A DNA stretch of 64,000 nucleotides from Methylomonas montana (GTDB taxonomy: Bacteria; Pseudomonadota; Gammaproteobacteria; Methylococcales; Methylomonadaceae): contig NZ_CP129884.1 of the NCBI RefSeq assembly GCF_030490285.1, positions 3,720,001 through 3,784,000 on the forward strand, written 5' to 3'. This document shows, piece after piece, positions 1 to 64,000 of this stretch. Both the position numbers and the translations under genes were made by a program. The stretch's first letter is position 1. Each line of letters opens with the position of its first letter. The notes beneath the pieces were generated by a model. That model had not been told where the DNA came from. It saw only the letters and a program-made list of their open reading frames with translations, and did not search any database.

Positions 1-1140
1 CCGTTTGATGCGCGTCTCGACCTCGTCAAGCCGCTTTTGATTCATCAGCAAAGACACCGCCGCCATATCGGCATCGAAAGCGTAATTACCCTCACCCACC
101 CTATCGAACCAAGTTAAGGCCTTATCGGGATGCTGCTGATCGAGTTCGATTTTGCCCAAATAAAAACTGGCCTGCCCTTCCCATTCCGGATTGCTCAGCA
201 GTTTTTCAAGCACATTTTCGGCTTTATCAACCTGCCCCTGTTGCATATGGATCAGGGCCAGCGTGAATAAGGTTTCGGCATCGTCCGGTTTATCTTCGAG
301 TACGCTCTGACACAGCTTGATGGCATCGTCGTAATCGCGACTGTTGATCAGCACCTCCAGCAACATTTTTCGAAGCTGTGCATCTTCCGGCGCTTGCTTG
401 ACGGCTTTTTCCAATAGCTCGCGGGCTTTCGGCAAATCGCCGGACCGGCCGGCCAATTGCGCTTGAAAAATCACCGCCTTATTCCAGTCGGGTGCTATCA
501 GCAAGGCTTGATTGATTTTTTGTTGCGCCAACTCGTTATTCTGCAAAACCGACGCTAAAACCGCTTGCACGAAAAACACACTGGCTTGCGCCGGGTGCTC
601 GTTCGCCACTTCCTCCAAGACATCGTAAGTAAACTGGGTGCGGCCTTCTTTTTCCAATAATTTACTCATTTCCAGCAAACCCGCCTCGAAACCGGCTGGA
701 TCGTCGGCTAACATCGCATTGATATTCTCAACCGCCGCATTCCGGTCGGCGTTTTTAATCGCCAACAACACGGCAAATTTTCTGGCCGCCAAATTCTTAC
801 CGTCCTTGGCCAACCAAACCGTCAATGCTTCACGAGTACGCTGCTCGTCTTTCAAAAACAGCCCGATTTTAACCGCCCTTTCCGCGATCCGGGGATCATC
901 GACACGCTTGGCGGCTTGTAAATAGGCGTCCATCGCCAAATCGTACTGATTGCGCTGCCCAGCCAATTCAGCGGCCATCAACAAATACAGCACTTCTTCA
1001 TCGATCACCGTATTGCGATTAACCCGGCTTTCCAGCCCCTCGGGCTTGTTCTCCGCACCCTGCGCTTCGGGTTCTTTCTCGGGCGATACCGCGCATCCGG
1101 ATAAAGATAAAAATATTGCGATGGCTATCCATTTTTTCAT
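1..1140 (-). CDS. TPR-repeat lipoprotein, 3' end missing
   Basis: The gene runs off the left edge; 380 codons are visible, starting at the ATG whose complement is 1138-1140. The N-terminus (MKKWIAIAIFLSLSGC) is a lipoprotein signal with lipobox LSGC, so the mature protein should be membrane-anchored on the periplasmic side. The rest is helical and repetitive with tetratricopeptide spacing, for example DAETLFTLALIHMQQGQVDKA-like units, suggesting a protein-protein scaffold. It is divergent from hemA with 147 bp between. In pseudomonads a TPR protein lies in the same neighbourhood, next to lolB and hemA, which fits an outer-membrane biogenesis link (inference). The substrate or partner cannot be read from sequence. 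Confidence 0.85.
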   Translation of the reverse strand, partial: MKKWIAIAIFLSLSGCAVSPEKEPEAQGAENKPEGLESRVNRNTVIDEEVLYLLMAAELAGQRNQYDLAMDAYLQAAKRVDDPRIAERAVKIGLFLKDEQRTREALTVWLAKDGKNLAARKFAVLLAIKNADRNAAVENINAMLADDPAGFEAGLLEMSKLLEKEGRTQFTYDVLEEVANEHPAQASVFFVQAVLASVLQNNELAQQKINQALLIAPDWNKAVIFQAQLAGRSGDLPKARELLEKAVKQAPEDAQLRKMLLEVLINSRDYDDAIKLCQSVLEDKPDDAETLFTLALIHMQQGQVDKAENVLEKLLSNPEWEGQASFYLGKIELDQQHPDKALTWFDRVGEGNYAFDADMAAVSLLMNQKRLDEVETRIKR

Positions 1141-1287
1141 GCAATCTATTGACCCATTTTTTGAGAAATTATTGACGATAGATTACCAGAAAAAGCCCCT
1201 GAATCGGACTGTCGTTTCATTGTATTTGGACAAAAACCGCGCATTCCTTAAAATATCGCACTTTTCTTGTGCTATTGTTCGCAACCG

Positions 1288-2538
1288 ATGACTCTTCTTG
1301 CCGTAGGGATAAATTACAACACAGCGCCGGTCGCGGTCCGCGAGCGCTTGGCTTTCCCGACGGAAATCCTCGACAACACGCTGAAAAACCTATGGAATCT
1401 TCGCGAAATCAGCGAAGCGGCGATACTCTCGACTTGCAACCGCACCGAGTTCTATTGCCAGGCAGACAGCGACGACCAAACCTCGCTGGTCAACTGGATT
1501 GCCGACACCAAACAGATCAAACCCGCCGAATTTGCCCCTTATCTGTACAGCTATAAGGACAGCCAATCGATACGGCACATGTTCCGAGTCGCTTGCGGCC
1601 TGGATTCAATGATCCTGGGCGAGCCACAAATTCTCGGCCAAATGAAAACCGCCTACCATGCCGCATCTCAGGCCGGCACACTGGGTAGAAATCTCAGCAA
1701 ATTGTTTCAACACACCTTTTCCGCCGCTAAAAAAGTCCGCACCGATACCGCCATCGGCTCCAGTCCGGTATCGGTAGCATTCGCCGCCGTGCAACTGGCC
1801 CAGCAAATTTTCGACAAACTCAGCGAGCAAACCGCGTTACTAATCGGCGCCGGCGAGACCATAGAACTCACAGCCCGCCACCTGCATCAACATGGCATCG
1901 GCCGCATCATCATCGCCAACCGTACCTACGACAAGGCCCACGCCCTGGCAATGCAGTTCAACGGCTACGCGATAGCGCTGTCTGAGCTGCCAATTCATTT
2001 AGCGGAAGCCGATATTGTGGTGTCCTCCACCGCCAGCCAACTGCCGATACTCGGCAAGGGCCGTGTGGAGAGCGCGATCAAAATCCGCAAGCATAAACCG
2101 ATGTTTATGGTCGATCTGGCCGTGCCGCGCGACATCGAAGCCGAGGTTGCCCAATTGCGCGACGTGTATCTGTATACCGTCGACGACCTGCAAAACACCG
2201 TCAATCAAAACATGGATTCCCGCCGCCGCGCCGCCGAGCAGGCCGAGGAAATCATAGACACCCAAGTCGAACACTTCCTGGCCTGGCTGCGTTCGCAAGG
2301 CGCCCAGGAAACCATCCGCGATTACCGCACCCAGGCTCAACTCACCCGCGACGAGGCTTTGCAAAAAGCGCTGTTACAATTGAATGGTGGCGCGGCGGCC
2401 GAGGAAGTTTTACAGCGTTTGGCGCATACCTTGACCAATAAACTGATCCACACGCCCTGTGCGCAATTACGCGAGGCCGGCGCTAATGAACGCCACGACC
2501 TGATCGCCGCCTCCCGCGAAATTTTCAAATTACGTTAA
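1288..2538 (+). CDS. hemA: glutamyl-tRNA reductase
   Basis: Reduces glutamyl-tRNA(Glu) to glutamate-1-semialdehyde with NADPH, the first step of C5-pathway tetrapyrrole (haem) synthesis. The 416-residue length is normal. Visible signatures are the catalytic Cys in [11 protein letters not shown] (Cys50), the conserved [17 protein letters not shown] stretch, a Rossmann segment ([15 protein letters not shown]) and a helical dimerisation tail. I start at ATG 1288 ([10 protein letters not shown]), which matches the family N-terminus; an in-frame ATG at 1267 would add seven unlikely residues. It is the first gene of a hemA-prfA-prmC-JAMM run with an 8-bp gap to prfA, a classical gammaproteobacterial arrangement. 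Confidence 0.97.
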
Positions 2539-2546
2539 ACCACTCA

Positions 2547-3632
2547 ATGAAATCCTCGATACAAACCAAACTGGAAAACCTCGGCGAACGCTTCGAGGAA
2601 ATCACCGCGTTGCTGTCGCAACCAGAAGTGCAAAGCAATCAAAATCAATTTCGCAGCCTGAGCCAGGAATACGCACAAATAGAACCGCTAGTGGCCTGCT
2701 ACAAAACCTATCAAGACAACGAAGCCAATCTGTCATCGGCTCAGGAAATGGCTAAAGACAGTGACCCAGAGCTGCGGGAAATGGCCAAAGAGGAAATCCA
2801 GGCTGCCGAGGCACAACGCGAGGAGTTGGTACAACAGCTGCAAATCCTGCTGCTGCCGAAGGACCCCAACGACAACCGTAACGTATTTCTGGAAGTACGA
2901 GCCGGCACAGGCGGCGACGAAGCGGCGATCTTCTCCGGCGATCTTGCGCGGATGTATCAACGCTATGCGGAAAGACAGGGTTGGAGCAGCGAGATCATCA
3001 ACGAAAATCGCGGCGAACACGGTGGTTTCAAAGAGGTCATCATGCGTATCAGCGGCCAAAACGTCTATTCGCAATTAAAGTTTGAATCCGGCACCCACCG
3101 CGTGCAACGCGTGCCGGAAACCGAATCGCAAGGCCGCGTGCATACTTCGGCTTGCACCGTGGCGATCATGCCGGAAGTCGATGCGGTCGACGAAATCGAC
3201 ATCAACCCCGCAGACCTGCGCGTCGACACCTTCCGCGCTTCCGGCGCCGGCGGTCAGCACGTCAACCGCACCGAATCGGCGATCCGCATTACCCACATCC
3301 CGTCCGGCGTGGTCGTCGAATGTCAGGACGAACGCTCGCAGCACAAAAACCGCGCCCGCGCGATGTCGGTATTGCAAGCACGCCTGATGTCCGCCGCCCA
3401 AGAAAAACAACATGCCGAACAATCGGAAAGCCGTAAGCTGCAAGTCGGCAGCGGCGACCGTTCCGAGCGCATCCGCACCTACAACTACCCGCAAGGCCGG
3501 CTCACCGATCATCGCATCAATCTGACACTGTACAAGTTGGAAGAAATCATGGAAGGCGGGCTGGAACATGTGATTCAACCGCTGATTCATGAACATCAAG
3601 CGGAATTGCTGACCCAGTTGGGCAATGCCTAA
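2547..3632 (+). CDS. prfA: peptide chain release factor 1
   Basis: Recognises UAA and UAG stop codons in the ribosomal A site and triggers peptidyl-tRNA hydrolysis. At 361 residues it has standard RF1 length. The GGQ catalytic tripeptide is at residues 235-237 ([13 protein letters not shown]), and the codon-reading tripeptide is PET in [14 protein letters not shown], corresponding to the PxT of RF1 rather than the SPF of RF2. The GGQ glutamine is the expected substrate of PrmC, encoded six bases downstream, so the two genes are almost certainly co-transcribed and functionally coupled. Confidence 0.97.
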
Positions 3633-3638
3633 GAACGA

Positions 3639-4520
3639 ATGACCCGTCAGAGCGCAATAGCGAGTTCGGCCCTACCTATTTCTATCCGCGACTTACTGTC
3701 CATCGCGATAGAGCAGTTGGTAAAAAACTCGGACTCTGCCGAACTGGACGCGGAAGTATTGCTCTGCCACTGCCTGAACAAAAACCGCTCGTTTCTCCGA
3801 GCCTGGCCGGAACATCAACCCAGCCCGGCACAAATCGCCCAGTTTCAAATGCTGATAGAGCAACGCTGGCAAGGCAAACCTATAGCCTATTTAACCGGCC
3901 AGCGCGAATTCTGGTCGCGTAATTTCAAAGTCAGTCCCGATGTCCTGATCCCTCGGCCCGACACCGAATTGCTGATAGAACTCAGCTTAGCCCTGCTGCC
4001 GGCCGACCGGCCCTGCAAAACCATCGATCTCGGCACAGGCTCCGGGATTATCGCCATCACGCTGGCCGCGGAAAGACCGCTAGCGGATATAGTCGCCAGC
4101 GACCTTAGCGCGGCAGCTTTAGCAATCGCCCGCTACAATGCCGAGCGGCTCGACGCCGGTAACGTACGCTTTATACAATCGCATTGGTTCGACCGGATCG
4201 ACGAAACCGGTTTTGATTTGGTGCTTAGCAATCCGCCCTACATCGCCAACGACGATCCGCATTTGCAGGAAGGGGATGTGCGTTTCGAACCCGATAGCGC
4301 CTTGATCAGCGCCGAAAACGGCTTGCAAGATATTCGCTTGATTGCCGAGCAAGCCCGCCGACACTTAAAAGACGGCGGCCAATTATTGATCGAACACGGT
4401 TACAATCAACAAACCGACGTACAAGCGATTTTTACTGCGTTGAACTACCGACAATTCACCACTCACGCCGATTTGTCCGGCAATCCCCGAGTAACGTCCG
4501 GAATATGGAACCCGATATGA
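3639..4520 (+). CDS. prmC: release factor glutamine methyltransferase
   Basis: SAM-dependent N5-methyltransferase that modifies the GGQ glutamine of release factors. The 293-residue protein has the helical N-terminal domain of the HemK/PrmC family, then a class I methyltransferase fold with the SAM motif (IDLGTGSGIIAITLA) and the diagnostic NPPY motif in LVLSNPPYIAND that holds the glutamine amide. It follows prfA closely, and its last codons overlap the start of the JAMM peptidase gene by four bases, indicating translational coupling. Confidence 0.96.
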   Translation: MTRQSAIASSALPISIRDLLSIAIEQLVKNSDSAELDAEVLLCHCLNKNRSFLRAWPEHQPSPAQIAQFQMLIEQRWQGKPIAYLTGQREFWSRNFKVSPDVLIPRPDTELLIELSLALLPADRPCKTIDLGTGSGIIAITLAAERPLADIVASDLSAAALAIARYNAERLDAGNVRFIQSHWFDRIDETGFDLVLSNPPYIANDDPHLQEGDVRFEPDSALISAENGLQDIRLIAEQARRHLKDGGQLLIEHGYNQQTDVQAIFTALNYRQFTTHADLSGNPRVTSGIWNPI

Positions 4521-4939
4521 ACCACTTAGAAATCAGCCTGCCGCGCAAACTCACCAATCAATTGCTGCACTTGGCGCAACTGTCGCCGGAAGCCGAAGTC
4601 TGCGGCCTGATCGGCGCCGACAGCAACGGCATGCCGGTCAGCTGTTATCCAATCAGCAATAGTGCGAAAACGCCGAAAAATCGTTTCCTGCTCGAGGCCG
4701 GCCAGCAAATCGCCGCGATGAAACAGATGCGCGACAAAGGCGAAAGCCTGTTCGCGATTTACCATTCCCATCCGGACACTCCCGCCGTGCCGTCCGCTAC
4801 CGACATCGAACAAGCCAGTTATCCGGAAGCGCTACATTTGATTATTTCCTTGAACACCAAGGGCGTGCTGGAATTGCGCGGCTTCAAGATCACCGGCCAA
4901 ACCGTCACCGAAGCGGTACTGAATTTGATCGAGGCCTAA
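4517..4939 (+). CDS. JAMM/MPN-domain (M67) metallopeptidase
   Basis: A 140-residue single-domain protein of the JAB1/MPN/Mov34 family. The zinc-binding JAMM motif is intact: an upstream Glu in EVCGLIG, then HSH followed by seven residues, Ser, two residues and Asp (HSHPDTPAVPSATD, HSH near residues 83-85). Prokaryotic relatives cleave C-terminal extensions from ubiquitin-like sulphur carriers of the ThiS/MoaD/CysO type. I prefer ATG 4517 (MNHLEISL) because a GGAA sits six bases upstream; ATG 4505 has poor spacing. No E1-like (MoeB/ThiF) or sulphur-carrier gene is next to it, so the substrate is unknown. It ends three bases before the converging regulator gene. Confidence 0.88.
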   Translation: MNHLEISLPRKLTNQLLHLAQLSPEAEVCGLIGADSNGMPVSCYPISNSAKTPKNRFLLEAGQQIAAMKQMRDKGESLFAIYHSHPDTPAVPSATDIEQASYPEALHLIISLNTKGVLELRGFKITGQTVTEAVLNLIEA

Positions 4940-4942
4940 AGC

Positions 4943-6325
4943 CTACTTGCACTTCAAATGGTACTTCTGCACCCGGTAGCGCAGGGTTTCCCTGGTGGTA
5001 CCCAACATTCTGGCCGCGGCCGTGACGTTTTCGTCGGTGCGGTTCAAGACTTCCTGAATCAGATACTTCTCCATATCCTGCAAGCTCAAGCTGCCGTCCA
5101 ACGGCAGGAAGATGCCGTTCTCGCTGTGTTGTGCGGCCGGCTTCGCCGACACATTGGGTAGCTGTAGCCACTGTTCGGGAAAATCGTCGTCGTACGCCAA
5201 CAATACGCAACGCTCCAACACATTGCGCAATTCGCGGACGTTCCCCGGCCAGTCGTAGCGTTTTAATAGCTCCCAGGTCTGCCGGGAAATGTTTCTGACG
5301 TTTTTCGCGGATTTTCGATTGCTCTCAGCAATAAACATCGGCACCAACTCGTCCAGGTCCTCTTTATGCTCCCGAAGAGCCGGCACCCGCAAACTCATCA
5401 CGTTCAGCCGGTGATACAAATCGCTACGAAATAAACCTTGTTCCACCTTTTGCACCAAATCCAGATTAGTCGCCGCGATAATCTGCACATCGATGGCAAA
5501 CTCGGCCTCGCTACCCAAGCGGCGAATCCGTAAATCTTCTACGGCCGTCAACAGCTTGGCTTGCAACTCCAAATCCATCTCGCCGATTTCATCAAGAAAC
5601 AAGGTGCCGGTGTGGGCTTGCTCGAACAGGCCGCGATGCCGTTTCTTGGCGCCGGTAAATGCCCCGGCTTCGTAACCGAACAACTCCGATTCCAATAGTT
5701 CTCGCGGCAGTGCCGCGCAATTGATTTCAATCAGCGGCGCCCTGGAACGACTACCGCTGGCATGCAAAATACGGGCGACCAAACCTTTGCCGGTGCCGGT
5801 CTCGCCGGAAATAATCAGACTGGAAAACGGCACCCTGGCCATCTGCGCCACCATACTGCGCAGCCTGGTGGCGACGGGACTGCTGCCGATCAAGGCATCG
5901 ACCGTGTAACGTTTGCTCTGCACTTCGGTCTGCTGCTGCAGACGGCGCTGGGCCCTGGCACTACGCGCCGCACCTTCCACCAGCAGATTCAAGCGTTCCA
6001 GCTCGCAGGGCTTTTCGACGAAATCGTAAGCACCCAGCCGTACCGCTCTGACCGAATCGGCGACACTGCCGTAACCGGTCAGAAACACCCATTCGCTGCT
6101 GCCGATTTGATCCTTGGTTCTCTCAAGTAAATCCAAGGCGTTACCGTCGGGCAAATTCATATCCGACAACACCACCAAAGGATCGATCACTTGACTCAGC
6201 AAATGCCGCTCGGCTTGTTGCAGGGTTTCCGTGACCGTTACTTCCCAGTTTTTTTTTCGAAAAAACCGGGCCAGCTCGGAACCGAGCAATGCTTCGTCTT
6301 CAATAATCAGCAGGGTATCGGGCAT
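4943..6325 (-). CDS. sigma-54-dependent response regulator (NtrC family)
   Basis: A 460-residue three-domain activator. Residues 1-120 form a receiver (acidic IIEDE, phospho-acceptor Asp in VVLSDMNLPDG, Lys in VEKP). Next is an AAA+ sigma-54 interaction domain with Walker A (ISGETGTGKG), the sigma-54 contact loop GAFTGA, and Walker B (LFLDEIGEMD). The C-terminus is a Fis-type helix-turn-helix (NVTAAARMLGTTRETLRYRV). It should activate sigma-54 promoters when phosphorylated. It is the last gene of a three-gene operon with a histidine kinase and a cation transporter, with only 7 bp to the transporter gene. The target promoters are unknown. Confidence 0.92.
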   Translation of the reverse strand: MPDTLLIIEDEALLGSELARFFRKKNWEVTVTETLQQAERHLLSQVIDPLVVLSDMNLPDGNALDLLERTKDQIGSSEWVFLTGYGSVADSVRAVRLGAYDFVEKPCELERLNLLVEGAARSARAQRRLQQQTEVQSKRYTVDALIGSSPVATRLRSMVAQMARVPFSSLIISGETGTGKGLVARILHASGSRSRAPLIEINCAALPRELLESELFGYEAGAFTGAKKRHRGLFEQAHTGTLFLDEIGEMDLELQAKLLTAVEDLRIRRLGSEAEFAIDVQIIAATNLDLVQKVEQGLFRSDLYHRLNVMSLRVPALREHKEDLDELVPMFIAESNRKSAKNVRNISRQTWELLKRYDWPGNVRELRNVLERCVLLAYDDDFPEQWLQLPNVSAKPAAQHSENGIFLPLDGSLSLQDMEKYLIQEVLNRTDENVTAAARMLGTTRETLRYRVQKYHLKCK

Positions 6326-6332
6326 ATGAGTT

Positions 6333-7274
6333 TCAGTGCTCCCAAGACGCTAAGTCTTCGATTGGTTCAAGATGAGTGTCGATATCGATGTTGTCGAACT
6401 TATCCATGATTTGCCGCTCCATGCTTTCCAGCAAATCGTGGCCTTGCTGTACCGTCCAACTACCCGGCACCAGCACATGCACCGACATAAACCGCCGGGC
6501 ACCGGCATAGCGGGTACGCAAGGCATGGTAGGCAATACCGTCGCTGACCACAAACTGTTCCAATACCGCGACGATTTCGGCGATTTCCTCGGCCGACAAT
6601 GCCGCGTCCAGCAAACCGGCCACGGTACGCCGGATCAATTGCAGCCCGGCCCAGACGATATGCAGCGCCACGCCGATGGCGATGATGGGATCGAGAATTT
6701 CCCAGCCGTTCAGGCCCAATTGTTTGGCAAACGCTAAAGTCGCTTCGAAACGATTCGCCACCGAAATGACCGCGATGCCGATCAAAATACCGACCGTGGT
6801 CCAAACATCAGTCATCAGATGCTTGCCGTCGGCTTCCAGCGTAATCGATTGCCGGCGCCGGCCGACTCCGATCAAAATGCGGGCGACGAATAAATTAATC
6901 AGCGAGGCGAACACCGAAACCGCAATCCCCAGATCCAGCTGATGCAATAGCTGCGGGTGCCACAAGCGTTCCCAAGCCGCGTAAGCGATGCTGAAAGCCG
7001 CCAGCAAGATCATGATGCCTTCGGCGCCGCTGGAAAAATATTCAACCTTCTCATGGCCGTAAGCATGGGTATCGTCTGGCGGCCGCGCGGAAATGGTCAG
7101 CACTATCAACATGATGACTGCCGCCACCAGATTAATCAGCGATTCCAAGGCATCGGACAACAGGCCGACTGAGCCGGTCAGCAAATAGGCATAGCTTTTC
7201 AGAGCGATGGTGCTGACGGCCGCCATGATGGACAGCCAACCGTATAATGTGAGGGATTTTTGTGGGCTACTCAT
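6333..7274 (-). CDS. cation diffusion facilitator family transporter
   Basis: A 313-residue inner-membrane protein of the CDF/ZT family, which exports divalent metals (Zn, Fe, Mn, Co) by proton antiport. There are about six membrane segments. Metal-site residues are visible as LLSDALESLINL in TM2 and HLMTDVWTTVG in TM5 (HxxxD), followed by a cytoplasmic metal-binding C-terminal domain (HALRTRYAGARRFMSVHVLVPG, DTHLEP). The TM2 motif reads DALES instead of the common HxxxD-type entry, which affects metal choice but cannot be translated into a specific ion. It sits between its operon partners, a sensor kinase and a sigma-54 activator. Confidence 0.92.
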   Translation of the reverse strand: MSSPQKSLTLYGWLSIMAAVSTIALKSYAYLLTGSVGLLSDALESLINLVAAVIMLIVLTISARPPDDTHAYGHEKVEYFSSGAEGIMILLAAFSIAYAAWERLWHPQLLHQLDLGIAVSVFASLINLFVARILIGVGRRRQSITLEADGKHLMTDVWTTVGILIGIAVISVANRFEATLAFAKQLGLNGWEILDPIIAIGVALHIVWAGLQLIRRTVAGLLDAALSAEEIAEIVAVLEQFVVSDGIAYHALRTRYAGARRFMSVHVLVPGSWTVQQGHDLLESMERQIMDKFDNIDIDTHLEPIEDLASWEH

Positions 7275-7346
7275 AAGGCTTGGTAAGCGCTTGAAAGGGC
7301 CGATAGTCTAACAGACTCGCTAGCCCAAAATCCGGCCTGCCACAAT

Positions 7347-8771
7347 TTATGCCACCGGAAAGGTCAATGTCACACTGGCATGGCCTTGCGCGTCGTTTTG
7401 CAGTTGCATCCGGCCTTGATGATCCTTAACGAAACGCTGCACCATTGCCAATCCCAGCCCGCTGCCACCGTCTTTCAGGCTGACGAAAGGCCTGATGCCG
7501 TGTTGCAGAAAAGCCTCGCTAAAGCCCGGTCCGCTATCGCTAATCGTCAATTCCAAGCGGCCGTTTTCGGCAATCGCCGTAACATTGACCTCGCCGCTAT
7601 CGTGGCCAATGGCCTGTAGCGAATTCAGCAGCAAATTCAGCAACACTTGCCGAAACTCGCTTTCCGGCAAAAACACATATAAATCCTCGGCCACATGATC
7701 GTTAAAAACGATATTTTCGCGGGCCTGATATTTCAACAACATTAATAATTCTGCCAACACTTGGCGCACGGCGATCCTTTGTGAGGATTCGCCGTTGCTG
7801 CGAGCCGAAGCCAGCAGATCGTTGAGATTACGCGTCAAGCGCTGTACTTCCCGATAAACCAACTGCATGCGTTCGGCAAGTTCGGCATCCTGACACTCCG
7901 ACAGCATATTCTCCAAAGCCAACTGAATGCTGGCCAGCGGATTGCGCAACTCGTGCGCGGTGCTGGCGGCCAGTTCCGCCAACGCCGCCAACTTTTCCGC
8001 CCTGGCCAGTTGCTGGCTACGCTCCAGCAGCGCGTGACTGGTCTGCCTGACCCGATATTCCAACAGGGCGGTATGCTCCAGATGCTCCTGCTCCAGCTCC
8101 AGCAAGCGGGACACCAAATGGTTATAACGGTCGAACAAGGCATGCATCAACGGGTCGGATGTGTCGTGCGCAATCGGCTTCATCTCGCCCTCGGCCAGCC
8201 CGGACAACAGCTCTTTTAACGAATCCAGCGGTTCCAGCACATTGGTCCGGAAGAAATAACGCACGATCCACAACAACAGCAAGGGCAGGATAACCGCCAA
8301 TTGCATCTCCAACTGGCCGTCGTCTTCAATGTTGATCAACAGCCGTTCTTCCTCCTGCGCCTGCTGATCCAGCACCTCCCTAATCAATTGCAAAGCCTTG
8401 ACCAGATTGGCCTGGTCGCCTTGCACGGCCTTAGCGAACACTTCCTGCAATTGTTGCAAGTTGGCCGGTATCGAACGGTTGTAGTCCTGCAAACTGCCGA
8501 TCAGCTGAGCTTGAATCTCCGCCAACTGGATTTTTTCCGACTCGGTCACCTGTTGATTGGTGGAAATGGTCAATTGCAGTTGCAGCAACTCGAACAACGT
8601 ATCTTCCAGATGATGACCGCGGCCGATGTCGCGTTCTATGGTGTGGATCCGTTGGTCGTTGACCCAAGTCAATCGGCCTATCGCCAACAGTTCGCCGATC
8701 ACCAGTAAACCCAACACAAGGCTGACGAAAATAACCGGGCGAAACAGCAACTGGCGCATGGTGGGATACAT
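7347..8771 (-). CDS. membrane sensor histidine kinase
   Basis: A 474-residue kinase with an N-terminal membrane segment (FVSLVLGLLVIGELLAIG), a helical periplasmic sensor of about 130 residues, a second membrane segment (LAVILPLLLLWIVRYFF), a HAMP linker, a HisKA domain with H-box STAHELRNPLASI and a HATPase domain with N, G1 (DSGPGF) and G2 (GGSGLGLAMV) boxes. It is the first gene of the operon and the obvious partner of the sigma-54 response regulator two genes downstream. The periplasmic region is rich in Gln and Glu and shows no metal-binding His or Cys cluster, so the stimulus cannot be named. Confidence 0.92.
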   Translation of the reverse strand: MYPTMRQLLFRPVIFVSLVLGLLVIGELLAIGRLTWVNDQRIHTIERDIGRGHHLEDTLFELLQLQLTISTNQQVTESEKIQLAEIQAQLIGSLQDYNRSIPANLQQLQEVFAKAVQGDQANLVKALQLIREVLDQQAQEEERLLINIEDDGQLEMQLAVILPLLLLWIVRYFFRTNVLEPLDSLKELLSGLAEGEMKPIAHDTSDPLMHALFDRYNHLVSRLLELEQEHLEHTALLEYRVRQTSHALLERSQQLARAEKLAALAELAASTAHELRNPLASIQLALENMLSECQDAELAERMQLVYREVQRLTRNLNDLLASARSNGESSQRIAVRQVLAELLMLLKYQARENIVFNDHVAEDLYVFLPESEFRQVLLNLLLNSLQAIGHDSGEVNVTAIAENGRLELTISDSGPGFSEAFLQHGIRPFVSLKDGGSGLGLAMVQRFVKDHQGRMQLQNDAQGHASVTLTFPVA

Positions 8772-8950
8772 AGTTAAACCAGAATAGTTAATGAAATTAT
8801 GACGAAAATATTATCTCTCACCACCGATTCCTTTTGGTTAATATAAGCCTAGTGACGCCACGTTTTCATTTCAGTGCCCTTACACTCCCTTAAGCCTTAC
8901 AACATGGAAACAAACCTAGCCAAAGCATGGTTTAAACCCAAAGGACTCCC

Positions 8951-10255
8951 TTGAATCCCAACTTTTCCATCCATCCGAACAACTTCAACTCCTTGATGTT
9001 GTTTGGCTTGAGCCTAGTCAATTATGCCTTGCTGTATTGGGCCAATATTTTGTTGGCTCGTCATCTGACTATCGATGCTTTTGACGATTTCAGCGTGGCA
9101 ACTTCCGTCATCGCTTTGCTATCGACCCTGGCCACCTTGGGACTGGAAAAATATGCCCTGCGTCAGATTGCTTTGTGTATAGAGCGCGAAAACTGGCCCA
9201 GGCTGCGCGGCTTCTGGGTGTTTTCGTTGCGTACCATCCTGTTGTTCAGCCTATTCTTGATGGGCTTGCTCAGCGTAGGCCTAGAAGCCTTTCTAGCCTG
9301 GCAAAATGCCGATTTGCACATTGCCATAGTAATTTATGCCGGCTTTCTGCCAGTGATTGCGCTGTGTCTGTTCTTGATCGAAGTCATTACCGTATTCGGT
9401 GCGCAAATTCTCTCCCTGGTCTTGTATCGTTTTTTCCTGCCCGCCGTATTTTTACTGCTGTTGCTCAGTTTAAGCGACTTTCAAATCGAACTAACGGCGG
9501 TTTCCGCGGTACTTTGTTTTGGTACCGCTTGGTGTCTGACATTGATATTGATGATAGTAACGGCACGAGCCGCCAGTCCCAGAGGACTGCATCGGATTGA
9601 CGCCGATCTGAAACGTAAAAGCCGATGGCTAAAAAAGTCACTGCCGTTAATGATCAGCAGTTTGATGATGACCATGCTGACCAACGGCGGCACTATCATT
9701 CTGGAAATTCTCCATCCATCCGAAGCCGTGGTGGGCATTTATGCAATCGCCATGCAAACCACGGCGTTGATTTCATTGATAGGCACCTCGACCAATCGCT
9801 ATTATCTACCTATGCTGGTGGTTTTGCTGGAGCGCCGCGATCAGGTTGGCATCAAAGCCCTGCAAGTTAAACGCATGCGCCTGATTGCCGCCTTTGTCGG
9901 GGCTTTTCTGGGCATCATCGGTCTATGGGGCCAGGAAATACTCTATCTGTTCGGCGCCACCTTTGCGAGCGGTTATACAGCTTTACTCATCAGCGCGATT
10001 GGCGCAGCGTTTTGTACCTTGTTTTCCGATTCGCCCTACTATCTCCAGTTCATGGGACGCAATCGTCTGGTAGTTGGGTTGATCACGTTAGCCGCTATCG
10101 GCATGATCGGCCTGAGTTTTATTTTTGGCTTTCTCTACGGCGCCAGCGGGGTTGCAATCGCTTACACATTGCCAACCATATTGCTGTTCGCCAGCCTGAA
10201 GTGGCTGGCCTATCGGCATATGCGCAAGCTATTCGCCGTTAATGCTCAAGCGTGA
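8951..10255 (+). CDS. polysaccharide flippase (Wzx/MATE-like)
   Basis: A 434-residue, very hydrophobic protein with about 12 membrane segments and the overall pattern of the MOP superfamily (polysaccharide biosynthesis/O-antigen flippases): an early NILLARHLT-type segment, paired charged helices and internal pseudo-symmetry. The start is a TTG at 8951 preceded by AAAGGA with five-base spacing; no better ATG exists. It stands alone with no glycosyltransferases nearby, so the lipid-linked glycan substrate is unknown. Its 3' end overlaps the converging choice-of-anchor I gene by 17 bp. Confidence 0.8.
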   Translation: MNPNFSIHPNNFNSLMLFGLSLVNYALLYWANILLARHLTIDAFDDFSVATSVIALLSTLATLGLEKYALRQIALCIERENWPRLRGFWVFSLRTILLFSLFLMGLLSVGLEAFLAWQNADLHIAIVIYAGFLPVIALCLFLIEVITVFGAQILSLVLYRFFLPAVFLLLLLSLSDFQIELTAVSAVLCFGTAWCLTLILMIVTARAASPRGLHRIDADLKRKSRWLKKSLPLMISSLMMTMLTNGGTIILEILHPSEAVVGIYAIAMQTTALISLIGTSTNRYYLPMLVVLLERRDQVGIKALQVKRMRLIAAFVGAFLGIIGLWGQEILYLFGATFASGYTALLISAIGAAFCTLFSDSPYYLQFMGRNRLVVGLITLAAIGMIGLSFIFGFLYGASGVAIAYTLPTILLFASLKWLAYRHMRKLFAVNAQA

Positions 10256-11768
10256 ACTCTCCCCGCACCACTTTAAAACAAGCGACGGTGCCTATCATTT
10301 CGTTGGCGGTCAGCAAATAATGCTCGCCGTTGTTTTCGAAATGGGCGACACCTTCCGGCGAGCGGCTTTCTTCACCGGGAATCTTGCCCAGCGCCACCGT
10401 CTTGGGATGCTTGGGGTCGACCAAGGCAATCAGTACCAAGGCATCGGCACGCTCCATGCCTACTACCGCCCAAGGTTGGCCATCCATTTCAAACGTCACC
10501 ACTCCTTCCGGTTCGGCGCCTTTTTTGTTGCTGCGCCGCTCGGGATAAACACCGTGAGCAAAGCTGATTTCATCGAGCTGATTGCCGGTATCGGCGACGA
10601 AATCGCCGGTTTTGGCGTCGAACACGCTGACAGTCCTACCGCCGCTTTGTAACGGTTCTTCGCCATCTTGCACTTCGGTATCGGTATCGCCTTCGTCGGC
10701 GGTGACGAAATAACGGCCATCCGGCGTCAAGGCAATCCCGTCCGGTTCGCGCAAGGCCATCACCGACTGATTAAATTCCACCCAGCCATTTGACTTGCGG
10801 TCGGCACCGTGTTCGGCGATCCCCATATTGAAATACCCTAATATCCGCCCATTCGTCACGTCCACTTCGGCTACTTCATTGGTTTCCTGCAGTGTCACAT
10901 AAGCTCTCGATGCATCGGGCGACAGGGCAATATATTCGGGTTCCAATAAGGTTTTCGAGTCGCTGGCGACAGGAATCCGGATTTTGGCTTCGCCCTTGGT
11001 TTCGTTCGCATACACATCGGTGCCCTCGAAACGGCCGATTTTGACTTTCTTGTTTTCAATCGCGCCATTGCCGTCGAAATCGGTTTTTTTACTGATCTTG
11101 CCATCGCCGTCCCAGTCGATTTCCCGCTCCAGAAAATGGCCTTTTTCCGCGACGATAAAACCTTCCCTATGCGTGACATCCGCCAACTCGATATTGGCGT
11201 TGGCTTTCACTTTGGCATTTTTATCCAGATGGATGATAGAAATGCTGCCCTCGGCGGAAAAAAAATCGCCAGTCTGTTTATCGAACGAAAACTCCTCGCC
11301 TTCGTTGGCGACCAACGCGGCGCCACCATCCTTGGAAAACACCACCGCATCCGGCCCGAAACCCACTTCTACACGATCCAGCAAGGCCCCGCTGCTGGCG
11401 GAACGAATTTCCAAACGGCCTCTGTTATTGCCGGCGTCGATCACGGCCGCGAACACATCTAGCGACGGATGAAATGCCACCGAGGTAAACTCCTCGCCCT
11501 TGTGCAAACCCAGATTAAACCGGTTCAGGCGCGTGATTTTTCCGGGCTGGCTGACATCCAGTACATCGGCCTCGCCGGTATCAAAATTGCTCAATACCGC
11601 CCGCAGGGTCTGTTGCTGGACACTGACGATCTCGGTGCCTTTGTCGTGTCCGGAGTAATAAAGGCAATGCGGCTGCAATTGCCACTGACTGGTGGCCGGG
11701 CCCGTGACCGGATGCTCCGCACAACTCGACAGCAGCAACATCGCAAGCAACAGATGGTTCTTTTTCAA
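10239..11768 (-). CDS. choice-of-anchor I family beta-propeller lipoprotein
   Basis: A 509-residue exported protein built of repeated beta-propeller blades: LDVSQPGKITRLNRFN, FTSVAFHPSLDVFAAV, FGPDAVVFSKDGGAALVANEGE and YIALSPDASRAYVTLQETNEVAEV. The pattern is that of choice-of-anchor I proteins, some of which were once labelled alkaline phosphatases. I start at TTG 11768 (MKKNHLLLAMLLLSSC), which has GGAG seven bases upstream and gives a clean lipoprotein signal; a TTG at 11780 would add four residues. An Asp-rich insert (DWDGDGKISKK, DFDGNGAIENKK) resembles EF-hand or dockerin calcium loops. It lies directly after the phosphate-type porin, hinting at a phosphate-related role (inference). 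Confidence 0.8.
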   Translation of the reverse strand: MKKNHLLLAMLLLSSCAEHPVTGPATSQWQLQPHCLYYSGHDKGTEIVSVQQQTLRAVLSNFDTGEADVLDVSQPGKITRLNRFNLGLHKGEEFTSVAFHPSLDVFAAVIDAGNNRGRLEIRSASSGALLDRVEVGFGPDAVVFSKDGGAALVANEGEEFSFDKQTGDFFSAEGSISIIHLDKNAKVKANANIELADVTHREGFIVAEKGHFLEREIDWDGDGKISKKTDFDGNGAIENKKVKIGRFEGTDVYANETKGEAKIRIPVASDSKTLLEPEYIALSPDASRAYVTLQETNEVAEVDVTNGRILGYFNMGIAEHGADRKSNGWVEFNQSVMALREPDGIALTPDGRYFVTADEGDTDTEVQDGEEPLQSGGRTVSVFDAKTGDFVADTGNQLDEISFAHGVYPERRSNKKGAEPEGVVTFEMDGQPWAVVGMERADALVLIALVDPKHPKTVALGKIPGEESRSPEGVAHFENNGEHYLLTANEMIGTVACFKVVRGEFTLEH

Positions 11769-11833
11769 GAGTGTCTCCAAATAAAAATAAGATTGACGCC
11801 AAGGCCTTGCATCTTAACGCAAACATTAAACAC

Positions 11834-11866
11834 AAAAAAAGCCGCACCAAGTTGCCTCGGCGCGGC
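11834..11866 (-). terminator. intrinsic terminator of the porin gene
   Basis: Complementary arms 11841-11848 and 11859-11866 form an 8-bp GC-rich stem. The one imperfect position is a G-U wobble in minus-strand RNA but an A-C mismatch in plus-strand RNA, and the run of seven T follows the stem on the minus strand. It therefore terminates the porin transcript, 27 bp past its stop codon. Confidence 0.85.
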
Positions 11867-11892
11867 TTGAGCCTGACTGGAAAATCAACCGA

Positions 11893-13347
11893 TTAGAATG
11901 CCAACTGACCGCGCAGCATAAAGGTATCAACATTAGGTTCGCCGCCGCCTACCGTTCTGATCGGTGAGCCGCTCATATCCAAGGTCTTGTTGTAGTCAGC
12001 CATGAAGCGGATATTGCTGTTCAAGTACCAGTTCAATGCCACGGTCATATTGGACAGCTGCCCGCCTCTGATATTACCGCTGTTCAAATCAGCCTCAGAG
12101 TAACGACCGGCCAGTTCCCATGCGCCCCAAGTACCATTTTTCAAGCTAAATACTTTGTTGGGTTCCACTTTATAAAATTTGCCGTTTTTGTACTTGCGCG
12201 ATTCGCCGGTGATGGTCCATGAAGCTTCGGTGTACCAGCCATTAAATTCGGCGTTATCGCCGCCATTTTTACGATCGAGCCACATTTGCGTGTATTCACC
12301 ACCGATCGTAAATGGTCCATAGAGGGCGTTGGCTTCCAAGCCGACCATTTGGATAGCATTGATGCCTGTGATGTTTCCGGTATCGATCAGATTGAGGTTG
12401 GACATGTGCGAGGTTTCCGAGCGCAATCTCAGTGCGTGATCGGTGACTTGATCGTTGGCATTCGGATCGCGATAGTTACCCGCCACACCCAAATGGATTA
12501 ACTTGGTTTTCTCGTTGATCGGTGCATAGGTCCAACGTGTGCTGATACCCCAACCTTCATCCGCCTTATTGTTTTGACTATTGGCAGTCACAGTATCGCC
12601 GTAGACACCCACCTGCCCAGTCCAGTCTTTATGCATCGATGCGACATTAAGACCGATAGCCCGGTCAACGGTTGGAGCATTCAGGGAATCCATCAATGAA
12701 CGTTCCATGAACATCATGTCATTCGAGCTTTCCTGCAACTCGCGACTGAAAGCTTGTTTTTGTTGACCCGCCGTGAACTCAAAATCTTTTAAGCCTTTAT
12801 ACATGATAAACATGTCTTTGACCGCGACGCTATTGTCGGCAAAATCCACCTGGCTCTTGAAATCCCAGTCTTTGTAGAAAGTACCCAGAAACTCCATCCG
12901 TGCCCGACGCATTTCGGTACCGTCATTGGCTTCGACATGTGTTGCACCACTTAGCAGGTTATCGTCACCGCTGGTGTACGATGCATCGGCATGAATACGG
13001 CCACCGAGTCTGAATTTGAAATCCTTGTCAGCGGATTCAAATTGCACGCCTTTATTGTCTAATTTGACTTTCACGTTCTCTTCATCTGATTTCGCATGCT
13101 CATCCAGTGCTTTAAGCGCATTGTCTTTCAGCGCCAAATCTTCCTTGATTTGTTGAATCTCGGCTTTTTGCGCCGCCGTGTCTTCGACTTTTTCGAACGA
13201 ACCCAGTTTGGAACGGCCCGGACCTGGCTCGGCAAAAATTTGCTTGGTTTTAGAGTCCACGTATAAGTCCAGCGCCATGGCATCAACACAGACACCCGAG
13301 CCAATGACAGTCGCCACTGCTAGGCTCAGTTTAGAAAGTTTCATCAA
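11893..13347 (-). CDS. phosphate-selective porin (OprP/OprO type)
   Basis: A 484-residue outer-membrane beta-barrel protein. It has a signal peptide (MKLSKLSLAVATVIGSGVCVDAMA-like), a helical stretch near residues 45-90 (KAEIQQIKEDLALKDNALKALDE) and then the barrel beginning DFKFRLGGRIHADASYTSG, with alternating aromatic strands, and ending in a C-terminal Phe (FMLRGQLAF). The RARMEFLGTFYKDWDFKSQVDF segment is typical of the porin O/P family, which takes up phosphate or polyphosphate. A Pho box and matching -10 element lie 86 bp upstream, which supports phosphate-starvation control. An intrinsic terminator follows the gene. Confidence 0.88.
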   Translation of the reverse strand: MMKLSKLSLAVATVIGSGVCVDAMALDLYVDSKTKQIFAEPGPGRSKLGSFEKVEDTAAQKAEIQQIKEDLALKDNALKALDEHAKSDEENVKVKLDNKGVQFESADKDFKFRLGGRIHADASYTSGDDNLLSGATHVEANDGTEMRRARMEFLGTFYKDWDFKSQVDFADNSVAVKDMFIMYKGLKDFEFTAGQQKQAFSRELQESSNDMMFMERSLMDSLNAPTVDRAIGLNVASMHKDWTGQVGVYGDTVTANSQNNKADEGWGISTRWTYAPINEKTKLIHLGVAGNYRDPNANDQVTDHALRLRSETSHMSNLNLIDTGNITGINAIQMVGLEANALYGPFTIGGEYTQMWLDRKNGGDNAEFNGWYTEASWTITGESRKYKNGKFYKVEPNKVFSLKNGTWGAWELAGRYSEADLNSGNIRGGQLSNMTVALNWYLNSNIRFMADYNKTLDMSGSPIRTVGGGEPNVDTFMLRGQLAF

Positions 13348-13416
13348 GATTCTCCAAAATTTAAATAAATCAATGCGTTAACTCGAAGATCATCACGATC
13401 AGCAAGCTTGGTGCGC

Positions 13417-13450
13417 ATTGTATGGAGGCAATATGACAACTTTGTGACAA
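13417..13450 (-). promoter_or_regulatory. Pho box and -10 element of the porin gene
   Basis: On the minus strand there are two 7-bp direct repeats, TTGTCAC (13450-13444) and TTGTCAT (13439-13433), separated by four bases (AAAG). This is the architecture of a PhoB site (CTGTCAT-N4-CTGTCAT). Ten bases further on is TACAAT (13422-13417), a good -10 hexamer at the spacing used in PhoB-activated promoters, where the box replaces the -35 element. It drives the phosphate-type porin. Confidence 0.75.
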
Positions 13451-13626
13451 TACGAATTTAGATTGCGCTGCCGTTGCTTTTTTGCGACAGCGCAGACACT
13501 TTGCCTGCCAATCGATAGCGTGTCGTTAGCAAGAACGGCGCAATTCGAGGAGCGCCCTGTCACATTTCGGCAACATTTAAGCGAGTCGCGGGGCTTGAGC
13601 CGAACCGGCAGGCAATGCCGTTACCT
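13451..13626. other. non-coding spacer between porin promoter and REPIN-like repeat
   Basis: No credible gene is present. The only structure I see is a perfect 9-bp inverted repeat, TTGCCTGCC (13501-13509) and GGCAGGCAA (13607-13615), about 97 bp apart, flanking the left side of the REP pair. It may mark the limits of an inserted element, but this is uncertain. Confidence 0.4.
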
Positions 13627-13685
13627 GTAGGTGCGAATTTATTCGCACTAAGGGCGCGCTAAAGGTCGAATAAATTCGACCCTAC
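13627..13685. repeat. REPIN-like pair of inverted REP elements with GTAG heads
   Basis: Two 22-base units face each other. The left unit (13627-13648, plus) starts GTAGG and forms the stem GTGCGAAT...ATTCGCAC. The right unit (13664-13685) reads on the minus strand as GTAGG followed by GTCGAAT...ATTCGAC. Each has a GTAG head, a short palindromic stem and a TTTA-type core. This is the layout of REP elements mobilised by RAYT (TnpA-REP) transposases, and an inverted pair is called a REPIN. A third copy is at 60757-60778. Confidence 0.7.
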
Positions 13686-13756
13686 GGCCGGTCCAACTCT
13701 TGACTTAGTCGCATTGGCCTACGAGGGAGGGCAACGCCAACTTGCCGGCGTTTGCT

Positions 13757-14608
13757 TTAGATGGTGGGGTAAAACAGCTTAAAAATGATTTCGAACTCGT
13801 CACTGGTTTTATCGAGAATAAAACTGATTTGTTCGGGCGACAGGTTCAAGGCGCTGACGGAGAAAGCGTCGTAAGGGTTTTCGATACGGCTTAAACAATT
13901 GGCCAATCTGACCATGGCAGCAAGATCGGAATAAGCGCCGATGTGGTCCGGAAAACAGTGCAAGCGGATGCTTTCCACTACCACTTCCGGTAATTTCCAT
14001 AAGCGGCACAGCTCCGCGCCTGTCTGAAAATGATCGAAACCGATGACCGCCTGTTCGATACTGACTTCATCGTCAACCGCCAGATGCATTTGCGATTGCA
14101 ATAATAAATCCACTTCTCGAGCCAATACCGGGATCCGCCGGTAAAATACCAGCTGGCCGATGTTGTGCACCAAACCGCATAAAAATGCAGTGTCCACGTA
14201 CGACTTGCCGAACTGAATATCCAACTCCCTGGTAATCAGCGCGCAACGCAGGTTTCTGGCCCAGAAATCGTGTATCGAAAAATGTTGGCCCGGCAGGTTG
14301 GAGAAGCGGTCGACGATCACCGTACCCAGTACCAAATTATACAACTCGCGGGAACCGATCAAAGTGATAGCCTTGGCTATTGAGGTCACTTGCGACGGAA
14401 AGCCATAAAATGCGCTATTGACTATTTTTAATAACTTCATGGCCAACGCCGCGTCGTCCTCGATCACAAACGCGGCATCCTTGGCGGTTTTACTGGGATC
14501 ATCGACTATTTTCTTCAACAAAAAATAGACGTTGGGTGGCGACGCTAGTTGTAAATCGCCTCTAAGCAAGTCCGCTGCAGTCAAGGTGGATGTTGAGGAA
14601 TCTATCAT
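13757..14608 (-). CDS. HDOD domain protein
   Basis: A 283-residue soluble protein consisting essentially of one HDOD domain, a relative of HD phosphohydrolases that usually lacks the metal site and works in signalling. Family hallmarks are LASPPNVYFLLKKIVDDPSKTAKDAAFVIEDD at the start (quoted in parts), LLKIVNSAFYGFPSQVTSIAKAI, and AFLCGLVHNIGQLVFYRR, where an intact HN-type pair remains. The start is ATG 14608; the preceding in-frame TTG is less likely. It is divergent from a GGDEF/EAL gene, and HDOD proteins are often tied to second-messenger and motility control, so a shared signalling role is plausible. Confidence 0.87.
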   Translation of the reverse strand: MIDSSTSTLTAADLLRGDLQLASPPNVYFLLKKIVDDPSKTAKDAAFVIEDDAALAMKLLKIVNSAFYGFPSQVTSIAKAITLIGSRELYNLVLGTVIVDRFSNLPGQHFSIHDFWARNLRCALITRELDIQFGKSYVDTAFLCGLVHNIGQLVFYRRIPVLAREVDLLLQSQMHLAVDDEVSIEQAVIGFDHFQTGAELCRLWKLPEVVVESIRLHCFPDHIGAYSDLAAMVRLANCLSRIENPYDAFSVSALNLSPEQISFILDKTSDEFEIIFKLFYPTI

Positions 14609-14787
14609 CAATAATTCTAAAAAATTAAATTTACACCTATACTGAAAAGCAATAGCATAGAAACGACTTTAAGTCCTGCGCTTAAACCTAGACCATTTCA
14701 ATGGAAATACAACCCCCCCTAATCCCGACCCTCCTCCATAGCCCATGTTGATAGCTCCCGTGTTTATGAAGACTCCTGGACGGCTCT

Positions 14788-16623
14788 ATGACGATTGCCA
14801 GTGAAGCGCTGAAAGAAAAACTGATCATCATCGCGGAGCACAATGAAATCTCCGCACAAAAAATTGTTACTACTTTAAAAGCCAAAGGTTATACGGATAT
14901 CCGCCTGGCAAGCAATGGCGATGAGATTTATCAGCTCATCAAGCCGTACAGCGATCAGCCCGAGGCAATCGGCCTACTGGTCTTGAATGCCTCTCTACCG
15001 GGATGCAAAGCGCAGGAAATATGCGAAAGCCTTGCCAGTACCCGCGCGGCGTCCTTTATTCCAGTGGTGATTCTAAATGACGACGACTTTATCTGCGACT
15101 TCGACCACTGCCGTTCCCCGTGCGGCGACTGCCTGACTTACAAAATAAACACACCGGTTAACACTCAGGAATTACTACTCGCCGTCAAATTTTTATTGAG
15201 TTTGAAACTAGAACGTCAATTACGCCTCCGGCAAGAAGAGCAATTGATCAACGAACTGGCGGCCAAAAACGTTATCGATGCCAAGCTTAAGTTTCTAATC
15301 GCTCACGACGAGCTCACCGGCCTGTTCAATCGCAGCAGCTTCGAGCGTCAGCTCAGATTAATCCTTAACCGCAGCAATAAGACCCAAAAAGACGGCGCGC
15401 TGTTATTTATCGATGTCGACCGCTTTAGCCTGATCAACGAACTGGAGGGCTTTGAGGTGGGCGACCGACTGCTGGTCGAACTCGCGATTTTAGTCAGAAA
15501 ACAGGTGCCGCCCGGCAGTTTGTTTGCCCGGATCGGTGCCGACGAATTTTGCTTGTTTCTTGAAAACAAGACCAAAAAACAAGCTCAAACTCTAGCTGAA
15601 ACGATAAAATACACCGTCGATAACTTTAGGTTCTTTACCGGAGAAGTCTGCTACAGCGCCTCGGTTTCGATCGGCATCGCCACTCTCGATAACGCCATTT
15701 CCGCATTTCATCCCGGCGAGATGATCCTGCACGCCCGCCAAGCCTGTAATTTCGCCAAAAGCAATGGCCGTGACAATATTTGGATCTATAGCAGCGAAGA
15801 TCTTAGCGTCCAGGAAAGGCGGCGGGATATTTACTGGGTACCATTGATTCGTAAAGCCTTACGGGAAAACCATTTGTTCCTGGTTTTCCAGCCGGTGGTG
15901 CAATTGAGCGACGGTTATATATCCCATTACGAAGTACTGCTGAGGATGCGTAGCGAAAGCAATGACCTTATCACACCCGATCAATTTATCCCGGTGGCGG
16001 AACGAACCGGTTTGATCCACGGCATTGACCTCTGGGTGGTTGAAAATGCCATCGATTTTCTGGCGGCACTTCCTGCGTATATGTCCCATGTGTCGTTGGC
16101 TATCAACCTGTCCAGCTCCGCTTTTCAGTATCCGGATCTGTTATCGACCATCAGCGATAAGCTGGAGATGTCTTGGGTCGATGCCGGCCGGCTAACTTTC
16201 GAGATTACCGAAACGGCCGCCGTCGATAATTTCGAAAATACCCGGCATATGATTAACAAAATTCGGGCGCTGGGCTGTAAATTTGCACTGGATGATTTCG
16301 GCGCCGGCTTTTGTTCTTTCAATTATCTGAAAACCTTTCCGGTCGATTACGTGAAAATCGACGGCCAGTTCATTAGAAACTTACTCGATAATGAAACCGA
16401 CCAAATCCTGGTCAGATCAATGGTGGAAATTGCCGCGAAACTCGGCAAAAAAACCATCGCCGAATTTGTCGAATCACCCGGCACCGCGCTGAAATTGAGA
16501 GAAATAGGCGTTAATTTCGGACAGGGCTACGCCTTTGGCAAACCTGACCGGAATTTGCTGGATAGCAAAGTCTCTATAGCCATTTTGCAGGCTGCACAAC
16601 AGTCTCCCTTGCTGATAAATTAA
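14788..16623 (+). CDS. receiver-like GGDEF-EAL protein
   Basis: A 611-residue cyclic-di-GMP protein. Residues 1-130 resemble a response-regulator receiver, but the acidic pocket (IIIAEHNE) and the phospho-acceptor position (LVLNASLPG, Asn for Asp) are altered, so it is probably not phosphorylated. The GGDEF domain carries GADEF at residues 250-254, a departure from the canonical active-site loop. The EAL domain looks complete: EVLLR (ExLxR), Asn in INLSSSAF, EITE, DDFGAG, VKIDG and Glu in IAEFVE. It is therefore probably a phosphodiesterase with a weak or regulatory GGDEF domain. GGACGG precedes the ATG start. Confidence 0.9.
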   Translation: MTIASEALKEKLIIIAEHNEISAQKIVTTLKAKGYTDIRLASNGDEIYQLIKPYSDQPEAIGLLVLNASLPGCKAQEICESLASTRAASFIPVVILNDDDFICDFDHCRSPCGDCLTYKINTPVNTQELLLAVKFLLSLKLERQLRLRQEEQLINELAAKNVIDAKLKFLIAHDELTGLFNRSSFERQLRLILNRSNKTQKDGALLFIDVDRFSLINELEGFEVGDRLLVELAILVRKQVPPGSLFARIGADEFCLFLENKTKKQAQTLAETIKYTVDNFRFFTGEVCYSASVSIGIATLDNAISAFHPGEMILHARQACNFAKSNGRDNIWIYSSEDLSVQERRRDIYWVPLIRKALRENHLFLVFQPVVQLSDGYISHYEVLLRMRSESNDLITPDQFIPVAERTGLIHGIDLWVVENAIDFLAALPAYMSHVSLAINLSSSAFQYPDLLSTISDKLEMSWVDAGRLTFEITETAAVDNFENTRHMINKIRALGCKFALDDFGAGFCSFNYLKTFPVDYVKIDGQFIRNLLDNETDQILVRSMVEIAAKLGKKTIAEFVESPGTALKLREIGVNFGQGYAFGKPDRNLLDSKVSIAILQAAQQSPLLIN

Positions 16624-16772
16624 TGTCCATCTTTAGAAAGATTTAGCCTTTACAAGGAATTGGGTATTAGTTTACCGAGTTGACTTGCTCTGGTATATTC
16701 GCCTTCGGTGTATACACTTGTCATCATATTGTTCTTAAACTTAATTAAAAAAACAAACAAAGGGGAAGGGTT

Positions 16773-17261
16773 ATGGCTGAATTGCTTTTTATAGCAACGA
16801 CTATTTTTGTTGCTTATGTGGTGTTTGTAGTGCTCGGCGGCAAAAAGGAAAAACCGGAAAGTAGAAAACCCGAGACGGTCAAGCCGGAAACATCGAAACC
16901 AGTAGTCCAAGCCGAACAGACCGCCCCCCCCGCCGCAGTAAAAACCACCGCAAAAGCCGCTCCAAGCAAACCCGCCTCTAGCAAACCTGCAACAACCAAA
17001 ACCCCAGCCAGCAAAGCCGCCCCCGCCAAGACCGCTGCCGCCAAAACAGCTCCAGCGGCCGACAGTGTCAAAAATCCAAAAACCGGCGAAGTCACCAAAA
17101 TTCCCGCCAGTTACAATTTCGCAAAACGCTGGATCAAAGATGCGCTGGTAGAAGAAGGCTTACTCGACAAAGTTTATAAGAACAATGAGTTGGATGATGC
17201 GACCACCACAAAAATACAGGCGGCCTTGCAACAACTGAAAACCATGGACAAATACCAATAA
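16773..17261 (+). CDS. membrane-anchored Ala/Lys/Pro-rich protein
   Basis: A 162-residue protein I cannot assign to a named family. It has an N-terminal membrane segment (LLFIATTIFVAYVVFVVLGG). About 85 residues of low-complexity Lys/Ala/Pro/Thr sequence follow (for example KAAPSKPASSKPATTKTPA), resembling the tail of histone H1 or bacterial AlgP-like proteins. It ends in a compact helical domain of about 50 residues (SYNFAKRWIKDALVEEGLL). The ribosome binding site GGGGAAGGG is strong. The basic linker could bind nucleic acid or polyanions at the membrane, or simply act as a spacer; both are inference. A hairpin follows the gene. Confidence 0.75.
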   Translation: MAELLFIATTIFVAYVVFVVLGGKKEKPESRKPETVKPETSKPVVQAEQTAPPAAVKTTAKAAPSKPASSKPATTKTPASKAAPAKTAAAKTAPAADSVKNPKTGEVTKIPASYNFAKRWIKDALVEEGLLDKVYKNNELDDATTTKIQAALQQLKTMDKYQ

Positions 17262-17280
17262 ACATCGCCCATACCGCGTA

Positions 17281-17312
17281 CGGCAGCCTAAAATCCGGGC
17301 TGCCGGTTTATT
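17281..17312 (+). terminator. possible terminator after the Ala/Lys/Pro-rich protein
   Basis: A perfect 8-bp inverted repeat, CGGCAGCC (17281-17288) and GGCTGCCG (17298-17305), is followed on the plus strand by GTTTATT, a weak T tract. It lies 19 bp past the stop codon and abuts the converging pilR stop, so it may serve both transcripts. Confidence 0.45.
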
Positions 17313-18648
17313 CCAAGCCTAATTTTTTCAGCCGATATCGCAGCGACCGAAAGGTCAAACCTAACTGCTTGGCGGTTGCGGTTTTGTTCCAGCGATTATC
17401 CTCCAGCGCAGTGCTCAAGGCCTTTTTTTCAATGTCCTCAAGATAGCTTTCCAGCGACATTTTTTCCGCGTCAAAATCCTCGGCCGCCGCCAACTCCAGC
17501 CCCAACGGCAAATTCAGATCGTCAACCTCGATCATACCGCCCTCGTGCAGCGCCAGGGCTCTCTCCAGTATATTTTCCAGTTCACGGACATTGCCGGGGA
17601 AATAATAATTCTTTAAGGCATTAGTGGCCGCATCCGACAATTTAGGCAATGCCATGCCGTTGGCCTGCGCCAGGCCGCGCAATAAATGCTCGGTGAGCTG
17701 CGGAATATCGGCCGGCCTGGCTCGCAGCGGTGGCAAGCTTAGTTCAATGACATTGATCCGATAATACAAGTCCTGCCTAAAACTGCCATCCTGGACCATC
17801 TTGGTTAAATCCTTATGCGTGGCACTTAATAGACGCACATCGACGGCCACTTCTCGCTGCTCGCCGATGGGCCTAATTTTTTTCTCTTGTATCGCTCGTA
17901 ACAATTTGACTTGCAATGCCAACGGCAAATCGGCTACTTCATCGAGAAACAGGGTGCCGCCATCGGCGGCCTGAAATAAGCCTTGCTTATCGGCGACAGC
18001 CCCGGTGAAACTGCCTTTTCTGTGCCCGAAGAATTCGCTTTCCATCAACTCTTGCGGGATCGCTCCACAGTTGATGGCGATAAAGGGTTTATCGCCGCGC
18101 GGGCTCTGTTGATGAATCAATCTGGCCACCAATTCCTTACCGGCACCGGATTCACCACTAATGTAAACCGGCGCCTGATTGCGGGCCACCTTATTGATCT
18201 TTGAACGAATATTGCACATCAACGCCGATTCACCCAACAAGATATCGCGGGTGCGCCGCTCCTTTTCGTTCACACGGCTTAGTGAGGCCTGCAAGGCATG
18301 ACTGACCAGTTTTCTGAGCACTGCCAGATCGACCGGTTTGGATAGAAAGTCAAAAGCGCCCTTTTTCATCGCCTTGATAGCGATATCCATGCTGCCGTGC
18401 GCGGTAATCACCGCCACCGGCAATTGCAAGCCGGCCGACTGAATATAATCGACCAGGTCCAGTCCATCGCCATCCGGCAATTTCATATCGGTTAAACACA
18501 AATCAAAAGTCTGTCCCGCCAACAATTGTTTGGCTTCCGCCAAACTCGCCGCAGAGCGGGTCTGGATCTGCATGCGGTTTAGGGTGATTTCGAGTAATTC
18601 TCTGATGTCGGGTTCATCGTCGACCACCAGTGTAATGGGCATATTCAT
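17308..18648 (-). CDS. pilR: type IV pilus sigma-54 response regulator PilR
   Basis: A 446-residue NtrC-type activator. It has a receiver domain (VVDDEPDIRELLEITL, acceptor Asp in LCLTDMKLPDGDG), an AAA+ domain with Walker A (ISGESGAGKELVAR), the sigma-54 contact loop in the form GSFTGA, and Walker B (LFLDEVADLP). It ends in a Fis helix-turn-helix finishing FRSLRYRLKKLGLE, an ending typical of PilR. PilR activates the major pilin gene from a sigma-54 promoter. It overlaps pilS by four bases (ATGA), so the pair is translationally coupled. A pilus operon lies at 31.5-38.2 kb, but I did not find a convincing sigma-54 promoter there. Confidence 0.92.
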   Translation of the reverse strand: MNMPITLVVDDEPDIRELLEITLNRMQIQTRSAASLAEAKQLLAGQTFDLCLTDMKLPDGDGLDLVDYIQSAGLQLPVAVITAHGSMDIAIKAMKKGAFDFLSKPVDLAVLRKLVSHALQASLSRVNEKERRTRDILLGESALMCNIRSKINKVARNQAPVYISGESGAGKELVARLIHQQSPRGDKPFIAINCGAIPQELMESEFFGHRKGSFTGAVADKQGLFQAADGGTLFLDEVADLPLALQVKLLRAIQEKKIRPIGEQREVAVDVRLLSATHKDLTKMVQDGSFRQDLYYRINVIELSLPPLRARPADIPQLTEHLLRGLAQANGMALPKLSDAATNALKNYYFPGNVRELENILERALALHEGGMIEVDDLNLPLGLELAAAEDFDAEKMSLESYLEDIEKKALSTALEDNRWNKTATAKQLGLTFRSLRYRLKKLGLE

Positions 18649-20270
18649 ATTTCGATGACAGCGTGATCGGCATTAGCCAACAACAAGGTAAAACAGGATT
18701 TTCCAGCGCATTCGGCATAGCTTAATTCAGCTTGATTAAGTTCGGCCAGTTCTTTGGAGATGTAAAGCCCCAAACCTGTGCCTTTGTGTGAAGTGGTGAA
18801 AAACGGCTCGAACAAATGCTGCCTATCTTCCTCGGCTATGCCCTTGCCATTGTCAATCATCCGGATACAAGGCTCGTTCTGCACACTGCTGACTTCAAGC
18901 ACAATTTTTCCGAGTTCGGGCCTACCGTATTGCAAGGCATTGGCGCAGAGATTATCCAGAATCTGCTTCAAATGCCCGCCGTCGATGCAAGCATTAAGAC
19001 CTTGCGCTTTAAACACCAATTCAAAACATTCCGCCTGCGGCCCCATCTGCAATTTTTGCTCATGCAGATACGCCGGCAACCATTGCTCCAACACAATCTT
19101 TTGTTTCCGCGAGGGATGGCGGCGAGATAATTTAAGGATATCTTCGATGATACTGTTAACTCGCCGGCAGTGGGTTTGGATGATTTCGGTTAAACGCAAT
19201 TCCTGCGGCTCTAATTCCGGCGCTTCCGATAATAACTGCCCGGCATGACTGATAGCACTAAGCGGATTGCGGATCTCATGGGCGATACTGGCGGTTAAGC
19301 GCCCCAGGGACGCTAATTTGCTCTGCTGCAAACGCTGGCTATATAAAGCAATGTCCTCAAAAATCAGCATGTATAAGGCTTCCCCATCCATGGTCAACGC
19401 CGAAAACCGCACCTGAACTTCGCCTCGCTCCGGCAAGCGGACAATCGCGAAATCCTGATCCTCATTGACTCGCCACCACTCGAAGGCTTGCCTGAGTTCC
19501 GGCGAGACCGCCCCCAAGTGCTCGGGTTGTTCCGATAACCCTAACAAGCGTAGCGCGGATTGGTTGGATAGCTGGGTAGCTTGCTGCCCATCGACTATCA
19601 TGATGCCCGATTGCAAATGTTGAATGATATAGCGGTTAAGCCCTTCCAGCCGAACGATGGTCCGCTGTTGCCGTTGCGCCAAAATCGCCGATTGCTCCGC
19701 GCGCTGCGCCAGGATAACCGACAGGAAGGCGATTGAAAAAAAAGCCCCGCCCAACATACCCGCATAAGTTAGCCTGGTGTTTTCGAAGGCATGGGTTTCT
19801 ATTGCATACACCTCTTCGGCCAGGATCGCCAGACTGGCCAGAGCCGCGAACAACACTGCACAACGGCCACCGATCAGCAAGCCGCCGGCGGCTATCGAAA
19901 TGGCCAACAAAATACCGATGCCGCTGCCGATACCGCCGCTGGCATGCATCAGCATGGTAATAAACACGATATCGGTAAAAATGAACAGCTGTGCCAAACT
20001 GGCGTAGCTGAAGCGCAAATGCAGCGCGACCGGTACGGCAAACAGCGAAATCCCCAGATAAGCAAGGCTGGCGAACTGGTACAATGACGGCGCATAAGAG
20101 CCCAGCAACGACGGCCCGAAGCGTAAATAAAACAGCATCACGAACAGGCTGGCGACGACGAACCGGTATAGGGCAAAGATTTTCAACATCAACCAGGCTT
20201 GGCGAACGGGAATGCCGTACCTTTTGGAAAAAGGGCAGGGATAAAGAGTATCGACCGATGAAGAAAGCAT
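18645..20270 (-). CDS. pilS: type IV pilus sensor kinase PilS
   Basis: A 541-residue histidine kinase with six closely packed N-terminal membrane segments, no large periplasmic domain, a PAS-like region (GLNRYIIQHLQSGIMIVDG), H-box SIAHEIRNPLSAISHA and an ATPase domain (DNGKGI, GTGLGLYISKEL). This layout, together with the downstream pilR, identifies PilS, which in Pseudomonas senses pilin level in the inner membrane. The ATG at 20270 is used, but no strong ribosome binding site is seen; Met27 (20192) is an alternative start. It is divergent from sucC. Confidence 0.9.
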   Translation of the reverse strand: MLSSSVDTLYPCPFSKRYGIPVRQAWLMLKIFALYRFVVASLFVMLFYLRFGPSLLGSYAPSLYQFASLAYLGISLFAVPVALHLRFSYASLAQLFIFTDIVFITMLMHASGGIGSGIGILLAISIAAGGLLIGGRCAVLFAALASLAILAEEVYAIETHAFENTRLTYAGMLGGAFFSIAFLSVILAQRAEQSAILAQRQQRTIVRLEGLNRYIIQHLQSGIMIVDGQQATQLSNQSALRLLGLSEQPEHLGAVSPELRQAFEWWRVNEDQDFAIVRLPERGEVQVRFSALTMDGEALYMLIFEDIALYSQRLQQSKLASLGRLTASIAHEIRNPLSAISHAGQLLSEAPELEPQELRLTEIIQTHCRRVNSIIEDILKLSRRHPSRKQKIVLEQWLPAYLHEQKLQMGPQAECFELVFKAQGLNACIDGGHLKQILDNLCANALQYGRPELGKIVLEVSSVQNEPCIRMIDNGKGIAEEDRQHLFEPFFTTSHKGTGLGLYISKELAELNQAELSYAECAGKSCFTLLLANADHAVIEI

Positions 20271-20368
20271 TGCCCGTCGTTTTTTATCAAGAGTTGGTTA
20301 GAATGAATGCCGAGTCAATCATAGCATCAACTCGGGCGCCGCGATTTAAGCCATCCATGGAGTAATCA

Positions 20369-21571
20369 ATGAATATTCACGAATACCAGGCTAAACAACT
20401 ATTTAGGGAGTTTGCGATCCCGGTGCCGCAGGGTGCCGTGGCAACGACGGCGGAACAAGCGCAACAAGCGGCACGAAGCTTGTCCAGTTCAGCCTGGGTC
20501 GTCAAAGCGCAAGTCCACGCCGGCGCCCGCGGTAAAGCGGGTGGCGTCAAGGTCGCCAGGACGCTGGACGAAGTGAAAGATTACAGCGCGGCAATGCTGG
20601 GAACCCGATTGGTCACCCATCAAACCGATGCCGCCGGCTTGCCTATCGATAGCGTTTGGATAGAAGAAGCGTCGGCTATCAGCCAGGAATTTTACCTGAG
20701 CCTGTTGCTGGATCGGGAAAGCGAACGGCTGATTTTCATCGCTTCCGCCGCCGGCGGCATGGACATCGAAGCAGTGGCCGCCGAAACACCGGAAAAAATC
20801 GTCCATGTGCCGGTACATCCGGCTGCCGGCTTACAAGCCTATCAATGCCGCCAGATCGCAGCGTCGCTAGGTTTGGGTAAGGACCAGCAAAGCCAGTTGC
20901 AAACCGTCATGACCGGCATCTACCAGCTGTTTCTGGCCAAGGACGCCAGCCAGATCGAAATCAATCCTTTAATTCAAACCGACGACGGCAAATTGCTGGC
21001 GCTGGACGCCAAAATCAATTTCGACGACAACGCCATCGCCTTGCACCCGGACATCGCCGCGATGCGCGACGCCGCGCAGGAAGATCCCAAGGAAGCCGAA
21101 GCCAAACAGTTCGACCTCAACTACATCACCCTCGGCGGCAACATCGGCTGTATGGTCAACGGCGCCGGTTTGGCGATGGCCACGATGGACATGGTCAAGC
21201 TAAAAGGCGGCGCGCCGGCCAATTTCCTGGACGTCGGCGGCGGCACCAACAAGGACAAGGTCAAGGAAGCCTTCAAGCTGATTCTGTCCGACGGCACCGT
21301 CAAAGCCGTACTGGTGAATATTTTCGGCGGCATCGTCAAATGCGACGTGATCGCCGCCGGCATCCTGGCCGCCGTCGAGGAAATGCATCTGACGATACCG
21401 GTGGTGGTGCGTCTGGAAGGCACCAATGTCGAACAAGGGTTGGCGATGTTGAAAGACTCCGGTTTGGGCCTGGTCGCCGCTGAAGATTTGAACAGCGCTG
21501 CCGAACAGGCGGTTAAATTAGCGGAGGGACCATCTACCGCACTTCCGTCATCCCTGGAGGGCGCAATCTAA
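20369..21571 (+). CDS. sucC: succinate-CoA ligase, beta subunit
   Basis: Beta subunit (400 residues) of succinyl-CoA synthetase, which interconverts succinyl-CoA and succinate with nucleotide phosphorylation in the TCA cycle. It has an ATP-grasp domain ([28 protein letters not shown]) and a CoA-ligase domain ([40 protein letters not shown]). Malate-CoA ligase (MtkA) is homologous, but segments such as [11 protein letters not shown] and [10 protein letters not shown] read like SucC, and no serine-cycle genes are adjacent. GGAG precedes the ATG. The stop codon overlaps the sucD start. Confidence 0.92.
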
Positions 21572-22437
21572 TGAGCATTCTGATCGACAAAAATACCAAA
21601 GTCATCTGCCAAGGCTTCACCGGTAAACAAGGCACTTTTCATTCCGAGCAGGCACTGGCTTACGGTACGCTACTGGTCGGCGGCGTCACGCCTGGCCGCG
21701 GCGGATCGACACACTTGGATTTGCCGGTATTCGACACCGTGCAACAAGCAGTGAAAGCCACCGGCGCCACGGCATCGATGATTTACGTGCCGCCGTTTTT
21801 CGCCGCCGACGCGATCCTGGAGGCGGTCGATGCCGGCATCGAATTGATCATCTGCATCACCGAGGGCATTCCGGTATTGCAAATGCTGAAAGTCAAAGCC
21901 GCGATGCAAGGCACGAAATCGCTGCTGGTCGGCCCCAACTGCCCCGGCGTGATCACGCCCGGCCAATGCAAAATCGGCATCATGCCCGGCCATATTCATC
22001 TGCCCGGCAAGATAGGCATCGTTTCCCGCTCCGGCACACTGACTTACGAAGCCGTGCATCAAACCACCCGCGAAGGCCTGGGTCAAAGCACCTGCGTCGG
22101 CATCGGTGGCGACCCGATTCACGGCATGAATTTCATCGACGTGTTGAGCCGTTTTCAAGATGACCCGGACACCTACGGCATCGTGATGGTAGGTGAAATC
22201 GGCGGCAGCGACGAGGAACAGGCGGCGGAATTTATCCAAGCTCACGTGACCAAACCGGTCGTCGGCTACATCGCCGGCCAGACCGCACCGCCCGGCAAGC
22301 GCATGGGCCACGCCGGCGCCATCGTCACCGGCGGCGCGGGCACTGCAGCGGGTAAAATTGCCGCGATGCAAGCCGCTGGTGTCAGCATGGTCAGCTCGCC
22401 TTCGGATATTGGTGCAGCGATGCGGGATTGTTTTTAA
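21571..22437 (+). CDS. sucD: succinate-CoA ligase, alpha subunit
   Basis: Alpha subunit (288 residues) that binds CoA and carries the phosphohistidine intermediate. Visible features are the CoA-binding Rossmann domain ([17 protein letters not shown]), the [13 protein letters not shown] segment, and the catalytic His in [14 protein letters not shown]. Its ATG shares one base with the sucC stop (TAATG), which indicates coupled translation and 1:1 stoichiometry. As with SucC, a malate-CoA ligase role cannot be formally excluded, but context favours succinyl-CoA synthetase. Confidence 0.92.
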
Positions 22438-22445
22438 TCCGCATC

Positions 22446-22679
22446 ATGCCCACCCTATTGAATCTTAACGGTTTCAAGTTTTTCTTTTACGCCAACGAAC
22501 ACGATCCCATGCATATACACGTCAGCAGAGGCGATGAATTTGCAAAAATTGAGCTGGCAACTTTTAAAGTGACTCGTAGTACTTTGAAGCCCAAGGATTT
22601 AAAACAGGCTCTGGAAATTACCGAAGCTCATCAGCAATCATTTATGGAGGCATGGCATGACTACTTTCATAACCGGTAA
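22446..22679 (+). CDS. DUF4160 protein
   Basis: A 77-residue protein with the DUF4160 signature: an N-terminal MPT, GFKFFFYANEHDPMHIHVSRGD with the conserved HxPxHIHV pattern, then a helical tail (LKPKDLKQALEITEAHQQSFMEAWHDYF). The ATG at 22446 is used because families start with this MPT. Its end overlaps the DUF2442 gene by 23 bp. DUF4160-DUF2442 pairs are widespread and behave like mobile two-gene modules, often suspected to be toxin-antitoxin-like; that role is unproven. Confidence 0.85.
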   Translation: MPTLLNLNGFKFFFYANEHDPMHIHVSRGDEFAKIELATFKVTRSTLKPKDLKQALEITEAHQQSFMEAWHDYFHNR

Positions 22680-22902
22680 AGATGTACGTATCGACACGCA
22701 ATATCTGCATGTGGAGCTTGCCGATGGCCGCATTATCTCGACACCGCTGAACTGGTATCAGGAATTGCAAGTTGCAAACGATCAACAACGCGCCGACCAT
22801 CGTTTTATCTGCGCTGGAACCGGCATCGAATGGCCGATGCTGGATTTACAACTCAGCATCGAAAGCATGTTAGTTAGCATCCCGCATCAACAAGCGGCTT
22901 AA
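22657..22902 (+). CDS. DUF2442 protein
   Basis: An 81-residue protein with the DUF2442 pattern: a beta-rich core LHVELADGRIISTPLNWYQEL and a following GTGIEWPMLDLQLSIESML segment. The PLxWYxxL and IxWPxLDxxLSxxxLL elements are diagnostic for the family. It overlaps the DUF4160 gene by 23 bp and ends 20 bp before nadE. The likely role is as partner of the DUF4160 protein, perhaps as a DNA-binding or antidote component (inference). Confidence 0.85.
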   Translation: MTTFITGKDVRIDTQYLHVELADGRIISTPLNWYQELQVANDQQRADHRFICAGTGIEWPMLDLQLSIESMLVSIPHQQAA

Positions 22903-22921
22903 CCGCAATAAATTTTTTGTA

Positions 22922-24571
22922 ATGCTGCCCTTAAAAATAGCCCTAGCCCAACTCAATTTCACGGTTGCCGACATTCAAGCCAACACGGCCAAAATTATCG
23001 AGGCGACCACTCAGGCCAAGCAGCAACAAGCCGATGTCGTGGTATTCCCGGAGCTGTGCGTCACTGGCTATCCGCCGGAAGACTTGCTGTTTCGGGCCGA
23101 TTTCATTGCACAAACGCAACAAGCCGTCGCCGAAATCACCGCCCGGGTAACCGGCATAGTGGTCGTGATCGGCTACCCGCGCCAATACCAGGGCAAGCTA
23201 TACAACGCTGCCGCCGCACTGCGAGACGGTGAAGTCCTCGCTCACTACCATAAAAATGCGCTGCCCAACTATGGCGTGTTCGACGAGCAGCGTTACTTCT
23301 CAGCCGGCGAGCAAACCTGTTTGTTCACGGTCAAAGACACCCGGTTGGCGCTGACGGTCTGCGAAGACATCTGGCAAGCGGGCATCATCGAGAAAAACCG
23401 CGCCGCCGGGGCCAACATTATCCTGACGCTGAATGCATCGCCGTTTCATGCCGGCAAGATGCAGCAGCGCGAGGGCATCATCTGCTCGCAAATTAAACAC
23501 ACTCAGATACCGCTGGTCTACGTCAATCAGATCGGCGGCCAGGACGAACTGATCTTCGATGGCGCCTCGTTCGTCGCCGACCGCAACGGCCACATCGTAT
23601 TCCGTGCCGCCGAATTCGAAGAACAGCTAAGCGTAGTCGAATTCGTCGACCACCAACCACTGCAGGCCGGTATCGCCGCGCTATACCAACCGGTGGTAAG
23701 CGAATACAAAGCGCTGGTTTTGGGCATCAAGGATTACGTGCGTAAAAACGGTTTTCAGGGCGCGATACTCGGCCTTTCCGGCGGTATCGATTCGGCGCTG
23801 GTACTGGCGCTGGCAGCCGATGCGCTCGGCGCGGATAAAGTCGAAGCGGTGCTGATGCCCTCGCGTTACACCCAGGATATGAGTATCGAGGATGCCCGCT
23901 TGGAAGCCGATGCGCTCGGCGTCAAGCATCACACCCTGCCGATCGAACTGGCCGTACAAGCCTTTAACCAGATGCTGGCGCCGTTGTTCGCCGGCAGTCA
24001 AAAAGACACCACCGAAGAAAACATTCAAGCCCGCTGTCGTGGCGTGTTGCTGATGGCCATTTCCAACAAACAAGGCAAGTTGCTGCTGACTACCGGCAAT
24101 AAAAGCGAAATGAGCGTCGGTTATGCCACGCTATACGGCGACATGGCCGGTGGCTTCGCGCCACTGAAAGACGTATCGAAATTACTGGTTTACCAACTGG
24201 CCGAATACCGTAACACGCTGTCACCGGTGATTCCGCAACGGGTCATTAGCCGCGCACCTTCGGCGGAACTGGCCCCGGATCAAAAAGACGAGGACTCTTT
24301 GCCGCCCTATTCGCTGTTGGATCCTATCCTGGCGCTGTATGTGGAGCAGGATAAATCCGCCGCGGAAATCGTCGCGCTCGGCTTCGCCCCGGCCGACGTG
24401 CATCGGGCGATTTCCTTGGTCGATAGAAACGAATACAAACGCCGGCAATCGCCACCAGGCATTCGCATCACACCCAGAGCCTTCGGCCGCGATCGCCGTT
24501 ATCCCATTTCATCCGCTTATCGCGGCACGGCCGCGCTCAATCAACCAGCGCCCGACAACGTTAAGGAGTAA
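22922..24571 (+). CDS. nadE: glutamine-dependent NAD+ synthase
   Basis: Amidates nicotinic acid adenine dinucleotide to NAD+ using glutamine, the last step of NAD synthesis. The 549-residue protein has an N-terminal nitrilase-type glutaminase domain with the catalytic triad visible (Glu in VVFPELCVTGYPPEDLL, Lys in HYHKNALPNYGVFDE, Cys in LTVCEDIW). The C-terminal synthetase domain has the PP-loop GLSGGIDSAL and the TTGNKSEMSVGYATLYGDM segment. It is complete and normal in length. The next gene's ribosome binding site (AAGGAG) lies within its last codons, so the two are probably co-transcribed. Confidence 0.95.
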   Translation: MLPLKIALAQLNFTVADIQANTAKIIEATTQAKQQQADVVVFPELCVTGYPPEDLLFRADFIAQTQQAVAEITARVTGIVVVIGYPRQYQGKLYNAAAALRDGEVLAHYHKNALPNYGVFDEQRYFSAGEQTCLFTVKDTRLALTVCEDIWQAGIIEKNRAAGANIILTLNASPFHAGKMQQREGIICSQIKHTQIPLVYVNQIGGQDELIFDGASFVADRNGHIVFRAAEFEEQLSVVEFVDHQPLQAGIAALYQPVVSEYKALVLGIKDYVRKNGFQGAILGLSGGIDSALVLALAADALGADKVEAVLMPSRYTQDMSIEDARLEADALGVKHHTLPIELAVQAFNQMLAPLFAGSQKDTTEENIQARCRGVLLMAISNKQGKLLLTTGNKSEMSVGYATLYGDMAGGFAPLKDVSKLLVYQLAEYRNTLSPVIPQRVISRAPSAELAPDQKDEDSLPPYSLLDPILALYVEQDKSAAEIVALGFAPADVHRAISLVDRNEYKRRQSPPGIRITPRAFGRDRRYPISSAYRGTAALNQPAPDNVKE

Positions 24572-24575
24572 ATTC

Positions 24576-25697
24576 ATGTCAACACTGCGTACCCTATTAC
24601 TATCCACCAGTTTGCTGCTGACCGCGCAAGACGGCTTTGCCCGCGAAATCAACATTCCGGTGCCGATGGAGTACAGTTTGATAAAAAGTCTGCTGGTCAG
24701 CCAGCTCTACAACGGTCCGGATGAGTCCGTCAGGGCTTGGAAAGACGGCAAGCAATGCAGTTTCCTCGATCTCGACCATCCGCAAATCAGTGGCGAACAA
24801 GGCCAGATCAAAATTCTGAACAATGTCCAAGCCCGGATTGGCACCGCGCTGGGCGGCAAATGCATGACGCTGGTGGAATGGTCCGGCATCCTGCAAACCT
24901 TGCAACAACCGACGCTGGATGCCTCCGGCAATGTACTGAGCTTTCCGGTCACCCAACTCAATGCCTTCGACCGCAACGGCCAGCCGCTGAATATCAGCCA
25001 GTTGCAATCGCTGATCAAAAAAGCCGCCGAACCGAGACTGGCTTCATTGAAAATCGACTTGAATCAATCCCGGCCCGACATCGCTAAAACCCTGCTGCCG
25101 TTCATCGCCGCCGAGGATAGCGAAGAATTGCATGACACTATCAACAGCCTGCGTTTCAATCAGGCTAAGGCTGACGAGAAAGGCATTTTGATCAGCGTCG
25201 GCTATACCGCCACCAATCAAAACGCCAGCGGCTTGAAACCGGCCGGCGTGTTAAACGAAACCGAATTGAAACAATGGCAAACCCTCTGGCAAGGCTGGCA
25301 GGCTTCATTGGAAAAAGCCATCGACAAAGCGCCGATCAATAACGACGCCGCCGCCAACCGAGCCACGCTGCGCGATGTACTGCAAAAAGCCGGCGTGGCT
25401 TTCGAGCAAGGCCTGACCGCCGAATATGTCGCGGAAAACGATCCGGTGCGTAAATTCTTCAATAGCTCCTGGGATAGGCTCGCGCCGCTGTTGCGTGATG
25501 CCTCCACTCAATTGCCCGGCAACACCAGCTTGCGCTACGTGACGTTGATCGCCGCCACCGACTTGATGTACGAACTGGAATCGATAGGCTCGCCGCTGGG
25601 CCTGGAAGTGTCTTCCAACGGCCTGCGTAAATTGGCTCGCTCGTTGATCGCCGACGCCAACCCGAAAGGCAAAACCAAAGCCAAACACAAAGGCTAA
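24576..25697 (+). CDS. secreted protein of unknown function
   Basis: A 373-residue protein that I do not recognise. The start at ATG 24576 is set by AAGGAG eight bases upstream and by the resulting signal peptide (MSTLRTLLLSTSLLLTAQDGFA). The mature part begins REINIPVPMEYSLIKSLLVSQLY and contains two Cys (KQCSFLD and GKCMTLVEW) that could form a disulphide. It is rich in amphipathic sequence and ends in a basic tail (KGKTKAKHKG). It follows nadE by four bases and converges on the PPi-PEPCK gene. A periplasmic location is inferred. Confidence 0.8.
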   Translation: MSTLRTLLLSTSLLLTAQDGFAREINIPVPMEYSLIKSLLVSQLYNGPDESVRAWKDGKQCSFLDLDHPQISGEQGQIKILNNVQARIGTALGGKCMTLVEWSGILQTLQQPTLDASGNVLSFPVTQLNAFDRNGQPLNISQLQSLIKKAAEPRLASLKIDLNQSRPDIAKTLLPFIAAEDSEELHDTINSLRFNQAKADEKGILISVGYTATNQNASGLKPAGVLNETELKQWQTLWQGWQASLEKAIDKAPINNDAAANRATLRDVLQKAGVAFEQGLTAEYVAENDPVRKFFNSSWDRLAPLLRDASTQLPGNTSLRYVTLIAATDLMYELESIGSPLGLEVSSNGLRKLARSLIADANPKGKTKAKHKG

Positions 25698-25701
25698 AAC
25701 T

Positions 25702-25727
25702 CGGTCCGCCGCATTTCGGGCGGGCCG
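25702..25727 (+). terminator. hairpin after the secreted protein gene
   Basis: Arms 25702-25710 and 25719-25727 form a 9-bp GC-rich stem whose only imperfect position is a U-G wobble in plus-strand RNA. No clear T tract follows, so termination is probable but not certain. It lies five bases past the stop codon. Confidence 0.4.
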
Positions 25728-25739
25728 ATCTTAAGATAC

Positions 25740-25774
25740 AAAAAAGGGATACCGGCCCGCAGGCCGGTATCCCT
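25740..25774 (-). terminator. intrinsic terminator of the PPi-PEPCK gene
   Basis: A perfect 12-bp inverted repeat (GGGATACCGGCC at 25747-25758 and its complement at 25763-25774) with a four-base loop. On the minus strand it is followed by seven T. It lies 20 bp past the stop codon of the PEP carboxykinase gene. Confidence 0.92.
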
Positions 25775-25793
25775 GATCAAGACGCCGACTGGT

Positions 25794-28700
25794 TTAAGCG
25801 ACCTGATACGGCCCCAGCGGATCGGCGCCCAAGGTACCGACCAAGGATTCCAGATAAGCCTGATCGGACAACTCAGCCAGCTTTTGTTGGGCCTGACGAT
25901 ACCGTTCCACCAGCTTCAGTTCCGCGACCGAGGACTGATGGCTGCCATCCCGCAAGAAACTGCCCAAATAATCGACATGGCGCTGCCACAAAGCCAGTTC
26001 CCGCTGTTGCTTGATCTGCAGACGCTGACGATACCAATCCGACGCCAACAGGTAATCCCGAGTGAACATCGCCCGAATATCCGGATGCAGCGCATCCTTA
26101 CCCTGATAATGCCCGTCGGCCATGATATGCAATAAGGCAAATAACGGTGGACAGGCATCGTCTATGCTGCCGTCTTCCAGATATTGCTGGGCGACGCGCT
26201 GCTGGGTTTCGACGATGTTATTGATGCCGTCGACAAACACTTCCAGATCCTGGCGCTCGGGCTGCAAAATCTCGTCGGTAAACACCGCATAAGGATTATC
26301 GAAAATCTTGCCCATCAAACCATGCACGAAGTGACTGGTAATCCGGTATCCAAGCCGGCTGGCCAGTACGATTTGGCCGTTATGCTCGAAATCGGTCAAA
26401 GGTTCCAGATAGCCATGCTGCAATAAATACTCGGGCTGCCGCTCCTGCCGCGACAAGCGCGCCCAAATCTCCGGAATCAACAAACTGATGTCGTGATCGA
26501 CCTTGGTATTCGGGCCGATAAAGCCCGCCGAGCTGGAAAAACCCGGATAACCGGTGAGAATGAACGATACCAGCGCATTGTTCAGATCGGTAATGCCGCG
26601 CAGAGCGTTGAACGGCCCCTTGGTCAACGCGCCTTCGCTACCGGCGCCGGTGGTCGATGGCGACTTGCCGGTCAGGGAGCAGACAAAGTCCATGAACAAT
26701 TCCGGCAATTCTTGATAATGAATCGGGTTGTACACCGCCAAGGCGCGGATGCCCGGCTCGGGCGGATTGTTACGGCGACCGGTCAACACCGCATCCACCG
26801 GGTGGCATAAGGGTTGCTGTAGCGGAATCTTGCGATGCAAGCGCGCGCCAATCTCGGCGACGTATTTGCGTAAGGGCTTGACCACGTCGACGCGGGTTTC
26901 CAGATAACGCGGATTTTTCGACGGTTTACCGTTCACCAAGCGCGGATGTGCGGAACACACCACATAGCCTTGGCCTTCCTGGTACGCGTCGTCCAGCAGC
27001 TTCTGCATCGGCGCGGTGAATTTGGAAAAAGTCATCACGTCTTCGACCACCGCCGATAATTTCTCGTGATCCAAAGGCTCGAAGTTAGCCATGAAATTGC
27101 CCGGCCCGGACATGTTCAATTCGGTTTGTTTGTCGTAACCGGGGATGATCGCATCGTCTGGACGCTGGAACAGCCGGTATTCGCAGTTGGTCACCAGTTT
27201 GACACTATGTTTATAGCTGTCGTCGGCCAACCACGGCCGAATCGCCGCCGCCGGCACCACCACCGAAGCACTGATATCGTCTTCCATCTGTACTTTTTCG
27301 CAGGCGATGTAATCTTGCCGCACTTTGAAAGTCCGCCAACCGCCATCCAAATCAAAACCTACCCGTAAATAAGTCGCGACGATCTTGCGATGATTCAACT
27401 TCAATTCATGGCCCGGCGCGCCGTCGATCACATCCACGGACAGATAGTCGCGCCAGTGATCGCCCCATTCGCTACGGTAAAAACGCTTGATCAAAAACAC
27501 CAACGCCAGAATGCTGGGCGGAATCGATCTGAGCCAACTATTAAATTCGTGCGTGTGATACGGCGACGGCGTCAATAACTTGATCACCGAACCCAGACTG
27601 CGTTCCGCGCTGAGCACGGCGCGGCTGGGATCGTGGTCTTCCTGTTCGTGCCCCGGCAAAAAGCGGCCGGTGTAGTCTTTATCGAAAATCGCCTGTACCC
27701 GATCAAGATCGTGTTGTAAATCATCGACATACAGAGGGCCGTATATCACCGCGTCTTCAATGGACTTGGAAATTTCCGATTTGCCGCCGCCCGACACGGT
27801 GCAAGGTTTATGACAAAAGGTACCCTCGGCGACGGTGCCCACCAAACGCCAGGACGGCGCACCGGGATGTTTGCTCATCTCGATTTTGTAACCGTTGGGC
27901 TGGATATAAATTTTGCCCGGTTGCAGGCGAATGCTGTGACTCTGCCCATATCTGATCCAGGTGATCGTCTGAGTGTTTAAACTCATCCGCAAGTCCTGCG
28001 GCACGTAGATAATCTCCGGAAAACGCCTGTCGAGCGCATAACCTTCCGGCTGCACATCCATGATCGCACCGTAGTGATAGGTCATCTCGTCGAAATCGTA
28101 ACCCGGTTCGCGGGTCAGGCTGCCGATCCCAAACTCGTCGCCATGATTGACGCGTCGGAACGCCAACGCACCGCCGGCATGTTCTTCCTCGGCCAAACCA
28201 AATAAATTGGCGGCATAGCTAATCTGGGTTTTGACTTCCTTCTTGCAATAGCCGTAATAGTTGTCGGCCAGCAAGGTGACGATCACTCCGGATCGGTCGC
28301 GGGCAGTCAATTTAAAGGCCTGGCCCTCGTTATACAGTTCCGTGGGTTCTTGCCAGCACATGCCGTCGGCGCGTTGCCGTTCGCTGGCCTCGTCCCAATG
28401 CGGCAAACCGAGTTGTTTTTTAGTCAGTTTGGCCAGATGCGGCGCCAGAATCACGCAACCGCTATGTCCCGACCAATGATCGACATCCAAGGCCGCGTCG
28501 CATTGCGGCAAGGCCGGATTACCACCGTTGCCGAAGATACTCTCGACGAAATCCAGGTTGCTGACCAGATTGCCGGGCGCGAAGAAACGGATTTCCATGG
28601 ATTTTTCGGCGGCGACGCCGGGAATTTCCGGACACACCACCGGCCGCAACAGCAAGGAGGCAAACATCTTCGCCGGCTGGGGCTTGTGCGCGGTAAACGG

Positions 28701-29264
28701 CAGGGTTAACAGATCATCTGGCGGATTCAATGCCTCGGCCAGCATCAACGCAAAGGTCAGCTTGGGCACCTGCTTCTTATCGCCCGGCACCGGCAAGCCG
28801 CCCTCGGCGATATGAAACGAGCCTTGCGTGGTACGCCGGTCGCTGGCCGGATTATGCAGAATGCCCTGCTTGACTCGAAAGCTGGAAACGATTTCGGAAC
28901 GAAATTCGTCCTCGCCCATCGGCAAGGACAACTCGCGGGCAACCCCATGTTTATCCAATTCAAAAGTCATCGTCGGCAAGCTGGGCACTTTGTCCAGCCC
29001 CAAATCCGCACAATATCGGTCCAGGAAATCCTGAATGCGTCGATCGGCGGGATACAGCGAAGAACTGGCCAACTGCCGGCTTTTTTCCTGATAGCTATTC
29101 AGCAAATCCTGCGCCGTATCCATGAACTGCGCCGATGCCGCGTCGATACAAGTCGGCTGCCCGCAAGACGCCAGTTTCAGATTGATGTAGAGATGCAGCT
29201 GCTGCTTGATCGCTTGCTCGTCTTGCCCCACCGGCCCCAAACCCAGCGCCCTTAGCTTATCCAT
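25794..29264 (-). CDS. diphosphate-dependent PEP carboxykinase
   Basis: A 1156-residue protein matching the PPi-type phosphoenolpyruvate carboxykinases (EC 4.1.1.38) known from Propionibacterium and Entamoeba, which interconvert oxaloacetate + PPi and PEP + CO2 + phosphate. They are far larger than the ATP or GTP enzymes (about 530-620 residues). Supporting segments are [18 protein letters not shown] near residues 862-885, [18 protein letters not shown] and [20 protein letters not shown] (in parts). I start at ATG 29264 ([10 protein letters not shown]) behind GGCGGAG; an upstream in-frame ATG at 29342 lacks a site. It stands alone, with its own terminator. It would provide PPi-linked anaplerosis or gluconeogenesis, in keeping with the PPi-dependent glycolysis of methanotrophs. 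Confidence 0.85.
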
Positions 29265-29574
29265 AACTCCGCCCCATTGATTTAATAAACGATGCTCGCA
29301 TGATATAGCAAACCCGGCATTTGGGGCAGTAACGATGCGCAAACCTGGTTTGGAACTGTCGAAAGAACAGGACTAAGAAATTGATATAAAACAATTATTT
29401 GACAGCGGCAACTTTATCCAAGCAGTTCCCCCGCCCGTCGCGCCGATGTATTTACGCTCGATACGCCTTCTGCCGTCTCTCATCCTATCGAGCTAAACCA
29501 AGCTCCAATTGTGCTAGCATTGCGTCAGAAGTGAATGTCTGCTTTTCTAAAAAGCTAATTGTCATAATCGACCC
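29265..29574. other. non-coding region upstream of the PPi-PEPCK gene
   Basis: About 310 bp without a credible gene. It should contain the promoter of the carboxykinase on the minus strand; an AT-rich patch (around 29380-29405) could hold a -10 element, but I see no site good enough to call. Confidence 0.4.
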
Positions 29575-29802
29575 TTAACTGTCCGGATGCAATCCTTGTT
29601 TGAATGGCTTACGGACTCCCGTTACATAAAATCCAGAGTCTATTGACTCGAAAGGACTGCGGACGATTTTGCGGTTAGGGGTGTTAGGGCAGTATTTCCC
29701 TTTGAGCGGGCAGACTTGGCAACCCAGCTGGCTCGCCCGATAACGCAAAGGGGCTTTTTTCTTGGTACGCGATGATGTTTTGAAGAATTTTCCCGAGAGC
29801 AA
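29575..29802 (-). pseudogene. C-terminal fragment of an IS1182-type transposase
   Basis: A 75-residue open stretch containing LGCQVCPLKGKYCPNTPNRK, the Cys-rich CxxCPLxxxCxPNTPxRK motif found near the C-terminus of IS1182-family DDE transposases. The rest of the transposase and any terminal inverted repeats are missing, so this is a scar rather than an active element. It lies in a low-density patch between the PPi-PEPCK gene and the NifX-like gene. Confidence 0.65.
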
Positions 29803-29913
29803 TTATCTGTTATTTGAAATCAAGAATTTCATTTAGCGCATGACCAGCCTTTCCTTGCCAAGAACGAATGATCTCAAGTAAACAACAGTTGCTATAGCCT
29901 TTATTTCAGACTC

Positions 29914-30222
29914 ATGATGACCAATACGAACGTATTAAGCCCGGCACAAATCGAGCATTTATCGGCGTTGCGATACATCAATGCCATTGATGAACATATG
30001 AGAATCGTGTCCAGCGTTAAAGTGCTTGATGACGCAGATCAGCACGACCACGCTGCGCTATTGGTACTCGATATTTTTATTGACGACAAACACATCGACA
30101 AGATGAGTTTCAATTTGCACCATTATGCCTATGAAGAGATCGTAGAACTCGCACAGGATATTCGTAACAATGACTATATATTGCGGGCTGTGGACACTGC
30201 ACTGGCAGGAGATATTGAATAA
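29914..30222 (+). CDS. small protein of unknown function
   Basis: A 102-residue acidic protein (MTNTNVLSPAQIEHLSALRYINAIDEH at the start, quoted in part) with His-rich stretches (DADQHDHAALLVLDIFIDDKH and FNLHHYAYEEI). I do not recognise a family. It is followed, convergently, by the NifX-like gene. The first two codons are both ATG, so the start may be 29914 or 29917. Composition looks like real coding sequence, but support is limited to that. Confidence 0.55.
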   Translation: MMTNTNVLSPAQIEHLSALRYINAIDEHMRIVSSVKVLDDADQHDHAALLVLDIFIDDKHIDKMSFNLHHYAYEEIVELAQDIRNNDYILRAVDTALAGDIE

Positions 30223-30306
30223 ACTCTGGGCTTATCACGCTCTTGATGCGCCCAAAAGCGTGACATAGGTGCTTAGATTGCATTTAGGCAAAATTGGCCG
30301 GCATCT

Positions 30307-30783
30307 TTATTCATCCCATCCTTCGTCAGCCATCTCTGCAAAACGGCTGTTATCTTTAGCGGTTTTTTGTTTAAAAATGCGTTCCAGCAACGGCGATAGG
30401 GTCCCGGTCATTTCCTGTTGCAACTCGGTAATGATTTCTTCAATGTCGGGGCCGCCTTTAACGATGACAGGATGAGCGCCCAATTTGATCAACTCATTGG
30501 TTGCAGTGCCACCGACAGAACCGCAATAAACCAGTTCGCAGCCCGTTAACCAGGCAAGTTTGGGTTTTAGTTTGTCGTCATTTCCGTCGCGTTGTTCTTT
30601 AGCAAACGACTTGGCAGCCAAAGGCGTAGCGGAACTGCCATCAATAGCGTAGACATGAAACCCCAAAGATGACCCGAAATGCTGATTGACCATTTCTCCA
30701 TCTGAACTCGCAAAAGCAACGATCAGCTTATCTACATCGACTTCAAGCTCCGCAACACTATTTACATCAGCAATTTGATTCAT
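30307..30783 (-). CDS. NifX/NifB-like molybdenum-iron cofactor binding protein
   Basis: A 158-residue protein of the dinitrogenase iron-molybdenum cofactor family (NifX, NafY and the C-terminus of NifB), which carries FeMo-cofactor precursors. Diagnostic segments are VAFASSDGEMVNQHFGSSLGFHVY (in parts; the HFG motif is central) and ELVYCGSVGGTATNELIKLG followed by HPVIVKGG. The start at 30783 (MNQIADVNS) is set by GAGGAG upstream; an earlier in-frame start at 30840 is unsupported. It lies 32 kb from nifHD, next to two small unknown proteins. It may be NifX itself or a paralogue serving another step; sequence alone cannot decide. Confidence 0.8.
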   Translation of the reverse strand: MNQIADVNSVAELEVDVDKLIVAFASSDGEMVNQHFGSSLGFHVYAIDGSSATPLAAKSFAKEQRDGNDDKLKPKLAWLTGCELVYCGSVGGTATNELIKLGAHPVIVKGGPDIEEIITELQQEMTGTLSPLLERIFKQKTAKDNSRFAEMADEGWDE

Positions 30784-30918
30784 ATGACACTCCTCAATGA
30801 ATATTTGGGCCAAAGAACGATTAAGGCAAGGTCTTACCATCGATTGTCTTTGGCGTTGTTAATCCGCACCCTGCCGAATCCACTGGATACGGAGCCGGAT
30901 CGTTAAGTACAAAACGAG

Positions 30919-31236
30919 TTACTTCCGTTGCCGGTATTCCGCAACCAGCACTTTAATCTTTAGTCGCATAATGTCTTTCAACATACGCATTTTTCGATCA
31001 TGTTCCTGATGCGCAATATCGTAGATTTGTTTTCTGAGTATTTCGTTACTATCCTCGGGTAGGCTCAAGGACCATTCAGTAAAAAAGGCATCGTAGCTGT
31101 CAATCGTTTTGATCAACTCAAACCTGAGCTTTTCTCGGTCTTTCCTCGGGATGGCCCTTAGTGCTTCATCGATAACCGCATCAAGATCTGATTTTTGTTG
31201 TTTGTTGGAAACGGGGAACTGGATGATTTCAGACAT
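30919..31236 (-). CDS. small helical protein of unknown function
   Basis: A 105-residue, almost entirely helical and charged protein (AIPRKDREKLRFELIKTID, EHDRKMRMLKDIMRLKIKVL). I place the start at 31236 (MSEIIQFPV); the region between 31237 and 31338 in the same frame reads like non-coding sequence. It lies 135 bp upstream of the NifX-like gene in the same orientation and may share its transcript. No family is recognised. Confidence 0.55.
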   Translation of the reverse strand: MSEIIQFPVSNKQQKSDLDAVIDEALRAIPRKDREKLRFELIKTIDSYDAFFTEWSLSLPEDSNEILRKQIYDIAHQEHDRKMRMLKDIMRLKIKVLVAEYRQRK

Positions 31237-31538
31237 AAGCACCGTAAAATGATAAGCAAGCAAACACAGCATTGATTTCTGTAAAGCTCGTTTAATACAT
31301 ATTTTGCACCAATTCTTAAGTGATTGATTAATTGACAAAAAAGGCTGAGCTTATATGTTGCGTTTGTAACAAATAAGCACCTGTTGGAAGGTCGATGTTT
31401 GAATGGTAGCAGTTGCGCTTAATCAACTGTCGGAATTTTAGATTTGTTTCGCTTTTCGCGTTCATGAACCAAGTCACAGTTTGAAAACAGTGGCTTTGTT
31501 ATATACGATAAACAATTTTTTTGCCTTCTACTCTCCCG

Positions 31539-32099
31539 ATGATTCACGAAAAAACGTCATGCCACGGAGTTACACTTATCGAGTTGATGGTAACGATCAC
31601 TGTTGCAGCAATCGTCATGGGAGTGGCCGTTCCCAGCTTTATCGGAACGGTGCGAAGCAATCGTTTGACGACTTACGCTAATGATTGGGTATCCAGCCTC
31701 AATTATGCCCGTGCCGAAGCCATAAAACGCAGTTCACCGGTGTCAGTCCGGCGAAAAGGCACGACAAGTCAACAGTGGGAAGTGGGCTGGGATGTATTTG
31801 TCGATCTCAACGGTAATGGCGCATTTGACGATAACGGCAATAGTACGCTATGCGAGGCCACGGAAGATTGCCTATTAAAAACCTACGATGCATTGTCGAC
31901 GGGCTATACGCTACGGACAGGCAACAGCAGTTACAAGGACTATGCGACTTATTTGGCGGGAGGCTTAAGCAAGAATCAGGTTAGCGAAGTTTTTCGGCTT
32001 TGCGACAACACCCAAAATACCACTAACTCGCGGACAATTAGCGTCAATGCGGTTGGTCGCCCCAGCACTGCGGTGGGAAATGCCGCATCTTGCCCCTAA
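31539..32099 (+). CDS. fimT: type IV minor pilin, GspH/FimT type
   Basis: A 186-residue prepilin-like protein. The class III signal is SCHG followed by VTLIELMVTITVAAIVMG, with Gly at -1 and Glu at +5, as cleaved by PilD. The mature part (NDWVSSLNYARAEAIKRSSPVSV) has the conserved minor-pilin pattern of FimT/FimU, and a Cys pair near the C-terminus (LCEATEDCL) is present. The ATG at 31539 is used; an upstream TTG at 31521 is possible. It is the first gene of an operon through pilE that encodes the minor-pilin priming complex. Confidence 0.88.
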   Translation: MIHEKTSCHGVTLIELMVTITVAAIVMGVAVPSFIGTVRSNRLTTYANDWVSSLNYARAEAIKRSSPVSVRRKGTTSQQWEVGWDVFVDLNGNGAFDDNGNSTLCEATEDCLLKTYDALSTGYTLRTGNSSYKDYATYLAGGLSKNQVSEVFRLCDNTQNTTNSRTISVNAVGRPSTAVGNAASCP

Positions 32100-32105
32100 A
32101 GCCTC

Positions 32106-32564
32106 ATGAACAAAAACAAAGGATTTACTCTGATCGAAGTTTTGGTCGCCACCGTGGTATTGTCCATCGGTCTGCTCGGTTTGGCGGCACTTCAAACCAA
32201 CAATCTTAAAAACAACCAAAGCGCCTATTTTCGTAGCCAAGCCACCCAGCTTGCCTATGACATAGCCGACCGGATGCGAGCCAATGTCACGGCCAGCAAT
32301 AGTTATCTAAGCACCACCATGGCGGTGACTGCCGCGACGCAGCAGGCGGATTGCACTACAGTCAGCACGACCTGCACGCCGGCAAAAATGGCGCAAAACG
32401 ATCTGTATGAATTGAAAAGCGCGTTAGCGACTGCTTTGCCGGGAGGCACTGCGACGATCGCTAACGCCAGCGGGGTTTTTACCGTGACCGTCAATTGGGA
32501 CGACAACCACGACGGCGCCATCGACAACAGTGATCCGAATTTCCAGATGAGTTTTCAACTATGA
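32106..32564 (+). CDS. pilV: type IV minor pilin PilV
   Basis: A 152-residue prepilin with leader MNKNKG and the methylated Phe region FTLIEVLVATVVLSIGLLG. The continuation LAALQTNNLKNNQSAYFRSQ and AYDIADRMRAN is characteristic of PilV. It is part of the priming complex at the pilus tip. It begins six bases after fimT and its end overlaps pilW by four bases (ATGA), so the genes are translated in tandem. Confidence 0.92.
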   Translation: MNKNKGFTLIEVLVATVVLSIGLLGLAALQTNNLKNNQSAYFRSQATQLAYDIADRMRANVTASNSYLSTTMAVTAATQQADCTTVSTTCTPAKMAQNDLYELKSALATALPGGTATIANASGVFTVTVNWDDNHDGAIDNSDPNFQMSFQL

Positions 32565-33625
32565 GAGAGGTGTTAGTAGTGGGTCATAAAACACCACTAG
32601 GCCGGCAATCGGGAATGACCCTGGTGGAAATCATGATCGCCCTGTTGATTGGCGCATTTTTGCTCGGTGGCGTTTTGCAGATTTTTATCAACAGCCGGCA
32701 AACTTATCGAATGCAGGAAAATCTCTCCAGGCTCCAGGAAAACGGCCGATTCGCCATGGAGTTCATCAGCAGGGATTTGCGCATGGCGGGCTATCTGGGA
32801 TGCGCATCACTCGGCGCGGTGACCCCAGCTATCGATGCTTCTCCGCAAAACCCTAATCCAAACCCGGCGGTGAATCCCTTTACCAATTTGAACGCTATCG
32901 TCGGCAATAACAACATCGCCAATAGCTGGAATGCCAATGCCTGTTCCGGAACCCATCAATGCATCGCCAATACCGATGCGGTAACCATCCAGTATGCCGA
33001 CAGTTGCGGCGGATACCTAACCGGGAATATGGCATCCGACAACGCCAACATTCAAATTCCCGCCAACAACACTTGCAACATCAGTCAATATGACACGCTG
33101 CTACTTTCTGATTGCAGCTCAGCGGACGTGTTTGTCGCGACCAGCGCCTCTTCCGGAGCCGGAAAGCAAACTATCGCTCACGCCAATAACCAGAACACCA
33201 GCCCCAAACTGAGCAAAGTATACGGAGCCGATGCGGAAATCTTCGTGTTTCGCTCATACAGCTATTTTATTCGTACCGGCGCTTCAGGAATGCCGGCGCT
33301 GTGGCGATTGGATAATGCCAAGGCCGTCGCCAGCAGCTCAAATCCGATGGAATTGCTGGAAGACATCGAAGACTTTCAAATTCTCTATGGGGAAGATACC
33401 AATGCCGATGGCACAGCCAATTACTATGTGCCTGCCAATAGCGTGGTTAACGTTGGGAATGTGATCAGCATACGCATCAGCGTGCTGGTTGCCACACACG
33501 ACGATAATCTGGCCTCGCAGCCACTTGCCTATACCTTCAATGGCACCACGACCACCCCAGTCGATCGACGCCTGAGAAGAGTTTTCACCTCAACGTTAGC
33601 CGTGCGCAACCGGCTGAATTCATAG
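32561..33625 (+). CDS. pilW: type IV minor pilin PilW
   Basis: A 354-residue protein with an 18-residue leader ending QSG before MTLVEIMIALLIGAFLLGG. It then shows the PilW pattern RQTYRMQENLSRLQENGRFA and FISRDLRMAGYLGC. Several Cys in the middle (ACSGTHQC, DSCGGY, NTC) suggest disulphides. PilW links PilY1 to the pilus tip. It overlaps pilV by four bases. Confidence 0.92.
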   Translation: MREVLVVGHKTPLGRQSGMTLVEIMIALLIGAFLLGGVLQIFINSRQTYRMQENLSRLQENGRFAMEFISRDLRMAGYLGCASLGAVTPAIDASPQNPNPNPAVNPFTNLNAIVGNNNIANSWNANACSGTHQCIANTDAVTIQYADSCGGYLTGNMASDNANIQIPANNTCNISQYDTLLLSDCSSADVFVATSASSGAGKQTIAHANNQNTSPKLSKVYGADAEIFVFRSYSYFIRTGASGMPALWRLDNAKAVASSSNPMELLEDIEDFQILYGEDTNADGTANYYVPANSVVNVGNVISIRISVLVATHDDNLASQPLAYTFNGTTTTPVDRRLRRVFTSTLAVRNRLNS

Positions 33626-33638
33626 CGAGGGAATAAAT

Positions 33639-34205
33639 ATGTTTGATCAATGCCTGAGCGTTCACCGCGGATCATTCTCGACGCCAAATCGGCAAGCCGG
33701 CGTGGTACTGGCCGTCAGCCTGATCATGTTACTGCTGTTGACGCTGATCGGCGTCACTGGAGCTAGAGTCACCGGTCTGGATGAAAAAATGGCCGGCAAT
33801 ATGCGGGATCGAAACCTGGCTTTTCAGGCAGCGGAATCGGCGTTAAACGCCGGCGAAACGGCTGCCGCAGCCACGACCATTTCAGCTTGCCCTGCCAATC
33901 CTGCTAATCCTACAGGTTTTTATCAATCACGCGATGCCAATTGCGACGGCGTACCGGAAACCACGCCGATATGGAACAGTGTCAATTGGAATACGCAATC
34001 GGTACTTTATAGCGGGACCTTGGCCGATATCAGCACTAACCCGCGTTATATTGTCGAAGACATGGGGCTTACCTGCGTGTCGCCCACGACGCCATGTCCG
34101 GCTGCCGACCAACGCCGTAATTTTCGCATCACTGCCCGCGCAACGGGTGGCACGGCCGATTCGGTGGTGATGTTGCAGTCCATTTATCAAGTCGATGTAC
34201 CCTGA
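33639..34205 (+). CDS. pilX: type IV pilus assembly protein PilX
   Basis: A 188-residue protein with leader NRQAG before VVLAVSLIMLLLLTLIGVTG; Glu5 is replaced, as is usual in PilX. The hallmark segment DEKMAGNMRDRNLAFQAAES is present. It is part of the tip complex with PilV, PilW and PilY1. GAGGG lies nine bases upstream of the ATG. Confidence 0.9.
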   Translation: MFDQCLSVHRGSFSTPNRQAGVVLAVSLIMLLLLTLIGVTGARVTGLDEKMAGNMRDRNLAFQAAESALNAGETAAAATTISACPANPANPTGFYQSRDANCDGVPETTPIWNSVNWNTQSVLYSGTLADISTNPRYIVEDMGLTCVSPTTPCPAADQRRNFRITARATGGTADSVVMLQSIYQVDVP

Positions 34206-34250
34206 TGCTTGCCAAGGCATAGCATCCTCGTTTCTTCTCAGGGAGGCCAC

Positions 34251-37200
34251 ATGGCATTCAATCTTCACAAGTACCCTACAGCTCGTCGACTGGAAGCCAC
34301 ACTGGCGCTTTTTACCCTGTTCAGCGCCACGGTGAACGCTGATGTAGCCCAATTACCATTGTTTTTGACGAGTTCCGTCAAGCCCAACGTCATGTTGATG
34401 CTAGATAACTCGATGTCCATGGCGGAAACCCTGACGGTCAGCTCCTCGGGGGCGGATTACAACCCAGTGACGACTTATCCTACTGGCGCAAACTGTAGCA
34501 GCAATGCACTACCCAACAGCACCACCGGCACCCAAACCGATTCTTCCCTCAACACCAAAACCAAATGCCAGAATGCCGGCGGCTCTTGGAGTAGCAGTAA
34601 AAACCGCTGCACGGTGACAGTAACGACGCCGGTGACGTATGGCACCAGCATACCCAGCAAATTTTTTGGCTATAAGTCAGGCTATACCATCGGAACAAAA
34701 TGTTTTGCTTCCAACCTTTCGTATACCACTAGCCTTTCGTTGCCCGCGGACGTAACGACCGCCGCCCAGCGAGCCAATTATCTGAATTGGTACTACGGCA
34801 ACGAAATCGCCAAAGCCGGCACGACATCGACTCGTTTACAGGTTGCCAAAAACGCCGCGAATTTCCTGGTAGATTCTTTAACCAGCGATACCCGTCTAGG
34901 CTTTACGACCTTCAATGTCGATAACGGCGGCATGCTGTGGGAAGCGATTGACGATTTGGGGGACAGCAAGAAAACCAATATCAAAAACCGCATCAATGCC
35001 ACTAGCGCAAACGCCCACACGCCGTTGGCGGAAACCATGGCGGACATCGGTAATTATTTCACCACCGGCAGCAGCAACGTCGTCTTGAAAGCGGGCACCA
35101 GCAATGCATCCACGGCAAGCAAAACCAGTGCGCTACCGAGCGCCTTAGTCAACAGTACTGGCTGGTCTGGGCGCACTGCAATTTCCGGCGAACCCACGTT
35201 TTCCAGCAGTCCCATACAGCAAAGTTGCCAGCGGAATTTCGCGGTGCTGATTACCGACGGTTTGCCTTCTTCCGATCGAGATATATCGACCAACAGTTAT
35301 CTCAATGACTATGACGGAGACTGTTCGGGATCTCACAGCAATGAATGCACGACCTTCGATATGAAAAAGGCATATCCGTATCCCGGTGGTAACGGCGCAA
35401 CGCCAAACTTGTCAGTCGCCAATGCCGGTAGCAATTCCAGCGATTATCTCGATGATGTCACCCAAGCCCTGTATGAAATGGATTTACGGCCGGATTTGCG
35501 CAATGCGAATGAATCGAAAAAGGCCAAGAATAATTTGACCACCTTTGTCGTCGGCTTTGCGGATGACGCGATCAATCCCAACATGCCTGGGGTAAATCCG
35601 CTGCCTAGGGATGCGGCGCTACAAGGGGGAGGTAAATTTTATTTTGCCGGTAACGAAGCCGAATTGAGTGCCAGCTTAGCCAGCGCCTTCGGCTTTATAG
35701 CCGAACAAGCCAGTGCATCCTCGTCGGTTGCCACCAATTCCACGCAGTTTCAGACCGATACGCTTATATATCTGGCCGTATTCGACAGCAGCGACTGGAG
35801 CGGTAACTTACAGGCTTTCAGAATCCTCACCGAAGACCTTAACGGCAATAAGGTACTCGATCCGGGCGAGGACACCAATAGCAATGGCAAACTCGATGCC
35901 GGGGCGATCGGGTCCAAAATTTGGAATGCTGAGGCGCTGATACCGAGTCCCGCCAATCGAGACATTTTTTCTTACGATCCTTCGGCGACAACCGGCAAGG
36001 GTATTCCCTTTATTTGGACCAGCCTAAATACCAGCCAGCAGAACATACTGGGCAGCCAAGCTGTAGTCGACTATTTGAGAGGCGATCAAACCCTGGAACA
36101 GAGCAATGGAGGCACCTTTAAAAACCGCAGCAATATCCTGGGGGATATCGTCAACTCCGATCCTCTTTTCGTGGGTAGGGACGATGCCGGATATGCGACT
36201 TTGCCCGGTAGCGAAGGCTCCAGTTATGGCAGCTTCGTAAGCACCACACGCCGTCAGATGATCTATGTCGGCGCCAACGACGGCATGTTGCACGGCTTTG
36301 ATGCCAGCACCGGCATCGATGGCGGCAAAGAGCTCTTTGCCTATGTTCCCAATTCGGTGATAAGCAGCAATTTAGTCACGCTAACCAACCCAACTTATAG
36401 CCACCACTATTTTGTTGACGGCTCTGCGCAAAGCAGTGACGTGTTCTACGGCAGCGCCTGGCATACCGTATTGGTGGGCAGTTTGGGTGGAGGAGGCAAA
36501 GGTGTTTTTGCTCTTGACATCACCGATCCGGATACCTTCGGCGACAGCAATGTACTTTGGGAATTTTCTAGCACCAACGATGCCGATCTGGGCTACACGT
36601 TACCGCAGGCCAGCGTGGTGCGTATGGCTAACGGTCAATGGGCGGCAATTGTTGCTAACGGTTATAACAGTTTGGTCGGCAAGGCCGTGCTGTTTATCAT
36701 CAACATCGAAACCGGCGCCTTGATCAAGAAAATAGAAGCAGAAACCGCAAGCGGGACTAACGGTTTATCTAGCCCGGTTGCTGTCGATAGCGATAATGAC
36801 AAAATAGTGGATTACATCTATGCCGGCGATCTGAACGGAAATTTGTGGAAATTCGATGTCAGCAGCAGTGACACCGCCAATTGGGGAGTCGCATACGCCG
36901 GCTTACCCGTTTTCGTCGCCGAAGATAGCCTTGCCGCGACGCAGCCAATTACCGCTAAGCCGGCAGTGGGCAAGGCGACGGCTAACGGACAGACCAGCGG
37001 CGTGATGATTTATGTTGGTACAGGAAAATATTTCGAGACGGGTGATAATGTAGTACCAACCACACCGCAAGTACAAAGTTTTTACGCCATATGGGATCAG
37101 TGCGATAAATCCAGTGCAGTCGGTTGTAACGGCGTCGTATCGGGCCGCACATCGCTTCAGCAGCAGAGCATTATCGCCGAAACCAGTAGTCCGACACTGG

Positions 37201-37766
37201 CCGACGGCGCCACCGCCAATAGCGATGTACGCATAACCTCACATTGCGAAGTAGGCTATGGCTCCACGGTGCCAACCACAACCGGAGCCCCTTGCACCAA
37301 CAACGTGAATAGACGCGGCTGGTATATGGATTTGGTTTCACCGGTTGCCGGATTGCAGGGCGAAAAGGTCGTAAGCATGCCCATCTTGCGACATGGCGTC
37401 GTAATCTTTCCCACCTTGATACCAAACACCAATGTTTGCACAGCGGGGGGAACGAGTTGGCTGATGGAGTTGGATCAATTGTCCGGGGCACGCTTGGCAG
37501 GCACGCCCATCGATTTAAATGGTGACGGCAAAGTCGATGCCAATGACATGGTGATGATAAATGGTATCGCCGTTGCCGCTTCTGGGGTCAAATCTCAGGT
37601 CGGTATTGTCGATACGCCGGCCGTGATCAATTGTGAAAATGGCATAGATTGCAAATACACCAGCGGCAGCAGCGCCAATCTCTGGCTGGTCAAGGAAAAA
37701 GCGCCCGAAAGCGTAAACCCCACGTTGCTCCCAGCCAGACGGCAATCCTGGCGTCAACTCTTATGA
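34251..37766 (+). CDS. pilY1: type IV pilus tip adhesin PilY1
   Basis: A large (1171-residue) exported protein. After a signal peptide (TLALFTLFSATVNA), the N-terminal half has a von Willebrand A-like region (VMLMLDNSMSM, VLITDGLPSSD). The C-terminal half is the PilY1 beta-propeller (GDIVNSDPLFVG, MIYVGANDGMLHGFDAS, YADLNGNLWKFD-like blades). Calcium loops occur at EDTNSNGKLDAG and DLNGDGKVDANDM. PilY1 sits at the pilus tip, promotes adhesion and extension, and can signal surface contact. The start at ATG 34251 has GGGAGG upstream; a TTG at 34209 lacks a site. It is next to last in the operon. Confidence 0.93.
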   Translation: MAFNLHKYPTARRLEATLALFTLFSATVNADVAQLPLFLTSSVKPNVMLMLDNSMSMAETLTVSSSGADYNPVTTYPTGANCSSNALPNSTTGTQTDSSLNTKTKCQNAGGSWSSSKNRCTVTVTTPVTYGTSIPSKFFGYKSGYTIGTKCFASNLSYTTSLSLPADVTTAAQRANYLNWYYGNEIAKAGTTSTRLQVAKNAANFLVDSLTSDTRLGFTTFNVDNGGMLWEAIDDLGDSKKTNIKNRINATSANAHTPLAETMADIGNYFTTGSSNVVLKAGTSNASTASKTSALPSALVNSTGWSGRTAISGEPTFSSSPIQQSCQRNFAVLITDGLPSSDRDISTNSYLNDYDGDCSGSHSNECTTFDMKKAYPYPGGNGATPNLSVANAGSNSSDYLDDVTQALYEMDLRPDLRNANESKKAKNNLTTFVVGFADDAINPNMPGVNPLPRDAALQGGGKFYFAGNEAELSASLASAFGFIAEQASASSSVATNSTQFQTDTLIYLAVFDSSDWSGNLQAFRILTEDLNGNKVLDPGEDTNSNGKLDAGAIGSKIWNAEALIPSPANRDIFSYDPSATTGKGIPFIWTSLNTSQQNILGSQAVVDYLRGDQTLEQSNGGTFKNRSNILGDIVNSDPLFVGRDDAGYATLPGSEGSSYGSFVSTTRRQMIYVGANDGMLHGFDASTGIDGGKELFAYVPNSVISSNLVTLTNPTYSHHYFVDGSAQSSDVFYGSAWHTVLVGSLGGGGKGVFALDITDPDTFGDSNVLWEFSSTNDADLGYTLPQASVVRMANGQWAAIVANGYNSLVGKAVLFIINIETGALIKKIEAETASGTNGLSSPVAVDSDNDKIVDYIYAGDLNGNLWKFDVSSSDTANWGVAYAGLPVFVAEDSLAATQPITAKPAVGKATANGQTSGVMIYVGTGKYFETGDNVVPTTPQVQSFYAIWDQCDKSSAVGCNGVVSGRTSLQQQSIIAETSSPTLADGATANSDVRITSHCEVGYGSTVPTTTGAPCTNNVNRRGWYMDLVSPVAGLQGEKVVSMPILRHGVVIFPTLIPNTNVCTAGGTSWLMELDQLSGARLAGTPIDLNGDGKVDANDMVMINGIAVAASGVKSQVGIVDTPAVINCENGIDCKYTSGSSANLWLVKEKAPESVNPTLLPARRQSWRQLL

Positions 37767-37791
37767 TGTATAGGCAAAGGATCAATCATTA

Positions 37792-38244
37792 ATGAATAAA
37801 CAACAGGCATTCACTTTAGTTGAGTTGATGGTGACCGTGGCGATTGTCGGTATTCTTGCCGCTATCGCCATTCCCAACTACCAAGAATCTGTCAAGAAAT
37901 CGCGGCGAGCCGACGCCGAAGGTGCGCTGTTGGGCTTGGCCAACGCCATGGAAAGACGCTTTACGGAAGCCAATAGCTATTGCGATGCCGGAGGCGCGGA
38001 TGGCGCCAATAGTTGTGGCGCAGCAGGCACCAATGATACCGGCTCGCCATCGATTTATCCTGCTCAGAGCCCTGCGTCAGGGAACGCCGCCTATGCCTTG
38101 ACCATTAGCGCGGTCACCGCAAATACCTACACATTGTTGGCCACGCCAACCGGCGCGCAGGCGAATGACAAATGCGGAACATTGACGCTTACTAATACGG
38201 GGGTAAAAGGTGTATCCTCAGCATCCGTAGCGGAATGCTGGTAG
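37792..38244 (+). CDS. pilE: type IV pilin PilE
   Basis: A 150-residue pilin with leader MNKQQA and FTLVELMVTVAIVGILAAIA, whose Phe+1 and Glu+5 are intact, followed by a globular domain with C-terminal Cys pairs (NSYCD, DKCGTLTL, AECW). The IPNYQESVKKSRRADAEGAL segment is typical of PilE/pilin of the minor-pilin locus. Whether it is the major or a minor pilin cannot be decided from this window. It ends the operon, 25 bp after pilY1. Confidence 0.9.
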   Translation: MNKQQAFTLVELMVTVAIVGILAAIAIPNYQESVKKSRRADAEGALLGLANAMERRFTEANSYCDAGGADGANSCGAAGTNDTGSPSIYPAQSPASGNAAYALTISAVTANTYTLLATPTGAQANDKCGTLTLTNTGVKGVSSASVAECW

Positions 38245-38654
38245 CCTGGATTAGAAACCCATTGCTTAACCTTTCAGTCAACTGGACAGCCCAAAGCTGC
38301 GCTTTGAATTCCCTTCGCCACCGCCATTTAGGTGAATTTTAAATGTCTCTGACTGGCCTTAAGCAGGCCGAGCTTACCTTATTGGTCTTAACATACGACA
38401 GATAGCAAAAAGACCGCTTAACAGGCTGAAAACGATAGATTCAGCAGTAGTCAGGCTGGCTATTAGTGGACGGTTTTTTACAAGTGCGCTTTGACTTCAT
38501 TGTTCCGCTATGCCCAAAGCGCTTACCTAAAAGAAAATAAACTGCTACCGGCGTGATCTTTGAATAGTTCAGCCATGTGAACATAGCACTTCACAATATC
38601 AACACTCTGACAAATTTCAAGCGTTCACATTCAATAGCTACTCCCAATGGATTT
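38245..38654. other. non-coding region after the pilus operon
   Basis: About 410 bp without a supported gene. It holds a short hairpin close after pilE (CAAAGC 38292-38297, GCTTTG 38301-38306) and a looser 8-bp inverted repeat (GCGCTTTG 38486-38493, CAAAGCGC 38515-38522). Neither has a T tract, so termination of the pilus transcript is not assigned. The 38577-38654 part could be the start of the RRM gene if a GTG at 38577 is used. Confidence 0.4.
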
Positions 38655-39116
38655 ATGATTGTTTTAATAAAAAATCTTCCTGCCAACACTAAAGAATCTG
38701 AATTACGCGATCTTGTTGTCTCATCTCTGAAAATTGGGTTTATCTTTCCTTTCTGGGGAGGAAAAATCAAAAAAATCGGCTTATTTTCTGTGAAGGAACT
38801 TAAAAGTGGCCGTTTCATTTATTACGGCATCCTTTTTTTTAATAGTCGAAAAGCCGGGTTGCGTTTAATCAAAAAGCTCAACGGTAAACGCTTCAAGCGG
38901 ATGGTTATAGAGGTAAGAGAATTTATTATCCGTTCAAGGAAGAATGATCGAAGGCTGGCTCAAAAAAATTTATCACCAGACATACTTGAAAGGCGCAAAG
39001 GAGAGCGTAGGCGTGACGTTTGGGCCGACGTGAGCGATGAAAAGCGAATGCAAACATCTTCCAGCATATTTGATCGTGAGAATGTTTATTTACCTAGACG
39101 TACGCGAGATAACTAA
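38655..39116 (+). CDS. RRM-type RNA-binding protein
   Basis: A protein of about 153 residues. The N-terminal 85 residues look like an RNA recognition motif: RNP2-like MIVLIKNLPANTKESEL and RNP1-like GRFIYYGILFF, with the beta-alpha-beta spacing of the fold. A basic tail follows with ERRKGERRRD (ERRxxxRR-type), then an Asp/Ser-rich end. I favour ATG 38655, which begins exactly at the RNP2 strand; a GTG at 38577 would add 26 residues that do not look like RRM. Small RRM proteins occur in cyanobacteria and some proteobacteria as single genes. The target RNA is unknown. Confidence 0.6.
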   Translation: MIVLIKNLPANTKESELRDLVVSSLKIGFIFPFWGGKIKKIGLFSVKELKSGRFIYYGILFFNSRKAGLRLIKKLNGKRFKRMVIEVREFIIRSRKNDRRLAQKNLSPDILERRKGERRRDVWADVSDEKRMQTSSSIFDRENVYLPRRTRDN

Positions 39117-39507
39117 ATTTTTTCATGGAAAACTCATAATTGGCGACATTCAGAATTTGGCAAAATCGTCGGTTAATGGTCTGTCTGTCAGGTTGAAGAC
39201 TGAGGAGTCGAGCCGAAGACATAACTTTTATTAGAATCATAGATAATTAACGGTGAAAGTCCGGTTATAAGCAGATAGTAGTCATTCAATACGCATGAAT
39301 TTTGTTAATTTGAATGTCGGAAAATGGCCGAAATTTACCGATCAAAATCAGCTCGTTTTTCATGAATGGTGGCATCCGTCCGCTACAAACCGGACCGCTT
39401 ATACCTTATGGAAAAAATGCTGGCACCCAGCATGGATTTTGCCCTAGCAGTTGAAATCATTGGTAATTTAAACTGCTAGGCATCGGCCAATCGGAATGCC
39501 AAGCCAC
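39117..39507. other. non-coding region with a 10-bp inverted repeat
   Basis: About 390 bp with no gene I can support. It holds a perfect 10-bp inverted repeat, CCTAGCAGTT (39443-39452) and AACTGCTAGG (39471-39480), 28 bp past the stop of the HoxX fusion gene. No T tract follows on either strand, so it may be an RNA 3'-end structure rather than a simple terminator. Confidence 0.45.
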
Positions 39508-41670
39508 TCACACGCAAAACTTAAACATTTCCTTCCAATGCTGATTGAACGCCATATCGGAATTCAAAATATGCCGAGTCCATTTATCGATAAAGCTGGT
39601 CACTTCGCCGGCATTCCAGGTGCCTTGTTGGATTTTGTTATCCATTGCCAACAGCTTTTCCAGCATCAGATTGTGTTCCTTGACATGGTTTTTGTAGTGA
39701 TGAAATCCAACTTGTTTCATGAAAGCTTCTTCTTCGCCGAAATGGACTTTGACGTGTTGGTACAAGTCGAACATGGTATCGGTCATGGCTTCCTTACTTT
39801 CGGCGGCCAGCAGTTTTGCAGCCAGCACAAAAAAATCCTTGTGCTGTTCATCGATTTTTTCATCGCCCAACGCGTAACTTTCCTGCCAGGCAAAATGTAC
39901 CAGACTGCCAGGCTGCGGCGATTTCAGAATGGCTAATTGCCGGTGTTTGGCGATATTGTCGGGGGTTTTAACCTGGGCTTTTTTGAAAACAAAACATTGC
40001 CGGGCCAGATGATAGGCGTCGTTTCCGTAGAAATTGACATACATTTGGGTCAGCTCGAATCGCCGGTAGCTTGCCAGCGGCTTGGCGGCCTCGTCTTCAC
40101 AACGCGTCTCGGCTTTTTCGTTCAACAGAGCCGTTAATTCGGCTTGAGTGGTGAGATAGCTGCCGACCAAATGTTTAACTTGCGCGGTGAAAATCGCGTG
40201 TTGCCTGTCCAAAACCTTATCGACCAAACCGATTCTCCAGGCTTTCTTGGCGCTGATCGGCAGCCTCTGTTCCGTCAGTTGATTGGCCATGGACAGTCCG
40301 ACCCGCTTAGGCAGCAGATAGGTCCAATACTCAGAACCGTATAGCTCGCCCATGTTTTTATAATGCGCATTAAAAATCACACCGTCCCTGACCAGTACCT
40401 TATCCGGTGCGATCGCCAATATCGCTCCGCCCGCGCCGGCGCTGCCGGACAGCGCAGCAACGGTCAATTTATCCAGCGTAGTGACGATTTGATAAATCAG
40501 GTCGTCGATGGCGTTGATGTTTTGCCAGGATTCCTCGGCGGGATTATCGGCGACTTCGATATGGTTGAGATGAATGCCGTTGGACCAACAGTCCTCGCCG
40601 CCCATCAGCACGATGACTTTCACATCCAGAGTCGCAACATGCCGATAGACGAACAGCAGCAATCTGCATTGCGCGGTACTCATGCCGCCGTTGTGAAAAG
40701 CAAAATGGATATAAGCCGCTTTGCCTTCGATTTCGAACCAGACTTCCTGACAGGCCAATTGCCGGCCGGGCTTGGTATGATCGATGTCGATAATCTTTAA
40801 GGTTTTGCCAAATAAGCCGTGCAAGCCGTTGACCGGTTTGGGCAGCCAGTCTTGCAGCGCCAGCGCGGCGGGTAATTTGATGCCATTGCCATCCGGCAAT
40901 TTAGCTTTCAGATGACCGATCCACACCGCACCGTCTATCGTTGCCCGACAGATGGCCTGATTGGCGATAGCAACGATCTCACCGGGCTTGCCGCGTAATT
41001 GCTCTGCTCGCTGCGCGTTGTAGAGATAAAAGGCCTGGCCGTAAATCTGGTCTAACACGCCGGGCGTACCGTCCGCCGCCCGTATTCGCTGCAATATCTG
41101 CTCGGTACTGTGCTTTTTCCAATCAATAGCGCGATCCGCTTGTTTTATCTGCGGCCGCAATTGGCCCGTCACATCCGGCCGCATGTAATCCAGCCGCTCC
41201 GGCTGGAAATGGGGCGCATCGAAATAACTCAACGCTTCCCAGAGGCAATCGACCGCCGCCTGGGTGACTTCACGATTGAAGATGCTGCTTTTGGTCGCGG
41301 CACGGAGCGGAAAGGTCTTGCTGGCCCAAATCGCGCCGCTATCCATCTCGTCATCCGCTTGCAGCAAAGTCACACCCCAGTCGTCCAAGCCCGATTGAAT
41401 GGCCCAATCCAACGACGAAGGACCGCGATCGCCCTTGATACCGGGATGGACGATCAAACATCGATAGTTTTGGTAAATCGCTTTAGGTAGCCGCCGGGTT
41501 AAAAATGGACAGAGAATCAGATTCGGCTTGAACAGTTCGACGCCTTCTAACAACTTGGTTTCATCGCCCAAATGCAACTCCACGGACACCGTATAGCCGG
41601 CGTCTTCGAGCTCCGTGTAATAGCGTTGGGTTAGCCCTGAAAATGCGGTTGATATGAGTAAAATACGCAT
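39508..41670 (-). CDS. hoxX: HoxX-type maturase fused to a bacteriohaemerythrin domain
   Basis: A 720-residue three-part protein. Residues 1-270 are the formyltransferase-like half of HoxX (HPGIKGDRGPSSLDW at 75-89). Residues about 290-550 are an enoyl-CoA hydratase-like half (ALSGSAGAGGAILAIAPDK, FNAHYKNMGELYGSEYWTYL in parts). HoxX makes CO from formyl-CoA for the [NiFe]-hydrogenase active site under oxic conditions. Residues 588-720 are a bacteriohaemerythrin domain with all seven di-iron ligands: His610, His643, Glu647, His662, His666, His700 and Asp705. HoxX proteins usually end after the hydratase half (about 560 residues), so the tail is an extra domain. GGAGG precedes the ATG. No hydrogenase gene is nearby. 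Confidence 0.88.
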   Translation of the reverse strand: MRILLISTAFSGLTQRYYTELEDAGYTVSVELHLGDETKLLEGVELFKPNLILCPFLTRRLPKAIYQNYRCLIVHPGIKGDRGPSSLDWAIQSGLDDWGVTLLQADDEMDSGAIWASKTFPLRAATKSSIFNREVTQAAVDCLWEALSYFDAPHFQPERLDYMRPDVTGQLRPQIKQADRAIDWKKHSTEQILQRIRAADGTPGVLDQIYGQAFYLYNAQRAEQLRGKPGEIVAIANQAICRATIDGAVWIGHLKAKLPDGNGIKLPAALALQDWLPKPVNGLHGLFGKTLKIIDIDHTKPGRQLACQEVWFEIEGKAAYIHFAFHNGGMSTAQCRLLLFVYRHVATLDVKVIVLMGGEDCWSNGIHLNHIEVADNPAEESWQNINAIDDLIYQIVTTLDKLTVAALSGSAGAGGAILAIAPDKVLVRDGVIFNAHYKNMGELYGSEYWTYLLPKRVGLSMANQLTEQRLPISAKKAWRIGLVDKVLDRQHAIFTAQVKHLVGSYLTTQAELTALLNEKAETRCEDEAAKPLASYRRFELTQMYVNFYGNDAYHLARQCFVFKKAQVKTPDNIAKHRQLAILKSPQPGSLVHFAWQESYALGDEKIDEQHKDFFVLAAKLLAAESKEAMTDTMFDLYQHVKVHFGEEEAFMKQVGFHHYKNHVKEHNLMLEKLLAMDNKIQQGTWNAGEVTSFIDKWTRHILNSDMAFNQHWKEMFKFCV

Positions 41671-41740
41671 GTCGACCTCCTGTTTGTATTTATTATCGAC
41701 AAGCCCTTGGCGACAGCATCAAAACTCGATGTGTTAAGTG

Positions 41741-42766
41741 CTACCCGGCAATCGCCCCGCTAAAGCGTTGCCGGTAATTTTGCGGATTGACGCCGAGCTG
41801 GCGAATGAACGCCCGACGCATCCGCTCGGGATCTTTAAAACCCGCCTTGTCGGCGACCGTTTCCACGGCTATCTCCGTGGTTTCCAGCAAATGCCGCGCT
41901 TGATCGATACGCGCCATTTCCACGAATTTGGCTGGTGTCATGCCGGTTTCGGCTAAAAATAGCCGAGCAAAATTGCGCGGACTCATCGCCATGCGCTCGG
42001 CCAGTTCTTCGACGTGCAGGTCATCGCCGGTATGCGCCATGATCCAGGTTTGCAGCTCGCGTAAATCCGGACGATGACTGGCCTCACAGGTCAAATAGGT
42101 ACTGAATTGCGATTGACCACCGGGACGTTTCAAAAACACCACCAAAAAGCGGGCAACGTATAGCGCTAACTCCTGTCCCCAATCGTCTTCCAGCATGGCC
42201 AAAGCCAGATCGATACCCGAGGTGATGCCGCCCGAGGTGAAGATATGTCCATCCCTGACGAAGATATGGTCAGGCTCCAGCTGTACACGGGGATAATTCT
42301 TGGCCAATTGCTGACAGTAATGCCAATGGGTAGTGGCCTTGCAGCCGTCCAGCAAACCGGATTCAGCCAGTAAAAACGCGCCGGTACACACCGAAGCCAG
42401 ACGATTGACCCTGGGCGACATTATCTTGATCCAGTCGAGCAAGCGGGTATTGGACAACTCGCCTTCGATATTGCCGCCAGCCACTAATAGGGTATCGAAC
42501 TGGCTGTTGGGATCGCCATAAGCCTCGTCGGCGATGATTTGTAGACCGGACATGGTGGTGATCGGCCCCGGCGCATCCGCCAGAATCTTGATCGAATAAA
42601 CGTTTTGCTCGCTGACGCCTAGTCTTTGTAATGAATAGTTGGCAAAACTGAACACTTCGAAGGGGCCGCTAATATCCAAACTCTGGGCATTGGGAAACGC
42701 CACGATACCGATTTTCCGGTGTTTGAAGATAAAGCTATCAGACTTGGAGAAACTGAAAGTAGTCAT
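41741..42766 (-). CDS. DJ-1/AraC-type transcriptional regulator (GlxA family)
   Basis: A 341-residue regulator with an N-terminal class I glutamine amidotransferase-like (DJ-1/PfpI) domain (VAFPNAQSLDISGPFEVF, Cys in ASVCTGAFLLAESGLL) and a C-terminal AraC pair of helix-turn-helices (VEELAERMAMSPRNFARLF, VETVADKAGFKDPERMRRAF). The start is ATG 42766 (MTTFSFSK) with GAGG upstream; a longer frame start at 43012 is not credible. It lies upstream of the HoxX fusion on the same strand with a 70-bp gap, so it may be co-transcribed or regulate it. The ligand is unknown. Confidence 0.9.
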   Translation of the reverse strand: MTTFSFSKSDSFIFKHRKIGIVAFPNAQSLDISGPFEVFSFANYSLQRLGVSEQNVYSIKILADAPGPITTMSGLQIIADEAYGDPNSQFDTLLVAGGNIEGELSNTRLLDWIKIMSPRVNRLASVCTGAFLLAESGLLDGCKATTHWHYCQQLAKNYPRVQLEPDHIFVRDGHIFTSGGITSGIDLALAMLEDDWGQELALYVARFLVVFLKRPGGQSQFSTYLTCEASHRPDLRELQTWIMAHTGDDLHVEELAERMAMSPRNFARLFLAETGMTPAKFVEMARIDQARHLLETTEIAVETVADKAGFKDPERMRRAFIRQLGVNPQNYRQRFSGAIAG

Positions 42767-42861
42767 GTCGATACCTCGGTAACGGACAGTGACGACAGCA
42801 TGAACCAGAATCCGGCCATGCTCAATGACAAGCTCCCCTCTATTCCTGCCAAAGGAGAATT

Positions 42862-43464
42862 CTAAGCCGGATACAATCCTTGGGAACGCAATAGTTGCCG
42901 AAGCGACTCGAAACCATCGACCTGAAAACCTTTGATACCTAAACTTAGCGCAGTATCGACATTGGCCGCGCAGTCGTCGTAGAAATAAACCGCCGCCGGC
43001 TCGACACCGCACTTGTCCAGAGCCAGTAAAAACGCCTCCGGGTCGGGCTTGATAACGCCAAGTTGATGCGAAAACAAAGCCACATCGAAATCTGTGTCGA
43101 AATCGCCAAACCGTCCCCAGTGCAACGGATTCGAATTGCTCAAACAGGCTAGACGGTGATTTTTTCTAAGCTCGCGCAGGGTTTGCTTTGCGCCTGGAAA
43201 GAATGCTCTGGGCCACGACGCAAATTCCATCAAGAAAGCCGTTTCCGACAGATTAAGTTGCCACTCGGCAATAAATCGCTCGGCAAATTCCTCGGCTGTA
43301 ATTTCACCCAGCTCGAATAGCCTGACCGACGCTGAATACAGCCAGCGCCGTTTGATGGACGCATCATCGAGCGGCTCGGCTAGCAGACGATTCAGATTCT
43401 CGAATACCGTGCTTTCGATCAAGACGCCACCTAAATCGAACAATAACCACTCGGGAGCATTCAT
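42862..43464 (-). CDS. HAD-superfamily hydrolase
   Basis: A 200-residue phosphatase-like protein of the HAD-IA group. The first motif is FDLGGVLIE (nucleophile Asp), the second CLSNSN, and the third and fourth are KPDPEAFLLAL and FYDDCAANVDTALSLG. The DLGGV form of the first motif resembles YihX-type sugar-phosphate phosphatases. I use ATG 43464 (MNAPEWLLFDLG); an upstream in-frame ATG at 43491 is possible. The substrate is not predictable. Confidence 0.85.
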   Translation of the reverse strand: MNAPEWLLFDLGGVLIESTVFENLNRLLAEPLDDASIKRRWLYSASVRLFELGEITAEEFAERFIAEWQLNLSETAFLMEFASWPRAFFPGAKQTLRELRKNHRLACLSNSNPLHWGRFGDFDTDFDVALFSHQLGVIKPDPEAFLLALDKCGVEPAAVYFYDDCAANVDTALSLGIKGFQVDGFESLRQLLRSQGLYPA

Positions 43465-43526
43465 CCAACTCACTTTTAGCATTAGCGGCACGATAGTCCG
43501 GAATTTAGCGCCCGTTCGACGCCGCC

Positions 43527-43629
43527 CCGAACCGGTTACGAACCGAGCATCCGGTTCGGATAGTCATGGAGACCTCTAAAATTCCGTCTCCCGCGGGGAG
43601 ATGAGGAGACTTTTTTGGATTTTTAGAGG
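43527..43629. promoter_or_regulatory. structured non-coding region upstream of CDF transporter gene
   Basis: Three nested or adjacent hairpins occupy the region 130-230 bp before the second CDF gene: CCGAACCGG/CCGGTTCGG (43527-43535, 43551-43559), CCTCTAAAA/TTTTAGAGG (43573-43581, 43621-43629), and inside that GTCTCC/GGAGAC (43586-43591, 43605-43610) followed by six T on the plus strand. The last resembles a terminator with no gene of its own ahead of it, as found in leaders with attenuation. I cannot match it to a known riboswitch. Confidence 0.4.
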
Positions 43630-43758
43630 CCCCGTCTTATGTTAGAACCCAATTGCGTCTTCCGTATGACGGCGAACGGATAATTCCAGCAAGCACCCTG
43701 TAAAAGCACCCGACCTAAACTACAATCAAGGCATCCCAAAACAGCAATTCTTAAGACC

Positions 43759-44661
43759 ATGTCCCACGCCGACTCGACCTCTGCCATCGTTTACGCTTTC
43801 GCCGCCAATCTGGGTATCGCGCTCACCAAAACAGGCGCGGCAGCCTGGACCGGTTCCGGCTCGTTGCTGGCGGAAGCGATTCATTCCTTTGCCGATTGCG
43901 GCAATCAGGTCTTACTGTTTATCGGCATGAAACGCTCGGCGCGCGCCGCGACCCAGCAACATCCGATGGGTTTTGGCCGGGAATCGTATATCTGGTCGAT
44001 GATGGTGGCGATTACCTTATTCTCGGTCGGCGGCCTGTTTTCGATCCACGAGGGTTGGCTGCGTTATCAAGCACCACAGGCCGTGGAAAACGCCGGCGTG
44101 GCCCTTTTGATTTTACTGATAGCCGTAGTATTGGAGGCTTTTTCGCTGAAAGCCGCGCTGAGTGCGATGCAGACCGAACGCGGCAATCGCGGTTTGTGGC
44201 AATGGTTCCGAGAAACCCAATCCAGCGAATTAATGGTGGTGATCGGCGAGGATTTAGCGGCATTGCTTGGCCTCGTGATCGCCGCCACAATGCTGAGTTT
44301 GACGCTGGTCACCGGCAATCCGCTTTACGATGCACTGGGTTCGATACTGATCGGCATGCTATTGATCATCGTGGCGGTTTTGGTCGGCCACGAAGTGCAT
44401 TCCCTGCTGCTCGGCGAAGCGGATAAGCAGATTCGCGACCGAGTTCGCATTTATCTGGAAAAGCAGCCCGGCGTCAATCGTGTGCTGAATTTGTGGGCCA
44501 TTAGTCATGGCAAGCAGGTGATGGTGGCGATCAAGGCCGAGTTGCAGGCGGATTTGAGTGTGCGTGAAGCCGTCGAGTCGATCAATGCCATGGAAAAACA
44601 GATCAAAATAGATCACCCTCGGATAAATTGGGTCTTTTTCGAAATCGATAATTCTGATTAA
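43759..44661 (+). CDS. cation diffusion facilitator transporter
   Basis: A 300-residue membrane protein of the CDF superfamily, distinct from the one at 6.3-7.3 kb. Metal-site motifs are EAIHSFADCGNQ in TM2 (HxxxD) and GEDLAALLGLV in TM5 (ED replacing the usual HxxxD), the second form being seen in the ZnT9-like branch. A small C-terminal cytoplasmic domain follows (EKQPGVNRVLNLWAISHGK). The metal is not certain. It is transcribed towards the D,D-carboxypeptidase gene, 48 bp downstream, and has a structured leader. Confidence 0.88.
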   Translation: MSHADSTSAIVYAFAANLGIALTKTGAAAWTGSGSLLAEAIHSFADCGNQVLLFIGMKRSARAATQQHPMGFGRESYIWSMMVAITLFSVGGLFSIHEGWLRYQAPQAVENAGVALLILLIAVVLEAFSLKAALSAMQTERGNRGLWQWFRETQSSELMVVIGEDLAALLGLVIAATMLSLTLVTGNPLYDALGSILIGMLLIIVAVLVGHEVHSLLLGEADKQIRDRVRIYLEKQPGVNRVLNLWAISHGKQVMVAIKAELQADLSVREAVESINAMEKQIKIDHPRINWVFFEIDNSD

Positions 44662-44709
44662 ATAATACAGTCAAACGCTTAGGCCACACATCTGGAGCAA
44701 CGTACTAAC

Positions 44710-46029
44710 TTGAGCACCCTACCGAAAACCCGATTAGCCCTACTTTCTCTAGTTTGCCTAATGTTGCAAAGCCCTCTTGCGGCCGCCCGTTACGCCGCTA
44801 TCGTGATCGACGCCGATACCGGCCGCGTGGTTCACGAAACCGAATCCACCCAACGCTGGTATCCGGCATCGCTGACCAAAGTCATGACCATGTATATGAC
44901 TTTTTTGGCGCTGGAATCCGGCGATCTTAGGTTGAGCGATACGGTGTACGCCTCCCGGCACGCCGCGATGCAACCCCCTTCCAAACTGGGCTTGCGCACT
45001 GGTCAGAGTCTGACGGTGGAACAAGCGATCATGGCGGTCACCACCCGCTCCGCGAACGATGCCGCCGTGGCGCTGGCGGAAAGATTGGGTGGCACGGAAA
45101 GCAATTTTGCGGCGATGATGACCCAACATGCCCGCCGTCTGGGCATGTACAACAGCTCGTTCGAGAACGCCAGCGGTCTGCCGAACGACGGCCAGATCAG
45201 CAGCGCCCGCGATTTGGCTTTGTTGTCGGCGATTATGATTCGAGACTTTCCGCAGTATTACCATTATTTTTCGGCGACCGAGTTTCGTTACAAGGGCCGG
45301 GTAATGCCCAACACCAACCGCATTTTAAAAAGCTATCCGGATGCGGACGGCTTGAAAACCGGCTTTACCTGCGGCTCCGGCTACAACCTGATCGCCTCGG
45401 CCAAACGTAACGGCCACCGGCTGATCGGCGTGTTATTGGGTGCACATAGCAGCGGCGAACGCTTCGAGCAAATGGGCAATCTGTTGGATATGGGCTTTGC
45501 CAATAGCGACCGAGGCTTAATCGGCGAACACATCTCACAATTGAAAGATTACAGCGCGCTGCCACCGCCGTTTCAATTATCGTCCAACCGCTGCGCCGGC
45601 AGTGCCGAGCAGATGGGCGCCGATTCCGGCAGCAGCCGTTACGAGCCCATCCGCATCAACGCACCTTATAACAGTCGCCGCGAAAAAATGACCCAGTTAG
45701 CTGAAGCTAAACCGCAAAGCCGTAGCAACAATTGGACGGTCAACATGGGCAACTACCCTAGAAAAATCGATGCTAACGTCAACCTGCAACGCGCTCGCAA
45801 CGCCTTGGGGCCATTAGCAAAAACCGGCCAGCCGCGGATCGTCAAAACCAGAATGAAAGGCAGCACGGCTTGGCGAGCACAATGGACCGGTTTACAGCAA
45901 GACGATAGCCAGGACTTTTGCAGACGGCTGCACGCCAAAAATATGGATTGCAGCGCTTCGGCGCCAGTCGCCCGCACCTTAGCCACCGCTCAACCTAAAC
46001 CGATACGCCGCAGTCACCGCAAAACCTGA
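44710..46029 (+). CDS. D-alanyl-D-alanine carboxypeptidase with SPOR domain
   Basis: A 439-residue periplasmic penicillin-binding protein of the S11 peptidase (DacA/DacC) group that trims peptidoglycan pentapeptides. After the signal peptide (LALLSLVCLMLQSPLAAA), the catalytic motifs are SLTK (SxxK), SAND (SxN) and KTG in DGLKTGFT. The last 80 residues (NWTVNMGNYPRKIDANVNLQ) have the shape of a SPOR domain, which targets denuded glycan at the division site. The start is a TTG at 44710, since no ATG precedes the signal peptide; GGAG lies 12-15 bases upstream, a loose spacing. Confidence 0.88.
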   Translation: MSTLPKTRLALLSLVCLMLQSPLAAARYAAIVIDADTGRVVHETESTQRWYPASLTKVMTMYMTFLALESGDLRLSDTVYASRHAAMQPPSKLGLRTGQSLTVEQAIMAVTTRSANDAAVALAERLGGTESNFAAMMTQHARRLGMYNSSFENASGLPNDGQISSARDLALLSAIMIRDFPQYYHYFSATEFRYKGRVMPNTNRILKSYPDADGLKTGFTCGSGYNLIASAKRNGHRLIGVLLGAHSSGERFEQMGNLLDMGFANSDRGLIGEHISQLKDYSALPPPFQLSSNRCAGSAEQMGADSGSSRYEPIRINAPYNSRREKMTQLAEAKPQSRSNNWTVNMGNYPRKIDANVNLQRARNALGPLAKTGQPRIVKTRMKGSTAWRAQWTGLQQDDSQDFCRRLHAKNMDCSASAPVARTLATAQPKPIRRSHRKT

Positions 46030-46037
46030 TTGCCAAA

Positions 46038-46244
46038 TCAATAATGCGGCGGCCTCTCATCGATAGCGCCGGGCTGGCGGTCGTCCAGTGCCAGGCTTTT
46101 AATCTTGTCGTGCAGTAATTTGCAGGTCTCTTCCAATTTGCCAATTTGCTTTTGCTGATCGGCCACCACTTGGTTCAAAGCTTGAATCAAGTCCTCCTGA
46201 TAAGCTTGTTTGATTTCCAACTCGATGATTCTGTCTTCGTTCAT
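46038..46244 (-). CDS. slyX: SlyX family protein
   Basis: A 68-residue coiled-coil protein of the SlyX family, ending in the characteristic PPHY. The body is heptad-like (IIELEIKQAYQEDLIQALNQ) with a glutamine-rich middle. The function of SlyX is unknown. The start is taken as ATG 46244 (MNEDRIIELE), matching family length; an upstream in-frame ATG at 46262 would add six residues. It converges on the carboxypeptidase gene with an 8-bp gap. Confidence 0.85.
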   Translation of the reverse strand: MNEDRIIELEIKQAYQEDLIQALNQVVADQQKQIGKLEETCKLLHDKIKSLALDDRQPGAIDERPPHY

Positions 46245-46373
46245 GATTGCGCCGGGTAACATTTAAGTGACGCATTCTAATCGAAAATACCGATAGTTTT
46301 GCGCCACGCACTCGCACTGCCTCTATAAACTCGCTATCATTGCCACGCACATCAACAGAGCGAGGATGCAACG

Positions 46374-46676
46374 ATGACAACTATTGCAGATCCAGTGATA
46401 GGCCGCTGGTATAAAGACCTGGAAAGTAATCTCACCTTCAAGGTAGTGGCCATTGAAGGTAACGACGAATCGATCGAAGTACAGTTCGCCAATGGCGATT
46501 TGGGCGAATACGACAACGAATCTTGGTATAACTCCACCATCGACTATATCGAAGATCCGGAAGACTGGAGCGCACCATTCGACGATGTGGAAACCGACGA
46601 TTTAGGCTATACCGACCCGGACCGCCATGCCCGTCCGGACGCGGAAGATTTGGACATTAGCGATTTGCTGGACTGA
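46374..46676 (+). CDS. DUF6763 family acidic protein
   Basis: A 100-residue, strongly acidic protein (about 30 Asp and Glu). It has a small beta-rich core (GRWYKDLESNLTFKVVAIEG, ESIEVQFANGDLGEYD) and an acidic C-terminal tail ending DLDISDLLD. It resembles the gammaproteobacterial DUF6763 family; the function is unknown. GAGG lies seven bases upstream of the ATG. It precedes the P-loop protein by eight bases, so the two are probably one operon. Confidence 0.75.
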   Translation: MTTIADPVIGRWYKDLESNLTFKVVAIEGNDESIEVQFANGDLGEYDNESWYNSTIDYIEDPEDWSAPFDDVETDDLGYTDPDRHARPDAEDLDISDLLD

Positions 46677-46684
46677 GACACTTT

Positions 46685-47533
46685 ATGAAAATGACTCCCC
46701 AACAATTTTTGGACTGGGAATCCAAGAGCATTACCCTGCTGGCCATGTCCGGCGCCGGCAAGACTACGCTGTCCGCCAAGTTGCCCAAGGACAAATGGTT
46801 TCACTACTCCGGCGATTACCGGATAGGCACCAAATATCTGGAAGAACCGATTCTGGACAACATCAAGCAACAAGCGATGGGCGTACCATTTTTGCGCGAT
46901 TTGCTTAAATCAGACTCGATCTACATTTGCAGCAATATCACCGTGGAAAACTTGGCACCGGTCTCCAGTTTTCTAGGCAAGATCGGCGATCCGGCCAAGG
47001 GCGGCCTGTCGCTGAGCGAATTCAAACGTCGCCAAGCCTTGCATCATCAAGCGGAAATCGCCGCGATGAACGACGTGCCTGATTTTATTCATAAAGCCGA
47101 AACGATCTACGGCTACAAACATTTCATCAATGACGCCGGCGGCAGCGTTTGCGAATTAGACTGCCCAGAGGTGCTGGAAAATCTGGCCAAACACACGCTG
47201 ATTGTCTACATCAAAATTCCACCGACGCTGGAACAAACCATCATCGACCGCGCCAAGCAAGAGCCAAAGCCACTGTATTACCGGCCAGAGTTCGTCGACG
47301 AAAAGCTGACGCAGTTCATGCGGGAGCACAGCTATAATTCCACCGATCAGATTCCGCCCGACGAGTTCGTCAGCTGGGTGTTTCCGGAGCTATTCAAAGC
47401 CAGGGTGCCACGCTACGAAGCGATTGCCGCTCAATACGGCTACACCATCAGCGCCGACGAAACCGCCAAAGTCAACAACGAAGACGATTTCATTCGTCTG
47501 ATTGCCGAGGCGATTGCCCGGCAACAATCCTGA
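46685..47533 (+). CDS. P-loop ATPase-like protein
   Basis: A 282-residue soluble protein with a Walker A motif near the start (LLAMSGAGKTTLS). A conserved middle follows: WFHYSGDYRIGTKYL, AETIYGYKHFINDAGGSVCELD and VYIKIPPTLEQTIIDRAKQ. The organisation resembles small nucleotide kinases or ATP-binding hydrolases. I do not recognise a named function. It lies between the DUF6763 gene and metA with short gaps and is conserved in style, suggesting a housekeeping role; that is inference. Confidence 0.75.
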   Translation: MKMTPQQFLDWESKSITLLAMSGAGKTTLSAKLPKDKWFHYSGDYRIGTKYLEEPILDNIKQQAMGVPFLRDLLKSDSIYICSNITVENLAPVSSFLGKIGDPAKGGLSLSEFKRRQALHHQAEIAAMNDVPDFIHKAETIYGYKHFINDAGGSVCELDCPEVLENLAKHTLIVYIKIPPTLEQTIIDRAKQEPKPLYYRPEFVDEKLTQFMREHSYNSTDQIPPDEFVSWVFPELFKARVPRYEAIAAQYGYTISADETAKVNNEDDFIRLIAEAIARQQS

Positions 47534-47546
47534 GACCGTTCTTGTA

Positions 47547-48611
47547 ATGCCGCTAGTTGCCCATACTGCTTTACCCACTTTTCAGCGCCTGCACGAAGAA
47601 GGCGAAGAAATTCTCAGCCCGGACCGCGCCAGCCACCAGTCGATACGCGAACTGCATGTCGGCTTGTTGAACATCATGCCCGACGCGGCGCTGGAAGCTA
47701 CCGAGCGCCAGTTTTTCCGTTTGGTCGGCGCCTGTAACCAAATCGCCCAGTTTCATGTGCATCCGTTCACAATCACAGGATTGGAACGAGGCCCCGAGGC
47801 CTGTGCGCATATCGAAAATTATTACGAATCCTTCGAGCAAATCAAACGCGACGGTCTGGACGCGCTAATCATTAGCGGCGCCAGTGTCACCCATGACCGT
47901 GTGCAAGATGAAGTATTTTGGGGGCCGTTGACTGAAATTTTCGCGTGGGCCAACCAAAACGTTACGTCAATATTGTGTTCTTGTCAGGCGACCCATGCAC
48001 TGATTCAGCATTGCTACGGCGTGGAACGCACGCGCCTGCCGGCCAAGCGTTGGGGCGTGTTCTCGCATAGGGTTATCGACAGGCAGCACCCTCTGGTCGC
48101 GGAAATCAATACCCGCTTCGATGTGCCGCATTCGCGCTTCAACGAAGTATTTCAGCGCGATATGGAAAAACACGGCTTGAAGATATTGGTAGCCAGCGAA
48201 ACCGCCGGTGTGCATCTGGCCGTCAGTCCGGACGGCTTTCGCATCGTGTTCTTCCAGGGTCACCCCGAATACGACGACATCAGCCTGTTAAAGGAATACA
48301 AGCGCGAAGTGCTGAGGTTTTACCGTGGCGAGCGCGACGATTATCCGCCCTACCCCGAGCACTATTTCGATACCGAGGTACAACGCGTGCTGGCCGATTA
48401 TGCAGAGCATGTCAAAGCAGCCAGACACGGTGGCAGAGAGCTGAAAGCCATGCCGGAAGCGCAGATCATCGAGCATCTGGACATTACCTGGCGGGACTCG
48501 GCCAAGGCGGTATTCAATAACTGGCTGGGCAAGGTCTATCAAATCACCAACGAAGATCGCCGCCTGCCGTTCATGGTCGGCATCGATCCCAACAACCCGC
48601 TGAACTTATAG
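47547..48611 (+). CDS. metA: homoserine O-acyltransferase (MetA type)
   Basis: Acylates homoserine with succinyl-CoA or acetyl-CoA, the first committed step of methionine synthesis. At 354 residues it is longer than Escherichia coli MetA (309). Hallmarks are LLNIMPDAALEATERQFFRL and the nucleophile Cys146 (LCSCQATHALIQHCYG), which aligns with the catalytic Cys of MetA. FFQGHPEYD supplies the catalytic His and Glu. At the acyl-specificity position (SGASVT, residue 115) there is Thr, where succinyl enzymes have Gly and acetyl enzymes have Glu, so the acyl donor is uncertain. The start at 47547 (MPLVAHTALP) is used; an upstream in-frame start at 47502 overlaps the ATPase gene. Confidence 0.88.
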   Translation: MPLVAHTALPTFQRLHEEGEEILSPDRASHQSIRELHVGLLNIMPDAALEATERQFFRLVGACNQIAQFHVHPFTITGLERGPEACAHIENYYESFEQIKRDGLDALIISGASVTHDRVQDEVFWGPLTEIFAWANQNVTSILCSCQATHALIQHCYGVERTRLPAKRWGVFSHRVIDRQHPLVAEINTRFDVPHSRFNEVFQRDMEKHGLKILVASETAGVHLAVSPDGFRIVFFQGHPEYDDISLLKEYKREVLRFYRGERDDYPPYPEHYFDTEVQRVLADYAEHVKAARHGGRELKAMPEAQIIEHLDITWRDSAKAVFNNWLGKVYQITNEDRRLPFMVGIDPNNPLNL

Positions 48612-49075
48612 TGCATCGAGGCTTTCTGAATCGCGCCATCGAACTGGCCTGCGCCAACGTCGAAACCGGCGGCGGCCCGTTCGGGGCGATTATCGTCAAA
48701 GACGGCGAAATCGTTGCCAGCAGCGGCAATCGGGTCACGTCCGACCTCGACCCTACCGCGCACGCCGAAGTCGCCGCAATTCGGCTGGCCTGCCGCAAAC
48801 TGGGCGATTTTCAATTAAGCGATTGCACGCTCTACAGCAGTTGCGAACCTTGCCCGATGTGCCTGGGCGCCATCTATTGGGCAAGATTGCAAGCCGTGTA
48901 CTACGCCTGCAACCGTTTCGACGCGGCTGACGCCGGTTTCGACGACAGTTTTATTTATACCGAAATCGACAAACCGGCCGAGCAGCGCCGAATTGCCATG
49001 CGCCACTTGGCAATGGACACAGCCAACCGCCCCTTCGAGCTTTGGCAAACCAAAGCGGATAAGATTCGCTATTGA
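48611..49075 (+). CDS. guaD: guanine deaminase
   Basis: A 154-residue zinc deaminase of the CDA fold that closely resembles Bacillus subtilis GuaD, which converts guanine to xanthine. The zinc motifs are DPTAHAEVAAIRLACRKLG (HAE) and YSSCEPCPMCLGAIYWAR (PCxxC). The C-terminal part, AADAGFDDSFIYTEIDKPAE, matches GuaD specifically rather than tRNA-adenosine or cytidine deaminases. The GTG start shares a base with the metA stop, so it is coupled to metA. It converges with a secreted-protein gene, overlapping by 7 bp. Confidence 0.9.
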   Translation: MHRGFLNRAIELACANVETGGGPFGAIIVKDGEIVASSGNRVTSDLDPTAHAEVAAIRLACRKLGDFQLSDCTLYSSCEPCPMCLGAIYWARLQAVYYACNRFDAADAGFDDSFIYTEIDKPAEQRRIAMRHLAMDTANRPFELWQTKADKIRY

Positions 49076-49518
49076 GCCGGGGCAGGCTGTTCCGCCGGTT
49101 TAGCGGCCGCTTCCTCGCCTTGAATTTTCAGTAACCAGCCGTCCTGTCCCAAACAACCGCTTTCGACGTTTTTACTTTCCGCGGCTTTCGCAGTGACATG
49201 GATGCGGGCGAAACCGCCGCTCATGGCTGGCAGTTTTGACGTCACCAGGAGAAAGGTTTTCTTATCCACCACGTTGACTTTCATCTTCTCGCCACGCGCT
49301 TCGGCGGTGACCGTGAACGGATCGGCATTGTGCGAAATGTGAAACGAAATATCGGCACCAGGCGCGACTTCGGTTAATGCCGCCGGGGCGAAATCCCGGA
49401 ACTTGGGTTTTTTACATTGTTGTTTTTCGTCCTCTTCCGGCGTCACCGCCAACGCTACGCTCGAAAACCCCATGGCGCACAGTAAAACCGTACTTCTCCA
49501 GTATATTGATAATGTCAT
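49069..49518 (-). CDS. secreted protein of unknown function
   Basis: A 149-residue exported protein. The start is ATG 49518 (MTLSIYWRSTVLLCAMGFSSVALA), preceded by GAGG; a longer in-frame start at 49623 is not supported. The mature part has a Lys/Cys-rich beginning (EKQQCKKPKFRDFAP), a beta-sandwich-like core (ISFHISHNADPFTVTAEARG) and a Pro/Ala-rich tail. One Cys pair is possible (QQCKKP with SGCLGQ). I do not recognise the family. It is divergent from hslV. Confidence 0.75.
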   Translation of the reverse strand: MTLSIYWRSTVLLCAMGFSSVALAVTPEEDEKQQCKKPKFRDFAPAALTEVAPGADISFHISHNADPFTVTAEARGEKMKVNVVDKKTFLLVTSKLPAMSGGFARIHVTAKAAESKNVESGCLGQDGWLLKIQGEEAAAKPAEQPAPAQ

Positions 49519-49724
49519 GACCTGCCTCTTGTTGTTATTGTAATGTTGGAAACGCCGTACAAAGCGGCGCATCCTTAAAATACCAGCGTTTTGAACTTTA
49601 ATCAGTTTTCCAGCTTTGTTCAATGTTTGCGCTTTTTACCCACCAGACATGCGGTTTTAAACTTCTACCCCATCGCCGCCGAGAACATGTAAAATCGCCG
49701 CCTTTCCCTTTTTCATTCACAGAC

Positions 49725-50288
49725 ATGACGAATTTCAGAGGCACCACCATTCTTTCCGTCAGACGCGGCGACAAGGTCGTGATCGGCGGCGATGGCCAAG
49801 TCACCCTGGGCAACACCGTGATGAAGGGTAATGCCCGCAAAGTCAGACGCTTGTACCACGACAAAGTCATTGCCGGTTTCGCCGGCGCCACCGCCGACGC
49901 CTTCACACTATTCGAACATTTCGAAGGCAAACTGGAAAAACATCGCGGCAATCTGACCCGCGCCGCCGTGGAAATGGCCAAAGACTGGCGCACCGACCGT
50001 GCCTTGCGCAAGCTGGAAGCGCTGTTGATCATCGCCGACAGCAAAGTCTCGCTGGTGATTTCCGGCACCGGCGATGTGATCGAACCGGAACACGACTTTA
50101 TCGCCATCGGCTCCGGCGGCGCCTTCGCGCAAAGCGCCGCGCGCGCCTTGTTGGAAAATACCGAACTCAGCGCCCGTGACATCGTCGAAAAATCGCTAAG
50201 CATTGCCGCCGATATCTGCATCTACACCAACCACAATCTGCGCATCGAAGAATTGGACGCCGAACCAAAACCGGCAGAGCAAGAGTAA
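49725..50288 (+). CDS. hslV: ATP-dependent protease subunit HslV
   Basis: The proteolytic threonine-protease subunit of the HslUV complex (187 residues). After a six-residue propeptide (MTNFRG) comes TTILSVRRG with the catalytic N-terminal Thr at residue 7, then [22 protein letters not shown]. Its hexamer docks on HslU. The ATG at 49725 is used; the frame upstream to 49623 is not credible. Five bases separate it from hslU. Confidence 0.97.
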
Positions 50289-50293
50289 GCATA

Positions 50294-51613
50294 ATGAGTG
50301 AAATGACCCCCAGAGAAATCGTCAGCGAACTGGATAAACACATCGTCGGCCAGGCTTCGGCCAAACGCTCGGTGGCGATTGCTTTACGCAACCGCTGGCG
50401 CCGCAGCCAGGTCAGCGCCGAATTGCGCGACGAAATCACCCCGAAAAACATCTTGATGATAGGCCCCACCGGCGTCGGCAAAACCGAAATCGCCCGCCGC
50501 CTGGCCCGCTTGGCCAATGCGCCGTTCATCAAAATCGAAGCCACCAAATTCACCGAAGTGGGTTATGTCGGTCGCGACGTCGAGTCGATTATTCGCGACT
50601 TGATCGACAGCGCGGTGAAGATGACCCGCGTGTCGGCGATGGAGCGCGTACAAAACCGCGCAGCCGATGCCGCCGAGGAAAAAGTGCTGGATATTCTGTT
50701 ACCGGCTGCGGAAGGCGGCATGTTGTCCGAATCCGAATCGCCCACCCGTCAGAAAATGCGTAAAAAACTGCGCGAAGGCGATCTGGACGACAAGGAAATT
50801 CAGATCGACGTCGCCGCACCGGCGGTGGGCGTGGAAATCATGGCGCCGCCGGGCATGGAAGAAATGACCAGCCAGTTGCAAGGTATGTTTCAAAACCTGG
50901 GCAGCGGCCGCACCAAATCCCGCAAACTGAAGATCAAGGACGCGTTGAAACTGTTGCAGGAAGAAGAGGCCGGCAAACTGGTCAACGAAGACGAAATCAA
51001 ACAATCGGCGCTGGAAGCCGTGGAACAGCACGGCATCGTCTTCCTGGACGAGATCGACAAGATCTGCAAGCGCTCGGAAATGGGCGGCGGCGAAGTCTCC
51101 CGCGAAGGCGTGCAGCGCGATCTGCTGCCGTTGGTAGAAGGCAGCACCGTCACCACCAAGTATGGCGCGATCAAGACCGATCATATCCTGTTCATCGCCT
51201 CCGGCGCCTTCCATCTGACCAAACCGTCGGATTTGATTCCCGAGCTACAGGGACGCTTCCCGATTCGGGTGGAACTGAATGCCTTGAGCGCGGACGATTT
51301 CGTACGGATTCTGACCGAACCTGACGCTTCGCTGACCGAACAATATCAGGCTTTGCTGAAAACCGAAGGCGTCGAGGTGCAATTCAGCGCCGACGGTATC
51401 AAGCGCATCGCCGAACTGGGCTGGCAGGTCAACGAAAAAACCGAAAACATCGGTGCCCGCCGGTTGCACACCATCCTGGAAAAGTTGCTGGAGGATATTT
51501 CCTTCGACGCCCCGGACCTGGTCGAAAAGTCCATCAACATCGACGCCGCTTATGTCGACGCGCATCTGATGGAACTGGCCGACGACGAAGACCTTAGCCG
51601 CTACATCCTGTAA
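50294..51613 (+). CDS. hslU: ATPase subunit HslU
   Basis: The AAA+ unfoldase of HslUV (439 residues). It has Walker A ([15 protein letters not shown]), Walker B (VFLDEIDKI), a sensor 1 region (FIASGAFH) and the I-domain insertion rich in charged residues (about 110-240). The Gly-Tyr pore loop EVGYVGRD is present. Together with hslV it degrades misfolded and regulatory proteins, and is usually heat-inducible; I did not identify a heat-shock promoter. Confidence 0.97.
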
Positions 51614-51616
51614 GCC

Positions 51617-52006
51617 ATGAGAGTCAACATCACCCCCACTCATCGAGTCCCGACCGAAATCAAGCTGCACAAGGTATCGGCGATATTGGAAATCCATTTC
51701 GACGACGAGAGCATTTACGAGCTACCCAGCGAATATCTGCGGGTATTTACTCAGTCGGCGGAAGCGGTCGGCCACGGCCCCGGCCAGGAAACCCTGCAAA
51801 TCGGCAAGGAAGATGTGACGATTACCGACGTCCAGCCGGTGGGCAATTACGCCATCAAACTGGTGTTCAGCGACGGTCACGACACCGGCATTTACAGCTG
51901 GGACTTGCTGTACAAACTGGGTGCGGATTTCCCGCTGCTGTGGTCGAATTACCTCGAAGAACTGAAAGCCGCCGGCATCGCGCGCCGCTCGCCCTTACAC
52001 AATTAA
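51617..52006 (+). CDS. DUF971 protein
   Basis: A 129-residue protein of the DUF971 family (gamma-butyrobetaine hydroxylase N-terminal-like). It shows [17 protein letters not shown] and [18 protein letters not shown], which resemble the N-terminal domain of carnitine-synthesis hydroxylases; one DUF971 protein is iron-sulphur associated. The usual hslU-DUF971-ubiE arrangement is preserved. The stop overlaps an ATG of the ubiE frame (TAATG). Confidence 0.9.
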
Positions 52007-52014
52007 TGCACATC

Positions 52015-52764
52015 ATGACAAACGACAATACCACCCATTTCGGCTTCAAACAGGTTCCCAAACAAGAAAAGGTCGCGCTGGTACGCGGCGTGTTCGACTC
52101 GGTTGCCAGCCAATACGACATCATGAACGACTTGATGTCGCTCGGCATCCACCGAATCTGGAAACGGGTGGCCGTGCAATTGGCCAACGTCCGTGAAGGC
52201 GATAGCGTATTGGACCTGGCCGGCGGCACTGGCGATTTGACCATGCTTTACGAAAAACGCGTCGGCAAGACCGGCCAAGTGGTACTGGCCGACATCAACG
52301 CCGCCATGCTGCGCACCGGCCGCGACCGTCTGATCGATCACGGCTTGAGCGGCAATATCCGCTACGCCCAGGTCAATGCCGAATGCCTGCCGTTCGCCGA
52401 TAACACTTTCGATTGCGTAACGATAGGCTTTGGTCTGCGCAACGTCACCGACAAGGACGCGGCCTTGCGCTCCATGTACCGGGTATTGAAACCCGGCGGC
52501 CGGGTCATCGTGCTGGAATTTTCCCACCCGACCGATCCGATCACCGAAAAAGTCTACGACTTTTACTCGTTCAATCTGCTGCCCAAAATCGGCGCCATCG
52601 TCGCCAAGGACGAAGACAGCTACCGCTATCTGGCCGAATCGATCCGCATGCATCCCAAGCAGGATGAACTGAAACAAATGATGGAAAATGCCGGTCTGGA
52701 ACGTTGCGAGTATTTCAACATGACCCAAGGCATCGTTGCCGTGCACCGAGGTTATAAATTTTAA
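52015..52764 (+). CDS. ubiE: ubiquinone/menaquinone C-methyltransferase UbiE
   Basis: A SAM-dependent C-methyltransferase of the ubiquinone (and menaquinone) pathway, 249 residues from ATG 52015 ([11 protein letters not shown]). The family marks are [32 protein letters not shown] (SAM-binding) and [18 protein letters not shown]. An ATG at 52006 (MHIMTND) lies exactly at the DUF971 stop and could be the translated start; the alternative differs by three residues. Confidence 0.95.
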
Positions 52765-52801
52765 GCCTCCTGCTCGCCGACCTGAAAACGGAGGATAGCC
52801 C

Positions 52802-53386
52802 ATGGCTCTGAAACAGTCTCAGCATTACATCAGCGAAACCGAATATTTGGCGGGCGAAATGGTTAGCGATATCAAGCACGAATTGATCGACGGTGAAGCC
52901 TATGCCATGGCCGGCGCCAGCCGTAACCATAATTTATTGGTCAGCAATACCGTGCGAATATTCGGCAATCATTTGCAAGACGGCCCCTGCGCCACCTTTT
53001 CCTCCGATTTAAAAATCAAGGCTGCGACTAATTTTTTTTATCCCGACGTGATGGTGGTCTGCGCCGATGAAAACGGCGACGAGTACTACACCGAAAAACC
53101 TACCATTATCGTCGAAGTGTTATCCAAAGCCACCCGGCGTATGGATAAATCCACCAAACTGGCGGCCTATAAAGCCTTGCCCAGCCTGCAAGAATATTTG
53201 CTGATCGAACAGGATTTTGTCGATGTCGAAATCTTACGCCGCTCGACTCACTGGCTGTCGGAACACTACTTCCTCGGCGACAGCCTTACCCTGGAATCAA
53301 TAGACCTAACCGTGGCAGTCAGCGACTTGTACCAACGCGTCAATAACGAAGACATGCAAGAGTTTCTGCAACAACAGGTACAGTGA
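52802..53386 (+). CDS. Uma2 family (DUF820) nuclease-like protein
   Basis: A 194-residue protein of the Uma2 family (PD-(D/E)XK-like fold). Catalytic-type positions are visible in YPDVMVVC (Pro-Asp) and PTIIVEVLSKAT (Glu-x-Leu then Ser-Lys), plus MDKSTKLAAYKALPSLQEYLLIEQD, the family tail. The gene stands between ubiE and ubiJ, where a nuclease is not expected; in other genomes the ubi genes are adjacent. Uma2 families are often expanded in cyanobacteria and methanotrophs and carried on mobile segments. The stop codon overlaps the ubiJ start. Confidence 0.85.
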   Translation: MALKQSQHYISETEYLAGEMVSDIKHELIDGEAYAMAGASRNHNLLVSNTVRIFGNHLQDGPCATFSSDLKIKAATNFFYPDVMVVCADENGDEYYTEKPTIIVEVLSKATRRMDKSTKLAAYKALPSLQEYLLIEQDFVDVEILRRSTHWLSEHYFLGDSLTLESIDLTVAVSDLYQRVNNEDMQEFLQQQVQ

Positions 53387-54021
53387 TGTCGGGCACCGTT
53401 AAATCATTATTTATCGCCACCCTCGAAACCGCGTTGAATCGGTATCTGACGCTGGACGATCATATCGAACAATACCTGACTCCAATGGCCGGTAGGGTCA
53501 TCGCCGTACACATTTCCTCTTTCGATAGCAGCCTCTATCTCTGCCCAAGCACGCAAGGCATCCAGATTCTGGAAAGCTACTCCGGCACGGTCGATGCCAC
53601 GTTGAGCGGCTCGCTGTCGGCCTTGGGCTTGATGGGCCTCAGCGCCACGCCGATGCGCTCGCTGTTCAAGGGCGAAGTGCGCATCGACGGCGACAGCCAA
53701 TTGGCCCGCAGCCTGCAACGCCTGTTCGAAAAGTTGGATATCAACCTGGAAGGCAAAATTGCCCGTTATACCGGCGACGCCTTTGCCCAGCGCCTGGGCA
53801 AACTGTTTCGCGGCAGCCGCGACTGGACTCAACATAGTCTGACCACCTTCCGGATGAACCTGGAAGAATTTCTGCAGGAAGAAACCCGCGAGCTGCCAGC
53901 CAAACCAGAAGCCGAAGCGTTTTTTCGGCAAATCGATACCTGCCGTAGCGATTGCGACCGGCTCAGCGCCCGCCTCGACCGCCTGGAAGCCTCGATCAAC
54001 CACACATCCGAGCCTCAATAA
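53386..54021 (+). CDS. ubiJ: ubiquinone biosynthesis accessory factor UbiJ
   Basis: A 211-residue protein with an SCP2 lipid-binding domain ([24 protein letters not shown] and [21 protein letters not shown]) and a C-terminal helical part ([16 protein letters not shown]). In other gammaproteobacteria UbiJ lies between ubiE and ubiB and scaffolds the ubiquinone-synthesis complex. The ATG at 53386 shares a base with the Uma2 stop (TGATG). Confidence 0.9.
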
Positions 54022-54034
54022 AAGGACAAAACCC

Positions 54035-55603
54035 GTGATTCGCCCGAAAATTCTGATGCGCCTCATCCACATCAACTGGGTGATGATGTTCCACGGCCTG
54101 GACGAGATCGTGTTAAAAACCCATTTATTGCGGCCGATTCGTTATATCGCCTTCTTTTCGCCGAATTATTGGACTAGCAAAGCCCGTGAACCGCGCGGCG
54201 TGCGTATCCGCAAAACCCTGGAAGACCTGGGGCCGATTTATGTGAAGTTCGGCCAAACCTTATCGACGCGCAAGGACTTGCTGCCGGAAGACATCGCCGA
54301 AGAACTGGTCAAGCTGCAAGACAAAGTGCCGCCGTTTCCCGCCGAAACCGCCCGCAAGATCATCGAACAACAGCTGGGTCAATCGATAGAAGAAGCTTTT
54401 GCCGAATTCGATCCGCAACCGCTGGCCTCGGCATCGGTCGCGCAAGTACATACCGCGACGTTGAACAGCGGTGAAAAAGTCATCGTTAAAGTATTACGTC
54501 CGGACATCGAAGACAAAATCCATTCCGATGTCGGCTTGCTTTACGAACTGGCGCGTCTGGCCGAGCGCTTCTGGAGCGATGCCCGCCGGCTGCGGGCGAT
54601 GGAAATCGTCGCCGAATTCGAGAAAACCATCCTCGACGAACTGGATCTGGTGCGGGAAGCCTCCAACGCCAGCGCAATCCGCGCTAATTTCAAGAATTCC
54701 GAGATGCTCTACATCCCGGAAATCCACTGGCCGCTAACCCGCCGCAAAGTGTTGGTGATGGAACGCATTTACGGCATTCCCGTCGGCGATATCGAGGCCT
54801 TGCGCAAAGGCAATGCCGATTTCAAAAAGCTCGCGGAGCGCGGTGTGGAGATTTTCTTTACCCAGGTATTCCGTGACAATTTTTTCCATGCCGACATGCA
54901 TCCCGGCAATATTTTTGTGCAATTGCCGGACAAATACCTGGCGGTGGATTTCGGCATCGTCGGCAGCCTGTCCAATTCGGACCAGCGTTATCTGGCCGAA
55001 AACTTTCTGGCGTTTTTTAACCACGATTACCGCCGCGTCGCCCAAATGCATATCGAATCCGGCTGGGTGCCGAGTACGACGCGGGTAGAAGAATTCGAAG
55101 CGGCGATCCGTAGCGTTTGCGAGCCGATTTTCGAAAAGCCGTTGAAAGATATTTCCTTTGGCCTGCTGCTGCTAAGACTGTTCCAGACCGCCCGTCGTTT
55201 CGACATGGTCGTGCAACCGCAGTTGGTGTTGCTGCAAAAAACCCTGCTGAACATCGAAGGCCTGGGCCGCCAGCTTTATCCGGATCTGGATTTGTGGCAA
55301 ACCGCCAAACCGTTCCTGGAAAACTGGTTCAAACAGCGACTGGGGCCATCGGCCAAAATCAAGGAACTGCTGGGTAAATTCCCCGAAATCGCCGAGCAGT
55401 TGCCGGAATTCCCAGCGCTGGTATTGCAGGCCGTACAAAGCGCCGCGCATATGCAGCAACAGATACAGCACCATCAGCGCGAGATGATCCAGTTACGCAA
55501 GCAATTGCACAGAAATAACGCCCGTACCCTGTTAGCAATCCTCAGCGCGGCGGCGATGATAAGCGCCGCGGTGATATTGCAATCGCCACTTCTCAACGGC
55601 TAA
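54035..55603 (+). CDS. ubiB: ubiquinone biosynthesis kinase-like protein UbiB
   Basis: A 522-residue ABC1/ADCK protein. It shows the KxGQ motif in [16 protein letters not shown], the Ala-rich loop in [12 protein letters not shown] and the atypical kinase core [10 protein letters not shown]. Kinase motifs [10 protein letters not shown] and LAVDFGIVG are intact, and two C-terminal membrane helices are present ([17 protein letters not shown]). It supports ubiquinone synthesis, probably by ATPase-driven lipid extraction. The start is a GTG at 54035. An intrinsic terminator follows. Confidence 0.95.
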
Positions 55604-55610
55604 CACGAAG

Positions 55611-55645
55611 GCCTGTCCGCTAAGCCGGCAGACAGGCTTGATTTT
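55611..55645 (+). terminator. terminator of the hslVU-ubi gene run
   Basis: GCCTGTC (55611-55617) and GACAGGC (55631-55637) form a 7-bp stem, followed by TTGATTTT on the plus strand. It lies eight bases past the ubiB stop. Confidence 0.65.
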
Positions 55646-55651
55646 GCAGCT

Positions 55652-57148
55652 CTAAAAACTGTACTTAGCGGAAAACTGCACGCGCTGCACGTCACCTTCG
55701 CGGCCGTCGATCAATTCCCGATTACCATAGGCATATTCGACGCCCAGCATGGCCTGACTCACCGGGCTCCATAACAAGTTGGCGTGCAAGGACTGCACCT
55801 GCCTGTTCAAAACCCGATTGACATAGTCTGGTTGATCCGCCTGGGAAAAACCGTAGGTCAAACTGGAACGCCACTGCTTGTTCCACCAGTGTTGATAAGA
55901 CACCATCGCCCCATAGGCGACCGTCAAATCCAGATGTCCATTGGCATCCAGCGATGCGTCGCTGAAGGTATTGGTGGTGGAGATATAACGGCCGTGCCCG
56001 TTGCCGTAGTGCATCATGAATCGCACATTATCCAATCCAAAGGTATTGATTTTACCGGCCAGATTAGCGGAACCGCCCCAGCCGGCTTGTTCGAAGCCGT
56101 TGGGCTTGCTGTAGCGGATTTGCCGCCCCATCGCCGCCACGGACAGATTGCCCCAATCAGGATTGAAATTAATGCGCACCAGCATATCCGGATAACGATC
56201 CGCGCTAGGGTTCATGAAGTAACTATCGGCGTTGGGGTCCAGACTGCCCGCTCTATTGCCTGTGGTCGGTTCAAGCTGATTATTCACCCACAACCGGCTA
56301 CGCGGCGATTCCACCGCCAACTGCCATTCCATCGGCGTGCCAGCCCAGGAAAAAGGCTGAGTCCAACGAACCAATGGCTGCCGCAAGGTAGTAAGCCCGC
56401 CGGCCGAGCCACCAATATCCAGATGATCCGGTATCGCCGCTACGTTAAGAAACGTCGTATAGGTTTGTCCTGCCAGGAAATTGCCGATTGAACCGTAAGC
56501 GTGGCGCAACCTAGGCGTATAGGTGTACGTCGCCGCATCGCCGAAAAAATCGAACTCCACATAGGTGTTGATGTCGCCCCAGCCACTAGGCGTAAACGAT
56601 TTGAGCCATAGCCGGCTTTCTTTGGCATGGAACGTGGTTTGAGCACGCTCGCCAGCCGCGCCAACGGGTATCTGCGAGTACAGCATCTGCTGGTCACCCA
56701 GCTTATCGCGACCGGCGCTGACACTGCTAAACATCGCATCCATTTTCACGAAACCGCCCAGGCCGATCGAGGTGTCGGTGCCGGGAATCTTGAACGTACC
56801 TTTCACATCGCCCACCGTTACCGCCGGTTTGTCCTTGGCTTTGTCGCTGACAACGGCCGGCGCGCTAGCCACTGTCTGCGCCACCGGCCCAGCGGCTTGA
56901 CCAATGCTGCCCGCCGATCCTTCCGTGGCAGGCTTCACGGCCAACTGCGGCTCGGCCCGATATTGGCGAAGCTCATTTTCCAGTTGCGCTACCCGAGCAT
57001 CCGAACGCTCGGCATGCTGTTTCAACTCGCTGATTTGCTGGCTCAGCGCTTTCAGCAAGGCTTTGGTTTCCTCGTCGGCCAGCACCGGGCCAGCCATCAA
57101 CCATCCCAGCCACAATAGTATCATCGACAATTTATGCACCAGCTTCAT
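55652..57148 (-). CDS. DcaP-like outer-membrane porin
   Basis: A 498-residue outer-membrane protein. After the signal peptide (ILLWLGWLMAGPVLA) come a coiled-coil stretch (LLKALSQQISELKQHAERSD, RVAQLENELRQYR), a Pro/Ala-rich linker and a beta-barrel beginning GTFKIPGTDTSIGLGGFVKM and ending VQFSAKYSF (terminal Phe). This is the build of the DcaP family of trimeric porins, which take up dicarboxylates and similar acids in Acinetobacter. The start is ATG 57148, three bases after the stop of the haem lipoprotein gene, with which it forms a pair. Confidence 0.83.
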   Translation of the reverse strand: MKLVHKLSMILLWLGWLMAGPVLADEETKALLKALSQQISELKQHAERSDARVAQLENELRQYRAEPQLAVKPATEGSAGSIGQAAGPVAQTVASAPAVVSDKAKDKPAVTVGDVKGTFKIPGTDTSIGLGGFVKMDAMFSSVSAGRDKLGDQQMLYSQIPVGAAGERAQTTFHAKESRLWLKSFTPSGWGDINTYVEFDFFGDAATYTYTPRLRHAYGSIGNFLAGQTYTTFLNVAAIPDHLDIGGSAGGLTTLRQPLVRWTQPFSWAGTPMEWQLAVESPRSRLWVNNQLEPTTGNRAGSLDPNADSYFMNPSADRYPDMLVRINFNPDWGNLSVAAMGRQIRYSKPNGFEQAGWGGSANLAGKINTFGLDNVRFMMHYGNGHGRYISTTNTFSDASLDANGHLDLTVAYGAMVSYQHWWNKQWRSSLTYGFSQADQPDYVNRVLNRQVQSLHANLLWSPVSQAMLGVEYAYGNRELIDGREGDVQRVQFSAKYSF

Positions 57149-57151
57149 CAA

Positions 57152-57628
57152 TTAGTCTCCCAGCTTTCTAAACAGCGCATGACAGGATGTGCAGGTGGTA
57201 TTGATCTCATGCACGCTAGTGGCAATTGCGTCGATCTGATTTTGCTGGGCTTGCAGCTGCAACTGTTGAATTTCTTCGCGCAGTTTGCCGGCCAGGGCCT
57301 GAAAAGTAGTTTTCTCGGTGGCACTCAATTGTAAGCCAGGCATACTGGCGATAATCGCATCGACCGTCGACTCCATACTTCCGGCGGTTTCGGCAATTTG
57401 CCGGGAATATTTACGCCGCTCGACATCCAGTTGAAGCTCGGTCATGAAGCGTTCCTGCATCAAGCTGTCCATCCGGTCCATCAGTGTCCGCAACTGATTG
57501 TCGCGCACCGCGTGCAGCGCCGGCCGGCCCGTCTCGCTACGGCCGCCTTTGATCAGCGCAGGCTCCGACGTCGAACCGGCACAAGCGCTCAAGACAAATA
57601 ATGTTGCCAATATAATGGTAATTTTCAC
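57152..57628 (-). CDS. c-type cytochrome lipoprotein (cytochrome c'-like)
   Basis: A 158-residue lipoprotein with lipobox LSAC (MKITIILATLFVLSACAGS). The middle is helical and charged (MDRMDSLMQERFMTELQLDV, ISELQ-like heptads), and a single CTSCH haem-attachment site lies at the C-terminus (INTTCTSCHALFRKLGD). C-terminal CxxCH with four-helix content is the plan of cytochrome c'. The start is a GTG at 57628 with GGGAG upstream. It lies just ahead of the DcaP-like porin on one transcript, so an outer-membrane electron-transfer or sensing role is plausible, but not shown. Confidence 0.8.
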   Translation of the reverse strand: MKITIILATLFVLSACAGSTSEPALIKGGRSETGRPALHAVRDNQLRTLMDRMDSLMQERFMTELQLDVERRKYSRQIAETAGSMESTVDAIIASMPGLQLSATEKTTFQALAGKLREEIQQLQLQAQQNQIDAIATSVHEINTTCTSCHALFRKLGD

Positions 57629-57831
57629 GCTCTTCTCCCTGCTCTGTCGAAAACTGAATTTGTAAACCTTATACCCGGCTCACGTCTTGAATCACACCCA
57701 TCGTGAAACAGACCCGAGACGCATCGATCAAATCAATTGTACCCTACAGCAACGCGGATATTTTTTAACTGACTGCCCGCGGAGTTTAGGTATCATGCTG
57801 AATCTATCTGTTACCTTCCAGGATACCGCCT

Positions 57832-60702
57832 ATGCCACATCTCGATTCGTTGTCCCTGCAAACAGTGCATTTACCGGATGATCTACGAGGCATCGCCGCC
57901 GATTTTTGCGCGCAGATCGCCGAAAAGCTCACCCCGGAACAACGAACGGTTTTCGAAAACGAAGCGGTTTCCAAATCGACCCTCAAGGTGTGCACATGCA
58001 GCCAGTTCGTTCGCGAAAGTTGGCTGCGAGACCCGGAACTGGTCCCCGGCCTGGTGACCTCGACTGATCTATTCGCCCCATTGCGCCGTGGCGATTATGC
58101 CGCCGCGCTGCAACAAATCGCCAACGACGGCGAACCGGCCTTGTCCAAGCAGTTGCGCGGGTTCCGCCGCCGGGAAATGGTGCGTATCGCCTGGCGCGAT
58201 CTGGCCGGCTGGTCCAATCTGGACGAAACCTTGGCCGACTTAACCGCGTTGGCCGAGGCTTGCATTCAAACCGCGTTGGATTTTTTATACCGACAGGCTT
58301 GCCAACGCTGGGGCACGCCGACGCTGACCGACGGCACGCCGTTTAACATCGTGGTACTGGGCATGGGCAAGCTGGGTGCCTGGGAACTGAATTACTCCTC
58401 CGACATCGACCTGATCTTCGCTTATGCCGAGGACGGCGTACTGAAAGAAAAAAAAGAAATCAGCTACGCCGAATTCTTCACGCGCATCTGCCGTTCATTG
58501 GTGAAAATGCTGGACGAAATCACCGTGGACGGCTTCGTGTTCCGCACCGACGTACGCCTCAGGCCATTCGGCGACAGCGGGCCGTTGATCATGAGTTTCG
58601 ACGGCATGGAAAATTATTATCTGACTCAAGCCAGGGAATGGGAACGTTATGCGATGATCAAGGCCCGCCAGGTCGCCGGCGACTTCGAGACCGGCAAGCA
58701 GTTGGCCGCGTTGATCAAACCTTTCGTGTACCGCCGCTACCTGGATTACGGCGCCTTCGAGGAACTGCGCTCCTTGAAATTCCAAATCGCCCAGGAATTG
58801 AAACGCAAAGACCGGATGGACAACGTCAAACTCGGTCCGGGCGGCATCCGCGAGGTGGAATTTATCGGCCAAGCCTTTCAATTGATCCGCGGCGGCCAGG
58901 AAGTGGCCTTGCAGCAGCGGGAAATCCAGATCATCCTAGGCGTGTTGCAAGAATTGGAACTGATGAGTGTCGACGATGTGGCGACCCTGAAATTCGCCTA
59001 CCGTTTCCTGCGCCGAGTGGAAAACCACATCCAGCAATATCAGGACAAGCAAACTCACGACCTGCCCGGCAATCCCTTGGTACAACGGATTCTGGCTTAT
59101 TCGCTGGATTTCGAGGACTGGACCGATTTCAAACACGAACTGGACGAGGTCAGGGCCTCGGTACATGAGATTTTCGATCAAGTGTTTTCGCTGAGTGAAC
59201 AAGATAATAAACAGCAAAGCGCCCGCTTGATCTGGGCCGGCGACGCCGACGACGAACAGGCGCTGGAAGCCTTGGTCGACTACGGTTTCGCCGACGCGGT
59301 CGCCATGCAAAAAGCCATCGTCGAATTCAAGGAGTCCTACGCCGTCAAGCGCATGACCAGCAAGGGCGCCGGGGTCTTGGATCGCCTGATGCCGCAACTG
59401 ATCGAGCAAGTACCGAACATGGAAAATGCCGACGTCACACTGTTGCGCATTCTGGAACTGTTCGAAGCGGTGGCCGGCCGCAATGTCTATCTGGCCTTGC
59501 TGGCGGAAAATCCCGACGCGCTGAACCAGCTGATCAAACTGGCGGCGGCTAGCCCCTGGATTTGCGAATATCTATCGCTATATCCCATCCTGTTCGACGA
59601 ATTACTCGATACCCGCTCCTTGTATGACCCCTTGCAAAAACAAGCCCTACGCGAAGACTTGCAGCGGGCGTTGACCAAGGTCGATCCGCAGGACAGCGAA
59701 CAATTGATGATCGCCTTGCGCCAGTTCAAACACCTGAACGTGTTGCGGGTCGCCGCAGCCGACATCATGAGCGCGATACCGGTGATGATCGTCAGCGATT
59801 ACCTGACCTGGACCGCCGAAGCGATCCTTGAACAAGTGCTGGAACGCGCCTGGCAAATGTTGACCGGCAAACACGGCCATCCGCCCGGCACCGGCGACCG
59901 GCCGCAAAATTTCGCTATCGTTGCCTTCGGTAAATTCGGCGGCATCGAATTGGGCTACGGCTCCGATCTGGATCTGGTGTTTTTGTACGCATGCGCCGAC
60001 GGCGATGCCCAAACCGACGGCGACAAACCGATCAACTGCGGCCAGTTTTATCTGCGCCTCGGCCAAAAAATTCGGCATATTCTGGATACCAAAATGCTAT
60101 CCGGTGTACTGTACGAAGCCGACTTGCGATTACGCCCCAACGGCGATTCCGGCTTGTTGGTCACGCATATCGATCATTACGAAGCCTATTTGAAAAACGA
60201 AGCCTGGACCTGGGAGCATCAAGCCCTGGTGCGCGGCCGTTTCGTGGCCGGCGACGAAACCTTAAAACATAGTTACGAAGCGATACGCGGCCGGATTCTG
60301 GCGCTGCCGAGAGACCGCACAGAATTAAAAACCCAGGTGCGAGAAATGCGCGAAAAGATGCGGGAAAATTTAGCGCCGAAAACCCCCGACGTGTTCGACC
60401 TGAAACAAAGCGCCGGCGGCATCGCCGACATCGAGTTTATCGTTCAGTTCGGCGTATTGGCCGCCACCGCAGAGCATCCGGACCTGGCCACTTATACCGA
60501 TAACGTCAGATTGCTGGCAGGCTTGCAGCAACACGGCTTCATGTCGGCCGACGATGCGGCCTTATTGAAAAAAGCCTATTGCGCCTACCGCGATTACGGC
60601 CATCATCAGGTTCTGCAAGGCCTCAGTGCTACCGCTCACGCCGACGAATTTAGGGAACTGCGGAGCGAAGTCGAGCGGATTTGGGGACAGTTTATGCTGT
60701 AA
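57832..60702 (+). CDS. glnE: bifunctional glutamine synthetase adenylyltransferase/adenylyl-removing enzyme
   Basis: A 956-residue enzyme that adenylylates glutamine synthetase under nitrogen excess and de-adenylylates it under nitrogen limitation. The two nucleotidyltransferase domains are both intact, with GMGKLGAWELNYSSDIDL in the N-terminal (removase) half and AFGKFGGIELGYGSDLDLVF in the C-terminal (adenylylase) half, each followed by RLRP-type residues (TDVRLRPFGDSG, ADLRLRPNGDSG). AGGA lies upstream of the ATG. It is upstream of nifHD by about 2 kb, consistent with nitrogen control as a local theme. Confidence 0.96.
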   Translation: MPHLDSLSLQTVHLPDDLRGIAADFCAQIAEKLTPEQRTVFENEAVSKSTLKVCTCSQFVRESWLRDPELVPGLVTSTDLFAPLRRGDYAAALQQIANDGEPALSKQLRGFRRREMVRIAWRDLAGWSNLDETLADLTALAEACIQTALDFLYRQACQRWGTPTLTDGTPFNIVVLGMGKLGAWELNYSSDIDLIFAYAEDGVLKEKKEISYAEFFTRICRSLVKMLDEITVDGFVFRTDVRLRPFGDSGPLIMSFDGMENYYLTQAREWERYAMIKARQVAGDFETGKQLAALIKPFVYRRYLDYGAFEELRSLKFQIAQELKRKDRMDNVKLGPGGIREVEFIGQAFQLIRGGQEVALQQREIQIILGVLQELELMSVDDVATLKFAYRFLRRVENHIQQYQDKQTHDLPGNPLVQRILAYSLDFEDWTDFKHELDEVRASVHEIFDQVFSLSEQDNKQQSARLIWAGDADDEQALEALVDYGFADAVAMQKAIVEFKESYAVKRMTSKGAGVLDRLMPQLIEQVPNMENADVTLLRILELFEAVAGRNVYLALLAENPDALNQLIKLAAASPWICEYLSLYPILFDELLDTRSLYDPLQKQALREDLQRALTKVDPQDSEQLMIALRQFKHLNVLRVAAADIMSAIPVMIVSDYLTWTAEAILEQVLERAWQMLTGKHGHPPGTGDRPQNFAIVAFGKFGGIELGYGSDLDLVFLYACADGDAQTDGDKPINCGQFYLRLGQKIRHILDTKMLSGVLYEADLRLRPNGDSGLLVTHIDHYEAYLKNEAWTWEHQALVRGRFVAGDETLKHSYEAIRGRILALPRDRTELKTQVREMREKMRENLAPKTPDVFDLKQSAGGIADIEFIVQFGVLAATAEHPDLATYTDNVRLLAGLQQHGFMSADDAALLKKAYCAYRDYGHHQVLQGLSATAHADEFRELRSEVERIWGQFML

Positions 60703-60756
60703 TACTGGTACCGGTCAGTACGGGTCAAAGTAGTTGGCACCGTCAGGCCGGTTTCT

Positions 60757-60778
60757 GGGCGAGTGAATTCGTCCCTAC
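60757..60778 (-). repeat. single REP-like element with GTAG head
   Basis: On the minus strand this 22-base unit begins GTAGGGACGAATTC and ends CTCGCCC. It shares the GTAGG head, the inner CGAATTyAyTCG core and the stem size with the two units at 13627-13685. It lies between glnE and the RNase T2 gene. It is a single unit, not a REPIN pair. Confidence 0.65.
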
Positions 60779-60802
60779 CCTCTCTAAAGCCTGGAGCATT
60801 AT

Positions 60803-61432
60803 ATGAAGGCATGGTTACTGCTATTTTTGGCATGTTTCACGACCGGCGCGGCCGCTAACGGCAAACCCGGCAAGTTCGACAATTATCTGCTGACCTTGTC
60901 CTGGTCACCGACTTATTGCGAGGAACAACCGCGAGACGAACAGTGCGGCAAGAAACTGGGTTTGGTGCTGCATGGCCTGTGGCCGCAATACAAAGTCGGT
61001 TATCCCAGTTTTTGCACTAAAGAAGCCTATACGCCGAGTCAAGCCCAGGCTTTTCCGGACCTCTATCCGTCCCAATTTCTGTTCAAGCACGAATGGGAAA
61101 AGCACGGCACCTGTTCCGGTCTCACTCAAACCGGCTATTTTCAATTCTCGCAAATGCTGAAAGGCAAAGTCGCCATCCCGACAGCCTACCAACGCCCGCA
61201 AAAACCTTTCAGGACCACAGCAGACGGATTGAAACAAGCCTTCGTCGAGACCAACCCCTGGCTAAAAGAACAAGCCATTGCCCCGTTCTGCACCGGTGCC
61301 GGGCGGTTTTTCAAGGAAATATTCGTCTGTCTGGATAAGCGCGGCGCGGCGGCCGATTGCGGAGTGGATGTGGTAAAAAGTGCCGCCAAGTCCTGTGGCC
61401 AAAAAGATTTTTTGGTTCGGAATATCAAATAG
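60803..61432 (+). CDS. RNase T2 family protein
   Basis: A 209-residue secreted endoribonuclease of the T2 family. It has a signal peptide (MKAWLLLFLACFTTGAAA) and both catalytic segments: CAS I LHGLWPQY and CAS II HEWEKHGTC, with the two catalytic His and a Glu. Six or more Cys should form disulphides. T2 enzymes cleave RNA without base preference through a 2',3'-cyclic phosphate. GGAG lies six bases before the ATG. A periplasmic location is expected. Confidence 0.93.
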   Translation: MKAWLLLFLACFTTGAAANGKPGKFDNYLLTLSWSPTYCEEQPRDEQCGKKLGLVLHGLWPQYKVGYPSFCTKEAYTPSQAQAFPDLYPSQFLFKHEWEKHGTCSGLTQTGYFQFSQMLKGKVAIPTAYQRPQKPFRTTADGLKQAFVETNPWLKEQAIAPFCTGAGRFFKEIFVCLDKRGAAADCGVDVVKSAAKSCGQKDFLVRNIK

Positions 61433-61555
61433 GCCAGTTGTATCGCTATCGTGACAGTTCAATCTAATCGGGTTGCGGCCTAGACAACATCGTTTTATGG
61501 TTTGCTCGATTCAGAACGCACTAGCAACGCTACATCTGCTAAATAATACTCGTCC

Positions 61556-62323
61556 ATGTTAATGAATAATGACCTCGATCTTTTGCTTGCCGAAATCGAT
61601 CTGCTAAAAAGTCAGATTGAATTACAACAACACCATTTGGATGGCGCCTTGAATAGGATGTTGGACATAGAATCCAGTTGGCAAAATAACAAATTGGAAG
61701 GCGGCAACCTGACACTTGGACAAACCGAAATTTTGATACTAAACGGATTAATGCCACCTGATATTCCAATGGTCGAAAGCCTTGCAACACTCAACTTTTT
61801 TGAGGCACTGCAATTTATTCGTGAACAGGCTAGTGATCAGGCGCTGCTGAGCATGGGGTTACTCATGGAAACTCACGCAATCTTGGCAAGAGGCATCGAT
61901 AGACAAGGCGCCGGTCGTTTTCGTAATTCAACTCATACCAACTCTGCGGATACTCCTGACCTTTCTACCAATGAGCTACCAGCATTGCTTGTCGATACCT
62001 TGCACGATTTACGCTTGAACGGCCCGTTCAAACATCCATTAGTGTTCGCAGCCGAGACCCATTTCAGACTGTTGACTTTACAGCCATTCGGCAGTTTTAA
62101 CGGTGCTTGTGCGAGACAGGCGATGAATCTGGTGTTATTGACAGAAGGTTATCCACTGTTAACTATCCCCGGCGCTCTACAAAGTCGGCCGCACTATTTC
62201 GAGACTTTGGAAATAACGCGTCACGGCGGCGACAAATCAGCATGGCTGCAATATATCGGTGAGCAAGTGCGCTCAGGTTTGCAGTCATTGATCGCTCGTC
62301 TCGATGCATTATCAGAGCACTAA
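61556..62323 (+). CDS. degenerate Fic-fold protein
   Basis: A 255-residue protein. The N-terminal half contains NNKLEGGNLTLGQTE, matching the SxxxEGNxLTLxE pattern of Fic proteins. The core motif HxFx(D/E)GNGRxxR is badly eroded: at residues 176-187 it reads QPFGSFNGACAR, with His replaced by Gln, Asp/Glu by Ser and the first Gly and Arg also altered. AMP transfer is therefore unlikely. The remaining fold (RQAMNLVLLTEGYPLL) still looks like Fic. It lies 313 bp before nifH, transcribed in the same direction. A regulatory or binding role is possible (inference). Confidence 0.75.
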   Translation: MLMNNDLDLLLAEIDLLKSQIELQQHHLDGALNRMLDIESSWQNNKLEGGNLTLGQTEILILNGLMPPDIPMVESLATLNFFEALQFIREQASDQALLSMGLLMETHAILARGIDRQGAGRFRNSTHTNSADTPDLSTNELPALLVDTLHDLRLNGPFKHPLVFAAETHFRLLTLQPFGSFNGACARQAMNLVLLTEGYPLLTIPGALQSRPHYFETLEITRHGGDKSAWLQYIGEQVRSGLQSLIARLDALSEH

Positions 62324-62462
62324 CACTCCCCCTATACACATTATCTTCTTTTTATCGAAATTTTGGGGATTCGCCGCGACCAAACTTAGGTGTCAAAATG
62401 CCCAAATCTCGTGATGCCTTTCCTACCTTCTGAACCAGTTACCGCACAAAACCCACACCCGC

Positions 62463-62478
62463 TGTGAGTAAAACGACA
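62463..62478 (+). promoter_or_regulatory. NifA upstream activating sequence
   Basis: TGT (62463-62465), ten bases, ACA (62476-62478): an exact match to the NifA site TGT-N10-ACA. It lies about 100 bp upstream of the sigma-54 -24 element, the usual distance. A near match (TGT-N10-ACC) follows at 62493-62508. Confidence 0.75.
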
Positions 62479-62546
62479 GCGCCTACATAAAATGTTAGGT
62501 ATGCCACCATACTAATCGCCTTATTCATCCAAAATAAACCCTTATA

Positions 62547-62559
62547 TATCAGTGTCTTA
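62547..62559 (+). promoter_or_regulatory. IHF site upstream of nifH
   Basis: TATCAG-N4-TTA fits the IHF consensus WATCARNNNNTTR at every fixed position. It lies between the NifA site and the sigma-54 promoter, where IHF bends DNA to bring NifA to the polymerase. Confidence 0.6.
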
Positions 62560-62570
62560 TTAATAAATAA

Positions 62571-63521
<951 letters not shown>

Positions 63522-63529
63522 TCAAAACG

Positions 63530-63560
63530 TAGGTTGGGCAGGCTATGCCGGCCCAACCTA
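63530..63560 (+). promoter_or_regulatory. hairpin between nifH and nifD
   Basis: A perfect 10-bp inverted repeat, TAGGTTGGGC (63530-63539) and GCCCAACCTA (63551-63560), with a shorter inner stem (GGC, GCC) and no T tract. It lies nine bases past the nifH stop. It is more likely an RNA stabiliser or processing site that raises NifH over NifDK than a terminator (inference). Confidence 0.6.
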
Positions 63561-63621
63561 TTTCGCATTGTTCCTAACAGGTCTGTGGGGGATTACCCAC
63601 GACTACAAGGAGGATAAACTC

Positions 63622-64000
63622 ATGGCAGCCATGACAAGAGAAGAGACCGAAGCGCTTATTCAAGAAGTGCTGGAAGTCTATCCCGAAAAAGCCAAAGCCG
63701 ATCGCGCCAAACACTTGGCCATCAACGATCAAAGCTTGGAAAAATCCAACAAATGTATCACTTCCAACCGTAAATCCCTGCCAGGCGTCATGACCATTCG
63801 TGGTTGCGCTTATGCCGGCTCCAAAGGGGTGGTTTGGGGTCCTATCAAGGACATGATCCATATTTCACACGGCCCGGTTGGTTGCGGACAATATTCCCGC
63901 GCCGGACGCCGTAACTATTACGTAGGTACTACCGGTGTCAACACCTTCGGTACGATGAACTTTACTTCGGACTTTACCGAAAAAGACATCGTGTTCGGCG
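63622..64000 (+). CDS. nifD: nitrogenase molybdenum-iron protein alpha chain, 3' part missing
   Basis: The first 126 codons of nifD, running off the right edge. The P-cluster Cys residues are visible in [19 protein letters not shown] and [24 protein letters not shown] lies eight bases before the ATG at 63622. The N-terminus [16 protein letters not shown] is typical of NifD. It follows nifH by 100 bp, and nifK is expected further on. Confidence 0.97.

Follow-up and report, generated by a model that had tools for sequence, protein, structure and literature searches.

The window (the whole stretch of Methylomonas montana DNA that was analysed, 64,000 nucleotides) encodes a protein of the HoxX/HypX family that carries a hemerythrin domain at its C-terminus (Table 1), and this fusion is conserved in Methylomonas, Methylobacter, Methylovulum, Crenothrix and Methylomarinum. 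The gene is a neighbour of a regulator gene and not of hydrogenase genes, hence the CO that it is predicted to make may serve a purpose other than, or additional to, the building of hydrogenase. The explanation that we tentatively favour, holding it to be roughly an even call, is a CO synthase of the HoxX/HypX family that is not linked to hydrogenase, is gated by O2 through its tail and provides CO for a regulatory or other non-hydrogenase use.

Table 1. Features of the HoxX-hemerythrin locus, in positions of the window
Feature	Position	Strand	Basis and remarks
HoxX-hemerythrin fusion gene	39508..41670	minus	720 aa, span includes the stop; ORF, Pfam, NCBIfam, PDB HypX match, conserved fusion
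Formyltransferase half, residues 1-270	40861..41670	minus	Pfam, 6j0p alignment, residue conservation; His75, Asp81, Asp110
Crotonase half, residues 296-570	39961..40785	minus	Tyr437, Glu447
Probably flexible linker, residues 580-599, after the HypX-type C-terminal tail	39874..39933	minus	pLDDT < 50, AF2 model
Hemerythrin four-helix bundle, residues 600-720, with seven di-iron ligands	39511..39873	minus	TIGR02481, ligand conservation, Foldseek
GlxA/FtrA-type transcriptional regulator (DJ-1/PfpI + AraC HTH)	41741..42766	minus	Pfam; 70 bp upstream of the fusion gene
HAD-family hydrolase	42862..43491	minus	Pfam; upstream of the regulator, same strand

The initial annotation had taken residues 1-550 for HoxX and residues 588-720 for an intact hemerythrin domain, and the fusion proved to be real by its Pfam and NCBIfam domains, its match to HypX in the PDB and its conserved relatives. 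The reading frame of the window starts at an ATG and passes through the hemerythrin segment to residue 720 with no internal stop; Formyl_trans_N (residues 38-146), Formyl_trans_C (174-256), ECH_1 (349-520) and Hemerythrin (603-705) all score above their curated cut-offs, and HypX (PDB 6j0p) aligns to residues 1-580 (E = 1e-149), so that the HoxX identity stands while its limit moves from residue 550 to 580. Formyltransferase N- and C-subdomains followed by a crotonase domain are the architecture of the HoxX/HypX family, and the body of the protein has the HypX fold; the limits of the formyltransferase half were set by analogy with PMC6802093. The catalytic residues proposed for Aquifex HypX (His74, Asp80, Asp109, Tyr416 and Glu426; PMC6802093) have counterparts in all five cases in the alignment (His75, Asp81, Asp110, Tyr437 and Glu447), and by homology the fusion is predicted to possess a CO-forming active site, at which the formyltransferase half would pass the formyl group from N10-formyl-THF on to CoA and the crotonase half would decarbonylate formyl-CoA.

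In the AlphaFold2 model, a HypX-like body is followed by a linker at residues 580-599 (pLDDT < 50), which is probably flexible, and by a four-helix bundle at 604-719; the active-site loop 438-447 also falls below a pLDDT of 50. No hemerythrin appeared among the 50 VIA-align matches listed for the whole model, which were occupied by HypX and crotonases, and the tail was therefore modelled and searched on its own. Folded as a single sequence, it reached a pLDDT of 74 and its top 13 Foldseek matches were all hemerythrins (best match: E = 3e-3, probability 1.00, TM 0.65). TIGR02481 (hemeryth_dom) matches residues 594-710 above its cut-off (7e-20), while on the stricter bacteriohemerythrin model NF033749 the tail scores 68 bits, below the cut-off of 84; its identity is 25% to 4xpx and at most 46% to the free hemerythrins of genus relatives. 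The di-iron ligands His610, His643, Glu647, His662, His666, His700 and Asp705 are found where they had been placed at the outset, and all seven are kept in 142 of the 143 aligned rows that span the tail segment (170 rows in total, some being the same protein from two sources). Together they form, at residues 610-705, the ligand pattern of bacteriohemerythrins, H...HxxxE...HxxxH...HxxxxD. The tail is predicted to bind O2 reversibly at this di-iron site, and the O2-linked role that had been suggested for it can reasonably be inferred.

The 120 relatives listed share 97 to 63% identity with the fusion, and 118 of them have 715-742 aa (the other two 654 and 634 aa), as expected for a hemerythrin segment that is in frame; a frame or assembly artefact at the HoxX-hemerythrin joint is excluded by full-length relatives on many contigs, and a chance fusion in a single strain by relatives with the same fusion in several genera. 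The placement of 151 relatives in the Methylococcales was derived from named records with identical contigs. The claim that such a HoxX is undescribed holds for papers, in that none on a HoxX-hemerythrin fusion was found in the open-licence PMC literature, and fails for databases, in which members of the fusion family are already present under the labels "hydrogenase maturation protein" or "hemerythrin domain-containing protein". Nor did any of the papers listed there deal with HypX in signalling, among the first 10 of 11 and 8 of 313 matches. The main texts of PMC4919030 and PMC2556348 contain none of the terms enoyl, formyl and hydrogenase; the 56 hemerythrin architectures in the supplement of PMC4919030 may include the fusion.

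The job originally assigned to the fusion, synthesis of the CO ligand for [NiFe]-hydrogenase, is not borne out by its genomic setting. Genes for HypB, HypD, HypE or [NiFe] subunits (the hyp markers used for HoxX loci, with HypA, HypC and HypF left out) were found on neither strand in the 6-19 kb covered at each of 60 Methylococcales HoxX loci, which excludes a routine member of a hyp operon, whereas outside the order 32 of 40 HoxX genes lie in hyp operons, whether the same strand or either strand is tallied (Fisher 5e-19, kinship ignored). The markers for HypB, C, D, E and the subunits were checked against NCBIfam, and one fusion with only 205 bp upstream (L016) stands outside the 60 loci. In the named records, in which neighbours were counted for the best 80 of 582 confirmed HoxX loci, the either-strand hyp tally is 33 of 46, the extra one being the HoxX of Oceanirhabdus (L249), which is transcribed divergently from adjoining genes for a HypB-like protein and [NiFe]-hydrogenase. 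Because the 34 named Methylococcales loci overlap partly with the 60 whole-genome loci, the two sets were not summed. HoxX is plasmid-borne in 48 records. In the plasmid regions examined from C. necator and one R. leguminosarum it lies within a hyp operon at the typical place, directly after hypD-hypE, which is not the place of the fusion; the regions from Mycetohabitans and Acaryochloris show no annotated hyp gene, in PLSDB gene tables that are incomplete.

The adjoining regulator consists of a DJ-1_PfpI domain (1e-22) followed by HTH_18 (1e-21); against the FtrA model it scores 233 bits, below the equivalog cut-off of 425, and is therefore a member of the family and not FtrA itself. Its longest ORF extends to 43012, but a start at the ATG at 42766 yields 341 aa, a usual length among relatives. 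Such a regulator lies on the same strand and no more than 2 kb upstream at 44 of 59 testable Methylococcales loci versus 1 of 37 outside the order (Fisher 3e-13, kinship ignored), figures obtained at identical thresholds for all sets with GlxA, MHYT and RR markers that were drawn from these same loci and whose detection favours Methylococcales. It is missing upstream in 16 of the 60 Methylococcales HoxX loci. The HAD-family hydrolase is absent from the other 48 of the 49 HoxX loci compared and is probably an incidental neighbour. Strand, adjoining regulator and wide conservation had gone unmentioned in the initial annotation.

The phylogeny likewise sets the fusion apart. In a quick tree of 93 of the 176 usable rows (near-duplicates and broken copies left out), all 29 hyp-linked rows fall into one starred clade of 33 rows, which contains no Methylococcales row. 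In a quick tree of 71 rows (SH-aLRT only, root not inferred; four plasmid rows added, nine rows that were long or of odd composition, L249 included, and 17 near-duplicates left out), the HoxX proteins of C. necator and R. leguminosarum (strain Vaf-108) join the hyp clade (100, starred), while the window's HoxX stays outside and does not group with these shown maturases. The hemerythrin-bearing clade of the window groups with Methylobacterium HoxX (100, starred), and three tail-less proteins (L086, L087 and L090) are nested within it, a pattern that takes three changes, e.g., one gain and two losses.

An ordinary maturase acting in trans is the alternative that survives best, and we regard it as possible, if somewhat doubtful: the enzyme would supply CO to HypCD in oxic cells, with the tail as an O2 switch or sensor and the gene having moved under the GlxA-type regulator. 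HypX is described, in passages of PMC12134894, as supplying CO for hydrogenase maturation under O2, and the catalytic residues of the fusion are the same. At a distance of about 150 kb from the fusion gene, the home genome encodes the large and small subunits of an [NiFe]-hydrogenase together with HypB, C, D, E and F, and no second HoxX was found in it, hence maturation in trans is possible. HypD is present in 25 of 25 fusion genomes that are at least 90% complete (broken copies included) versus 78 of 104 without the fusion (p = 0.004), and within the genus the large subunit (PF00374, E < 1e-200) is present in 12 of 13 good HoxX genomes versus 9 of 18 without HoxX (p = 0.02). However, the link between the presence of HoxX and HypD (p = 0.004-0.005) is not robust to genome size, since it weakens to p = 0.32 among genomes of at least 3.3 Mb, where the large-subunit correlation also fades (p = 0.16), and of 84 good Methylococcales genomes that have no HoxX, 61 still possess HypD. 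Kin of the fusion, moreover, survive without the machinery that they would serve: HoxX occurs with neither HypD nor an above-cut-off HypF in G045, G053, G782, G806, G629, G875 and G554, all four HoxX-bearing Methylobacterium genomes tested are free of HypD, and HypD-free Bacillaceae also carry HoxX. The HoxX of G554 falls inside the hyp clade, so that HypD may simply be missing from this draft; HoxX remnants in G066 and G133 were not counted as HoxX.

For the hydrogenase-unlinked, O2-gated CO synthase, the following mechanism can be proposed. The fusion would move a formyl group from N10-formyl-THF to CoA and then decarbonylate it to CO, as HypX does, while the tail would bind O2 at its di-iron site and its O2 or redox state would gate catalysis. 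The linker begins just beyond the HypX C-terminal tail, which would make a plausible gate; in Aquifex HypX this C-terminal tail hinders the swing of CoA that is needed for CO to exit. The CO would be put to a regulatory use, or to another use apart from hydrogenase, and hydrogenase maturation would be secondary at most.

A wider proposal, conceivable although we consider it unlikely, is that a HoxX encoded away from hyp operons is dedicated to making CO as a signalling gas within the cell, with copper-containing MHYT proteins as readers, and that the tail of the Methylomonas-Methylobacter enzymes turns O2 supply into a CO signal. The readers would be histidine kinases in methanotrophs and c-di-GMP enzymes in Bacillaceae. 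Passages of PMC11347149 report that the MHYT domain of CoxC senses CO with copper, and link MHYT domains to NO responses too. A gene for an MHYT-PAS kinase lies downstream of the HoxX gene at 8 of the 60 Methylococcales loci, and an MHYT-PAS-GGDEF-EAL protein 41-55 bp downstream in two Bacillaceae loci; each of the nine MHYT proteins checked has at least three Met-His motifs. These kinases follow some of the tail-less sister HoxX genes, and gas sensing therefore recurs around the HoxX enzyme. A hemerythrin tail and an MHYT gene occur together in none of the 60 loci, and in the home genome no MHYT protein was found, either adjoining the fusion gene or elsewhere, so that no CO reader is identified there. 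When 397 genomes were drawn from the order of Peribacillus for further HoxX-MHYT pairs, only the query's own genome had such a HoxX. The starred group of the Bacillaceae pair includes the Oceanirhabdus HoxX and is hence not free of hydrogenase links.

The composition of the window's clade, which consists mostly of methylotrophs (Methylococcales and HypD-free Methylobacterium), would also fit an overflow valve of C1 metabolism, in which surplus N10-formyl-THF is converted to CO with recovery of THF and the tail reports the O2 supply, since methane oxidation needs O2. The proposed substrate is a central C1 carrier (PMC6802093), but CoA is held constitutively by HypX (PMC6802093), which would suit a low flux, and the valve explains neither the neighbouring MHYT kinases and MHYT-GGDEF-EAL proteins nor the HoxX of the HypD-free Bacillaceae and of G782 and G806, hence we consider it improbable. 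That the tail is a mere O2 store or sink, which shields the enzyme or the CO that it makes and has no signalling role, is very improbable, even though free bacteriohemerythrin has been proposed to supply methanotrophs with O2 (passages of PMC12607906), as HypX works under O2 and hardly needs shielding, a single di-iron site per enzyme would make a poor sink, and tail-less proteins persist inside the fusion clade.

A review of 2018 called the role of CO made within bacteria unclear, in the passages of PMC6195638 concerned, and this question can be tested directly on the present HoxX lineage, which is a candidate for such a role by virtue of its conserved catalytic residues, its regulator, the genes next to HoxX in sister lineages for sensors of a type with one demonstrated CO reader, and some HypD-free hosts. 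The annotation "hydrogenase maturation protein HoxX" alone is no evidence for hydrogenase maturation. Should the gas-signalling proposal be true, bacteria would possess an equivalent of the CO signalling that relies on heme oxygenase, with C1 metabolism as its basis.

The closest characterized relatives of the fusion, HypX of Aquifex aeolicus (6J0P) and HoxX/HypX of C. necator and R. leguminosarum, have no hemerythrin domain, and the genes of C. necator H16 and R. leguminosarum Vaf-108 directly follow hypE and belong to the hyp-linked clade, neither of which is true of the fusion. CoxC, an MHYT-LytTR repressor that senses CO, shares its MHYT domain with the proteins encoded after sister HoxX genes; it controls CO oxidation genes and answers ambient CO (passages of PMC11347149), whereas the window's genome has no MHYT protein that we could find. 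Like the tail, bacteriohemerythrin 4XPX and the free Bhr of Methylomonas (as presented in parts of PMC12607906) are four-helix bundles with seven di-iron ligands, but the free proteins are carriers, while the hemerythrin of the fusion forms the C-terminal part of an enzyme; among the ten FJG1 homologs in the table of that paper there is no HoxX fusion. With the fusion, a further class of enzyme joins the proteins that carry hemerythrin domains in methanotrophs, organisms whose O2 handling is actively studied (PMC12607906, in part). In Bhr-DGC, according to passages of PMC9388753, the hemerythrin domain is N-terminal and the enzyme is a diguanylate cyclase with c-di-GMP as its product, unlike in the fusion, yet there too hemerythrin is fused to an enzyme whose catalysis depends on redox state, which provides a precedent for control in cis.

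The sole open reading frame in the interval under study encodes a 720-aa protein in which Formyl_trans_N, Formyl_trans_C, ECH_1 and Hemerythrin domains all score above their own Pfam cut-offs, and residues 1–580 match the PDB structure of Aquifex aeolicus HypX (6j0p; E 1e-149), which bears out the domain reading of the initial annotation. The isolated tail matches bacteriohemerythrin 4xq1 and three of its kin (E 8e-5 to 9e-5), and the seven-ligand site that had been called intact is indeed complete in 142 of 143 alignment rows that span the segment, the exception (P0106) carrying Gln at 643. The catalytic residues proposed for HypX (His74, Asp80, Asp109, Tyr416 and Glu426; PMC6802093) correspond to His75, Asp81, Asp110, Tyr437 and Glu447 of the fusion, and all five are present in 90/93 HoxX rows (exceptions L080, L103 and L133). 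Two of these are extra HoxX copies: in L103 (genome G045) Lys replaces His75 and Asn replaces Asp110, while in L080 (G077) Glu replaces Asp81 and the upstream regulator is absent; as catalytic positions are altered, their sequences suggest drifting paralogs.

Coordinates of the fusion gene and of the features discussed with it
Feature	Position	Strand	Remark
HoxX-hemerythrin ORF	window 39508–41670	minus	720 aa
GlxA/FtrA-type regulator (DJ-1/PfpI-AraC)	70 bp upstream of fusion gene	same as fusion	
Minor-pilin and PilY1-like series	window 31521–38244	opposite to fusion	adjoins fusion gene
Dinitrogenase iron-molybdenum cofactor domain protein	window 30307–30840	minus	
HypB, C, D, E, F, home genome	about C1:3913483–3921016		~150 kb from fusion gene
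[NiFe] large subunit, home genome	C1:3929340–3930929		PF00374, E 9e-226
HoxX + MHYT-PAS-GGDEF-EAL pairs	L229 9736–12159; L247 2828–5326		two Bacillaceae without HypD
HoxX and [NiFe]-hydrogenase set	L249 3610–9674		
HoxX and three 3' genes	L119 2079–6945		

A search with the fusion protein scored 7,999 matches, 7,917 of them significant; the best 120 of the latter share 97–63% identity and 118 of them are 715–742 aa long, the closest named relatives among the matches listed coming from Methylomonas methanica. With the tail only, among proteins of similar length, 40 matches were obtained, all 40 being HoxX-hemerythrin fusions. HoxX occurs in 47 of 151 relative genomes and the fusion in 26 of these 47 (broken copies counted), named carriers including M. 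methanica, Methylobacter psychrophilus, Crenothrix sp. D3, Methylovulum miyakonense and Methylomarinum vadi, and tail presence on the HoxX tree amounts to three changes, e.g. one gain and two losses. HoxX is broken or split in four Methylococcales genomes (L085, L167, L168 and L169, in G049, G082, G039 and G058), each at least 99% complete, hence it seems dispensable in some lineages.

We compared 60 Methylococcales HoxX loci, in stretches of 6–19 kb, with 40 from class and phylum draws. Genes for HypB, HypD, HypE and the [NiFe] subunits were found on neither strand at any of the 60, whereas 32/40 outside loci have hyp genes. A GlxA-type regulator in the orientation of HoxX lies no more than 2 kb upstream at 44 of the 59 Methylococcales loci having at least 1.2 kb upstream, as against 1/37 outside (L157). 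An MHYT gene is present at 8/60 as against 0/40. The hemerythrin tail is present at 26/60 Methylococcales loci, 25 with the regulator and none with an MHYT gene. Among the best 80 of the confirmed named HoxX loci, a separate set, hyp neighbours occur at 0/34 Methylococcales loci, and at 32/46 others on the same strand (33/46 on either).

Further neighbours were seen at some loci. Six members of the tree clade holding the window HoxX (L077, L079, L081, L085, L086 and L087) have 3' of HoxX an AAA_26 protein (c6), dethiobiotin-synthetase-like by its sequence, followed at L085–L087 by a multiheme cytochrome and a Tll0287-like protein. At L119 (G227, Gammaproteobacteria MAG MC-02; same contig as named locus L199), where HoxX is 60% identical and placed near this clade, three same-strand genes come next, encoding a 2Fe-2S protein, a pyridine-nucleotide-disulphide/sarcosine-oxidase-alpha-like protein and an FAD protein similar to glycine oxidase, a set resembling hydrogen cyanide synthase HcnABC; the CO enzyme would there adjoin a possible cyanide or amino-acid oxidase. 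Beside the fusion gene, the ORF list read by eye holds a type IV pilus assembly series, and the dinitrogenase cofactor domain protein suggests nitrogen-fixation genes nearby.

A hydrogenase maturase acting in trans is the chief alternative to the proposed hydrogenase-unlinked CO synthase, which would be gated by O2 through its tail. The home genome (G000; 4.63 Mb, one contig), of which the window covers bases 3,720,001–3,784,000, has a [NiFe] large subunit, taken as group 1, its small subunit and hypBCDEF, and no second HoxX; this speaks for the hydrogenase-CO role assigned initially, but the lack of HypB, D, E and [NiFe]-subunit genes at all 60 Methylococcales loci speaks against it. Also on the maturase side, among genomes of ≥90% completeness and ≤5% contamination, HypD accompanies the fusion in 25/25, versus 78/104 without the fusion (p 0.004). 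This association fades to 25/25 versus 58/62 (p 0.32) when genomes smaller than the smallest one with HoxX (3.3 Mb) are set aside, the counts for any HoxX then being 42/45 versus 41/42 without.

HoxX also occurs in genomes where HypD was not found. The drafts G045 and G053 (99 and 100% complete) have HoxX without HypD, PF00374 matches, or HypF above cut-off, and HypD is likewise missing from G058, with its broken copy, and from the incomplete G030 and G040, the latter yet having HypF and large-subunit matches. Outside the order, a search for HypD and HypF found neither above cut-off in five HoxX genomes (G782, G806, G629, G875 and G554) and both in G227, G467 and G685; HypD is absent from 7/9 named HoxX genomes tested. 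L153, L154 and L155 (G806, G629 and G782, respectively) form a divergent HoxX group (41% identity), and at L155 HoxX follows a gene resembling alcohol dehydrogenase and transcribed divergently from a LysR-like regulator, both named from sequence. In quick, unrooted trees with SH-aLRT support alone, hyp-linked HoxX and those of C. necator and R. leguminosarum form one starred clade with zero Methylococcales rows, within which four rows without hyp neighbours (L138, L151, L232 and L246) are also placed. The G554 HoxX falls within this clade.

At MHYT-type loci, HoxX is followed by a response-regulator-like protein (Pfam match below cut-off in the single one examined) and an MHYT-PAS-HisKA-HATPase kinase, several loci adding a CheY-like protein and a second kinase. 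An MHYT-PAS-GGDEF-EAL gene lies 55 bp downstream of HoxX in Peribacillus huizhouensis and 41 bp in Bacillus aerolatus. L249 (Oceanirhabdus sp. W0125-5), whose HoxX is transcribed away from a gene set that comprises [NiFe]-hydrogenase genes and a HypB-like one and shares a starred tree group with the two Bacillaceae HoxX, counts against the pattern of a hydrogenase-free HoxX-MHYT group. The MHYT domain of CoxC is able to sense CO via copper, and MHYT proteins are also tied to NO responses (PMC11347149), so that CO is a candidate ligand of the MHYT proteins beside HoxX.

The fusion thus combines conserved enzyme residues, di-iron ligands and a regulator with no hyp linkage. By analogy with the reaction reported for HypX (PMC12134894), it would convert formyl-THF via formyl-CoA to CO, while the tail may read O2 or redox state, for which the hemerythrin of Bhr-DGC is a precedent (PMC9388753), and would thereby set CO output. 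As to the purpose of the CO, the least certain step, a regulatory role is favoured, because gas-sensor domains recur around HoxX, as hemerythrin in the protein or MHYT in the operon, and because HoxX is present in HypD-free bacteria. In the home genome, no MHYT protein was detected that could read the putative CO signal.

In agreement with the novelty initially claimed for the fusion, we found no description of it, nor of a hydrogenase-free HoxX function, among the open-licence PMC papers listed, PMC4919030 being covered in its main text. A Chromobacterium violaceum 'HoxX-like' gene stands in expression tables (PMC4167859, PMC3927592), and divergence of the HypX family had already been noticed, since a 2010 survey mentioned within its HypX tree a 'group of hydrogenase maturation factors' (PMC2974642). 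The fusion itself is a new form within the known HoxX/HypX enzyme family, while the signalling reading, if true, would be new in kind and would bear on a question that a review terms unclear (PMC6195638).
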